In this document: piece by piece, positions 1 through 35,079 of the stretch
Layout: every line of letters starts with the position of its first letter
Position numbering within the stretch: position 1 is the first letter of the stretch
DNA from: a virus
Reading direction: 5' to 3' (one strand)
Virus record (IMG/VR): IMGVR_UViG_3300001356_000007
Span: 1 to 35,079 of that record
Length of the DNA: 35,079 bases
The notes under the pieces: model-generated
Database searches by the model: none
Told to the model about the DNA's origin: nothing
What the model saw: only the letters and a program-made list of their open reading frames with translations
Translations under genes and position numbers: made by a program

Positions 1-275
1 TCGACGCCATGGAGGCGGAATGGACGGCGCTCCCGGCGCCGATCGCCGAGACCACCCCCGCCGTAACCGCGGAAGTGGTCACCATCCCCGTGGTGCATGC
101 GGACGTAAAGAAGGCGCGCTTTCGCCGCGCCCTCGATGTCGAGGGGCGACTGGTGGAAGGGGCTGATGTTTCGGACGAAGACGCGGCGTGGCTGGCCCGA
201 TATCAGGCGCTCCCTGAATACCGGGCGGCGAAGAGCATGTACGACGATTTCGGCGACGAGTGGCTAACCGCGTAA
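1..275 (+). CDS. A: Mu-type transposase A, C-terminal end (partial)
   Basis: This is the 3' end of a DDE transposase of the phage Mu A family, which joins the phage ends to target DNA. The frame is open to the left edge, so the gene begins outside the window and the ATG at 9 is only internal. The visible 90 or so residues contain the typical tail of the family: a basic helix (KKARFRRAL), then an acidic stretch and a block around WLARYQALPEY and MYDDFG. The catalytic DDE core is not in the window. The identification rests on this tail pattern and on the MuB-type ATPase immediately downstream. In Mu the A C-terminus contacts MuB and ClpX; that role here is by analogy. Confidence 0.8.
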   Translation, partial: DAMEAEWTALPAPIAETTPAVTAEVVTIPVVHADVKKARFRRALDVEGRLVEGADVSDEDAAWLARYQALPEYRAAKSMYDDFGDEWLTA

Positions 276-278
276 CCG

Positions 279-310
279 AAAAAAGACCCCCGCCTGGCAG
301 GGCGGAGGTC
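279..310 (-). terminator. Rho-independent terminator-like hairpin reading on the minus strand
   Basis: Positions 285-310 form a stem of nine pairs with one C/A mismatch (GACCcCCGCC against GGCGGaGGTC) and a 6-base loop. Six A residues at 279-284 lie just before it. On the plus strand there is no T-run after the stem, but on the minus strand the stem is followed directly by six T residues, the classic layout of an intrinsic terminator. It sits between transposase A and the ATPase gene. It may stop antisense transcription or act as a processing or attenuation hairpin on the sense RNA. Confidence 0.55.
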
Positions 311-342
311 CGATTAAGAGTGGCTTTAGAGGTGATAAGAAA

Positions 343-1077
343 ATGAACGCAGTAGATGTTCCTGTCAATTCCAGCATTGCGCCGCTGCGCAATGTTCTTC
401 TGCTCACGGAGCTGATGGAGCGCGTGATGAATCGCACGCCCGGCCTGCCTGGTCTGGCGTCTTTCACGGGCTATTCCGGTTATGGCAAAACGCACGCCTG
501 CATCTATGTCGCCAACCGCCATCGCGCCTATCACATCCAAGTCAAAAGCGTTTGGACCCGGAAAAAGCTGGTCACCTCGATCCTACAAGAGATGGGCATC
601 CAGTCGGCGGCCACTATTCCCGACATGGTCGATCAGATTGGCCAGGAACTGTCGCTTTCACGGCGCCCGCTGATCATCGACGAGGCCGATATTCTGGTCT
701 CGAAGAACATGATCGAGGTGGTCCGCGACATCTATGAGAGCAGCCAAGGCACCATCTTGCTGGTTGGCGAAGAGCAGCTCCCGCAGAAGCTCAAGAAGTG
801 GGAGCGGGTCCATGGCCGCATGCTCGATTGGGTCCAGGCTCAACCGGCATCGATCGGGGACGCCCGGCATCTGGCCAAACTTTATTGCCGGGGCATCGAT
901 GTCACCGATGATCTGCTGGCCTCGCTGCACGCGGCCTCCGGAGGATCTGCACGGCGCATTTGCGTCAACCTCGATCGGGTTCGCGAGAAAGCCGAGACGG
1001 CCGGGATTTCCAAGATCGGCGTCGCGGAATTCGGTTCCGACTTCTTCACCGGCAATCCGCCGCCCCGGAGGTCGTGA
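343..1077 (+). CDS. B: MuB-like transposition ATPase (AAA+)
   Basis: Phage Mu B-type ATP-dependent DNA-binding protein, which selects target DNA and stimulates the transposase. A Walker A motif GYSGYGKT lies at residues 43-50 and a Walker B LIIDEAD at about 110-116. A sensor-like stretch (ILLVGEEQLP) and a C-terminal helical lid with a GGSARR segment follow, as in AAA ATPases of the AAA_22/TniB/MuB type. At 244 residues it is shorter than Mu B (312) because the N-terminal helix-turn-helix region of Mu B is missing. The ATG at 343 has a GAGGTGAT ribosome site. The stop overlaps the next start (TGATG at 1075-1079). Confidence 0.9.
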   Translation: MNAVDVPVNSSIAPLRNVLLLTELMERVMNRTPGLPGLASFTGYSGYGKTHACIYVANRHRAYHIQVKSVWTRKKLVTSILQEMGIQSAATIPDMVDQIGQELSLSRRPLIIDEADILVSKNMIEVVRDIYESSQGTILLVGEEQLPQKLKKWERVHGRMLDWVQAQPASIGDARHLAKLYCRGIDVTDDLLASLHAASGGSARRICVNLDRVREKAETAGISKIGVAEFGSDFFTGNPPPRRS

Positions 1078-1682
1078 TGTCGCGCAAACCTGTGCATTTG
1101 CTGGCAGTCAGCAAAAAACCGACCGGGCGTCAGGCCATTTGGCAGGCGATCCGCGCCCATCGCCATGGTTTCACCGTCGCCGATCTTGCGCGCGAAACTG
1201 ACATCCATCGAGACACGATCAAGACCTACGTCCAATCCCTCGAAAAAGGCGGATACCTCGTCCCGCAATTCAGTATCCCGCCCGACTGGCGGCTGGAGCG
1301 TGATGTTGGCGTTGAGGCGCCTCGTGTCACTCGCGATGGAAAACCGGTCACTCAAGGTCTTGCGCGCGAGCAGATGTGGCGAACCATGAAGATTCTGTCC
1401 GCCGATTTCAGTTGGCGCGACTTGGCGATCGCCGCTTCGACCGAAGCGGTTCCCGTGGCCGAGAAGGATGCAAAGGATTACTGCGGGAATTTGGCGTTGG
1501 CCGGATATCTACTCATCGTCACCAAGGGAAAGGGCGGCAGCAAGGCCTCGTCAATTGCCACCCGTTACCGCTTCAATCGCGCCAAAAACACCGGCCCCAA
1601 ACCGCCCATGGTTCAGCGCATGCAAACCGTGTTTGACCCCAATTTGGGGCAAATCGTCTGGCATCCCGAGGTGGACGCATGA
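1077..1682 (+). CDS. Winged-helix phage protein of the early operon
   Basis: A 201-residue protein started at the ATG overlapping the stop of the B gene; a longer reading frame begins inside B but is not needed. Residues about 19-60 form a helix-turn-helix: the region around FTVADLARETDIHRDTIKTY reads as two helices with a recognition helix, followed by a wing-like GGYLVPQF. A second helical region (WRDLAIAAST) and a basic C-terminus rich in KGKGG follow. Proteins of this kind commonly sit directly after B in Mu-like phages of alphaproteobacteria. DNA binding is a reasonable inference, but the target is unknown. The end overlaps the next ATG by 4 bases. Confidence 0.7.
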   Translation: MSRKPVHLLAVSKKPTGRQAIWQAIRAHRHGFTVADLARETDIHRDTIKTYVQSLEKGGYLVPQFSIPPDWRLERDVGVEAPRVTRDGKPVTQGLAREQMWRTMKILSADFSWRDLAIAASTEAVPVAEKDAKDYCGNLALAGYLLIVTKGKGGSKASSIATRYRFNRAKNTGPKPPMVQRMQTVFDPNLGQIVWHPEVDA

Positions 1683-2053
1683 GCGCCGTCGACCGCGCTA
1701 TCGCCGCATGGGGCGAGTCCCTGCCGGATTGGTTGGAGGCGCTGGCCCGCGCCTGCGACCGGCAAAGCCAAAATACCGTAGCCAAGAAGATCGGCTACTC
1801 CGGCGCCCTAGTCAGTCAAGTCCTCAATGCCAAGTATGGCGGCGGTTTAACGGCCGTTGAACAGGCTGTTCGCGGCGCGTTCATGAGCGCCACGGTGGAT
1901 TGCCCGATTGTCGGCGAATTGGCGGCTGATGTCTGCAACAGCCATCAGCGATCGCCGTGGGCGCCACACAACCCCACTCGGATCGCGTTTTTCAAAGGGT
2001 GCCGCAACGGCTGCCCACACTCCCGTGTTGAAGGAGGCAAAGATGCTCAGTGA
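1679..2053 (+). CDS. HTH regulator-like phage protein with Cys-rich tail
   Basis: A 124-residue protein. The N-terminal 60 residues contain a lambda-repressor-type helix-turn-helix: the segment QNTVAKKIGYSGALVSQVLN matches the pattern of a stabilising helix followed by a recognition helix, as in XRE/LacI-like domains. The C-terminal half has CP at about residue 71, another Cys at 81, then GCRNGCPHS, which could bind a metal or simply be a conserved phage motif. It is a likely DNA-binding regulator of the early region. There is no evidence that it is the immunity repressor, which should lie to the left of A. It starts by ATGA overlap with the upstream gene. Confidence 0.65.
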   Translation: MSAVDRAIAAWGESLPDWLEALARACDRQSQNTVAKKIGYSGALVSQVLNAKYGGGLTAVEQAVRGAFMSATVDCPIVGELAADVCNSHQRSPWAPHNPTRIAFFKGCRNGCPHSRVEGGKDAQ

Positions 2054-2294
2054 AAACATCGCGGCCCTGCGCCAGCACCTTCTGAAATACGCCACCACCG
2101 GCGTAGTGATGGAGCCCACCGCTGTAGCGCGAATCACCGATCTGCTGCTGACGCTGGTTCTTGATGCGGCGGCGCTGGAGCAATCGCTGATTTCGCCGGT
2201 CGCCATGGCGCCCGACCTCCTCCCCGAAAACGTGGTGGTGGTCGATTGGCCGAAGGCTGGGCCGAGGGCTGACCTTCAAGGCGGTGTGGCATGA
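2043..2294 (+). CDS. Small hypothetical phage protein
   Basis: An 83-residue protein, mostly helical in its first two thirds (LRQHLLKY, ITDLLLTLVLDAAALEQSL) and ending in a Pro/Gly-rich tail. The start is the ATG at 2043, chosen because AAGGAGG lies 3 bases upstream in the end of the preceding gene and because it overlaps that gene by 11 bases. An earlier in-frame start at 1908 would bury it in the neighbour. No family was recognised. It overlaps the next gene by 4 bases, so it is probably translationally coupled within the early operon. Confidence 0.55.
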   Translation: MLSENIAALRQHLLKYATTGVVMEPTAVARITDLLLTLVLDAAALEQSLISPVAMAPDLLPENVVVVDWPKAGPRADLQGGVA

Positions 2295-2605
2295 CCGGCC
2301 CGTTGGAACTCGGCCAACCGGTGACTTTTACCGACGGCACCGTTGAGAAATCCGGCATCGTTTCGGTGGTTTGGATGGGCGGGCGCCGCGCCATCGTCGC
2401 AACGCCGGACGGTGAGATGCTGACGTGGAAGGCTGATCAACCCAGCCACCCCAACCTCGCCACCACCGTGACGGTTGATCTCGAAAAAGCCGAGGAGATC
2501 GCCCTGGACACGTTGGCCGGCGATCGCGTCGAAGGATCAGTCACCAGGCAGATGCTGGTGTTGGCTGCCGCCGTCATCGCCTTGCGCGAAGGGAGGGCGC
2601 CATGA
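2291..2605 (+). CDS. Small hypothetical phage protein, SH3-like N-terminus
   Basis: A 104-residue protein. The first half is beta-rich with alternating hydrophobic residues (GQPVTFTDGT, SGIVSVVWMGGRRAIVATPDG) and looks like a small barrel of SH3/KOW character. The second half is helical (LEKAEEIALDTL, RQMLVLAAAVIAL). No named family was recognised. It is linked by ATGA overlaps to both neighbours (2291-2294 and 2602-2605), so it belongs to the same translationally coupled early operon, next to the DnaA-like gene. Confidence 0.55.
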   Translation: MTGPLELGQPVTFTDGTVEKSGIVSVVWMGGRRAIVATPDGEMLTWKADQPSHPNLATTVTVDLEKAEEIALDTLAGDRVEGSVTRQMLVLAAAVIALREGRAP

Positions 2606-3075
2606 CGGAAGCCCGCCATCCTGTCACCATGGCACTGATCAAACAGTGTGTTGCCGCCCATTACCAAGTGACGGTGACCGAGATGGTTAGCCGGCGCCAA
2701 GGGGTGGCCAGCGCGCCTCGCCAAATCGCCATGTATCTGGCTGCGACCCTTTCGGTCCACAGCCTTCCTGAAATCGGCGCGGCCTTTCATCGCGACCATA
2801 CGACCGTCATGTACGCCCGTGACATCGTCAAGACCCGCATGGCAAACAGCAGCATCTTGGCGGCGGATATCCGCAAGCTGAGGGCTGACATCCTCGCTGC
2901 CGCTAATCCACCCAGCCCGAGCGAAACGCTCGCCGTGCGCCTCGTGCTCGACACCGCCGCCGTGTTCCGGACGGCGGGGTTGACCATGGCGGCCTCCGAT
3001 CCTGCCGCTACCATCCATCTGCTCGCCCCGGTCGCCGCCGCCTTTGGCGTGACGCTGCCCAAAGAGGTGACGTGA
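2602..3075 (+). CDS. Stand-alone DnaA domain IV (DnaA-box-binding) protein
   Basis: A 157-residue protein whose first 80 residues match the C-terminal DNA-binding domain of the bacterial initiator DnaA. They include a helix-turn-helix with the signature SRR...PRQIAMYLA at about 30-46, LPEIGAAFHRDHTTVM at about 55-70, and the spacing of the family. Residues matching E. coli Arg399, Arg407, Gln408, Asp433, His434 and Thr435 are present (Arg32, Arg40, Gln41, Asp65, His66, Thr67), so DnaA-box recognition should be intact. The AAA+ ATPase and oligomerisation domains are absent. The last 70 residues are an Ala-rich helical extension not found in DnaA. It may compete with or recruit host replication factors; that is inference. 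Confidence 0.85.
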   Translation: MTEARHPVTMALIKQCVAAHYQVTVTEMVSRRQGVASAPRQIAMYLAATLSVHSLPEIGAAFHRDHTTVMYARDIVKTRMANSSILAADIRKLRADILAAANPPSPSETLAVRLVLDTAAVFRTAGLTMAASDPAATIHLLAPVAAAFGVTLPKEVT

Positions 3076-3191
3076 TGCTGGAGATCCTCTTCATCGCGTG
3101 GCTTTACGTCGCGGCGACGACTCTTCGCCGGCCACGGACGCCATCGCCACCGCCGTTTGTAGACCCATCAAACCCCATTGAAAGGCCCTGA
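3075..3191 (+). CDS. Small putative membrane peptide
   Basis: A 38-residue reading frame starting at the ATG that overlaps the stop of the DnaA-like gene (TGATG at 3073-3077) and ending 1 base before the next ATG at 3193. The first 16 residues are hydrophobic (LEILFIAWLYVAATT), enough for one membrane segment, followed by a basic Arg/Pro-rich tail (LRRPRTPSPPP). The coupling on both sides and the absence of another gene in the gap support translation. No family was recognised. Confidence 0.45.
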   Translation: MLEILFIAWLYVAATTLRRPRTPSPPPFVDPSNPIERP

Positions 3192-3192
3192 A

Positions 3193-3894
3193 ATGACTAT
3201 TCAAGACCACATTGAAGCCATCACCCGGCCATCGGGCCTGGACGGCTGCATCGACGTTCACGGCAAGCTGTACATGCAGTCTGCGGACGGCGGCTTGATG
3301 CCTCTGGAATTGGTCAAGCCCGAGCGGCTTCTGGAAGACCAGATGGTCCGCAAGATCATCGATTTCGCCAAGGAGCTTTCCGCACAGATCGATCGCTTCA
3401 AAGGCCACACCCTCGACGATGCCGCGACCTTCCTATCGTTGCTGGCCGAGAAATACGGGGCGACCCGTCGTGGCGGCAAGAAGGGCAACGTCACCTTCAC
3501 CAGCTATGACGGGCTCCTGCGGTTCGAGGTGCGGATCGCCGAGGCACTGACCTTCGGGCCGGAATTGCAGACGGCCAAGGAGCTGATCGACGAATGCATC
3601 AACGAATGGGCCGCCGATGCCAGCGGCGCGATCCGCATGCTGATCAATGAAGCCTTCCAGGTCGACCAAGCGGGGCGCATCGACCGCAATGCCGTCCTCA
3701 AACTGCGCAATGTCGAGATCGACGACGAACGCTGGCTCCGGGCCATGGAGGCGATCACCGCGTCGATCCGCGTGACCGGCACCAAAACGCAGTTCTATTT
3801 CAAGACACGCACCACCCCCGATTCCGGCTGGCAGAGCATCACCATCGATCTGGCGGCGGCCGAGGCGCCACGGCAATCCAGCGAGGTGCAATGA
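3193..3894 (+). CDS. DUF3164 family phage protein
   Basis: A 233-residue protein of the DUF3164 family, widespread in Mu-like phages in the early region between B and gemA; its function is unknown. Family features visible are the start of the domain around LYMQSADGGLMPLELVKP, the central KYGATRRGGKKGNVTFTSYDG block, AKELIDECINEW, and the C-terminal WLRAMEAITASIRVTGTKT followed by FYFKTR and a final IDLAAAEA. The ATG at 3193 was chosen over an upstream in-frame TTG because it has a GAAAGG ribosome site 7 bases before it. In position it corresponds to the host-interaction genes of Mu, but no activity can be deduced. Confidence 0.85.
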   Translation: MTIQDHIEAITRPSGLDGCIDVHGKLYMQSADGGLMPLELVKPERLLEDQMVRKIIDFAKELSAQIDRFKGHTLDDAATFLSLLAEKYGATRRGGKKGNVTFTSYDGLLRFEVRIAEALTFGPELQTAKELIDECINEWAADASGAIRMLINEAFQVDQAGRIDRNAVLKLRNVEIDDERWLRAMEAITASIRVTGTKTQFYFKTRTTPDSGWQSITIDLAAAEAPRQSSEVQ

Positions 3895-4109
3895 TGTGCG
3901 ATTGCATCACCCGCATCAATGAACTGCTGGCCCCGCGCAATGGCAGGCTGATTCTCACGTTTACTCTCACGGATGGACTTTCCGACTTCCCTACCATCGA
4001 GATCGAAAAGATTGCCCCACGCGGAAAAAAACCGCCTCGGGTAATGCCGACGTTTTGTCCGTTTTGTGGTGAAAAATATGCAACGGAGAGCGAAGGAGGT
4101 GTGGAATGA
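3891..4109 (+). CDS. Small zinc-knuckle phage protein
   Basis: A 72-residue protein with paired cysteines at both ends: Cys3 and Cys5 near the start, and CPFCGEKY at 56-63. The latter is the usual half of a zinc ribbon and the two pairs may share one zinc. The middle is a beta strand-rich segment (RLILTFTLTDG, PTIEIEKIA). Two ATGs overlap the stop of the DUF3164 gene (ATGATG at 3891). The end overlaps the next ATG by 4 bases with a GAAGGAGGTG ribosome site. The function is unknown. Confidence 0.6.
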   Translation: MMCDCITRINELLAPRNGRLILTFTLTDGLSDFPTIEIEKIAPRGKKPPRVMPTFCPFCGEKYATESEGGVE

Positions 4110-4396
4110 AAACCTTTGAACGCGGCAAAACGATCAAGGAACTCCAAGCTTCCTGCGTGGCTGCCGGCTGGTCGCTCAATACCGACAAATATAAGGCGGG
4201 ATCGGACTTTGTTTCGTTTCAAGGCATTTTCGCCGGAGAAACCGCGAATGTCCTCTACAGCAGCTTCAATGGCCGGTTCTTCGGGCAAACCAAAAATGGA
4301 ACGTGGTTCAATTCGGACAGTGGGGATTTGGACCAGGAGCCGTGGTTCGACGCCCTGCTGAACTTTCTCTATGTCGCGAAGGGAGATCCGTCATGA
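4106..4396 (+). CDS. Hypothetical phage protein
   Basis: A 96-residue acidic protein without a recognised family. The N-terminal helix (KTIKELQASCVAAGW) is followed by a beta-rich region with aromatic residues (FVSFQGIFAGE, VLYSSFNGRFFG) and a C-terminal WFDALLNFLYV helix. It has a strong ribosome site (GGAGGTG) 8 bases before the ATG. It is translationally coupled on both sides by ATGA overlaps, so it is a member of the early operon. Confidence 0.55.
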   Translation: MKTFERGKTIKELQASCVAAGWSLNTDKYKAGSDFVSFQGIFAGETANVLYSSFNGRFFGQTKNGTWFNSDSGDLDQEPWFDALLNFLYVAKGDPS

Positions 4397-4644
4397 ATGC
4401 CCTGTCTCCGGAAATGGCCGGCGTCGAAAAGGCTGTGGTCAACCGCCTAACCACCATGGCCGAAGAAGGGGCTGTGCTGCTGGGGAAGAGGCAAGATAGC
4501 GCCGCCGAACTGCTCTTCCTTGCCGCGATCGAAGCCGCCATGAAGCACAAAACCTACGCACCCCTCGCGGATCAGATCAACGAGATTTGGCCAAGCCTCA
4601 GCGGTCTCGCGGACGTGGAGGCCGATGACGACGTTCCCGAATAG
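4393..4644 (+). CDS. Hypothetical helical phage protein
   Basis: An 83-residue, mainly helical and acidic protein (VEKAVVNRLTTMAEEG, AAELLFLAAIEAAMKH) ending in an acidic tail DVEADDDVPE. The start at 4393 overlaps the previous stop (ATGA). A longer in-frame reading from 4303 was rejected because it lies inside the neighbour. No family was recognised. It is the last gene before a 90-base break in the otherwise gap-free operon, which holds two hairpins. Confidence 0.5.
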   Translation: MNALSPEMAGVEKAVVNRLTTMAEEGAVLLGKRQDSAAELLFLAAIEAAMKHKTYAPLADQINEIWPSLSGLADVEADDDVPE

Positions 4645-4653
4645 GCGAAACGC

Positions 4654-4697
4654 CCGGCGCTATAGCGCCGGTGCGTCGGTAGGGGGCTGGCCGCCCC
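4654..4697 (+). promoter_or_regulatory. 18-bp perfect palindrome and GC hairpin in operon gap
   Basis: The only sizeable gap in the first operon (4645-4734) contains a perfect 18-base palindrome at 4654-4671 (CCGGCGCTA/TAGCGCCGG). A second hairpin, GGGGC-TGGCC-GCCCC, follows at 4683-4697. No T-run follows, so this is not an ordinary intrinsic terminator. It could be an operator for a dimeric regulator, an RNA processing or stability element, or an attenuator separating the operon into two parts. The following gene has its own ribosome site (GAGGTGAT). Confidence 0.45.
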
Positions 4698-4734
4698 GCC
4701 CTGATGATGCCAGGCCAATGGATGAGGTGATGTC

Positions 4735-5019
4735 ATGCTGACACCGCTTGCACAACGGATCTTGGAATTGGATGTCGCCGCCACGGCGCTGGCCAACACA
4801 CTCGGCCGCACCGATCGGGGCGACCAGGTCCGGCGTCACGTCAAGAATCTGCGTCTGGCCGCCGGCCGCGTGGTGCTGGCCGAGTTGGCGACCCATCCCG
4901 AACAGATTGAACCGGCCGAAGCGGTCAGGCTGATGATCAATCACGCGATCGCGGCCGGCATGGAATGGACGGCGATCGCGGCGGCGGTCAACAACGCGAG
5001 CGAGCGGAGATCGTCATGA
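4735..5019 (+). CDS. Hypothetical helical phage protein
   Basis: A 94-residue Ala-rich helical protein, basic in the middle (RGDQVRRHVKNLRLAAGR). No family was recognised. It is the first gene after the palindrome-containing gap and has a GAGGTGAT ribosome site 5 bases upstream of the ATG. Its stop overlaps the next start (ATGA at 5016), so it is coupled to the Cys-rich gene that follows. Confidence 0.5.
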   Translation: MLTPLAQRILELDVAATALANTLGRTDRGDQVRRHVKNLRLAAGRVVLAELATHPEQIEPAEAVRLMINHAIAAGMEWTAIAAAVNNASERRSS

Positions 5020-5210
5020 GGCTTTGCTGCCACCCAACCTGCCAGGAACCCACCAAGACGGGCCAGTTGATGTGCAGGTCTCATTGGTTTGGCCTTCCGA
5101 AGCCGCTCCGTGACGCGATCTGGGCCACCTGGCGTAGCAAGGATCGGGTGTCGTGGCTGAAGAATGTCCGCGAGGCGGAACGGTTTTACGAAGAGAAGGT
5201 GTTGCCATGA
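5016..5210 (+). CDS. Small Cys/His zinc-binding-like protein
   Basis: A 64-residue protein with a compact putative metal site in its first 24 residues: Cys4, Cys5, Cys9, Cys20, His23, then Trp24. A basic helical stretch follows (LPKPLRDAIWATWRS) and a helix containing REAERFYEEKV. The layout resembles small phage zinc fingers of the early region; function is unknown. The ATG at 5016 overlaps the previous stop and the stop overlaps the next ATG, so translation is coupled. The longer frame from 4965 was not used. Confidence 0.55.
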   Translation: MRLCCHPTCQEPTKTGQLMCRSHWFGLPKPLRDAIWATWRSKDRVSWLKNVREAERFYEEKVLP

Positions 5211-5707
5211 ACCTTCCCACCGTTGCTTTGAGCATCCGACAGCCGTGGGCCTGGGCAATCGTCGCGGGTTTCAAGGACGTGGAGAACCGCTCCACTTTCG
5301 CCGTTACGAAGGGTTCCATGCAACCCCGGCTCATCGCCGTTCATGCCGCCAAAGGGATGACACGCGACGAATACGAGGACGCGGCCGACTTCATGGCGCA
5401 CCTCGGTGTTGAGTGCCCGCGTCCCGATGACCTTGTCCGGGGCGCCGTCATCGGTGGCGTCACCGTGAAAGCCGTTGTGAAATCGTTCCCGAGCCGCTGG
5501 TTCTTCGGGCCGCGCGGCTTGGTGTTGGCTGATGCCTATCAGGTCGATCCGATCCCCGCGACCGGCGCTCTCGGTTATTTCGAATGGCGGATCGGCGGCG
5601 AGTTGTCCGCGCCACTGCCATGGATGAGGGCTTGGCCGGATAAGCGTTTGCGACAGATGGTGGTCGGCACCGAACCCCAGAAAGCGGCTTTGCCGTTGTT
5701 CGAGTGA
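5207..5707 (+). CDS. ASCH-domain protein
   Basis: A 166-residue protein with the ASCH fold (PUA-like barrel). The hallmark N-terminal motif is visible: LSIRQPWAWAIVAGFKDVENR at about 7-27, then a basic strand, an AVHAAKG turn at about 44-50, and a C-terminal GALGYFEWR strand. ASCH domains bind RNA or modified nucleotides; some family members are N4-acetylcytidine amidohydrolases. In phages they usually sit, as here, among small early genes. A role in RNA or nucleotide metabolism is likely, but the substrate is not deducible. The start overlaps the upstream stop by ATGA. Confidence 0.85.
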   Translation: MNLPTVALSIRQPWAWAIVAGFKDVENRSTFAVTKGSMQPRLIAVHAAKGMTRDEYEDAADFMAHLGVECPRPDDLVRGAVIGGVTVKAVVKSFPSRWFFGPRGLVLADAYQVDPIPATGALGYFEWRIGGELSAPLPWMRAWPDKRLRQMVVGTEPQKAALPLFE

Positions 5708-5719
5708 GCGGAGGGTGGT

Positions 5720-5941
5720 GTGAACGATTTTCTTTCCGGCATGTGCTTTATGCTCATTTTGGTGGCGGCCCTCCGTTGTTGGCCGACTGACGACAGTGAT
5801 CGTGACGCTGATCACCGCTCCGGTATGGGCGTCTACACGGATTACAAGACGGGCTTGCAGTACCTTGGGAAATGCGGCGCGTTGACGCCACGTCTCGATA
5901 CAGATGGGAAACAGATTATGATCGAGGCTCATCATGACTGA
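5720..5941 (+). CDS. DUF6440-like protein with N-terminal membrane segment
   Basis: A 73-residue protein starting at GTG 5720 with CGGAGGGTG upstream. Residues 3-18 are hydrophobic (FLSGMCFMLILVAALRCW) and may anchor it in the membrane. After an acidic linker comes the motif GVYTDYKTGLQYLGKCG followed by LTPRLDTDGKQI, which matches the short DUF6440 pattern (a strand, Tyr-Leu, then 'L-D-x-x-G-K'). The function of this family is unknown. It overlaps the next gene by 8 bases. Confidence 0.55.
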   Translation: MNDFLSGMCFMLILVAALRCWPTDDSDRDADHRSGMGVYTDYKTGLQYLGKCGALTPRLDTDGKQIMIEAHHD

Positions 5942-6320
5942 CCGTAAGCCCGTCACCCTCGACGATCTGAATCGGGACGAACTGCTGTCTCTCGCTCAGT
6001 CGCATGGCTTGTGGCTGGAGAGCGATCTTGTCTGGGCGCAGTGGATGGTCGCCAGCGCCAGGGCGCTCAAGGCACAGGATGCCGTTGTCACTTTTCTCGG
6101 CCAGATCGGGCCGGCGGCCAAGGCATTCGACGCCGCCCATAAGGAGTTCGATCCGCAGGCGAGCGTTCAAAAAATGGATCGGGCGCTCAAGAAAATCGAG
6201 GTGGCGAGGGCGGAATATCGGCGCGTCGAAGCAGAATATAGCAGGCTCTCCGCTAAGGCTGGCTGGTGCCAGCGCCGGGCAAACCGTCTTTACCGGCTGT
6301 ACGAGGAGTTGCCGCGATGA
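5934..6320 (+). CDS. Hypothetical coiled-coil phage protein
   Basis: A 128-residue basic helical protein. The middle (about 45-110) reads as a long helix with heptad-like spacing (ASVQKMDRALKKIEVARAEYRRVEAEYSRL), so a coiled coil is likely. No family was recognised. It is placed directly before gemA and coupled to it by ATGA overlap (6317-6320), so it is part of the semi-essential early region. Confidence 0.5.
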   Translation: MTDRKPVTLDDLNRDELLSLAQSHGLWLESDLVWAQWMVASARALKAQDAVVTFLGQIGPAAKAFDAAHKEFDPQASVQKMDRALKKIEVARAEYRRVEAEYSRLSAKAGWCQRRANRLYRLYEELPR

Positions 6321-6742
6321 CCGCACCAGCCTCCCGCGCTGCCCTCATTAAAGCCATCCATGCCGCCAAAACCCATGCCGGCATGGATGATGACACCTAT
6401 CGCGACGTGTTGGCCGCCCAAGCCGGCGGCAAGCGATCCTCCAAGGACTGCACCGATGCCCAGTTGCGCCAGGTGCTCGCCCATCTCAACGGCGCCAACA
6501 CCGGATCGGGCTTCCGCCCCAGCAGCCGGCCCGAAGTGCGTCTGATCTATGCGTTGTGGGGTGACCTGAAACAGCGCGAGGTTTTGGACAATCCGAGCAA
6601 GGCCGGCTTGCGCGCCTTCTGCGCCCGCATGGCCAATCTGGGCGCCGATGCCGCGACCGATCCGGAATTTCTGAAGCCCAACCAATGCCGCGTCGTTATC
6701 GAAGGGCTGAAGGCCTGGATCGCCAGGGAGCAATCGAAGTGA
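6317..6742 (+). CDS. gemA: GemA (Mu gp16) regulatory protein
   Basis: A 141-residue protein of the Mu GemA/gp16 family (DUF1018). Visible family features are the N-terminal helix RAALIKAIHAAKTHAGMDDDTYRDVLAA, the GKRSSKDCTDAQLRQVLAHL helix pair, the central SRPEVRLIYALWGDL motif and the C-terminal QCRVVIEGLKAWI helix. In Mu, GemA modulates expression of host genes and DNA supercoiling; the mechanism is not well defined. The start overlaps the upstream stop. The last 34 bases of its coding sequence are repeated, nearly unchanged, at 7209-7242. Confidence 0.9.
   Translation: MTAPASRAALIKAIHAAKTHAGMDDDTYRDVLAAQAGGKRSSKDCTDAQLRQVLAHLNGANTGSGFRPSSRPEVRLIYALWGDLKQREVLDNPSKAGLRAFCARMANLGADAATDPEFLKPNQCRVVIEGLKAWIAREQSK
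6695..6728 (+). repeat. Direct repeat, copy 1 (end of gemA)
   Basis: This 34-base segment encodes VIEGLKAWIAR at the end of GemA. It recurs at 7209-7242 with three or four substitutions and in the same relative reading frame, where it encodes VIEALKAWIAR. The two copies bracket the zinc-ribbon gene and suggest a local duplication. Confidence 0.75.
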
Positions 6743-7155
6743 GCGAAGATCTTCACACCCCTGAAGTCGTGAACTTCCCCATTCAGAAGTCCGCGCAGGA
6801 TAGCACCGGAGAACCGGCAGCCACCGTGACGGTGATCGATTTTTCCAAAGTGCGGTCGGTTCGACGCACGCCTTCGGTTCAGCGTCCATGCTGCAAGCAT
6901 TTCGCTGTTACGGTCGATACGCACAACCGGGAGGTCATCTGCCGTGAGTGTGGCGCGACCATTGATCCCTTCGATTATCTGAGCGGATGGGCCAATAGGG
7001 AAGAAGGGGAAGTCTTGGCCGCCGCCGAACTGCGCAAGGATGCCGAGCGCCTGAAAACCGAGATCGACACCCTCAAGCGCGAGCGGGCGAACGAAAAGTC
7101 CAAGCTCGATCGGATTCTCCTGGCGCAGAACAAGGCACGGAAGGAGGAGTCCTGA
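6739..7155 (+). CDS. Zinc-ribbon and coiled-coil phage protein
   Basis: A 138-residue protein read from GTG 6739, which overlaps the gemA stop (GTGA). The frame is open further left (ATG 6685), so the start is uncertain. A zinc-ribbon is visible: Cys51 and Cys52 with His54, then Cys68 and Cys71 in ICRECG, followed by ATIDPFDYL. The C-terminal third is a charged coiled coil (AAELRKDAERLKTEIDTLKRERANEKSKLD). Proteins with this layout occur near gemA in Mu-like phages; function is unknown. The stop overlaps the next ATG (TGATG). Confidence 0.65.
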   Translation: MSEDLHTPEVVNFPIQKSAQDSTGEPAATVTVIDFSKVRSVRRTPSVQRPCCKHFAVTVDTHNREVICRECGATIDPFDYLSGWANREEGEVLAAAELRKDAERLKTEIDTLKRERANEKSKLDRILLAQNKARKEES

Positions 7156-7253
7156 TGGACGAAATCATCGATATTGAAGGCCTTTTTCTTCCACACCTCC
7201 TCCTTATCGTTATCGAGGCGCTGAAGGCATGGATCGCCAGGGTGGCGGCATGA
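7155..7253 (+). CDS. 32-residue peptide ending in a GemA-like tail
   Basis: A very short frame (MDEIIDIEGLF...) starting at an ATG that overlaps the previous stop, with AAGGAGG 9 bases upstream. It ends by overlap with the start of the Mor-like gene. Its last 13 residues (VIEALKAWIARVA) copy the C-terminus of GemA. It may be a real coupled peptide, or the scar of a partial gemA duplication that keeps translation coupled into the Mor-like gene. Function is unknown. Confidence 0.4.
   Translation: MDEIIDIEGLFLPHLLLIVIEALKAWIARVAA
7209..7242 (+). repeat. Direct repeat, copy 2 (gemA tail duplicate)
   Basis: The second copy of the segment at 6695-6728, within the 32-residue peptide just before the Mor-like gene. 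The differences are at codon third positions and in one Gly-to-Ala change, so the duplication appears to have diverged under coding constraint. Confidence 0.75.
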
Positions 7254-7651
7254 GCACCAAAGTTCCTCCGTTATCCGGCCATCTCGGCGAATTGGTCCGT
7301 CGTGGGCATGGGGGCGCCGCCGTCCGGCTGATATTGGAATGGGGTGGATCGAAGCGATATATTCCGGAGGAACCCCAGCCGAATAGCCCGCTGGTTGCCG
7401 TTGTCGGGATGGCCGCCGCCAACGTTCTGGCCGAACTTTTCGGCGGCAATTATTACGATATTCCGCCCAGGATGGTGCTTGACGGGGAATCACTAAAGCA
7501 GCAAATCCTGAAGGAAGACGGGACCACCAGAGAAGTGGCTCAAAAACTTGGGACCACGGAACGGCATGTGCGAAGAGTACGAAGAGACGGCGGGTGCGAA
7601 CCTCGTTCCAAGCGCCCTGTAGACATCCGTCAACTAGTCATGTTTGATTAG
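7250..7651 (+). CDS. mor: Mor/C-like transcriptional activator
   Basis: A 133-residue protein of the Mu Mor/C activator family. The core shows ILEWGGSKRYIP at about 28-39 (the Gly-Gly-x-x-x-Tyr-Ile-Pro beta turn typical of Mor), a following AELFGGNYYDIPPRM segment, and a C-terminal helix-turn-helix around QQILKEDGTTREVAQKLGTTERHVRRVRRDG. In Mu, Mor binds a dyad as a dimer and activates the middle promoter with sigma-70 RNA polymerase. Here one Mor-like gene stands immediately before the lysis genes, so it probably drives them. The ATG 7250 overlaps the stop of the preceding peptide. The gene ends at a 102-base regulatory strip. Confidence 0.8.
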   Translation: MSTKVPPLSGHLGELVRRGHGGAAVRLILEWGGSKRYIPEEPQPNSPLVAVVGMAAANVLAELFGGNYYDIPPRMVLDGESLKQQILKEDGTTREVAQKLGTTERHVRRVRRDGGCEPRSKRPVDIRQLVMFD

Positions 7652-7700
7652 GGTCTTACTTCGATATAGTCACTCGGTCCATGGTCCGTCTAGTACAGCC

Positions 7701-7750
7701 AGGGTGACAACTGTCACCCTCAGCGTCACCGAATATTATTCAGGTGACGC
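7701..7750 (+). promoter_or_regulatory. Putative late promoter with nested inverted repeats
   Basis: This strip carries four GGTGAC/GTCACC half-sites in two dyads. IR1 is AGGGTGACA-ac-TGTCACCCT (7701-7720) and IR2 is GCGTCACC-(12 bases)-GGTGACGC (7723-7750). A promoter-like pair overlaps them: CTGTCA at 7711-7716 (4 of 6 matches to -35) and TATTAT at 7734-7739 (5 of 6 to -10) with a 17-base spacer. The poor -35 suits an activator-dependent promoter. The -10 lies exactly in the spacer of IR2. Binding by the upstream Mor-like protein is inference; a repressor is also possible. Confidence 0.6.
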
Positions 7751-7753
7751 ACC

Positions 7754-8245
7754 GTGCCTTATCCCTCCGCAGCCATCCCCTCCACTGCCGATAACTTCGC
7801 TGATTGGCTTGCTAGCCTGACCGATGCGCAGGTCATGGCAGTGACTTTGTTGGGAGAGGCTCGCGGCGAGGATACGCTTGGTCGCCAAATGGTCGCCAAT
7901 GTCTTCATGACCCGCGTCAAGATCGCCCAGGAACATCAAGCCCGCGTCGGCGCTCCTTATTGGTGGGGCGCCAATGTTCGGGAAGTCGTTCTTAAGCCGT
8001 GGCAGTTCTCGTGCTGGAACGAAAATGATCCTAACCGGCCAGAGTTAGCGAATCTGCCAAATACGCCACTTTGGCCCGAGGCGATGTTCATTGCCGACAC
8101 GGCGGTTGCGGGAAATTTGGCCGATCACACGAACGGCGCCACCCACTACCTCAATCCCAGAACCGTGGGACTTTGGCCGACCTGGGCCACACCGGCAAAT
8201 CAGGTCGCCGCGCATCTTCATCACACCTTTTACCGCGTTCTTTAG
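7754..8245 (+). CDS. SleB-type cell-wall hydrolase (endolysin)
   Basis: A 163-residue protein of the cell-wall hydrolase family SleB/Hydrolase_2, here the likely endolysin. Family features are MAVTLLGEARGED at about 28-40 (Glu35 is the likely catalytic acid), the following VANVFMTR helix, and PWQFSCWN at about 83-90, plus a C-terminal GATHYLNP segment. No signal peptide or membrane segment is seen, so export would depend on the holin-like protein encoded next. The start is GTG 7754, preceded by GGTGA, which is also part of inverted repeat IR2. It is the first gene of the late region after the Mor-like regulator. Confidence 0.85.
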   Translation: MPYPSAAIPSTADNFADWLASLTDAQVMAVTLLGEARGEDTLGRQMVANVFMTRVKIAQEHQARVGAPYWWGANVREVVLKPWQFSCWNENDPNRPELANLPNTPLWPEAMFIADTAVAGNLADHTNGATHYLNPRTVGLWPTWATPANQVAAHLHHTFYRVL

Positions 8246-8254
8246 GAGGCCTTT

Positions 8255-8755
8255 ATGAAGGGCTATCGCACCGTCATTTTTTCGGCCGTCGTCATGTTGG
8301 GTGGCATGGTCGGTTGGCACGTCGCTCCGGACGTGATCAACAACTATCTGGATATCATCTTCGCCGCCATCGGTGTCGGCGTCTTGGTGTTGCGCATTGT
8401 CACCACCACTCCGTTCGGGGCAGCGGTCGCCGCCGATCTCGGCACCAAGCCAAGCGACCTTGAGTATCTGTTGTCGAAACTCGACCCGGACATGTCGGAC
8501 AACCTCAATTCCGCTATTTCCGATCTCAACACGGCGGTCGGCAAGCTGACTGGCCATGTGCCGGTGGCCCAGGCGACGATCGATGCGCTCGCCGCCGTGG
8601 CGCAGACCATCACCAGCACCGTCGCCAGTTCCACGGCTCCGCCTCAACCTGTGACGGCGGCTGGTCAGGCTGCGACAGCTCTGGGCACGGCCAGCAGCGC
8701 GATCAATTCGGCGACGACGGCTATCGATTCGGCCACCACCGCCTTGGTTCAGTGA
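8255..8755 (+). CDS. Holin-like membrane protein
   Basis: A 166-residue protein with two hydrophobic segments near the N-terminus (about 7-25, VIFSAVVMLGGMVGW, and about 33-50, YLDIIFAAIGVGVLVLRIV) joined by a short loop. A long Ala/Thr/Ser-rich soluble tail follows. Two membrane spans, the basic start MKGYR and the position right after the endolysin gene point to a holin or holin-associated role. The long tail is atypical for a small holin. It has a perfect AGGAGG ribosome site 6 bases before the ATG. Confidence 0.6.
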   Translation: MKGYRTVIFSAVVMLGGMVGWHVAPDVINNYLDIIFAAIGVGVLVLRIVTTTPFGAAVAADLGTKPSDLEYLLSKLDPDMSDNLNSAISDLNTAVGKLTGHVPVAQATIDALAAVAQTITSTVASSTAPPQPVTAAGQAATALGTASSAINSATTAIDSATTALVQ

Positions 8756-8762
8756 GGTTAAA

Positions 8763-9326
8763 TTGAAAAATCTTAGGCAATATTTCGTGATTGCCGTCAG
8801 CGTGGCCCTTGGTCTTGCTTTGGCGGCCTGCGCCGGCACCTCCGGCACCCCCTCCACCCCATGGACGGATGCCCAGACGGCCTATGTCGAACTCACCTCC
8901 TACCAGGCCGCGCAGGCGGCGGCACTGGCTGTCGCCCAGTCGCCCGGCCTCTCGGCAAAAGCAGTGGCCGAGATCTCGGCCTCGGAGGAAATCGCCACGG
9001 CGGCGATCATGGCTCAAGCGCAAGCGCTGGCCTCGGGAGGGAGCGCCGGAGCGCAGGCGACCGCCGCCATAATCTCGGCGGCCGGCAACTCAGTGTCGGC
9101 GATCGTCCGGGAGGTTGGCGCCCAGCATGGGACCACCAACGTCGATGCCGAGGCGTTGGGTGTGGCGGGGGGCATTGCCGCCCTATCGAGCGCCCCGGCG
9201 ATCATCACGGCGATCGACAAAGTGGGGGCCGGATATCAACCGACCACTGCCGATCTTGTCGCCTTGGTCCGGGTGATCGAGCAGACCCACCAGCAGATGC
9301 GGCAACTTGGCCAGCCGGGTGCGTAG
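8763..9326 (+). CDS. Lipoprotein of the lysis region
   Basis: A 187-residue protein read from TTG 8763 with GAGGTT upstream. The N-terminus is a lipoprotein signal: a basic MKNLRQ, a hydrophobic core VIAVSVALGLA, and a lipobox LAAC with Cys at about residue 23. The mature part is Ala-rich and helical. An outer-membrane spanin subunit is possible given the lysis context, but it is longer than typical Rz1 proteins, so this is only a suggestion. The rare TTG start is supported because it gives the only complete signal peptide. It is followed by an overlapping GTG start (TAGTG). Confidence 0.6.
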   Translation: MKNLRQYFVIAVSVALGLALAACAGTSGTPSTPWTDAQTAYVELTSYQAAQAAALAVAQSPGLSAKAVAEISASEEIATAAIMAQAQALASGGSAGAQATAAIISAAGNSVSAIVREVGAQHGTTNVDAEALGVAGGIAALSSAPAIITAIDKVGAGYQPTTADLVALVRVIEQTHQQMRQLGQPGA

Positions 9327-9538
9327 TGACCGATATTTGTGACGAAGCACAGGCACGCGAAGAGGGGGAACGGGAGGCGGTTCTGGACGCCTTCCGTGGC
9401 CGCCCCAAGCCCGCCGCCGCGAGTGCTTATTTCTGCCGAAGCTGCGGCGAGCGCATTCCCGACGCGCGGCGTGAGGCGGTGGAAGGCACTCAATTCTGCA
9501 CGTTCTGCGCATCTCAAATCGATAAGGGGGGGCGATGA
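9326..9538 (+). CDS. TraR/DksA-type C4 zinc-finger protein
   Basis: A 70-residue protein of the TraR/DksA zinc-finger family, small proteins that insert into the secondary channel of RNA polymerase. The finger is CRSC at 37-40 and CTFC at 58-61, separated by GERIPDARREAVEG, the signature loop of the family. An acidic N-terminal helix (ICDEAQAREEGEREAVL) corresponds to the TraR helix that reaches the active site. It is likely to redirect host transcription during late growth. The start GTG 9326 overlaps the preceding TAG. The stop overlaps the next ATG, with seven G residues (9526-9532) acting as its ribosome site. Confidence 0.8.
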   Translation: MTDICDEAQAREEGEREAVLDAFRGRPKPAAASAYFCRSCGERIPDARREAVEGTQFCTFCASQIDKGGR

Positions 9539-9933
9539 ATCTCGATCTGGCGAATGCCGATCACCTGGTCGCTGTATTGGCTTTTGGCGGCGCTGTGGTG
9601 GTGGCGGTCTTGAGCGCCGCCTCAAACTGGTGGCTCTCCAAACGGTTTGCCGCACGCTCCACCGTGTTGGCCCTTGAAACCGGTTTCGACACCTATCTCA
9701 AAGAGCACGGCAAGGAACACGATCAGGTCTCCGATCGATTCCGATCTGGCGAGATCCGCTTCGCCAAGATCGAGGAGCGCATGAAGGGGCTTCCAACCAA
9801 GGAAGACATCACCGCGCTCCGTGTCGAGATGGCCCGCCTCGGAGGCGCGGTCGACGCCAATACGGAGAACAACAAGGCTGTCGCCGCCGCTGTCGATCGC
9901 CTGGTCACCTTTCACATGAAGCCCGCATCATGA
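9535..9933 (+). CDS. DUF2730 family phage protein (Mu gp25-like)
   Basis: A 132-residue protein with one N-terminal membrane segment (LVAVLAFGGAVVVAVLSAASNWWL, about 11-34). A soluble helical coil follows (HGKEHDQVSDRFRSGEIRFAKIEERMKGLPTKEDITALRVEMARL), as in the DUF2730 family found between the lysis and terminase genes of Mu-like phages. The function is not established. The coil and the membrane anchor would suit an i-spanin-like role with the preceding lipoprotein, but that is speculation. It overlaps both neighbours by ATGA. Confidence 0.75.
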   Translation: MNLDLANADHLVAVLAFGGAVVVAVLSAASNWWLSKRFAARSTVLALETGFDTYLKEHGKEHDQVSDRFRSGEIRFAKIEERMKGLPTKEDITALRVEMARLGGAVDANTENNKAVAAAVDRLVTFHMKPAS

Positions 9934-10232
9934 GCACTTTTGCCGAAGATTGGGCCGCGTCACGTCGGCTGTTCATCCTTCGCCTTCTTGTCGAGGTGGG
10001 TGGCGAGGCGAACGAAAGTGTCATTTTCAGAACAGCGACGAAGGGCGGTTTCAGTGCCGATACGCGCGATTCCATCCGTCAAGATCTCGACCATCTCAAA
10101 AGCTACGGCTGCACCACGGAAGATTGGCTGAACGCCAGCCTGCGCGTCGTGAAGATCACGGAACGTGGAGAGGATGCCGCCTATGGCCGTGTTGATGTCG
10201 CTGGTGTCGAACGTTCGCGCTGGAGCCGTTGA
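9930..10232 (+). CDS. Mu gp26-like winged-helix protein
   Basis: A 100-residue protein matching the short phage family that precedes the small terminase in Mu-like phages. It has a RRLFILRLLVEVGGEANESVIFR helix pair, a second helix (DTRDSIRQDLDHLKSYG) and a wing, then the conserved ending ITERGEDAAYGRVDVAGVERSRWS. It looks like a winged helix-turn-helix and may bind DNA during packaging or regulate late genes; its role is not known. It starts by ATGA overlap and ends 3 bases before the small terminase gene. Confidence 0.75.
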   Translation: MSTFAEDWAASRRLFILRLLVEVGGEANESVIFRTATKGGFSADTRDSIRQDLDHLKSYGCTTEDWLNASLRVVKITERGEDAAYGRVDVAGVERSRWSR

Positions 10233-10235
10233 TCG

Positions 10236-10835
10236 ATGACGCGCCCGTCCAAAATCGATCGCCTGCCGTCTGAGATCCGGGAAGAGATCGGCGCATTGCG
10301 TGAGCGAGGCTATACGATCGACGAGATCCTTGGGCATCTGCGCGCCCTTGATGTTCCCCCTGGCGAGCTTCCCTCATGGTCCGGGTTACAGCGCCATGTC
10401 CAGGGCCTGGATAAGCTGGCCGAACGGTTGCAGCGGAGCCGGGCGGTCGCCGAGGCCCTTGTGCGAAGGATGGGCGATGCTCCGGAGGGGCGTCAGGCGC
10501 GGCTCAATATCGAGTTGATGCATTCGATCGTAACCGACCTGGTGTCGGCGATCGGCGACCAGACCGGCGACGACGGCGAGACGACGGCGGTCACCTTCGA
10601 TCCGGAACAGGTGATGTTCCTGGGTCGGACCCTTCGAGACCTGGCGGCCGCTTCGAAAACCGATGTCGATGTGGTGACCAGGTTGCGCGAAGAACAGCGC
10701 AAGATCGCTCAAACGGAGATGGGGAAGAAACTCGACACCGCCATGGGTGCCGTCGCCAAGGAACGTGGTCTCAGCGCCGATACCGTTGCCGCGATCAAGA
10801 GCCAGATCCTCGGCGTGAAGGCCGGAAGCTCATGA
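10236..10835 (+). CDS. Small terminase subunit (Mu gp27-like, DUF3486)
   Basis: A 199-residue protein of the DUF3486 family, the small terminase of Mu-like phages, which recognises the phage end for headful packaging. The N-terminus PSKIDRLPSEIREEIGALRERGYTIDEILGHL is the family signature and forms a helix-turn-helix-like fold. The middle and C-terminus are long helices (LQRSRAVAEALVRRMGD; VVTRLREEQRKIAQTEMGKKLD). It is coupled by ATGA overlap to the large subunit. Confidence 0.9.
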   Translation: MTRPSKIDRLPSEIREEIGALRERGYTIDEILGHLRALDVPPGELPSWSGLQRHVQGLDKLAERLQRSRAVAEALVRRMGDAPEGRQARLNIELMHSIVTDLVSAIGDQTGDDGETTAVTFDPEQVMFLGRTLRDLAAASKTDVDVVTRLREEQRKIAQTEMGKKLDTAMGAVAKERGLSADTVAAIKSQILGVKAGSS

Positions 10836-12436
10836 GCGGCCCGATCAACCGCGAAGAATGGGCCAAGTTGCGCGCCGAGGCGCGCTTCACCATTCCGGAC
10901 CAGCTTCGCGGGGGCAGCCTTCCCGACGTTCTTTTGACCTATCAGCAAACGCTGCTTTCGACGACCGCGATATCGCGCGTTACCGTCGTCGAGAAATCCC
11001 GGCGCACCGGCTATACCTGGGCGGTCGCCGCCGACGCAGCTCTCACCTCCGCATCGGCCCGCACAGCCGGCGGCATGGACACTTTATATATAGGCTACAA
11101 CCTCGACATGGCTCGGGAGTTCATCGACACCTGCGCCATGTGGGCGAAGGCGTTCAACCAGGTGGCCGGAGAGGTCGAAGAGTACGTCTTCAAGGATCAG
11201 ACGAAGGACGGCGAAAATAACATCCAGGCGTTCCGGATCGTCTTCGCCTCCGGCTTCGAGATCGTGGCGTTGTCGTCGCGGCCACGGTCCCTGCGCGGTC
11301 GTCAGGGCTATGTGATCATCGACGAGGCGGCCTTCCATGACGACTTGCCCGGCTTGATGAAAGCGGCGCTGGCCCTCTTGATGTGGGGTGGCAAGGTGCT
11401 GGTGATCAGCACCCACGACGGCGACACCAATCCGTTCAACGAATTGGTCGAGGATGTTAAAAAGGGCCGCAAGCCGTACAAATTGATCACGCTCGATTTC
11501 GACCAGGCGCTCAAGGATGGGCTTTATCAGCGCATCTGCCTTGTCACCGGAGCGACCTGGTCGCCAGAAGCCGAAGCGGCATGGCGCGAAGAGATCATCG
11601 CCTTCTATGGCGACGCCGCCGACGAAGAACTGTTCGTCATCCCCGCCAACGGCTCAGGCACCTATCTCCCGTCGCTGCTCATCGAGCGCGCCCAGAAACC
11701 CGGCATCCCCGTGGTGCGCTGGGAATGCTCGGCGGACTTCATCAAGCTCAACGATCGCACCAGAGAAGCTGAAGCGCTGGAGTTCTGCCGTAACGAGCTG
11801 GCGCCGCTGCTCGATCAACTCGACAAGGAACTCAAGAGCTATTTCGGGCTCGATTTCGCCATGTCGGGCGATCTCACGGTGACCTGGCCGATTCAGATCC
11901 AGCAGGACATGACCAGGCGCCCGCCCTTCATCATCGAACTGCGCAACACCCCTTACGCGCAGCAGCGGCAGATCCTTTGGTATCTCATCGATCGCCTTCC
12001 GAACTTCCAGACCGGCGCCATGGATGCCACCGGCAACGGCGCCCCGCTCGCCCAGGAGACGGCAACCCGGTACGGCCTCGGCAACATCATGGAAGTGAAG
12101 ATCAATGAAGCCTGGTATCGGGAAGTCACCCCGAAGTTCAAGGCCGGGTTTGAAGACGATCTGATCGCGATGCCCCGCGACATCGATGTCTACAACGACC
12201 ATCGGGCGATCAAGCTAGTCCGGGGCGTGCCGCAGATCGACCGCGCTCCGCAAATCCACGGACGCGGCGAGGATGCCGGCAAGGGCGGCAAGAAGAAAAG
12301 GCATGGCGACGCCGCGATCGCCAACATGATGGCCTATTACGCAACCGTCCTCACCCGCAACGATTCCATCATCGAACACTACCGGCGCCAGGTTCAGGCG
12401 CTCAATTCAGCCGCCACCACGGCGCAGGAGGCATGA
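10832..12436 (+). CDS. Large terminase subunit (Mu gp28-like)
   Basis: A 534-residue terminase that powers DNA packaging and cuts the DNA. The ATPase has a variant Walker A (EKSRRTGYTW at about 55-64) and a Walker B YVIIDEAAFHDDL at about 159-171, followed by a coupling motif VISTHDGD. The C-terminal nuclease of RNase H type begins at YFGLDFAMSGDLTV at about 337-350, the Asp being the first metal ligand, with further acidic residues later (MDATGNG, GDAAIAN). The length matches the Mu gp28 family. It stands between the small terminase and the portal, the usual order. The end overlaps the next ATG. Confidence 0.92.
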   Translation: MSGPINREEWAKLRAEARFTIPDQLRGGSLPDVLLTYQQTLLSTTAISRVTVVEKSRRTGYTWAVAADAALTSASARTAGGMDTLYIGYNLDMAREFIDTCAMWAKAFNQVAGEVEEYVFKDQTKDGENNIQAFRIVFASGFEIVALSSRPRSLRGRQGYVIIDEAAFHDDLPGLMKAALALLMWGGKVLVISTHDGDTNPFNELVEDVKKGRKPYKLITLDFDQALKDGLYQRICLVTGATWSPEAEAAWREEIIAFYGDAADEELFVIPANGSGTYLPSLLIERAQKPGIPVVRWECSADFIKLNDRTREAEALEFCRNELAPLLDQLDKELKSYFGLDFAMSGDLTVTWPIQIQQDMTRRPPFIIELRNTPYAQQRQILWYLIDRLPNFQTGAMDATGNGAPLAQETATRYGLGNIMEVKINEAWYREVTPKFKAGFEDDLIAMPRDIDVYNDHRAIKLVRGVPQIDRAPQIHGRGEDAGKGGKKKRHGDAAIANMMAYYATVLTRNDSIIEHYRRQVQALNSAATTAQEA

Positions 12437-12723
12437 TGACGACAAGAATTTATCCGCCACTCACCGGCTCGACCAGCATCACGACTCATGGCCGCACCAC
12501 GACCACGGCCGCCACAACGCCGGTCGATGTTCCCGACCATGACGCCATGGTGGCCACCGCCAACGGTTGGCTTGCGATGCCCCCCGGCGGCACCGTTGGG
12601 ATAACGGCCAATCGCCCGACCGCCGTTCGAAGGGGGCTCCAGTACCTCGACACGACGCTGGGCAAGATCATCTTTCATGACGGCGCCACCTGGCGTGACC
12701 CGGCGACCGGCTCAGCCGTTTAA
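12433..12723 (+). CDS. Small structural-type phage protein
   Basis: A 96-residue Thr-rich protein between the large terminase and the portal. It has a Thr/Ser-rich start (TTRIYPPLTGSTSITTHGRTTTT), then VDVPDHDAMVATANGWLAM, a motif often seen in small phage proteins of the head region, and a beta-rich end (VRRGLQYLDTTLGKIIFHDGATWRD) resembling the strand pattern of capsid-fibre or decoration proteins. Two ATGs (12433 and 12436) overlap the terminase stop. A minor virion or neck-decoration role is plausible but unproven. Confidence 0.55.
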   Translation: MMTTRIYPPLTGSTSITTHGRTTTTAATTPVDVPDHDAMVATANGWLAMPPGGTVGITANRPTAVRRGLQYLDTTLGKIIFHDGATWRDPATGSAV

Positions 12724-12732
12724 GAGGTCTTT

Positions 12733-15384
12733 ATGCCTGGTTTAATCGAACGTCTCGCCGTCGCCGGCCGCTACGCCTTTACCGGTCAGGTGCCGGCTGG
12801 CGCCAATTGGTTCGGACCACATGAGCCGCTCCCGCCGATGGCGCCGGAGGCGGTTGCCGGGCGTCGCACGGATTACCGTAGCGGCGTCAATCTTGACAAT
12901 AAGCCGCGCCAGGGCGAGGGAATTGATTTCCAGCAGCTCCGCGCGCTGGCCGACAATTGCGGCATCGTGCGACTGGTGATCGAAACCCGTAAGGATCAGC
13001 TTGGCTGGCGGAAGTTCGATGTTCGACCAAAGGAAGGATCGAGCGCAAAGGCCGATGATCCGGACATCATAATGATCAAGACGGCGCTCGAATATCCCGA
13101 TCGGGAACATGATTGGGAGACCTGGCTCAAGGCGCTTGTCGAAGAGATGCTGGTGATTGATGCGGCGACGATTTATCCGCGTCGCGCCAGAAACGGCAGC
13201 CTTTACAGCTTGGATCTGATCGACGGCGCCACCATCAAATGCATCATCGATCCATGGGGTCGCCGCCCAGTGTTCCCCGATCCTGCCTACCAGCAAGTTC
13301 TTCATGGCCTGCCGGCCATCGATTACACGGCTGACGAACTGCTTTATCTGCCGCGCAACTACCGGACCAACAAGATTTATGGCCTGCCGCCCGTAGAGCA
13401 GATCGTCATCATGATCAACATCGCGCTCCGCCGCGAATGGCATAAGCTTCAGTATTATACCGAGGGCACCGTTCCGGATGCCTTGGCAGGCGTCCCTGGC
13501 GACTGGAACATCAACCAGATATCCGAGTTTCAGGACTATTTCGATACGCTTCTGGAAAACAACACCGCCCAACGGCGCAAGATCCGTTTTGTTCCGGAGA
13601 CGATCGCCAAAGCCTTCATCCAGACGAAAGAAGCGGCGCTGAAGGATGACTTTGATGAATTCCTCGCCCGCTTCGTCTGCTACGCTTTTTCCGTGAGCAG
13701 TCAGTGGGCCGTCAAGATGATGAACCGCTCGACGGCTGAAAGCGCCGCTCAGCAGGCGACCGAAGAAGGTCTCGCCCCTCTCCAATCCTGGGTGAAAAAC
13801 GTCATGACGCGCGTCATCGCGCAGGTGTTTAAACGCCCGGATCTGGAATTTTCCTGGCAGGAGGACACGGCGGTTGATCCGTCCGAGCAATCGAAGATCG
13901 AAGATCTGAACCTCCGGAACGCATCGGCGACAATCAACCAGGTTCGCGCCGCACGTGGCGAAGATCCGGTCGAGTACGGCAATGAACCGCTGATCTATAC
14001 GGCGACCGGCGTGGTTACACTAAAGGACGCTTTAAATCCGCCAGCCCCGCCTTCAAATCCACCCCTCCCTAATGGTGCCGCTCCGCAAAATGAGGGCAAT
14101 CCGCCTCCCGCTAAAGGGAAGATGCAAAAGGCGGCCGGCGACGATCCAGATCAACGTCTGAAGGATTTGTGGACCGCCCATCTCAAGGAGCAAGCCAGCC
14201 GCGTCACCCTCTATTTATCTTCCGACGATGTGGCGGAAGGCCGTCCGGCCGATGCCGATACACTGGCGGCCGGCGCGATCGACGCCTCGGCCACCGCGAC
14301 GGAGCGTCATGTGCTGGTGGAAGAGACGGCCAAGATCCTGCTCGATGCCGGCCAGACCGGAATTGAAGAGGGTGTCGCGGCCCTGGTTGCCGAGACCGGA
14401 AAGGACGGCGCCACAGCCGGAATCGTCATGGGGCCGCAAGAAGCGGTCGAGATTACCAATCTGGCCCACCCGAGCGCGGTCGAGTACGCAACCAGCCGAT
14501 CCGCCAAACTGGTCTCGAACATCGACGAGACCACGAGGGGCTTGTTGCGCGGCCTGATCGCGAAAGCGCAGGAGGAGGGTTGGAGCACCGCGCGGCTCGC
14601 TGATGAGGTTGAGGCCATGGGTGGTTTTGGCCCGGTTCGCGCCGACATGATCGCTCGCACCGAACTGGCCGGCGCATCGATTCGCGGCAACTTGGCATCG
14701 TGGATCACCGCGCGTGACCGCTTCGGGATCAAGATGAAGAAACGGGTGATCTTGGGCATCAACGAGCAGCATTGCGCGGCTTGCGCGGATGCAGTGCGCG
14801 AAGGGCCGATCGACCTGGATGATAGCTGGAACGTCGGTTATGCGCCGCCCTTCCATCCCCGTTGCGGCTGCGACGTGGTGCCGGAGGTTGATGATAGCGA
14901 GGAGGGGCCTCGCGCAACCGGCCCTTTTGACCGGATGGAAAAGGCGTTTGATCCGGATCAGCCGAGGGACACCAACGGTAAATGGTCTGCCGGGGGTTAC
15001 GACGCGGCTGTCGAGATTCTTCGTGGGCAAACGGCCATGCATACCGTCATCGGCGAGCAAAGAGACGTGCCGGCGGCCATGCGGGCTCCCGGCCTTGGCC
15101 CGGTAAGCTTCGTCTGGGGAACCCCTGGCGATCCGGCAAAGGACTTCAAGGGCGGTTTCGGCATCAACCACATCATTGCCAAACGGAACGCCGAGGGGCA
15201 CGACGGTCAGGCGGTGGCTCTGAAAATCCCGGAGATAATCGCCAGGGGCCAGCAACAAAACCCGCGCGGCCCGGTCGGCGGCCGCCGCGTCGATATCGTG
15301 CATGACGGCCACATCGTCGTCCTGTCGCTAAACCGGCACGGCAAAGATGAAGCGTGGGTGCTGAGTGGCTGGAAGAAAGATTGA
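12733..15384 (+). CDS. Portal-MuF-nuclease fusion protein
   Basis: An 883-residue three-part protein. Residues 1 to about 430 form a portal of the Mu gp29/DUF935 type (LADNCGIVRLVIETRKDQLGW; LLYLPRNYRTNKIYGLPPVEQI; DFDEFLARFVCYAFSVS). A Pro-rich linker (about 434-465) leads to a MuF/SPP1 gp7 minor head domain (about 470-720), ending in ARTELAGAS, a Cys pair (CAAC) and FHPRCGCDV at about 706-714. A short FDPDQPRDTNGKWSAGG hinge then leads to about 140 residues with GFGINHIIAKR (His813), PEIIARG and a terminal WVLSGWKKD. That is the pattern of PBECR/barnase-EndoU-like phage nucleases. In most Mu-like phages portal and MuF are separate genes. The stop is followed by 557 bases without a clear gene. 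Confidence 0.85.
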   Translation: MPGLIERLAVAGRYAFTGQVPAGANWFGPHEPLPPMAPEAVAGRRTDYRSGVNLDNKPRQGEGIDFQQLRALADNCGIVRLVIETRKDQLGWRKFDVRPKEGSSAKADDPDIIMIKTALEYPDREHDWETWLKALVEEMLVIDAATIYPRRARNGSLYSLDLIDGATIKCIIDPWGRRPVFPDPAYQQVLHGLPAIDYTADELLYLPRNYRTNKIYGLPPVEQIVIMINIALRREWHKLQYYTEGTVPDALAGVPGDWNINQISEFQDYFDTLLENNTAQRRKIRFVPETIAKAFIQTKEAALKDDFDEFLARFVCYAFSVSSQWAVKMMNRSTAESAAQQATEEGLAPLQSWVKNVMTRVIAQVFKRPDLEFSWQEDTAVDPSEQSKIEDLNLRNASATINQVRAARGEDPVEYGNEPLIYTATGVVTLKDALNPPAPPSNPPLPNGAAPQNEGNPPPAKGKMQKAAGDDPDQRLKDLWTAHLKEQASRVTLYLSSDDVAEGRPADADTLAAGAIDASATATERHVLVEETAKILLDAGQTGIEEGVAALVAETGKDGATAGIVMGPQEAVEITNLAHPSAVEYATSRSAKLVSNIDETTRGLLRGLIAKAQEEGWSTARLADEVEAMGGFGPVRADMIARTELAGASIRGNLASWITARDRFGIKMKKRVILGINEQHCAACADAVREGPIDLDDSWNVGYAPPFHPRCGCDVVPEVDDSEEGPRATGPFDRMEKAFDPDQPRDTNGKWSAGGYDAAVEILRGQTAMHTVIGEQRDVPAAMRAPGLGPVSFVWGTPGDPAKDFKGGFGINHIIAKRNAEGHDGQAVALKIPEIIARGQQQNPRGPVGGRRVDIVHDGHIVVLSLNRHGKDEAWVLSGWKKD

Positions 15385-15402
15385 ACCTCGGTGGAGCAGG
15401 AG

Positions 15403-15412
15403 GGGTTAACCC
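15403..15412 (+). repeat. Short palindrome after the fusion gene
   Basis: A perfect 10-base palindrome, GGGTTAACCC, 18 bases past the stop codon of the portal-MuF-nuclease gene. It may be chance or part of the structured region that follows. No T-run is attached, so it is not a terminator. Confidence 0.3.
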
Positions 15413-15511
15413 TGGCTGGGCCTACGCACGGAACCCCTTTTGTGTACGGAGCGACGTGGGAGCGAGGTACGAATTGATTATCGCGCAATCGGCTTATAAG
15501 GAGCAACCAAA

Positions 15512-15673
15512 ATGACAAGAAGCCCGCGCGGCAGTGAAACCTTTCTGCCAGCCGTCCACCCGGTGATTCTTTGCGGGGAATGGGTGGCGAGACGGCCTCC
15601 CGGCATACTCGTTCGATATATGACCTTCGCCCCGCTCCCGCGATGGGCCGCTTTACCGCCTCAGGGCGTTTAA
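15512..15673 (+). CDS. Possible 53-residue ORF downstream of the toxin domain
   Basis: A short frame with an excellent ribosome site (AAGGAG ending 8 bases before the ATG) encodes a basic peptide beginning MTRSPRGSETFLPAVHP and rich in Arg, Pro and Trp. For it: the ribosome site, and its position where MuF-toxin loci usually carry an immunity gene. Against it: codons rare in this phage (AGA twice, ATA, TTA, CGA), no recognisable fold, and heavy overlap with predicted RNA hairpins. It may be a real small protein, a leader peptide, or non-coding. Confidence 0.3.
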   Translation: MTRSPRGSETFLPAVHPVILCGEWVARRPPGILVRYMTFAPLPRWAALPPQGV

Positions 15674-15903
15674 ATTGATGTTTAATAAATTCTACGCCAC
15701 GCCGATAGCCGATTTGGAGAACTTGCCCTCAGAGGGCTTTAAATCGGCTTGTGCGCTTTAGGGCCATCACGCACGACTTGCGGCCCGGCGCGCGGCATGT
15801 CACCTTGAGCACCTCCCCCCTGAACAAATCACACGGACGCCTGTCCGGGTGATTGTCGTCTCCGCCCTCCCCTAATGTCGGGTCTCACGCGGCGTCTCGC
15901 CGC
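15552..15903 (+). ncRNA. Candidate structured RNA region (six hairpins)
   Basis: Within the only long gap of the window, consecutive stems can be drawn. 15552-15595: CCACCC with GGGTGG, extended by CCGT with ACGG. 15665-15698: GGCGT with ACGCC around TTAAA/TTTAA. 15707-15749: AGCCGATTT with AAATCGGCT enclosing GCCCT-cag-AGGGC. 15751-15774: GTGCG with CGCAC. 15827-15854: AATCAC with GTGATT, then CGGAC with GTCCG, loop GCCT. 15889-15903: GCGGCG-tct-CGCCGC. Some chance stems are expected in GC-rich DNA, but the two nested and extended ones are long. Strand is assumed from the flanking genes. No Rfam family could be assigned by eye. Confidence 0.4.
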
Positions 15904-15941
15904 ATCTCTCGACCTTCGGGCATCAAGGGCGGTCACGATCC

Positions 15942-17468
15942 ATGTTGTTCATTCCTCTTCGCAAAGTCGATTCCGTTCGCCGGATCGTCATCGCCCGCCT
16001 GGACGAGACGCCCGACCGCTCGGGTATGGTCATGGACTATGAGTCTTCCAAGCCGGCCTTCCTCGACTGGTCGGACAGCATGCGGAAGGCCACCGGCGGC
16101 GCCAGCCTCGGCAATGTCCGCGAAATGCACACGCTGAAGGCGGCCGGCAAGGTCACCCGGCTCGATTGCCTGGACGTGGAAAAGGCGTTCGAGTTCGAGC
16201 TTGAGATCGTCGATGACGACTCGATGGCCAAGGTCGAGGCCGGCGTTCTCACGGGCATCAGTCAAGGCGGCAAATACGGGCGCCGTTGGCAAGATGGCTC
16301 CTACATCCGCTACACGGCCGGCAAGGTCAACGAATTGAGCCTGGTCGATTATCCCTGTAATCCCACCGGCACCTTCTCGATGGTCAAGGCTGACGGCGCC
16401 GAGGTGACGGTATCGACGGTCGAGCCCGAAGGCGCCGCCATGCGCTTTGTCGGCGCGCTTCTGATCGACGCCGAGACTCCCCTGGATTACCGCGAAATCC
16501 TGATTGCCCAGCCGGCCGACATGCTGAAGAGCCTTTTCCCCGAGGGTGGTCCGGACGGCATGCAGAAGCGGGATTTTGATGCCGCTGAGCGTCAGGCCGC
16601 CGTCGCGAGGGGCGAGGCGATGCCCGATGGCGCATTCCCGATCGCGAAGCCGGAAGACATCGCGGTCGTGCTTAAGGCATTCGGTCACGCCTCCGACAAA
16701 ACCGCCGCCAAAGCTTGGATCGAGAGGCGCGCCAAGGAGCTTGGCGCAACGAGCGACCTCCCTGTTGGTTGGGAGGGGTCGACCAAGAAAGACATCATGC
16801 AAAAGGGTTTTGACCAGGTTGTCAGTCTGACCACCCTGATTCAATCCCTTCGCTGGTTGACGAGCACCGTCATCGGCGAGGCGGCCGCCGAGCAGGACGG
16901 CTCGAAAATCCCCGACCGGCTTGTGGTCTGGGTAAAGGACGGCGTCGTCATCCTCGGAGACATGATGACGGAAGAATCCACTGAGGCGATGGCCGCGTTG
17001 CAAGCGTCACTCGATGCCCTTCCGCCTGCCGCCGCCGCTGTCATGGAAAGTGCGGCGAAGGTGGAGGACATGGCCAAAGCCGGCGCGCGCAACAACAAGA
17101 CGGATCAGTCTCGCATTCAGGCGATCCATGACCACGCCGCCTCGCTTGGCGCGCATTGCCCCGAACACGAAGGCGGCGGCCTGCCCAGCATGGTCAAGAT
17201 CGCGGGCGAGCTTACCTCCATGCGCTCCCGCCTTACCGACGCGATCGCCGAAAATGACGTGATGCAAAAACGCATTCGGGAGTTGGAGGGGGAGCCTGCG
17301 CCGGGAGGTCCAGGCCGGACCAACGTCGTTGTCGACAAAGCGAACGATCTCGGAGGTCAAGGCTCGCGCGCCTCGGAAGAGGCGGCGGCGCTGAGGGCCA
17401 TCGAAGCGATGCCGGATGGCGCTGAAAAGACCACAGCCCTTGTGCGCCATTCCATGAAATTCAACTGA
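15942..17468 (+). CDS. Prohead protease/scaffold-type protein
   Basis: A 508-residue protein just before the capsid gene. The N-terminal 150 residues resemble the XkdF/HK97-like putative prohead protease fold: IARLDETPDRSGMVMDYESSKPAF, the strand-rich FEFELEIVDDDSMAKVEAGVLTGISQGG, and VNELSLVDYPCNPTG. A catalytic Ser/His pair cannot be fixed by eye. A conserved phage module follows (KRDFDAAERQ...GEAMPDGAFPI...WIERRAKELGA at about 207-265). The C-terminal part is helical and coiled (MRSRLTDAIAENDVMQKRIRELEGE), fitting a scaffold. A protease with a self-cleaved scaffold tail is the likely role. The ribosome site is weak (GGGCGG). Confidence 0.7.
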   Translation: MLFIPLRKVDSVRRIVIARLDETPDRSGMVMDYESSKPAFLDWSDSMRKATGGASLGNVREMHTLKAAGKVTRLDCLDVEKAFEFELEIVDDDSMAKVEAGVLTGISQGGKYGRRWQDGSYIRYTAGKVNELSLVDYPCNPTGTFSMVKADGAEVTVSTVEPEGAAMRFVGALLIDAETPLDYREILIAQPADMLKSLFPEGGPDGMQKRDFDAAERQAAVARGEAMPDGAFPIAKPEDIAVVLKAFGHASDKTAAKAWIERRAKELGATSDLPVGWEGSTKKDIMQKGFDQVVSLTTLIQSLRWLTSTVIGEAAAEQDGSKIPDRLVVWVKDGVVILGDMMTEESTEAMAALQASLDALPPAAAAVMESAAKVEDMAKAGARNNKTDQSRIQAIHDHAASLGAHCPEHEGGGLPSMVKIAGELTSMRSRLTDAIAENDVMQKRIRELEGEPAPGGPGRTNVVVDKANDLGGQGSRASEEAAALRAIEAMPDGAEKTTALVRHSMKFN

Positions 17469-17478
17469 GGAGCCACCG

Positions 17479-19005
17479 ATGAACCCTTCCGGAGTCACCA
17501 ACGATACGCTGGATATGCTCAAAACGCCGGGCGCCAGCGCCGAGGACATGATCAAAGCGTGGTTCGCCCCGACCGGCGCCACCACCGGCATTCAAAATTA
17601 TTCGCTCGTCAAACCGGCGCTGAGCCTTGTTCCGGTGGTAACGCCGATTTTGAACTCGTTGAGTTTCGATACCGACACCAGCGGCGGCATCCAGTCGAAT
17701 TGGAAAGCGATCACCGGCCTTAACACCAACGGATTGTCGGCGGGCCTGTCCGAAGGCAACCGCGGTGCCCCCATCGCGACGGCAACGGCCGATTATTATG
17801 CCAGTTTCAAATCGTTCGGCCACGATGACTATGTCACCGACGAGGCGCGGCAAGTGGCGTCGGATTACATGGACTTGCTGGCTCGCGCCCAAGCCAATCT
17901 GCTCTTTACGTCGCGCATCAGCCTGGAGCGGGTCTGCCTCGGCGGCCTCGGCACCTATTCGCTATCCGCCCCGTCTGCTCCGACCTTGGCGACGGCCACC
18001 ACGGGCGGCACGTTGCCGGCGACCACGACTTATTCCGTTATTTGCGCGGCATTGACTACCAGCGGCTGGCGCAATGGAACGATTGCTCTCGGCGTTCCTG
18101 GCCTGGTTTCGCGCACCAACATGGACGGTTCGGTCGATACTTATGGCGGTGGCACTGGCCCGCGCTCGGGCAATACCACCATCGCCACTGGCGCCGGCGC
18201 CACAAACTCGATCACCGCCTCCGTCCCGGTCGTTTCCGGCGCGGTCGCCTATGCGTGGTTCTGGGGAACTGCCGGTTCGGAATTGTTGGGCGCCATCACC
18301 ACCATCAATTCGCTGGCGATCACCGCATTGGCGGCAGGTACTCAGACGGCGGCCTCTCTTGGCGCGGCGGCCACCGACTTTTCCAAGAATGCCTTGGAAT
18401 GCGATGGCCTGATCTCGATTAACGCCAAGTCCGGCTACAACACCTACACGTTGGCGCAAGCGACGGGGACGGCCGGCGTCGGCACCCCACTGACCGCCGA
18501 CGGTGTTGGCGGTGTCGTCGAGTTTGACCTCGTGTGCAAGTGGATGTGGGACAATCTGCGCACCGGACCGACGCGCATCATCATGTCGAGCCAAGAGCAA
18601 ACCAACGTCACCAAGAAGGTGCTGCAATCGCCCGGCGGAAACGGCGCGCAGCGTTTCATGATCCAGGCCAACCAAGGCTCGGTGATCGGCGGCGATCTCG
18701 TTGTCGGCTATCTGAACAAATGCGGCAACAACTACGCCGCCAAGGCCGGCGAGCCCGCCAAATACGTCCCCTTCGTCATCCATCCGGATTTGCCGCCCGG
18801 CACCGTCATCTTCGACACCGAGGTCTTGCCCTATCCGCTGAATGACACGCCCAAGGTCAAGCGGTTCATCTCGCCAGAGCCCTGGTATGCCACTCTGTGG
18901 CCGCGCGTCCGTCGTCGTTACGAATACGGCGTCTATTGCCGAGGTGTGCTTCAGCACTTCTTCCCGGCGTCCACCGTGGTGCTCACCAATATCGGAAACG
19001 GCTAA
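17479..19005 (+). CDS. Major capsid protein with inserted beta domain
   Basis: A 508-residue protein in the capsid position after the protease/scaffold gene. The flanking parts read like a HK97-fold coat protein: an N-arm, KPALSLVPVVTPILNSLSF, a spine helix region TDEARQVASDYMDLLARAQANL, then a C-terminal half (TGPTRIIMSSQEQTNVTKKVL; ending RRRYEYGVYCRGVLQHFFPASTVVLTNIGNG). Residues about 162-290 are a Gly/Thr/Ala-rich beta segment with the rhythm of an Ig-like domain. It is probably inserted in a surface loop and displayed on the head. Removing it leaves a typical coat length of about 380. The start has a GAGGAG ribosome site. Confidence 0.8.
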   Translation: MNPSGVTNDTLDMLKTPGASAEDMIKAWFAPTGATTGIQNYSLVKPALSLVPVVTPILNSLSFDTDTSGGIQSNWKAITGLNTNGLSAGLSEGNRGAPIATATADYYASFKSFGHDDYVTDEARQVASDYMDLLARAQANLLFTSRISLERVCLGGLGTYSLSAPSAPTLATATTGGTLPATTTYSVICAALTTSGWRNGTIALGVPGLVSRTNMDGSVDTYGGGTGPRSGNTTIATGAGATNSITASVPVVSGAVAYAWFWGTAGSELLGAITTINSLAITALAAGTQTAASLGAAATDFSKNALECDGLISINAKSGYNTYTLAQATGTAGVGTPLTADGVGGVVEFDLVCKWMWDNLRTGPTRIIMSSQEQTNVTKKVLQSPGGNGAQRFMIQANQGSVIGGDLVVGYLNKCGNNYAAKAGEPAKYVPFVIHPDLPPGTVIFDTEVLPYPLNDTPKVKRFISPEPWYATLWPRVRRRYEYGVYCRGVLQHFFPASTVVLTNIGNG

Positions 19006-19007
19006 TC

Positions 19008-19055
19008 GGGCGGGGCGAAAGCCCCTCCCTGTCGCGCGATTTAACGGGAGTTAAA
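19008..19055 (+). promoter_or_regulatory. GAAA-capped hairpin plus SD-sequestering hairpin after capsid gene
   Basis: The 51-base gap after the capsid gene holds two RNA elements. The first is GGGcGGGGC-GAAA-GCCCCtCCC (19008-19029), eight pairs with one C/U mismatch and a GNRA tetraloop. The second is TTTAAC-GGGA-GTTAAA (19040-19055); its loop and first stem bases contain the GGGAG ribosome site of the next gene, whose ATG follows at 19057. The first could lower read-through or stabilise the abundant capsid mRNA; the second could reduce translation of the next gene. No T-run is present, so intrinsic termination is unlikely. Confidence 0.6.
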
Positions 19056-19056
19056 G

Positions 19057-19389
19057 ATGACCAAAAACATGCGTTCGCTAACCGGGCACACCTCCGTGCA
19101 TCACGATGGCAAGCTTTACGTGCCCAACAAAAAGGGCGTGTTCGAGATCGATGACGCCCATGTGGCCGCTCTGCAATCTCACGGACTGATGCTTGAGGAC
19201 GCCGCCGACACCGCCGCCACGGCCGCCCTGACGGCCAAACGCATGGAGGGGCTGGAAGAGGAGAACGCGAAGCTCAAACAGCAGCTTCAGGAAAGCGTTC
19301 TCGCCCAGGAAAACGAGACCCTCCGCGCGCAACTGGCCGATATGGCGGCCGGCAAGGGAAAGAAGCCCTCGGAAAAGACGGAGGGATAA
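19057..19389 (+). CDS. Small coiled-coil protein downstream of capsid
   Basis: A 110-residue protein. The first 50 residues contain a small beta-rich region (LTGHTSVHHDGKLYVPNKKGVFEI) typical of short phage head-region proteins. The rest is a coiled coil (GLEEENAKLKQQLQESVLAQENETLRAQLADM) with a Lys-rich end. A head-completion or head-stabilising role is possible. Its ribosome site lies in the loop of a hairpin, which suggests controlled expression relative to the capsid gene. Confidence 0.6.
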   Translation: MTKNMRSLTGHTSVHHDGKLYVPNKKGVFEIDDAHVAALQSHGLMLEDAADTAATAALTAKRMEGLEEENAKLKQQLQESVLAQENETLRAQLADMAAGKGKKPSEKTEG

Positions 19390-19392
19390 GCC

Positions 19393-19593
19393 ATGAAGCT
19401 CAATGTTCCCTCCGGCATCACTTCAGTGGTCGACGACGCCGGCAACGCATGCCCGATCGTCAATGCCCAGGTCGATGTCGAGCCCCATGTGGTGGCGGGC
19501 CTCCTTGCTCAAGGCTTCACCATCGCCGCACCCGACACCCTTACGTCGGATGCACCCGAACCGACCGGCGACACCACCTTTCCATCCGAGTAA
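19393..19593 (+). CDS. Small hypothetical head-region protein
   Basis: A 66-residue acidic protein (MKLNVPSGITSVVDDAGN...) with a beta-rich middle (QVDVEPHVVAGLLAQGFTIA) and a disordered Asp/Pro/Thr tail. It begins 3 bases after the preceding gene and ends 6 bases before the connector gene. The segment 'V-x-V-x-P-H-V-V-x-G-L-L-x-Q-G-F' looks like the short phage module that follows capsid genes in many siphophages. The function is not known. Confidence 0.55.
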   Translation: MKLNVPSGITSVVDDAGNACPIVNAQVDVEPHVVAGLLAQGFTIAAPDTLTSDAPEPTGDTTFPSE

Positions 19594-19599
19594 CAGATC

Positions 19600-20157
19600 A
19601 TGGCGACTGGCGATCTCACTACACTTGCGGACGTTGAAGGCTGGCTGAAGCTTTCTGCGGGCAATGCCGACGAGGCGTTGCTGGCGCGATTGATCAGCGC
19701 CGCCTCCACCTTCGCTCAGTCGTGGTGCAATCGTCAGTTCGCCGTGCAGCCTTACATCGAAGCTCGGGATGGCAATGGCAACATCAAGATGACGTTCGGC
19801 AGCTTGCCCGTCCTCAGTGTCAGCTCCGTTACCATTTCCGGAGTGTCCGTCCCACTGGGAGATGCCGTCCAGAGCACCGGATATTATTTCACGGCCGCGC
19901 GGCTGATGCTGAATGGCTACCGCTTTGAGCGCGGTTGCGGAAATATCCAGCTTCAGTATACGGCCGGGTTTGCCACCACGCCGCCGGATGTCGCGCAGGC
20001 TGTGATTGAGATTGTCGCGCAAGCCTACCGCGAGCGTGACCGCATCGGCCTCTCTTCCCAGGCGATTGGGGGAGAAACCACCTCTTACACCCTCAAAGAC
20101 ATGCCGCCCCGGGCCGCCTCAATCCTGTCGAACTATCGAAGGGTGGCGCCGCTATGA
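19600..20157 (+). CDS. Head-tail connector (gp6-like)
   Basis: A 185-residue protein of the phage gp6-like head-tail connector type, which forms a ring under the portal. Visible features are the N-terminal LTTLADVEGWLKL helix, DEALLARLISAASTFAQSWCNRQF, a beta region with VLSVSSVTISGVSVPLG, then LQYTAGFATTPPDVAQAVIEIVAQAYRERDRIGL. The last is the signature C-terminal helix of the family, with a Pro-Pro-x-x-[Val/Ile] turn. It is coupled to the next gene by ATGA. Confidence 0.85.
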   Translation: MATGDLTTLADVEGWLKLSAGNADEALLARLISAASTFAQSWCNRQFAVQPYIEARDGNGNIKMTFGSLPVLSVSSVTISGVSVPLGDAVQSTGYYFTAARLMLNGYRFERGCGNIQLQYTAGFATTPPDVAQAVIEIVAQAYRERDRIGLSSQAIGGETTSYTLKDMPPRAASILSNYRRVAPL

Positions 20158-20672
20158 GCGAGGTGCGAATCGAGAGCGCCGGGCTTGACCAGGTGCTCAT
20201 CCAACTCCGGGAGATCCCTGACCAGGTGCGGCAAGCGCTGGAGCGCGCGGTCACGACCGAAGCGCTCAATCTGGTTCGCATCGTCAAGGAAGACAAGCTT
20301 TCCGGCCAAGTGCTGGGGCAACGGACGCATCGTTTGCGTGACGCCGTCCACATGCTCGGCCTCGACAGCAGGCAGTCCTCCATCGCGGCGGCGGTCGGCG
20401 TCAATCTGGCCGACGCGAAATATGCGGCGTTTTGGGAGTACGGCTTCACGGGCGTCGAACAGATCCGCGAGCATCTTCGCCGGATCACCCAGGCATTCGG
20501 CCGTCCAATCGATCCTCGCACCGTTACGGTTCGGGCTCACGCGCGGCATGTGGATCAGCCGGCCCGGTCCTATCTGCGATCGACCTTGGCCGAAGAGGCC
20601 GCCGGCATTCGGGAGCGGCTTCATGCTGCGGTCAGCGTGGCGATCTCAAAGAGCGGCGGGGGTGCGGCATGA
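20154..20672 (+). CDS. HK97 gp10-like neck/tail-completion protein
   Basis: A 172-residue protein in the position of HK97 gp10-family proteins. The N-terminal VRIESAGLDQVLIQLREIPDQVRQALERAV helix, LSGQVLGQRTHRLRDAVHM and the AAFWEYGF motif near residue 90 are typical, as is the C-terminal RSYLRSTLAEEAAGIRERL helix. These proteins close the head-tail junction. It overlaps the previous and next genes by 4 bases each. Confidence 0.8.
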   Translation: MSEVRIESAGLDQVLIQLREIPDQVRQALERAVTTEALNLVRIVKEDKLSGQVLGQRTHRLRDAVHMLGLDSRQSSIAAAVGVNLADAKYAAFWEYGFTGVEQIREHLRRITQAFGRPIDPRTVTVRAHARHVDQPARSYLRSTLAEEAAGIRERLHAAVSVAISKSGGGAA

Positions 20673-21097
20673 TCCGGGAAACCTACTATATCGCCCTGTT
20701 CAGCCTTTTGACGAAGCTGAAGCCGGCAAGCTTCACCACGGTGTCGCGGAAACTGGTGCTTCCCCAAAACATGAATGCCGCCGATTTTGACGCGCTTTTC
20801 ATGGTCGCTCATGACCAACCGATTGTGCCGGCACGCGGGCAGCCGTCCAGACATACGCTCGGCGCCCAATTGTTCATTCATGTCGCCAGTCCGGACGCCA
20901 GCATCAGCGCCGACACGATCCTGAATGGCAAGATCGATGCCGTTGAAAACGCGTTAAACCCTCTGCCCGGCATGCCTGCGCAAACTCTTGGCGGATTGGT
21001 TGAGCATTGCTGGATTGAGGGCACGGTCGAAGTGTTCGCGGGGGCAAATTCACAGATCGCCGCCGCCATTATCCCCGTCAAAATTCTTGTGCCATGA
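20669..21097 (+). CDS. Tail terminator-like protein
   Basis: A 142-residue protein following the gp10-like gene, read from the ATG overlapping its stop. The pattern of an N-terminal helix (ETYYIALFSLLTKL), then a beta sheet (FDALFMVAHDQ, HTLGAQLFIHVAS) and a final WIEGTVEVF...AAAIIPVKILVP matches tail terminator proteins of lambda gpU and Mu gp37 type. These cap the tail tube and join it to the head. The position, just upstream of the tail tube gene, agrees. Confidence 0.7.
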   Translation: MIRETYYIALFSLLTKLKPASFTTVSRKLVLPQNMNAADFDALFMVAHDQPIVPARGQPSRHTLGAQLFIHVASPDASISADTILNGKIDAVENALNPLPGMPAQTLGGLVEHCWIEGTVEVFAGANSQIAAAIIPVKILVP

Positions 21098-21107
21098 AGG
21101 AGTCACT

Positions 21108-21404
21108 ATGACCGATGCCAATCAACTCGCTGGCGCCATCCAAGATATCGTCGGAGCAGCTCTTCAAACGACCGTCGCCGAAACATCGGCGGTCCAGACG
21201 CAGCCAGAAGCCGAAACGGCGGCGGCAACCGAAGCGCCGATCGGCGGCTCGGACGCCATCGTGACGCCAGCCCCGGTTGCGGCCCTGGATGCCTGGTTTA
21301 GCCAGCATGTCCAAGACTCGGCCTATAGCCGCAACACCGATGTCTACAACGTCATTTATTTGGCTGTCGCCTCAATCAAGGCAGCCCTGGCCAGCGTCGT
21401 CTAA
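21108..21404 (+). CDS. Small Ala-rich tail-region protein
   Basis: A 98-residue protein between the tail terminator and tail tube genes. It has an Ala/Glu-rich, probably disordered N-terminal half (AETSAVQTQPEAETAAATEAP) and a helical C-terminal half (LDAWFSQHVQDSAYSRNTDVYNVIYLAVASIKAALASVV). It has a good ribosome site (AAGGAG). No family was recognised. Confidence 0.55.
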   Translation: MTDANQLAGAIQDIVGAALQTTVAETSAVQTQPEAETAAATEAPIGGSDAIVTPAPVAALDAWFSQHVQDSAYSRNTDVYNVIYLAVASIKAALASVV

Positions 21405-21419
21405 TCACGGGAGTATTTC

Positions 21420-22202
21420 ATGTCAGACTCACTTTTTGGTCCGGGAACGCTCTTTGTGACGCGTACCGATATTGCCAACCAGCCGACGATCAATGTCGGT
21501 TACTGCAATGAGTTCAGCTACGACGAAACGGCGGAAATGAAGGAGTTGTATGGCTCCTTGCAGTATGCGCTCGCGATCGCGCGCGGCACGATCAAAGCCA
21601 CAGGCAAGATTAAGTCCGCGCAGGTGTCGGGCATTGCCTTAAACGCTGTTTTTCATGGCATGAATATGACGGCGGGCGGCTTGGCCATGGCCCAGAATGA
21701 GCTGGGCATTATCGCCACCAACACCCTGACCGTCGCCAACGCGTCAAAATTTGACACGGATCTTGGTCTGACCTATGCGGCCGGCGTCAATGCCGGTCTG
21801 CCGCTGTTGCGCCAAGCGGCGGGCACGGCGCAGGCATCTCTCACCGTGGGCCAGTACACCGTTACAGCGGCCGGCGCGTATACCTTTTCGACCGCCGATC
21901 AGACGGCGCAGACCGCTTTGGGGGCGACGGCGCTCATCTACGCCAACTACGCCTACACCACCACGACAGGTCAAACCAAGATCGTGATGAACCAGCCGAT
22001 CGGCTTCACGCCGACCTACCAGATCGATTACGGCGTGCTTTTCCAAGGCAAGCTTTACTACAACCGCTTCTTTGCCGCCGTTTCGAACAAGCTCGCCACG
22101 GCTCATAAGTTGTCGGACTTCGTCATGCCTGAGATCGATTTCGGCTTCTTCGGAAACGCCGCCAATCAGGTTTACAAAGTCTCTTATCCGACGGTGTCAT
22201 GA
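21420..22202 (+). CDS. Major tail tube protein
   Basis: A 260-residue protein in the major tail protein position. It has a beta-rich layout (LFGPGTLFVTRTDIANQPTINVGYCNEFSYDETAEMKELYG). The segment GTIKATGKIKSAQVSGIALNAVF is characteristic of tube proteins. A central Ala/Thr-rich domain (about 110-190) may be an insertion displayed outside the tube, and FGFFGNAANQVYKVSYPTVS closes it. It lies directly before the frameshifting chaperone gene. The tube is of the long non-contractile type, since there is no sheath gene in the window. Confidence 0.85.
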   Translation: MSDSLFGPGTLFVTRTDIANQPTINVGYCNEFSYDETAEMKELYGSLQYALAIARGTIKATGKIKSAQVSGIALNAVFHGMNMTAGGLAMAQNELGIIATNTLTVANASKFDTDLGLTYAAGVNAGLPLLRQAAGTAQASLTVGQYTVTAAGAYTFSTADQTAQTALGATALIYANYAYTTTTGQTKIVMNQPIGFTPTYQIDYGVLFQGKLYYNRFFAAVSNKLATAHKLSDFVMPEIDFGFFGNAANQVYKVSYPTVS

Positions 22203-22555
22203 TGAGCGAAACCATCAAAATTGCGCTCGCCGGACAGGAATACTCCGTTCGGCGACTCACCCTGCGGCAACTCCGCGCCCTTGGCATTGGTGGTGTCGCG
22301 GCCAATGCCAAGCGGGAGTCCGAAAACCCCGCGATCCGCGAAGAAGCCGCCTATGACCGCTATGTCGAGGTGATTGCCACCGCCTTGTCGAGAGACAATC
22401 CGGAGATGACCGCCGAAGCGATCCTCGAAGCCGAAGTGAACGGCATCGGTGAAGTGCTGGTCGCGGTGAATGCCATCTTCGAATTTTCGGGGCTCGTACC
22501 AGCGGGGGAAGCGCAGGCGGCGGCATCGAATACGGCGACATCTACGGTCGCCTAG
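22199..22555 (+). CDS. Tail assembly chaperone, short form (G-like)
   Basis: A 118-residue protein (starting at either of two ATGs overlapping the tube stop) in the position of lambda gpG. The N-terminal IKIALAGQEYSVRRLTLRQLRALGIGG is the common start of the family, followed by a helical core (YVEVIATALSRDNPEMTAEAILEAEVN). The last 15 residues (EAQAAASNTATSTVA) read as filler that ends at a stop. The -1 frame continues into a conserved domain, so a longer product is also made. The role is to coat the tape measure protein until the tail tube forms. Confidence 0.85.
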   Translation: MMSETIKIALAGQEYSVRRLTLRQLRALGIGGVAANAKRESENPAIREEAAYDRYVEVIATALSRDNPEMTAEAILEAEVNGIGEVLVAVNAIFEFSGLVPAGEAQAAASNTATSTVA

Positions 22556-22794
22556 CAACGACCTGCGGGTACAGCTATCCGCAGATCGATGAGATGACGC
22601 TGCCTGAAGTCGGGGAGCTTTTCGACTACTGGCTTTCGCATCCCCCCACCCATGAGCTGGTCGCCATGTATCTGGAATATGAGCGGCCGAAAACGGTGGA
22701 GGAGCGTTGGGCTGAGGGTGCCATGAATCCGGCTGAATGGTTCGAGCATTACCAGGCAACGGGCGGCCGGATCGATGGGGTGGGACAGCAATGA
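22505..22794 (+). CDS. Tail assembly chaperone extension (GT-like), -1 frameshift product
   Basis: The -1 frame relative to the G-like gene is open from before 22480 and encodes SAGGGIEYGDIYGRLATTCG, then YSYPQIDEMTLPEVGELFDY, WLSHPPTHELVAMYLEYE and WAEGAMNPAEWFEHY. The first ATG in it (22594) is internal to this domain, so the extension needs frameshifting. The best slip site is GCG-GGG-GAA at 22502-22510 (GGGGGAA at 22504-22510), where the GGG tRNA can re-pair perfectly one base back and the GAA tRNA can pair with GGA. The fused product would be about 198 residues. Its stop overlaps the tape measure start (ATGA). Confidence 0.8.
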
Positions 22795-25628
22795 GCGATG
22801 ACAGCGTCCAGATCACCATCGTCGGCCGGGATGACGGCCTGGACGCGATGGTGTCCAAAGCCAACGCGGCGTTAAAGAGCCTTTCAACCACCGTTCAAGG
22901 GACCACCTCGGGGCTGGCTCCGCTCAATGCGGCGACGGCCCAGACGATCGCCCAATATGATAAGGCGGCTGGCGTTCTGAGCCGGGCGCAGCATGCCTTC
23001 CAGGCGACCACCGATGCCCTTGAGGCCAACGAGATTTCGTCGGCGCAAGCGGCGCGCATGATGGGGCAGATCGCCAACCAGGCCGACGCGGCAACCGCCG
23101 CGCACGGCAGGTTGGGCCACGGGACTGCCGGCGTCACGCGGGAATTCATTGTCCTTGGCCACGAGGCGATGAGCGGCAATTTCAGCCGCATTCCAGGCTC
23201 AATGATGGTCCTGGCCGAACGCTCGGGAAATCTCACTGGCATCATCGGCGCCCTGGCCTCGCCGATCGGCCTGGTCGGCATCGGTCTGGCCGCCACCTCG
23301 GTCACCATGATCGAAATGGCGGCCTCGGCGGAACGCGCCGATCGCTCCCTCATCACACTGCAAACGAGTTTTGCCGCTGTCGGCAATCGTGCCCGGACAA
23401 ACGGCGCGGACCTCAAAGCGGTTGTCGATGAAGTGGCCCGCCTGCCCGGCGTCAACCGGGAAGCGGCGACGGAAATCGTCAATGACTTTGCCCGAACTCG
23501 GCAGATCGGCGGTCAACTCTTCGCCGAATTGACGGCGACCATCGACAAATCCGCCCGCGTCATGGGCGTGGACGCTCCGGCCGCCGCGAAAACGCTGGCG
23601 TCTTCCTTTGCCGACCCGACCAAAGGCGCCGAGCAACTGGATCAGCAGTACGGCATTCTGAAAGAAGGCCAGCTTCGCCAGATTGAGACGATGCAGCGGC
23701 AAGGCGATGTCATCGGCGCGCAGAATGTGTTGCTGTCCGCCTGGAAGGCGCGTCTCGCCGAACTGCCGCCCGGCCTCACGGCGATTCAGACGGCGAGCAA
23801 CGACCTGGGCAATGCCTGGGACCGCCTGATGCAGTCGTTCGGCCACGTCACGGCCATCCAGACCGCGCGTGACAGCCTCGCCGGCTTGCTTGAGCTGATG
23901 GCTCATCATATCGACCCCACGCCGCTCGACAACTACAACAAGGCGCTCGCCGAGTACAATCGGATCGCCGATCGGCTGGCAGCCGAGAAGAATGGCCCGC
24001 TGGCCAAGATCGGCCTCGATCCTCGGGTTGAAGCCCTTACCAAGGAGCTTCAGACCGCAAAAGCCAATCTCGACAAAAGCCAGCAGGAGATGCTCAAGGC
24101 GGCCGAGCCGAAGTCATCGGAGACGGCGCCGGCGGCGACCGGCGGTGGCGCATCGAGCGGTGCGAATTCCTCCGTTGACCTGGTAAAGCAGGCGCAGGCG
24201 CTCAGTCAATATAACGGCGTGGCGGCACAGACCAAGGCGATCGACGACGATCTGACGTTGCTCAAAAAGGCTTATGCTTCGGCCACCCTTGATGCGACCA
24301 AGGCCGAGATCCAGTTGAAGATCGCCGAGGCGGAACGCCAGAAAGAGGCGTTAACCGCCAAAACAGGGCCGTCTCAGATGGAGACCTGGCGGGCGGAGCT
24401 GGCACAGCAGGATGCGGCACAAGCCGCCAGCCGTGCCGATCAGTTGCGCGCCGATATCGCTTTTTGGCAGGCCAAGCGCCAGCTTGTCGAAACCGGGTCG
24501 AAGGATGCCGTCGCCATCGACAAGGAGGTTGCTCAAAAGCAAATCGCCCTTAATCGGGAAATGCTGGCGGAAGCCAAACGGACGGCGGCGGAAAAGCGCG
24601 AAATCGCTAAGCAAGATGCCGCGACGGACGCCGAAATCAGCCGCATCGAACTGGCGACCAACAAACAGCTCCTTGAGGATGGCGTCGCCGAAGGCGTGAT
24701 CACCGCGCAGGAAAAAGTTCAGATCCTGAAAGGTTTTACCGAAGCCGCCTATCAGGAAGATCTGACGCGTCTCGATAACGAGCTGACCACGCTCAATGCC
24801 ACCACCAAGGATTACGACCGGGTTTACAACGAGATCCGCAAGCTCAAGGCCAGTCACAATCAGGAAATGGCCAACCTCGATCGCCAGGCGGCGACCGAGT
24901 CGAAGAAGGCCGCCGACGCCAATACGAAGGCGTGGGAAGGCGCTCTTGCTCCGATCAGCCGGGCTTTCAGTACGTCGATCTCCGGCATGATCATGGGCAC
25001 CCAAACGCTGCAACAGGCAGAGCAGCGGATCGCTCAGAACATCGTCATGTCGTTTGTCGACGCCGCCCAGCAAATGGCGACGAAGTGGATCGCCTCAAAG
25101 CTGGCGCAGTTGACCGCGACCGAGACGGCAGATGTGGGGATGGCGGCGTCTGGCGAGGCTGCGGCTGCGACTGAGAAGGCGACCCAAAGCACCAGCATCA
25201 TGGGACATGCCGGATCAACGGCGGCGGCTGTTTATGACGATGTCGCTCAAATCCCCTATGTCGGCTGGATCATGGCGCCGATCGCCGCTGCCGGAGCTTT
25301 CGCTGCTGTCGCCGCCTTCTCGGCCGAGGGCGGTATGGGGTCAGTCCCTTACGATAATGCGCCGTTCTTGCTGCATAAAAACGAGATGGTGCTTCCCGCC
25401 TCGCTCGCCCAAGGCGTTCGCGCCATGACGAGCGGCACCAATATCTCCTCGACGGTCGGAGGGAGCTCGTCGTCGAGCAACGTCACCCTCACCCATTCGC
25501 CGACTGTCAATATCAGCGGCGGCAACGGGCGTTTGTCGCAAGCTGATGTCAGTTCAATGCTCCGCGATCACTCCGGCACGTTTTACAAATTCATCAAAAA
25601 TGCGGCGCGAAATGGGGTGTTCGGATGA
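22791..25628 (+). CDS. Tape measure protein
   Basis: A 945-residue tail-length protein, directly after the chaperone genes. The N-terminal part contains a VQITIVGRDDGLDAMVSKANAAL start and long helices. A hydrophobic stretch is seen at about 150-185 (NLTGIIGALASPIGLVGIGLAATSVTMIEMA). Coiled helices then run to about 750 (many Ala/Gln/Lys, e.g. KEIAKQDAATDAEISRIELATNKQLL). A membrane-like segment lies near 815-865 (AGSTAAAVYDDVAQIPYVGWIMAPIAAAGAFAAVAAFSA), and a Gly/Ser-rich C-terminus follows. By the usual rule of about 1.5 angstroms per residue the tail would be about 140 nm. The start overlaps the upstream stop. Confidence 0.9.
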   Translation: MSDDSVQITIVGRDDGLDAMVSKANAALKSLSTTVQGTTSGLAPLNAATAQTIAQYDKAAGVLSRAQHAFQATTDALEANEISSAQAARMMGQIANQADAATAAHGRLGHGTAGVTREFIVLGHEAMSGNFSRIPGSMMVLAERSGNLTGIIGALASPIGLVGIGLAATSVTMIEMAASAERADRSLITLQTSFAAVGNRARTNGADLKAVVDEVARLPGVNREAATEIVNDFARTRQIGGQLFAELTATIDKSARVMGVDAPAAAKTLASSFADPTKGAEQLDQQYGILKEGQLRQIETMQRQGDVIGAQNVLLSAWKARLAELPPGLTAIQTASNDLGNAWDRLMQSFGHVTAIQTARDSLAGLLELMAHHIDPTPLDNYNKALAEYNRIADRLAAEKNGPLAKIGLDPRVEALTKELQTAKANLDKSQQEMLKAAEPKSSETAPAATGGGASSGANSSVDLVKQAQALSQYNGVAAQTKAIDDDLTLLKKAYASATLDATKAEIQLKIAEAERQKEALTAKTGPSQMETWRAELAQQDAAQAASRADQLRADIAFWQAKRQLVETGSKDAVAIDKEVAQKQIALNREMLAEAKRTAAEKREIAKQDAATDAEISRIELATNKQLLEDGVAEGVITAQEKVQILKGFTEAAYQEDLTRLDNELTTLNATTKDYDRVYNEIRKLKASHNQEMANLDRQAATESKKAADANTKAWEGALAPISRAFSTSISGMIMGTQTLQQAEQRIAQNIVMSFVDAAQQMATKWIASKLAQLTATETADVGMAASGEAAAATEKATQSTSIMGHAGSTAAAVYDDVAQIPYVGWIMAPIAAAGAFAAVAAFSAEGGMGSVPYDNAPFLLHKNEMVLPASLAQGVRAMTSGTNISSTVGGSSSSSNVTLTHSPTVNISGGNGRLSQADVSSMLRDHSGTFYKFIKNAARNGVFG

Positions 25629-26233
25629 GCATTCCCCTTTTTCCAACGCTGGCCGGCATCGGCTGGTCGACATTCAAGCGGCCAACGCATTCGACCGCCG
25701 TATCAACTCACCTCTCCGGCGACGAGGTGCGGATTACCGGACAATCCTATCCAACCTACGAGTTTGAACTTTCCTATCCGGATTACCTGCCGGACAGCGC
25801 CTCTGTCACCTCAGATCTCAAGATCTTGATGGGGTTCTATCTGCAACAGCAAGGCCGGCTCGGCACCTTTCGCTACACCGATCCCTCCGATTGCTCGGCG
25901 ACAGGTCAAACGCTTGGCGTTGCCGATGGTACGACGACGACGTTCACCTTTCTGCGCGCCCTTGGTGGCTGGACTGAGCCGATCGGCTATGTCGAGTCCG
26001 TCTCCAAGATCTCCATCGGTGGCGTCGCTCAGTCCGGATGGACGGTCGCCGACAGTTCCACCGGCCACAACTCGTTGGTCTTTGCGGGGGCACCTGGTGG
26101 TGGTGTCATCGCGGCCGACTTCACATTCTCCTTCCTCTGCCGGTTCGTCGACGACCAGGTCGAGTTCGAACAGCACATGAAAAACATGTGGCTTATGAAA
26201 TCCCTCAAGTTCAAAAGCGTGAAACGGCCATGA
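25625..26233 (+). CDS. DUF2460 distal tail protein (GTA gp12-like)
   Basis: A 202-residue protein matching the DUF2460 family: FPTLAGIGWSTFKRPTHSTAV, YEFELSYPDYL, GFYLQQQGRLGTFRYTDPSD, then two beta sheet regions (FTFLRALGGWTEPIGYVESV) and a final FLCRFVDDQVEFEQHMKNMW. In the Rhodobacter gene transfer agent this protein (gp12) is the distal tail ring between tube and hub. It is followed in the expected order by the DUF2163 and NlpC/P60 proteins. It overlaps both neighbours. Confidence 0.9.
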   Translation: MSIPLFPTLAGIGWSTFKRPTHSTAVSTHLSGDEVRITGQSYPTYEFELSYPDYLPDSASVTSDLKILMGFYLQQQGRLGTFRYTDPSDCSATGQTLGVADGTTTTFTFLRALGGWTEPIGYVESVSKISIGGVAQSGWTVADSSTGHNSLVFAGAPGGGVIAADFTFSFLCRFVDDQVEFEQHMKNMWLMKSLKFKSVKRP

Positions 26234-27078
26234 AACCAGCGTCATCCGATTTCGTCTATTTCTTGGAGAACAACTCGACCTTTCTCATGGCGGACTGCTT
26301 CACGTTCAACTTGGTTGGTGGCACGGTTCTTCGGTACACCTCGGCGGATGTGAATGTGAATGTGGACGGGACCGTCTACATTGCTCATTCGGTGCTCGTT
26401 TCCGGTCTTAAATATACGATCTCGGCGGCCCTCGATGTCGACGAACAGGCGATCACGATCGCCGCGCGGGATGCCGACACCGTTGATGGTGTTCCGTTCC
26501 TGGTGGCGTTGCGAACGGGCGCCTTCGACGGCTGCTACGTCCAGCGTGACAGGGCGTTTCTTTCGGCCTGGGGCACTCCGGCGATCGGCTCGGTGATTCT
26601 CTTTTACGGTCGCATCAGCACCATCGATAAGGTTGGCGCCCGCAGCGCCGAGGTGAAAGTAAAATCAAACTTGGTTTTTCTTGCCCAGGACTTCCCGAGA
26701 AACATCTACCAACCGTCTTGCCTGCACACATTTTGTGATGTCGGCTGCGGCCTCTCCAAATCGACGATGGCCGTCGATGGGGGCGCTGATGGTGGCGACT
26801 ATTCCAACGTCCTTTGGCCAGAAGCGACGGCCGGTGTCTTTGACCAGGGCACCATCCGCTTTGAAAGCGGCGCCAATGCTGACGTTACCGCCAACATCAA
26901 AAGCTCAACGGGAGGGTCTCTCGTCCTGTCTTACCCGCTCGAATTCCCCGTCGCCGAGGGCGATGCGTTCACTGCTTACAGGGGCTGCGCTCACACTTTG
27001 GCGGCGTGTCAGGGCTATTCGAATGACGCGAATTTCCGGGGTTTCCCCTTCGTGCCAACGCCGGAGACGGCATATTGA
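26230..27078 (+). CDS. DUF2163 tail hub protein (GTA gp13-like)
   Basis: A 282-residue protein of the phage BR0599/DUF2163 type (GTA gp13, the tail hub). The N-terminal beta domain (DFVYFLENNSTFLMADCFTFNLVGGTVLRYT) is followed by a helical insert. The C-terminal half has a Cys cluster: Cys164, Cys169 and Cys173 (CLHTFCDVGCG) plus Cys253 and Cys260 (GCAHTLAAC), ending NFRGFPFVP. The equivalent hub proteins are described as holding an iron-sulphur cluster, so these cysteines are the likely ligands. The start is ATG 26230, overlapping the preceding stop. Confidence 0.9.
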   Translation: MKPASSDFVYFLENNSTFLMADCFTFNLVGGTVLRYTSADVNVNVDGTVYIAHSVLVSGLKYTISAALDVDEQAITIAARDADTVDGVPFLVALRTGAFDGCYVQRDRAFLSAWGTPAIGSVILFYGRISTIDKVGARSAEVKVKSNLVFLAQDFPRNIYQPSCLHTFCDVGCGLSKSTMAVDGGADGGDYSNVLWPEATAGVFDQGTIRFESGANADVTANIKSSTGGSLVLSYPLEFPVAEGDAFTAYRGCAHTLAACQGYSNDANFRGFPFVPTPETAY

Positions 27079-27533
27079 TGACGATCGACACCCAGCGCCA
27101 AGAGGTCGTTGCCGAAGCCCGGACATGGCTGCGCACGCCCTATGAGCATCACCAAAAAGTGAAAGGTGCCGGCGTCGATTGCGCGATGTTTCCCGTCGCC
27201 GTCTACGCCGCCTGCGGATTGATGCCGGAAGATACGGATTTCGGCGCCTATCCGACCCAATGGCACCTCCATCACGATGAGGAGGTCTATCTCAACATCG
27301 TGCTCAAATATGCCCATGAAATCGACGGGCCGCCGGAGCCGGGCGATTTTGCGCTTTGGAAATTCGCCAAGACCTTCGCCCACGGCGGCATCGTCACGCG
27401 GTGGCCATGGGTCATTCACAGCTACATCCGCCGAGGCGTTTACGAGGAAGACACCAGCATTTGCGCGGATTTTCGGCAGAAAGGCGGTGCCCCCCGACCG
27501 GTGCGCTTCTTCAGTCTGTGGAGTGACCAATGA
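27078..27533 (+). CDS. NlpC/P60-type tail peptidase (GTA gp14-like)
   Basis: A 151-residue cysteine peptidase of NlpC/P60 type, probably cutting peptidoglycan during DNA entry. The catalytic triad can be placed: Cys35 in GVDCAMF, His102 in FAHGGI, and His114 in VIHSY. It is compact, the usual size of the GTA gp14 and phage tail members. The ATG at 27078 overlaps the hub stop (TGATG); an upstream TTG in frame adds one residue. It overlaps the next gene by 4 bases. Confidence 0.9.
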   Translation: MTIDTQRQEVVAEARTWLRTPYEHHQKVKGAGVDCAMFPVAVYAACGLMPEDTDFGAYPTQWHLHHDEEVYLNIVLKYAHEIDGPPEPGDFALWKFAKTFAHGGIVTRWPWVIHSYIRRGVYEEDTSICADFRQKGGAPRPVRFFSLWSDQ

Positions 27534-30500
27534 GCGGTCTTTTTGGATCATCGTCCTCGACCTCCCCCACCACGACAAAGCCGGACTATACGGATCTCCA
27601 GATCCAGACCTCGGCATCGACGTTGCCGATCCCCTGGGTCCGGGGTCGTGCTAAGCTCGCCCCAAATCTGATCGACTACGATAATTTCCAGACGATATCC
27701 CATGTCACGACGACATCGAACAGTGGCGGCGGCAAGGGCGGAAGCGCCCCATCGTCATCGAGTACGACCTATACCTATACCGCCGCGCTCATGCTGGCGC
27801 TCTGCGAAGGGCCGATCTCGCAAATCGGCGTGATTTGGAAAGATCAGTCCGTCTATTTCTCCCCGGCCGATCTGAACCTGACCCTTTATAATGGGAACAC
27901 TCCGCAGTCTCCCTGGGGTTGGCTGCAAGGCTACAACGGCTCGAAGGCTCTTTCCTACGGGGGCACCGCGTATGTCTGCTCGGATGCCTATGACCTCGGA
28001 AACAGCGCCAGCCTGTCGAACCATAATTTTGAGGTTTATGCGGGCCTTGCGGGGTCCGGGGCAAATGGCATTGACGCCGATCCGGCCCAGACCATTTACG
28101 AGTTTCTCACGGCCGATCAGGATGGAATCGGGTTCCCCATCGCGGATCTGGATCTGGGCTCCCTTTTCGGCGCGTCCGGATCGTCATCGGTTCAGGCCTA
28201 TTGCACGGCGGCGGGCCTTTGCTTCTCGCCCTGCCTGACATCCCAGGAGCCGGGCACGACGATCCTCGGCCGCTGGCTGCAACTGATCAACACGGCGCCG
28301 GTCCTTTCGGGAAAGACGCTTAAGTTTGTTCCCTATGCCGATGAGCCGCTCAGTGGCAATGGATCGGCCTTCAATCCGAATGTCACGCCGATCTACGACC
28401 TGGACGAGACAGATTTTGTTGTCGACGGGGACGAAGACCCGATTCAAATCAGTCGATCCGATCCGACCGACGCTTACAACGTCGAGAGATTGGAAATCTG
28501 CGATCGGTCTAACGCCTATGCGGCGACCCCGGTCGAATCCCGCGACCAAAACGCAATTGAGCTTTACGGACTGCGCATTGATTCCGGCATCACTGCGCAT
28601 GAGATTTGCGATTCAGCGGTAGCCGCGCTCTCTGGTCAGCTGATCCTTCAGCGGGCGCTTTATGTCCGCAATACCTACGCTTTTCGGCTGTCGTGGGAAT
28701 ATTGCCTACTTGAGCCGATGGATATCGTCACGCTAACCAGCGAGGCGCAGCACCTTGATAAAGAGGCCGTTCGAATCCGCAAGGTGGAAGAGGGTGATTC
28801 CGGCATCCTCACTTTTACTGCGGAGGAGTTGCCGGCCGGCGTTTGCACGGCCACCGAATATCCCAAGCAAAGCAAAAACGCCTATTCCGTGAACCGGTCG
28901 GCCGCTGCCGACCCGATCAATCATCCCGTCATTTTTGAGCCGTCCGCCGCCCTGACGGGCACGGGAGCGCAAATCTGGGTGGGTGCGTCGGGAGGCATGC
29001 ACGGCGTTGTCGACAAGAATTGGGGCGGCGCTGATGTCTGGCTTTCCGTCGATGGAGGGAACGGATACACGAACATCGGAACGATTGACGCGGCGGCGCG
29101 GCAAGGTGTCCTGACGGTCGCGCTGCCGGCGTGGACGGGAGCCGGCGCCGACACGACGAACGCCCTCATGGTCAATCTGGCGGAGAGCGGTGGCCAACTC
29201 GGCAACGCCACCCCGGCCGACGCCGACGCCGGTCGGACGTTGTGCTGGGTTGACGGGGAAATCCTCGCCTTCGCGACGGCGATGCTGGTCGGATCGAACG
29301 GCTACACCTTGACCTATCTCGATCGCGGTCTGTACGGGACCACCGCATCGGCGCACAACGCGGGTTCGCTGTTCTGCCGCCTCGACGACGCGCTTTTCAA
29401 ATACGACTTACCGCAAGAGTACGTCGGGACGCCGATCTTTTTGAAGATGCCGAGCTTCAATGTCTTCGGCGGCGGCGCGCAGACGCTCGACGAAGCGGTC
29501 GCCTACAGCCTGACGCCGACCGGCAATGGCTATAAAATAGCCCCGCCAAGCAATTTGGCGGTGAGCCAGGTCGTTACCACCTCGGCGCTTGGCATGGTTG
29601 TCACCCTCGACGTTGCGTGGACCGCCAGCCCCGACGAATGGACCGATGACTATCAGATGTCCTATTCGGTCAATGGCGGCATCCCCGCCACGGTGACCAC
29701 GGGCGGCGAGACCACGGCGGCGATCTCCGCCATGGTCGACGGCACCTATGACATTTCGGTGTGCGCCATCGGCCTTGGGCTCACGTCCGACCCGGTTGCC
29801 GCGTCTCAAACCGTCAGCGTCGAAAACATCGCCCTGGCGGCAGTGACCGGTCTTGAACTGAATGGTCAGGGCAATGACACGGAATTTACCGGCCATTCAG
29901 CCACCTTCACTTGGCGGATGAATTCTGCTTACGGCAGCCAGGAAGCCCTTGGCGCCGAGGATGGCGCGAATAGCGGGTGGGTCGACGCGTGGTTTAGGGA
30001 CTACGAAGTCACGATCTACGACACGTCGAACAATGAATTGCGGACGGAAACCACCATCCATCCGACTTACACCTATACCTATGGCAAGAACATCCAGGAC
30101 GGTGGACCTCGCCGCGCTTTCCGCATCGATGTCGTGTGGAGAGACAACATGAACCGCACGTCGGCGCCGGCTTCGCTGACGGTGTCAAATCCACCGCCGC
30201 CACCTCCGACCGCGATCAACACATCGTCGGCGTTTAAGAACGTCTTTGTCTGGTGGACCAATTCGACGGCTTTGGACTTCGCCGGCACCGAAGTGTGGAT
30301 GTCGCAAGAGACGGGGTTCACCCCATCGGATACGACCAAGGTTTACGACGGCCCCGACACGGGTGTCGCGATCCCGGCTGTGCCCGGCAACACCTATTAT
30401 GTGGTCCTGGCCAGCTATGACAGTTTTGGCGAATATCAGCTTGAATACAGCGGTGAGTTTGAAATCGTCACCGCGAAGCTGGTCGGGCAAGACCTCGCCG

Positions 30501-31342
30501 ACAAGATCATCAATAACGACAAATTGACGGATGATCTATCGTCCACGATCACCGTCGCGGCGGCTACTGCCGATGCGGCACAGACTAGCGTCACACAGCT
30601 AACGACCCAGGTCGCGACGACAAATCAGGCAACTGCGACTGTCCTCCAACAGCTAACGACCCAGTTGAACGGCGCCACGACGACGATTCAGGAAATATCG
30701 ACGACGGTAAATGGTGTCGAAGGCGAGTGGACGCTCAAGATCGACAACAACGGGAACGTCTGCGGTATCGGCCTTCTGAGCGCTCCGAACGGAACTGGCG
30801 GCGTAAGCAGCGAATTCCAGGTCCTGGCAGATCAGTTCGAAATTGTCAGCCAGGACAATGGCTCGAAAGTGGTGCCATTCATCACGCAGGGCGGCCGGGT
30901 CTACATGGACGCTGGGGCGGTCGAGATCGCCAACCTCATCGTCCAAAATGCCCAAATCGGAAACGCGGCGATCGATACCGCTGAGATTGCCGACCTGGCC
31001 GTAGGGACGGCAAAGATCGGCGACAACGCGGTGTCGATCCTTGGATATGTGGTCGGGTCTGGCTCGATCACCCTTGGCCTGACTTGCTCCGGCCAGCCGC
31101 TTCTGCTGACGTTCACGCCGACTTCACTCGGGATTGGCCTCACCTCGAGCGAAGGCTCTCAGGTTCTAACCGGCACGGACAACTTCATATTGTCCATGGA
31201 TTCAAGCCCCTGGTGGGTGTCCGCAGGCTCATTTCCATCTTCTGGCGGAAGTATCGTTGTTGTCCCCACCGCCGCTTACCACACATTTACGATAACAACC
31301 TCCATCGGTGGGTTGTTATATGCCCAGGATCTAAAGAAATGA
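27530..31342 (+). CDS. Large tail-tip/host-specificity protein (GTA gp15-like, FN3)
   Basis: A 1270-residue tail-tip protein. Residues 1 to about 660 match the baseplate/tip module of GTA gp15 and phage J-type proteins (LPIPWVRGRAKLAPNLIDY; LMLALCEGPISQIGVIWKD; AHEICDSAVAALSGQL; ADAGRTLCWVDGEILAFATAML). From about 672 three fibronectin III-like domains follow (672-760, 765-880 and 887-965). The end carries a J-like C-terminal module: LVGQDLADKIINNDKL, a coil with a repeat, GEWTLKIDNNGNVCGIGL, SSEFQVLADQFEIVSQDNGSK, and VYMDAGAVEIANLIVQNAQIG. It probably contacts the host surface and forms the tip of the tail. It ends 4 bases into the next gene. Confidence 0.88.
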   Translation: MSGLFGSSSSTSPTTTKPDYTDLQIQTSASTLPIPWVRGRAKLAPNLIDYDNFQTISHVTTTSNSGGGKGGSAPSSSSTTYTYTAALMLALCEGPISQIGVIWKDQSVYFSPADLNLTLYNGNTPQSPWGWLQGYNGSKALSYGGTAYVCSDAYDLGNSASLSNHNFEVYAGLAGSGANGIDADPAQTIYEFLTADQDGIGFPIADLDLGSLFGASGSSSVQAYCTAAGLCFSPCLTSQEPGTTILGRWLQLINTAPVLSGKTLKFVPYADEPLSGNGSAFNPNVTPIYDLDETDFVVDGDEDPIQISRSDPTDAYNVERLEICDRSNAYAATPVESRDQNAIELYGLRIDSGITAHEICDSAVAALSGQLILQRALYVRNTYAFRLSWEYCLLEPMDIVTLTSEAQHLDKEAVRIRKVEEGDSGILTFTAEELPAGVCTATEYPKQSKNAYSVNRSAAADPINHPVIFEPSAALTGTGAQIWVGASGGMHGVVDKNWGGADVWLSVDGGNGYTNIGTIDAAARQGVLTVALPAWTGAGADTTNALMVNLAESGGQLGNATPADADAGRTLCWVDGEILAFATAMLVGSNGYTLTYLDRGLYGTTASAHNAGSLFCRLDDALFKYDLPQEYVGTPIFLKMPSFNVFGGGAQTLDEAVAYSLTPTGNGYKIAPPSNLAVSQVVTTSALGMVVTLDVAWTASPDEWTDDYQMSYSVNGGIPATVTTGGETTAAISAMVDGTYDISVCAIGLGLTSDPVAASQTVSVENIALAAVTGLELNGQGNDTEFTGHSATFTWRMNSAYGSQEALGAEDGANSGWVDAWFRDYEVTIYDTSNNELRTETTIHPTYTYTYGKNIQDGGPRRAFRIDVVWRDNMNRTSAPASLTVSNPPPPPPTAINTSSAFKNVFVWWTNSTALDFAGTEVWMSQETGFTPSDTTKVYDGPDTGVAIPAVPGNTYYVVLASYDSFGEYQLEYSGEFEIVTAKLVGQDLADKIINNDKLTDDLSSTITVAAATADAAQTSVTQLTTQVATTNQATATVLQQLTTQLNGATTTIQEISTTVNGVEGEWTLKIDNNGNVCGIGLLSAPNGTGGVSSEFQVLADQFEIVSQDNGSKVVPFITQGGRVYMDAGAVEIANLIVQNAQIGNAAIDTAEIADLAVGTAKIGDNAVSILGYVVGSGSITLGLTCSGQPLLLTFTPTSLGIGLTSSEGSQVLTGTDNFILSMDSSPWWVSAGSFPSSGGSIVVVPTAAYHTFTITTSIGGLLYAQDLKK
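30596..30664 (+). repeat. In-frame 15-bp direct repeat in tip-protein coil
   Basis: The 15 bases CAGCTAACGACCCAG occur at 30596-30610 and again at 30650-30664, 54 bases (18 codons) apart and in frame. They encode the Gln-Leu-Thr-Thr-Gln motif twice in the coiled coil of the tip protein, so a recent internal duplication is likely. Confidence 0.7.
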
Positions 31343-31725
31343 CGATGCTGCATTTCTATCAATACGATGAGACTGGCCGTATTACTCAGGCCGGTGGCGG
31401 CCCCGAGGAAGACTTTAAGTTTTTGAAGGCACAGCCGGGTCAAACGCTGACTGCCGGTATTGCCGATATCTACACCCAGTACATTTTAAATGGCGCCCCC
31501 AAGGACAGGCCGTCATTCGGCAAATTCGACAAGATCGCCATCGCGGTCGGCGGCGAAGCGACCATAACCGGCCTTCCGAACCCAACCACGGTCACCGTCA
31601 ATAAGATCCCGCACACCGTGACGGACGGCGAATTCGTCCTGTCGGGATCGTCGGCCGGAACGTTCACCGTCATCGTCAGTACGTGGCCGTATCTCGACTA
31701 TTTGGAGACGATCACATGCGCGTGA
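31339..31725 (+). CDS. Small tail-tip-associated protein
   Basis: A 128-residue protein read from the ATG overlapping the tip-protein stop. It is beta-rich: an N-terminal MLHFYQYDETGRITQAGGG, then FDKIAIAVGGEATITGLPNPTTVTV and HTVTDGEFVLSGSSAGTFTVIVSTWPYLDYLETI. The last part resembles an Ig-like or bacterial-surface beta sandwich. Proteins of this size that follow the tip gene are often accessory fibre components. The longer frame from 31084 was rejected because it overlaps the tip gene. Confidence 0.6.
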   Translation: MTMLHFYQYDETGRITQAGGGPEEDFKFLKAQPGQTLTAGIADIYTQYILNGAPKDRPSFGKFDKIAIAVGGEATITGLPNPTTVTVNKIPHTVTDGEFVLSGSSAGTFTVIVSTWPYLDYLETITCA

Positions 31726-31922
31726 GCCTGCCTGGGTCCATCGACCATATCTCCGAGGCGCGGAGGGCCGCCATTCTGGCCGCTTGGCCGGTACATGTGC
31801 AGATGGAAGCGCATGCCGAGGCGGCGGCCGGACGCCCAGAGAAACTACTTCAGATGCTGGCCGACATCTCGGCGATCAAAGCTGCCAACCCAAAGCCGGA
31901 AGGGCGCCGAGATGCAATATAA
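31716..31922 (+). CDS. Small hypothetical protein between fibre genes
   Basis: A 68-residue helical protein starting at ATG 31716, which overlaps the end of the previous gene by 10 bases. The middle has two helices (ISEARRAAILAAWPVHVQMEAHAEAAAG and PEKLLQMLADISAIKAANP). No family was recognised. It overlaps the next gene by 11 bases. Very short gaps and coupling suggest it belongs to the fibre cassette, perhaps in fibre assembly. Confidence 0.5.
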   Translation: MRVSLPGSIDHISEARRAAILAAWPVHVQMEAHAEAAAGRPEKLLQMLADISAIKAANPKPEGRRDAI

Positions 31923-34167
31923 AACGGGCACCGCCTCGATCGTGAACGGCACCAACATCGCGATCGGCGATGGAACGGCATGGTTGACCAACGTGAAAGA
32001 CGGTGACCTCTGGCTGTTCCCTGCCGACGAGGTGACCTATCAGGTGTCCGGGGTCGTTGACGACACACACCTGACCTTGTCCACACCCTATGCCGGGATG
32101 ACTAAAACGGCGGCGGTTTATGCGGTTAGTCGTGATTTCACGTCGCTCTATTCGCTGCCATATCCGCAGTCCGGCGACATCGGGACCGGCCTGCTTTTCA
32201 AGCGCGCCATGATGATGTTGGATACGCTCATCAACAATACCGTCAAGGGCGCTCCGGCGATCATCAGCGCCACCGTGACGGTGCCCCCGGCAACCCCAAC
32301 AGCTGGACAGATGTGGTTGATTCCGGCAGGCGCCACCGGCGCATGGGCCTCCTCGGTCAATTTGATCGCGCAGTGGCAATTCAGCGGCTGGGTGTTTTAC
32401 ATTCCAAACCCTGGTAACCACGTCTGGATCAGCGACCAGGCCGTTGAATATATCTGGAATGGGGTGTCCTGGGCCGCTTCGGCGGCCGGCCTCTCGATCG
32501 TCTCAACATCCGTCGTTGCTGCACAAGCTGCCGCGACGACAGCGACGACGGAAGCTGGGATCGCCACGGCCGGCGCGAATACCGCAACAGCGCAGGCCGT
32601 TATAGCGACGACGGGGGCAACCACATCCAACGGCAACGCAGCGGCAGTGGCAGCTCTTTTGGCCTCGTTCAGAGGGGTGTTTCTCGGCGCCTTTGCATCG
32701 GATACGGCAGCGGCTGCATTTGCGACGGCGCAAAGCATAACGCTTACCAGCGGCATCATGTACGAGAACACAGCGGAAGGAAAATTCCGCCAGTACAATG
32801 GCTCTGCGTGGGGAGACTATGACGCCAGCGCGCAGGCATCCCAGTCAGCCGCCGCTCTCAGCGCTGCCACGGCCGGAACCCAAGCGGGGATTGCCACCAC
32901 CCAGGCGAGCAACGCGCTGGCCAGCGCCACCAACGCCGCCGCCAGCGCAGTAACAGCGCAGGGAGCGGTTGGCGGCGTCCTTGTGGATGCCTCGGATACG
33001 ACGGCGGGGAAGCTGGCCGCAAAGCTGGTTGCGGGATCAAACGTCACTCTGACCGTGCAGAATTCAGGGGCCAACGAGTCTTTGAAAATATCGGCTGTCA
33101 ATGTGCCGGTTGGTCAAACCGTTCAGGGCTATGCCGGCAACCCAAACGGCCATGTTCCCGGTGTCGCGGCTGTGGCCGGAGCTTCGGCGGGTGACATCGT
33201 ATGGGACACGGTGCATTTCCAATATTGGATCTGCACCGCCACCGGCACAGCGGCAACCGCTGTATGGCAAGTGCTTGGTGGAATGGCGCCGGTTTCGTTG
33301 GCATCGGCAGCCACTACGGACCTCGGTACTGCGGCGTCAACAACGATCACAATCACCGGCACAACACCGATCACCAGCCTGGGGACCTCGGCGCCTTCGG
33401 GGGTGATCTATACGGTCTATTTCGCCGCGTCTTTGACGCTGACTTATAACGTCGCGTCGTTGCAGCTGCCCGGCAAAGCCAACATCACGACACAGGCGGG
33501 CGACACGGCGCAATTCATCCAGCTTTCGCCCGGTGTGTGGGTGTGCATCGACTATCAGACTGCATCTGGCCTGAGTGTTGCGTCGAAACGTACCCGCACC
33601 ATCCTGCCTAGTGGCAGCGGCACTTATTACCCGCCGACGGGCTGCAAGGCGATCCTTGCCAAAGCGGCCGCAGGCGGTCAAGGGGGGGAAGGCGGTCAAG
33701 GGGGAGCGGCGCCGGCCACGGCTGGCAATACAACTTTTGTCGGTGGCTCAGTCAATATTATCGCCTACGGCGGCGGCATGGGCACCACGACGGGCGGGAC
33801 GGGTGACATAAATTTAGCGGGTCAACCGGGGTGGGCGCAGACGATCGTGCCAACTGCCACACCGCTGCCGGGTGGAGAGGGTGGCAGTGGTCCATTTGGC
33901 AATGGCGGTCGCGGGAATGGCAATGCCCCAGGGTCAAATGGACAGGGCTACGGCTCGGGTGGTGCAGGGGGAGGCACAACATCATCTGGCACACAAGGCG
34001 GCTATGGTGGTCAGGCTGGAGGGTACGTCGAGCAGCTAATCACATCTCTTTCCGCCAGCTACACATATGCGATCGGCGCCGGGACGGCCGGAACTCCCGG
34101 TGGCACCTCCGGATATTCTGGCGGCACTGGAACTGGCGGCGAAATCATCATCGACGAATTTTATTGA
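31912..34167 (+). CDS. Tail fibre with DUF2793-like domain and Gly-rich tip
   Basis: A 751-residue fibre. The N-terminal region (about 1-110) is a beta-rich attachment module (MQYKTGTASIVNGTNIAIGDGTAW). Residues about 110-195 match the DUF2793 pattern (PPATPTAGQMWLIPAGATGAWAS, IAQWQFSGWVFYIPNPGNHVWI). The middle is Ala/Thr-rich helical repeat, probably a trimeric coiled shaft (TEAGIATAGANTATAQAVIATTGA). The last 180 residues are very rich in Gly, Ser and Thr and end GGEIIIDEFY, the layout of a polyglycine receptor-binding tip. The ATG at 31912 was chosen. A G7 tract lies in the tip region (33682-33688). Confidence 0.75.
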   Translation: MQYKTGTASIVNGTNIAIGDGTAWLTNVKDGDLWLFPADEVTYQVSGVVDDTHLTLSTPYAGMTKTAAVYAVSRDFTSLYSLPYPQSGDIGTGLLFKRAMMMLDTLINNTVKGAPAIISATVTVPPATPTAGQMWLIPAGATGAWASSVNLIAQWQFSGWVFYIPNPGNHVWISDQAVEYIWNGVSWAASAAGLSIVSTSVVAAQAAATTATTEAGIATAGANTATAQAVIATTGATTSNGNAAAVAALLASFRGVFLGAFASDTAAAAFATAQSITLTSGIMYENTAEGKFRQYNGSAWGDYDASAQASQSAAALSAATAGTQAGIATTQASNALASATNAAASAVTAQGAVGGVLVDASDTTAGKLAAKLVAGSNVTLTVQNSGANESLKISAVNVPVGQTVQGYAGNPNGHVPGVAAVAGASAGDIVWDTVHFQYWICTATGTAATAVWQVLGGMAPVSLASAATTDLGTAASTTITITGTTPITSLGTSAPSGVIYTVYFAASLTLTYNVASLQLPGKANITTQAGDTAQFIQLSPGVWVCIDYQTASGLSVASKRTRTILPSGSGTYYPPTGCKAILAKAAAGGQGGEGGQGGAAPATAGNTTFVGGSVNIIAYGGGMGTTTGGTGDINLAGQPGWAQTIVPTATPLPGGEGGSGPFGNGGRGNGNAPGSNGQGYGSGGAGGGTTSSGTQGGYGGQAGGYVEQLITSLSASYTYAIGAGTAGTPGGTSGYSGGTGTGGEIIIDEFY
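33673..33704 (+). repeat. Tandem G-tract repeat in fibre tip
   Basis: The 14-base GGCGGTCAAGGGGG occurs at 33673-33686 and 33691-33704 with an 18-base period, in frame, and the first copy extends to a G7 run (33682-33688). Both encode Gly-Gly-Gln-Gly-Gly. This is the only local tandem repeat I could see in the fibre gene; such tracts are prone to slippage. Confidence 0.65.
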
Positions 34168-34180
34168 TTGAGGATTGACC

Positions 34181-34924
34181 ATGACCATGATCAGAACCGC
34201 TGTTATTGATGTCTCTTCGGCCGCCACAGCCAATCAAGTCATCAACATCGTGGAGTTTGACGGCACGATCCCGTCAGAACCGCTCACGGGTCAGCTTTGG
34301 GTTGCCAGCGATACAGCCCGGATTGGCGACGGCTGGAGTGGATCGGCTATCGTGCCGCAGGCGCAGCCGGAACCTTCTCTTGCCCAGGTACAGGCCGGGC
34401 AGATCGACACCATCAAATCTGCCTGTGCCACGGCAATCGCCACCGGTTTTTCCTCGACCGCACTCGGCTCGACCAACACCTACACACTGACATCGACCGA
34501 CCAGATTAATTTGCAAAATGCCTATCTTGCGGCCCAACAGGCTATGAATGGCGCAGGCGCGTGGACAGCCAAGACGGCCACGACGCTCTATCAAGTGATT
34601 TTGGTCAACGGCTCTTATTATATTTGCATGCAAGCTGGGACGACAGGCGCCAGTGCTCCGACCTGGCCGACGCCGTTTCAGGTGGACGTTGCGGATGGGG
34701 GGGCGGTTTGGGCTCTGGCAGGATGGCAGCTGTCCACTTCGGTGACCGATGCGCAGGGCAATGTCACCACCACAAATCTCTGGCACACGCCTGCTCAGGT
34801 CGTTGCAGTTTGGACGCCCTATCTCAATTTTATCGCAACGGCGCGCGCTAAATGCACGGCTCTGATTGCTGCGATCAATGCCGCGACCACCGTGGCAGCC
34901 GCGCTGGCGGTGGTGTGGCCGTGA
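34181..34924 (+). CDS. DUF4376-containing tail protein
   Basis: A 247-residue protein in the fibre cassette. The N-terminus is beta-rich (TAVIDVSSAATANQVINIVEF). At about 69-110 the segment QIDTIKSACATAIATGFSST, then ALGSTNTYTLTSTDQINLQN, matches DUF4376, a module of phage fibre and fibre-assembly proteins. The C-terminal part contains a carbohydrate-binding-like stretch (VNGSYYICMQAGTTGASAPTWPTPFQ) and a helical end. The ATG at 34181 has a GAGGATTG ribosome site; an in-frame TTG two codons earlier is possible. It is the last gene of the tail cassette and is followed by a terminator-like hairpin. Confidence 0.7.
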   Translation: MTMIRTAVIDVSSAATANQVINIVEFDGTIPSEPLTGQLWVASDTARIGDGWSGSAIVPQAQPEPSLAQVQAGQIDTIKSACATAIATGFSSTALGSTNTYTLTSTDQINLQNAYLAAQQAMNGAGAWTAKTATTLYQVILVNGSYYICMQAGTTGASAPTWPTPFQVDVADGGAVWALAGWQLSTSVTDAQGNVTTTNLWHTPAQVVAVWTPYLNFIATARAKCTALIAAINAATTVAAALAVVWP

Positions 34925-34931
34925 TGAGGTG

Positions 34932-34972
34932 ATTGAGGGGGTGTTAAAGACCCCTTCAATACACGCTCTTTT
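34932..34972 (+). terminator. Terminator-like hairpin after the fibre cassette
   Basis: Eight bases past the last fibre gene stop, ATTGAGGGGGT (34932-34942) pairs with ACCCCTTCAAT (34950-34960) over eleven pairs, one of them G-U, with the loop GTTAAAG. A short T-run (CTTTT) follows about 8 bases later rather than immediately, so this is an imperfect intrinsic terminator. It fits the end of the long late transcript. Confidence 0.6.
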
Positions 34973-35024
34973 ACATCGTGAAATTAGGCCAGAAGGACGG
35001 TCGGCGGGTGCGTCAGGAGGACAG

Positions 35025-35060
35025 ATGTCCGCGTCCAAAATCGTTCGCCGAACTGTCTAA
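35025..35060 (+). CDS. Possible 11-residue ORF with perfect ribosome site
   Basis: ATG 35025 is preceded by AGGAGG at a 5-base distance, but the frame ends after 11 codons (MSASKIVRRTV). It may be a leader peptide, a truncated gene remnant or chance. No more of the right edge is available to decide. Confidence 0.2.
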   Translation: MSASKIVRRTV

Positions 35061-35079
35061 AAACAGGCGCCGCGCTATA

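Follow-up and report, generated by a model that had tools for sequence, protein, structure and literature searches.

Phages are known to interfere with the initiation of host replication by acting on the DnaA protein. YfdR, encoded by the cryptic prophage CPS-53, binds DnaA, and the yfdQRST gene set inhibits initiation (PMC4776307); lambda P is likewise cited in PMC4776307 as a DnaA-binding protein. Proteins consisting of a stand-alone DnaA domain IV (DnaA-IV), the part of DnaA that reads the DnaA box, are already annotated both in phages and in host chromosomes. The literature searched contained no functional study of the phage proteins, which are labelled "DnaA C-terminal", and gave no function for the PRK06030-like family of the hosts. 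Literature searches for this domain in phages, prophages and Mu-like elements, or in connection with GemA, returned no description of such a protein, and none of the phage literature found describes the occupation of sites by a DnaA-reading domain. Two papers that treat alphaproteobacterial (Mu-like) phages make no reference to DnaA in their main text.

Here, we describe a gene of this kind in a window of 35,079 nucleotides, the whole stretch of DNA analyzed, which comes from a virus record of 35,127 bases. The original prediction, made from the sequence alone, was that a transposable phage encodes a free-standing DnaA domain IV without the ATPase.

A stand-alone DnaA domain IV in a Mu-like phage

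The gene lies at 2602–3075 on the plus strand and encodes 157 amino acids from an ATG. PF08299 (Bac_DnaA_C) is the sole Pfam family that hmmscan assigns to the product (E = 9.7e-20, residues 12–73), scoring 70.8 bits where the curated cut-off is 31.5. Among PDB chains, phmmer returned only DnaA, including domain IV of the E. coli protein in complex with a DnaA box (1j1v, 8.9e-13) and the DNA-binding domain of M. tuberculosis DnaA (3pvp, 3.5e-12). An AlphaFold2 model built on 15 family members has a mean pLDDT of 91.7, and its top Foldseek structures are again 3pvp and 1j1v, with target TM-scores of 0.90–0.95 and an rmsd of 1.0–1.1. The DNA-binding domain spans approximately residues 8–97 and is followed by a C-terminal helical hairpin (106–132 and 134–147) that is modeled with confidence. 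Neither an AAA+ domain nor domain I was found in the protein, and the profile of full-length DnaA (TIGR00362) is matched only at positions 343–436, with 75.9 bits against a cut-off of 343.9. These results confirm that the open reading frame is real and encodes a stand-alone DnaA domain IV, as originally predicted. The concern that its helix–turn–helix might not be DnaA-like is answered in silico by the superposition of the model on crystal structures of DnaA domain IV with the DnaA box.

At the positions of R407, Q408, D433, H434 and T435, and also of R432 and T436, the window protein is identical to E. coli DnaA, and the position of K415 is occupied by Ala. The match to R399 is arguable because the basic loop of the window protein is one residue shorter: HMMER aligns R399 to Gln32, whereas MAFFT aligns it to Arg31. 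The list of contacts first drawn up (R399, R407, Q408, D433, H434 and T435) was therefore right for five of six residues, with R399 only possible and alignment-dependent. From the retained contact residues, the protein is predicted to bind DnaA boxes.

The neighborhood resembles the early region of Mu. A C-terminal fragment of a MuA-type transposase (9–275, plus strand, as are all genes listed here) matches the C-terminus of a 774-residue open reading frame from locus L004 (phmmer, E = 7.7e-8), the annotated transposases of Rhodobacter phage RC1 and vB_RhkS_P1, and a mobile element protein of vB_PeaS-P1. It is followed by a MuB-like DNA transposition ATPase (343–1077; phrog_296, 3.6e-60; AAA_22, 4.6e-13) and a winged helix–turn–helix transcriptional regulator of the early operon (1077–1682; phrog_2030, 1.4e-58). 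Downstream of the DnaA-IV gene lie its constant neighbor, which encodes a DUF3164 protein (3193–3894; PF11363, 4e-65), gemA (6317–6742; PF06252, 3.9e-23) and a Mor-type activator of middle or late transcription (7229–7651; PF08765, 7.5e-6; phrog_836, 4.2e-13), followed by Mu Gp27 and a portal gene with a weak Mu F-like region. By this gene content, the phage classifies as a Mu-like transposable phage, in line with the original claim. As the contig opens partway through the transposase gene, neither the left end nor the repressor is seen.

Three further reading frames of the window were noted. The gap that separates the DnaA-IV gene from the DUF3164 gene (3077–3193) is taken up by a 38-codon open reading frame whose product is a short hydrophobic peptide (MLEILFIAWLYVAATTLRR...), and L002, L025 and certain other relatives have short, often hydrophobic reading frames at the equivalent place (loci are given by their L numbers). 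The reading frame directly after gemA (6685–7155) shows a weak zinc-ribbon match below the cut-off (PF08271, 1.3e-3) and matches phrog_1621. The portal gene (12733–15384, 883 amino acids) combines PF04860 and the Mu F-like region with a C-terminal PBECR1 nuclease-like domain (PF18809, 3.4e-9), a toxin-like nuclease fused onto a head protein.

Recurrence and conservation among Mu-like loci

Scans with the DUF3164 protein of the window yielded 74 viral and 80 genomic loci, 150 of which have at least 1.5 kb of sequence upstream of DUF3164 and were counted. A DnaA-IV reading frame is present in 34 of these 150 loci, a proportion that is not the fraction of all Mu-like phages, since the loci were collected by means of the window's own DUF3164. 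In 32 of the 34, the gene lies immediately upstream of DUF3164. Clustering at 95% DNA identity leaves 141 clusters, 32 of them with the gene. The search for stand-alone DnaA-IV genes beside DUF3164 and gemA that had been proposed with the original prediction is thus positive, and it places the gene after the transposition genes and before gemA. Carriage is optional, since most of the sampled Mu-like phages hold other small genes in that slot.

Where the hosts of the carriers are known, nearly all are alphaproteobacterial. The genome-derived carriers have titles that point to Alphaproteobacteria or to Proteobacteria without closer assignment (Rhodopseudomonas, Rhodoplanes, Bosea, Devosia, Pleomorphomonas, Amorphus, Aurantimonas, Roseospira, Rhodospirillales and others), except for L123 from Desulfobulbaceae, a weak member of the 34 (E = 7.5e-5). 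Named phages with the gene are Rhodobacter phage RC1, whose "hypothetical protein" RHWG_00044 matches PF08299 (3.3e-9), carries the signature KDHST and is encoded about 0.9 kb upstream of DUF3164, and Rhodovulum phage RS1, which has an identical copy. RC1 is one of nine phage records examined; among these, the PF08299 profile detected no DnaA-IV in vB_PeaS-P1, vB_ThpS-P1, vB_RhkS_P1, StopSmel or Aussie. The "phage" hits of highest identity, MT838018 and MT835859 (L023 and L024), lie in open frames of 437–492 residues that look like full-length bacterial DnaA; they were excluded as phage evidence, as they are probably bacterial DNA in contaminated, unverified records.

Across the 34 Mu-like members, the residue equivalent to R407 is kept in all, T436 in 29, D433 in 28, H434 in 24, R399 in 23 and T435 in 20 (30 if Ser and Ala are included). 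The readout motif is gone in L032, which has GGPAG instead, and in L054, L103, L109 and L157, all of which occupy the slot upstream of DUF3164. It is also lost in L142, where the gene lies just downstream of DUF3164.

Close pairs show that purifying selection acts on both the DnaA-IV domain and the C-terminal extension, with ratios of approximately 0.1–0.25 in either part (dN/dS of 0.018/0.17 for L037/L166, 0.032/0.18 for L048/L053, 0.038/0.19 for L132/L137 and 0.084/0.37 for L119/L149). In the domain tree, the Mu-like label requires 8 changes, compared with 21.3 after shuffling, and the placement of the window protein is without support; being built on 93 columns only, the tree does not tell whether the Mu-like genes have a single origin.

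The C-terminal module and the adjacent gene

The original prediction had pointed to an Ala-rich C-terminal extension of about 70 residues as a possible effector part. The extension does merit attention; it measures about 60 residues and is more than an Ala-rich tail, forming a helical hairpin in the AlphaFold2 model. By eye, a short extension with an "A..DP"-like motif is common to proteins of the window type (L002, L025, L026, L027, L119, L149 and L173). Longer members have in common a second motif, D.DP..VA.RIL..P.....S..EI.ALA, and several of them a third, AV..AYR.FE..R....ER.A...L..AL..L; the motifs of the longer members matched no Pfam family. The structure model of one long form, L132, is mostly helical, at lower confidence. 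A profile of the C-terminal extension did not detect the extension of the RC1 protein, which looks similar by eye.

Directly upstream of the DnaA-IV gene, a reading frame at 2291–2605 (plus strand) encodes 104 amino acids, the C-terminal 40 of which resemble the module that is fused to DnaA-IV in the long relatives. The match to the C-extension profile is moderate: hhalign gave a score of 21.8 (P = 4.5e-4) with a probability of only 33%, and the best score among 100 column-shuffled decoys was 13.2. Homologues of this reading frame occur in L025, L026, L032, L119 and other loci. Long forms have as their extension a conserved helical module with similarity to the product of 2291–2605. The ATG of the DnaA-IV gene overlaps the TGA that ends at 2605 (ATGA at 2602), so the two genes are probably translationally coupled. 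Some phages have the module fused to DnaA-IV, while others have it in a separate neighboring gene; this arrangement suggests, though it does not prove, that the products of the two genes act together.

Two variations on this arrangement were observed. In two loci (L133:8597–8977 and L100:8452–8805), the place directly upstream of DUF3164 is held by the second-motif module by itself, with no DnaA-IV attached. In a Mu-like locus from Rhodospirillales (L175:1176–2036), DnaA-IV is fused to a CxxC...CxxC zinc-finger-like region instead of the helical module.

DnaA boxes and possible functions

The DnaA box consensus TTWTNCACA is absent from the window, which lacks the left end (0 found, 0.69 expected). 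It occurs once in 383 kb of 31 early regions (4.04 expected) and three times in 432 kb from 11 whole contigs of relatives. The Caulobacter-type box TGATCCACA is at chance frequency, and RC1 has one box-like site. The depletion is without statistical significance, and what these counts exclude is enrichment alone. No cluster of DnaA boxes was found in the window, the 31 early regions or the 11 contigs, and repeats in the early region are not iteron-like. The phage DNA has almost no DnaA boxes, which makes it unlikely that ordinary boxes form an origin or a mark on it, and the early proposal that the protein marks a phage site is less supported. The companion proposal that it brings in DnaB has nothing in its favor, and the DnaB-binding domain I is absent. 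Together with the readout retained in the window protein, the scarcity of boxes points to the host chromosome as the probable target. Of the early proposals, the blocking or titration of host initiation fits best, though it would have to account for the relatives in the slot whose box-reading residues are lost.

We therefore tentatively favor, at less than even confidence, an early DNA-binding decoy that is aimed at host DnaA boxes and interferes with host initiation or with DnaA-regulated genes. The protein would be made early, alongside the transposition genes, and would occupy DnaA boxes on the host chromosome, at oriC and at DnaA-regulated promoters. It would act as a competitive decoy because, without an AAA+ domain, it cannot oligomerize or open DNA. 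Dimerization or an effector contact would come from the C-terminal helical module, possibly aided by the 2291–2605 protein. Host initiation or DnaA-controlled genes would thereby be held back while Mu-type replicative transposition proceeds, a process that in Mu does not need DnaA. Such a decoy is supported by the computed fold, the kept box-reading residues, the gene position, the purifying selection seen in close pairs and the scarcity of boxes in phage DNA. Against it stand the many sampled Mu-like phages that lack the gene and the basic-loop residue missing from the window protein. The main difficulty is posed by the degenerate members in the same slot, since loss of the readout would be incompatible with a decoy that acts through DnaA boxes alone.

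Those degenerate members are better accommodated by a diversified DNA-binding adaptor, which we consider possible but rather doubtful. Here, the DnaA-IV helix–turn–helix was recruited once or several times and its target varies by phage, while the constant function resides in the C-terminal module and its neighbors; the protein would then regulate the early operon or transposition locally, or serve either of them in an architectural role. Such an adaptor agrees with the retention of the C-terminal module where recognition residues have decayed, with the modules that lie upstream of DUF3164 without DnaA-IV, and with the moderate profile match that puts the module into a separate reading frame in the window. 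The RDHTT-type readout of most members, including the window protein, and the invariant R407 would, however, be odd if the target drifted freely. It is improbable that the protein instead binds a phage site and recruits host replication proteins, such as the primosome, to transposition forks. Its gene does sit in the early replication and transposition region, and unrelated phages carry stand-alone DnaA-IV genes within modules for replication or recombination, where the gene follows those for an annealing protein and SSB in L021 and precedes a replisome organizer in L022; but the scarcity of boxes and the missing DnaB-binding domain weigh against recruitment, and the PriA/DnaB/DnaC route by which Mu is known to replicate needs no such protein.

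By analogy with TnsD/TniQ and TnsC, the protein could also hold the MuB-like ATPase at DnaA boxes or at regions under replication and so select transposition targets, which we regard as still more improbable. A DNA-binding domain with a helical extension, in an early cluster shared with MuB about 1.5 kb upstream, is compatible with target selection, which otherwise draws on analogy only. The R. palustris JSC-3b prophage lies several hundred kb from dnaA, by arithmetic on positions only, and speaks against it; prophage left ends for a comparison of insertion sites could not be fixed from pairwise breaks. Finally, carriage by a minority of phages might suggest a functionless remnant of a dnaA gene captured from a host. 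This is very improbable: the gene is intact in about 30 divergent phages, at a fixed position and with its own C-terminal module, and selection in the close pairs contradicts it.

Extending the decoy to the whole family gives a proposal that we hold more tentatively still. Alphaproteobacterial Mu-like phages would have reduced DnaA to its tip plus helical modules, either fused or adjacent as in 2291–2605, creating phage "initiator mimics" that occupy host DnaA boxes and switch initiation or DnaA-regulated genes while leaving the DnaA protein untouched.

Comparison with known systems

The window protein shares with chromosomal DnaA (PF08299; 1j1v, 3pvp) the fold, the RDHTT helix–turn–helix signature, R407/Q408 and approximately 36–39% identity in the domain. 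It differs from chromosomal DnaA in lacking domains I–III with the ATPase, in having its own C-terminal helical extension and in being encoded in a phage operon. Like the phage "DnaA C-terminal" proteins (BFVD; phrog_30669 and phrog_27829), it is short and contains DnaA-IV only. These BFVD relatives, from uncultured Caudovirales, Cellulophaga phi19:1 and phi19:3, and Tenacibaculum Gundel_1, are annotated by similarity, are only 12–32% identical to the window protein and have different extensions.

The chromosomal PRK06030 proteins (NF004686–NF004688, profiles of about 120–150 amino acids) are also stand-alone DnaA-IV domains. The window protein falls below the cut-offs of all three profiles (26.6, 25.2 and 20 bits against 148, 181 and 136, respectively). 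The PRK06030-like host proteins examined differ in carrying RDRTT and form a separate clade (support 100/99), outside of which the window protein lies. Host chromosomes of the same group encode such proteins, with RDRTT in place of RDHTT (L201, L202, L204, L206 and L207).

As far as the literature searched goes, the new features are the recurrent early-operon place, the phage-specific C-terminal modules with their putative partner, the spectrum of recognition residues between fully kept and ruined, and the lack of box clusters in phage DNA. The family lends itself to experiments, as it offers a homologue in RC1 and RS1, natural readouts both intact and ruined, and a swappable C-terminal module, and it would give a testable role to one gene of unassigned function between B and gemA in Mu-like phages. 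In its way of working, the proposed decoy resembles YfdR and lambda P, which represent phage-encoded interference with host initiation. In contrast to these proteins, which bind DnaA itself, the window protein would bind the DNA sites of DnaA, so that, if the proposal is true, a phage copy of DnaA's own DNA-reading domain competes for its sites.

Follow-up and report, generated by a model that had tools for sequence, protein, structure and literature searches.

According to the account of polyvalent proteins by Iyer et al. (2017, PMC5512222), PBECR domains occur fused to MuF and portal domains, 2H and InPase domains are likewise fused to portals with predicted delivery together with the DNA, and built-in metallopeptidases have been proposed to release the domains of polyvalent proteins. 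MuF domains also serve as carriers of exchangeable C-terminal effectors in the MuF polymorphic toxins of temperate phages, whose genes adjoin that of the terminase (Jamet et al., 2017, PMC5576092). Portal and MuF domains in one chain are found in Arthrobacter phage Sonali gp3, whose gene is annotated as 'portal and MuF-like fusion protein', in the Brevundimonas phages Strzyga and Polewnik, and in PHROG 2662. In T4 and SPN3US, packaged and ejected proteins are processed by the head protease (PMC9026906, PMC10052503), and the known site of the T4 protease gp21 is (L/I)xE (PMC9026906).

The stretch of DNA analysed here (the window, 35,079 nucleotides) is nearly the whole of a 35,127-base virus record. 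Judged from its sequence, the phage is a transposable Mu-like phage, with genes for a DNA transposition protein, transcription regulators, a DksA-like protein, Mu gp27 (PF11985), terminase, maturation protease, tape measure and tail proteins. A type II hammerhead ribozyme (RF02276; 4643-4719, plus strand; 39 bits, gathering threshold 37) with conserved CUGAUGA and GAAA cores was also observed in its early/middle region. Table 1 lists the features around the portal gene.

Table 1. Features of the portal-MuF-PBECR1 locus in the window; a slash marks a putative cut
Feature	Positions	Strand	Basis or remark
Large terminase subunit	10832..12436	+	PHROG 2
Portal-MuF-PBECR1 chain, 883 aa	12733..15384	+	open frame; Pfam and PHROG domains; full-length homologues L012 and L024
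Portal domain, PF04860 Phage_portal, residues 121-408	13093..13956	+	45.4 bits, cut-off 39.1
Putative head-protease site 1, M464-Q-K466/A467, in Pro-rich linker 438-469	14122..14133	+	motif statistics; pLDDT < 50
MuF domain, residues 609-715	14557..14877	+	PF04233 below threshold; PHROG 2468 and 2662
Putative head-protease site 2, M735-E-K737/A738, then FDPDQPRDTNGKW	14935..14946	+	junction motif; pLDDT < 50 at 721-744
PBECR1 domain PF18809, residues 783-882, RNase-like (predicted)	15079..15378	+	42.1 bits, cut-off 27.6; model pTM 0.71
Candidate catalytic H813	15169-15171	+	N-terminal helix His of PBECR1
Candidate catalytic S878	15364-15366	+	C-terminal Ser of PBECR1
Conserved element of ~90 nt overlapping the stop codon	15379..15469	+	nhmmer against all fetched loci; alignment
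53-aa ORF, ribosome-binding site AAGGAG	15512..15673	+	ORF list, gap analysis; weak immunity candidate
Head maturation protease with C-terminal scaffold part	15942..17468	+	PHROG 80 'head maturation protease', E 2e-5
Probable major capsid protein	17479..19005	+	gene order and homologues; PHROG 13692 without assigned function

A sequence-only reading of this DNA had described one uninterrupted frame with a portal, a MuF and a PBECR-type domain, and this is borne out by the ORF, which has no internal stop across 883 residues, and by Pfam and PHROG. The tail motifs that it quoted could be located at residues 810-818 (GINHIIAKR) and 875-880 (WVLSGW). Its assignment of the portal to the DUF935 type was wrong; the HK97-type family PF04860 matches instead, Portal_Mu (PF06074, DUF935) gave no Pfam match to the window protein at E 0.1, and in some relatives PF06074 reaches only scores below its cut-off. 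On the window protein, PF04233 (Phage_Mu_F) scores 17.5 bits, below its cut-off of 29.6, which is passed by the homologues L012, L043 and L091. PHROG 2468 ('head morphogenesis') spans residues 551-721, and the homologue alignment contains the invariant MuF columns C684, H708, C711 and C713. PHROG 2662 ('portal protein', 717 positions) spans residues 40-722 (E 4.5e-89); since this profile covers both domains, portal and MuF in one chain represent an already recognised family. A missed frameshift or an assembly error could be ruled out, because the same three-domain order is uninterrupted in L012 and L024, and the fusion is therefore not a sequencing artefact.

To place the chain among its relatives, about 145 loci with a homologous portal were taken from portal-alignment scans of bacterial genomes and viral contigs; such homologue sets are a sample from pattern-based scans and no census. 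Portal and MuF form one chain at 79 of these loci, or 52 after clustering at 75% identity, and a tail of at least 90 residues follows MuF in 8 of the 52 clustered chains, with more tailed members outside that strict set. The search for portal-MuF fusions with the same tail was successful: besides the window protein, PBECR1 tails in the same domain order are carried by the divergent homologues L011/L002 (60%), L012 (47% identical, 913 aa) and L024 (949 aa), the last with 24.0 bits, slightly under the Pfam cut-off. L002 was the only case found in viral contigs, and a scan of 385 genomes from the class to which a Methylobacterium relative belongs gave 3 PBECR1 matches. PBECR3 tails follow portal-MuF in L063 and L043 and, weakly, in L052 and L076, whereas LPD3 takes this place in L030 and L065. 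The tail of L091 has no domain match, and in L042 PBECR3 sits on a separate, split MuF. The view that the tail is a part of MuF can be ruled out, as most homologues stop directly after MuF and other domains substitute for the tail; the earlier description of it as a separate domain is thus confirmed. Across these homologous sequences, the portal-MuF carrier stays constant and the cargo tail is an exchangeable module.

The portal within the same chain had been taken for the rarer feature, which does not hold: portal-MuF fusions are common, as seen from the 79 cases in the sample, PHROG 2662 and the Sonali annotation. PMC5512222 names MuF and portal domains as fusion partners of PBECR, so the supposedly rarer feature was already known. 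The portal-MuF-PBECR1 architecture is not new; what the analysis adds concerns its joints. Sonali, Strzyga and Polewnik differ from the window chain in having no C-terminal tail, and Sonali in having a NUDIX domain between portal and MuF. Like the polyvalent proteins of PMC5512222, the window protein combines several domains in one chain within a phage head-gene context, with a PF18809 match above cut-off and the MuF/portal fusion. It also resembles the toxins of PMC5576092 in its MuF followed by a variable, exchangeable C-terminal effector domain, as seen from PHROG and the homologues, in adjoining the terminase and in belonging to a temperate phage. Two irregular portal arrangements were seen among the relatives. 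In L002 (1406-4770) and L011, a viral contig and a MAG, an ORF for a MuA-like transposase passes directly into the portal gene at its middle, with the match beginning at portal residue 195; either a large deletion within the sequence or a chimeric assembly would account for this. L112 (2485-8139), as well as L054 and L115, has tandem partial portals with the C-terminal half repeated in separate ORFs.

The tail was matched by PF18809 with 37.6-42.1 bits on the window protein, against the cut-off of 27.6, and with 43.7 bits in the scan of its own genome. A four-sequence AlphaFold2 model (pTM 0.71, mean pLDDT 73) shows helices and then strands, the order of elements expected of the BECR fold with its N-terminal helix and four or five subsequent strands. 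The Foldseek and VIA-align searches with this model gave no strong match. RelE- and ParE-type toxins (5ceg, 7vd7, 2khe, 6n90, 3g5o) are among the top Foldseek rows with weak E values of 0.3 to 2 (best 0.29); VIA-align gave Z 5.7 for toxin 7vd7 and Z 5.4 for the CdiA toxin of E. coli NC101, neither of which stands out from unrelated rows, and a long run of DDB1 rows reflects a common beta arrangement. The PBECR-type assignment suggested earlier is supported by the Pfam match; the fold matches to RelE/ParE and CdiA toxins are weak.

RNase activity of this domain, of the metal-independent endonucleolytic kind expected of PBECR1, is predicted as likely. Column 813 of the relatives holds His or Lys, column 818 Arg or His (Arg in the window protein, His in half of the relatives) and column 878 Thr or Ser; L012 has Lys and Arg at its active-site positions, without His. 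Because columns 813 and 818 vary among His, Lys and Arg, the activity is uncertain, and this variation within the lineage also suits a tail that is catalytically dead or purely structural or RNA-binding, the state proposed for phage Mu gp30, whose PBECR copy is called inactive in PMC5512222. Such a loss of function is unlikely for the window copy, which retains the published signature of H813 in the N-terminal helix and S878 near the C-terminus; position 878 is Ser or Thr in all aligned relatives, and the lineage-specific exchange of tails points to a role in conflict.

The region 3' of the effector gene bears on another reading, in which the chain would act as a MuF polymorphic toxin when lysogens and non-lysogens compete, its immunity gene lying directly downstream, after the model of PMC5576092. 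The gap before the protease gene has a median of 484 bp in tailed members vs 11.5 bp (P 0.0009), which would fit an additional element behind the toxin, and in the window it measures 557 bp and holds an ORF of 53 aa preceded by a good ribosome-binding site. This ORF is not conserved in L011 or L012, no Rfam match was found in the gap, and the search there for an immunity gene gave nothing convincing, with no conserved ORF among the PBECR1 loci. What is conserved instead is the ~90-nt element, with copies at L012:8645-8737, L024:8830-8920 and L011:8085-8181; in the nhmmer search of the fetched loci it is confined to the four PBECR1-bearing lineages, and an exact-pattern scan for it gave nothing. 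The element may be a regulator of the predicted RNase that travels together with it. A folded RNA finds no support: the single sequence scores z 0.53, and the covariation term of the alignment is positive and hence unfavourable. The toxins of PMC5576092 occur mainly in Firmicutes, whereas the window is a proteobacterial Mu-like phage with the portal in the chain and no clear immunity ORF, and a toxin with adjacent immunity is improbable here.

The joints between the domains share a short motif, PhixK, consisting of [L/M/I/V]-x-K and then A, S or G. It was first spotted by eye in the linkers and then tested on other proteins. In the full-length model of the window protein, both of its sites fall inside low-confidence linkers (438-469 and 721-744, pLDDT < 50), and the two linkers hold 2 M-x-K vs 0.13 expected. 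Within 40 residues of the MuF-tail junction, [MLVI]-x-K is present at 12 of 13 junctions, compared with 3.1 expected from shuffling (P 1.6e-7). The joints read MEK/A in the window, MAK/A in L011, LGK/A in L012 and MAK/C in L024, and those before other tails MAK/V in L063, VGK/A in L043, VAK/A in L030 and LAK/G in L065; the tailed L091 has no canonical site, with AEK instead. After MuF, [MLVI] stands two residues before Lys 9 times vs 3 expected (z 4.2), and in the 52 portal-MuF linkers 225 times vs 149 (z 7.8), while the same count in the portal core shows no enrichment (218 vs 222); these shuffle tests are corrected for shared ancestry only by the 75% clustering. The linkers are Lys-rich, and their signal is weaker than that of the scaffold. 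An internal start codon at M464 in place of a cut site is less likely, because the signal is Lys-specific at +2 and holds for Leu, Val and Ile as it does for Met.

The motif is also accompanied by a second element. All 18 distinct [HQ]PRD..G[KR][FW] elements in the fetched loci are directly preceded by PhixK, and no relevant paper on the QPRD element turned up in a literature search. At L137:5584-7878, a portal is followed by a PhixK/QPRD linker and then by an M23 peptidase match whose score stays under the curated cut-off. Some PhixK-QPRD/HPRD elements begin small proteins adjoining the tailed portal genes of Methylobacterium prophages; one in L046, for example, starts with MATALTGLVRNFGAPSLAK before the putative cut and TWNEEDHPRDDDGKF after it. 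By analogy with the targeting peptides of T4, these small proteins look like a leader, a cut site and a cargo. Four such genes (L043:9418-9861, L043:9858-10496, L046:9432-10076 and L052:9399-9932), in which a leader is followed by PhixK and HPRD..GRW/GKF, are candidates for separately encoded internal head proteins.

The same motif recurs in the scaffold and capsid proteins, and the linkers commonly carry L/M/V-A/G-K-A, the core of a wider pattern, acidic-[LMIV]-A-K-[A/S/G], that scaffold and capsid N-arm have in common. Beyond residue 170, the scaffold part of 84 non-redundant maturation proteases contains 873 [MLVI]-x-K vs 398 expected (z 26.9), compared with controls at the same position of 255 vs 227 for Arg (z 2.7) and 413 vs 425 for Glu (z -0.7). 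The positions neighbouring [MLVI] two before Lys are depleted or near expectation. Coiled-coil periodicity was ruled out as the source of this signal, given that -3, -4 and +3 are depleted and that Arg and Glu behave unlike Lys. In 57 capsid proteins, 94 copies vs 47 expected fall within residues 1-60 (z 7.9), and neither the rest of the capsid protein (138 vs 150) nor the putative terminases used as negative control (278 vs 311) shows enrichment. For the window phage itself, M-x-K was counted 7 times vs 0.92 expected in protease residues 141-508 and twice vs 0.15 expected in capsid residues 1-40, where it lies at 13 and 24 of the N-arm (DMLK/T and DMIK/A). T4 provided a positive control: (L/I)xE is enriched in its scaffold gp22 (16 vs 5.7 expected, z 5.0), and the same count found no enrichment in the portal, the sheath or mature gp23. 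One short motif is thus common to scaffold, capsid N-arm and cargo linkers, as in the T4 gp21 system.

This sharing of the motif, together with the T4 control, leads us to propose that the chain is a head polyprotein, which we consider probable at roughly 0.6. The portal part would assemble as a 12-mer at one capsid vertex and draw MuF and PBECR1 into the prohead. The head maturation protease, which appears to cut after [LMIV]-x-K, would then cleave the chain at K466 and K737, and would also degrade its own scaffold part and trim the N-arm of the capsid protein. Free MuF (467-737) and PBECR1 (738-883, ~16 kDa) would lie inside the head, each in up to ~12 copies, and exit via the portal together with the DNA, and PBECR1 would cleave or bind RNA in the new cell. 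It would most likely act there as an early counter-defence or takeover effector; a lethal toxin is less likely because a temperate phage needs a living cell. The comparison with T4 internal proteins and Alt lies in head-packaged effectors being cut at a short P3-x-P1 motif that the same statistic detects; T4 gp21, however, cuts after Glu and acts on short targeting peptides, whereas the window phage would use a portal carrier and a predicted P1 Lys. The window chain is without the metallopeptidase proposed in PMC5512222 to release the units of polyvalent proteins, so that release by the head protease, as the Lys-type motif suggests, would be a different route. In the literature searched, outside which most subscription papers lie, no description of a Lys-type head-protease site or of a portal polyprotein was found.

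The sequence-only reading had a nuclease-like domain attached to every portal subunit; that it stays attached is doubtful, since the putative protease sites in both linkers suggest release. If the chain were never cut, about 12 PBECR1 domains would be tethered to the portal ring in the head and act there, or would act in the cell only upon entry of entire portal subunits or of fragments. The fusion is indeed a single frame in which cleavage at the linkers is predicted from sequence, and two isolated phages, known here from their genes alone, have uncut portal-MuF genes. Yet the Lys-specific motif occurs at both linkers and is shared with the scaffold and the capsid N-arm, and the portal channel would give a tethered domain no access to host RNA, which makes an uncut chain quite improbable. 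Similarly improbable is that PhixK serves docking or capsid targeting in place of cleavage, as a motif through which scaffold, capsid N-arm and cargo linkers would bind to one another or to the shell: the enrichment in scaffold and N-arm, the fixed spacing of HPRD/QPRD after PhixK and the small neighbouring Methylobacterium proteins that open with leader, PhixK and HPRD would also fit binding, but the many short copies along the scaffold with a small residue after Lys, a P3-x-P1 shape that fits the known head-protease motifs LxE, AxE and S/AxE (PMC9026906, PMC10052503), and the same signal given by the cut sites of T4 speak for proteolysis.

Beyond this one polyprotein cut by the head protease, it is tentatively suggested, at somewhat less than even odds, that the portal serves as a disposable carrier throughout a family of Mu-like phages. 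Portal-MuF-effector polyproteins with a portable [LMIV]-x-K/QPRD linker, released by a Lys-specific protease in the prohead, would amount to stoichiometric loading of exchangeable enzymes. If the linker motif is a protease site, it explains how a portal-fused effector leaves the virion, it predicts the exact cut positions, it makes packaged effectors findable by their linker in thousands of uncharacterised prophages, and it offers a natural route to load foreign enzymes into phage heads.

The protease and capsid genes of some relatives showed further peculiarities. At L004:7413-9983, the head maturation protease is fused behind an N-terminal RNA-ligase/2H-like domain (PHROG 755). In L003, the peptide KSTFxxPxSATDGLxxYDLE occurs twice, where the protease gene starts (5938-6000) and in the capsid N-arm (8072-8260), and a similar peptide occurs in L004.
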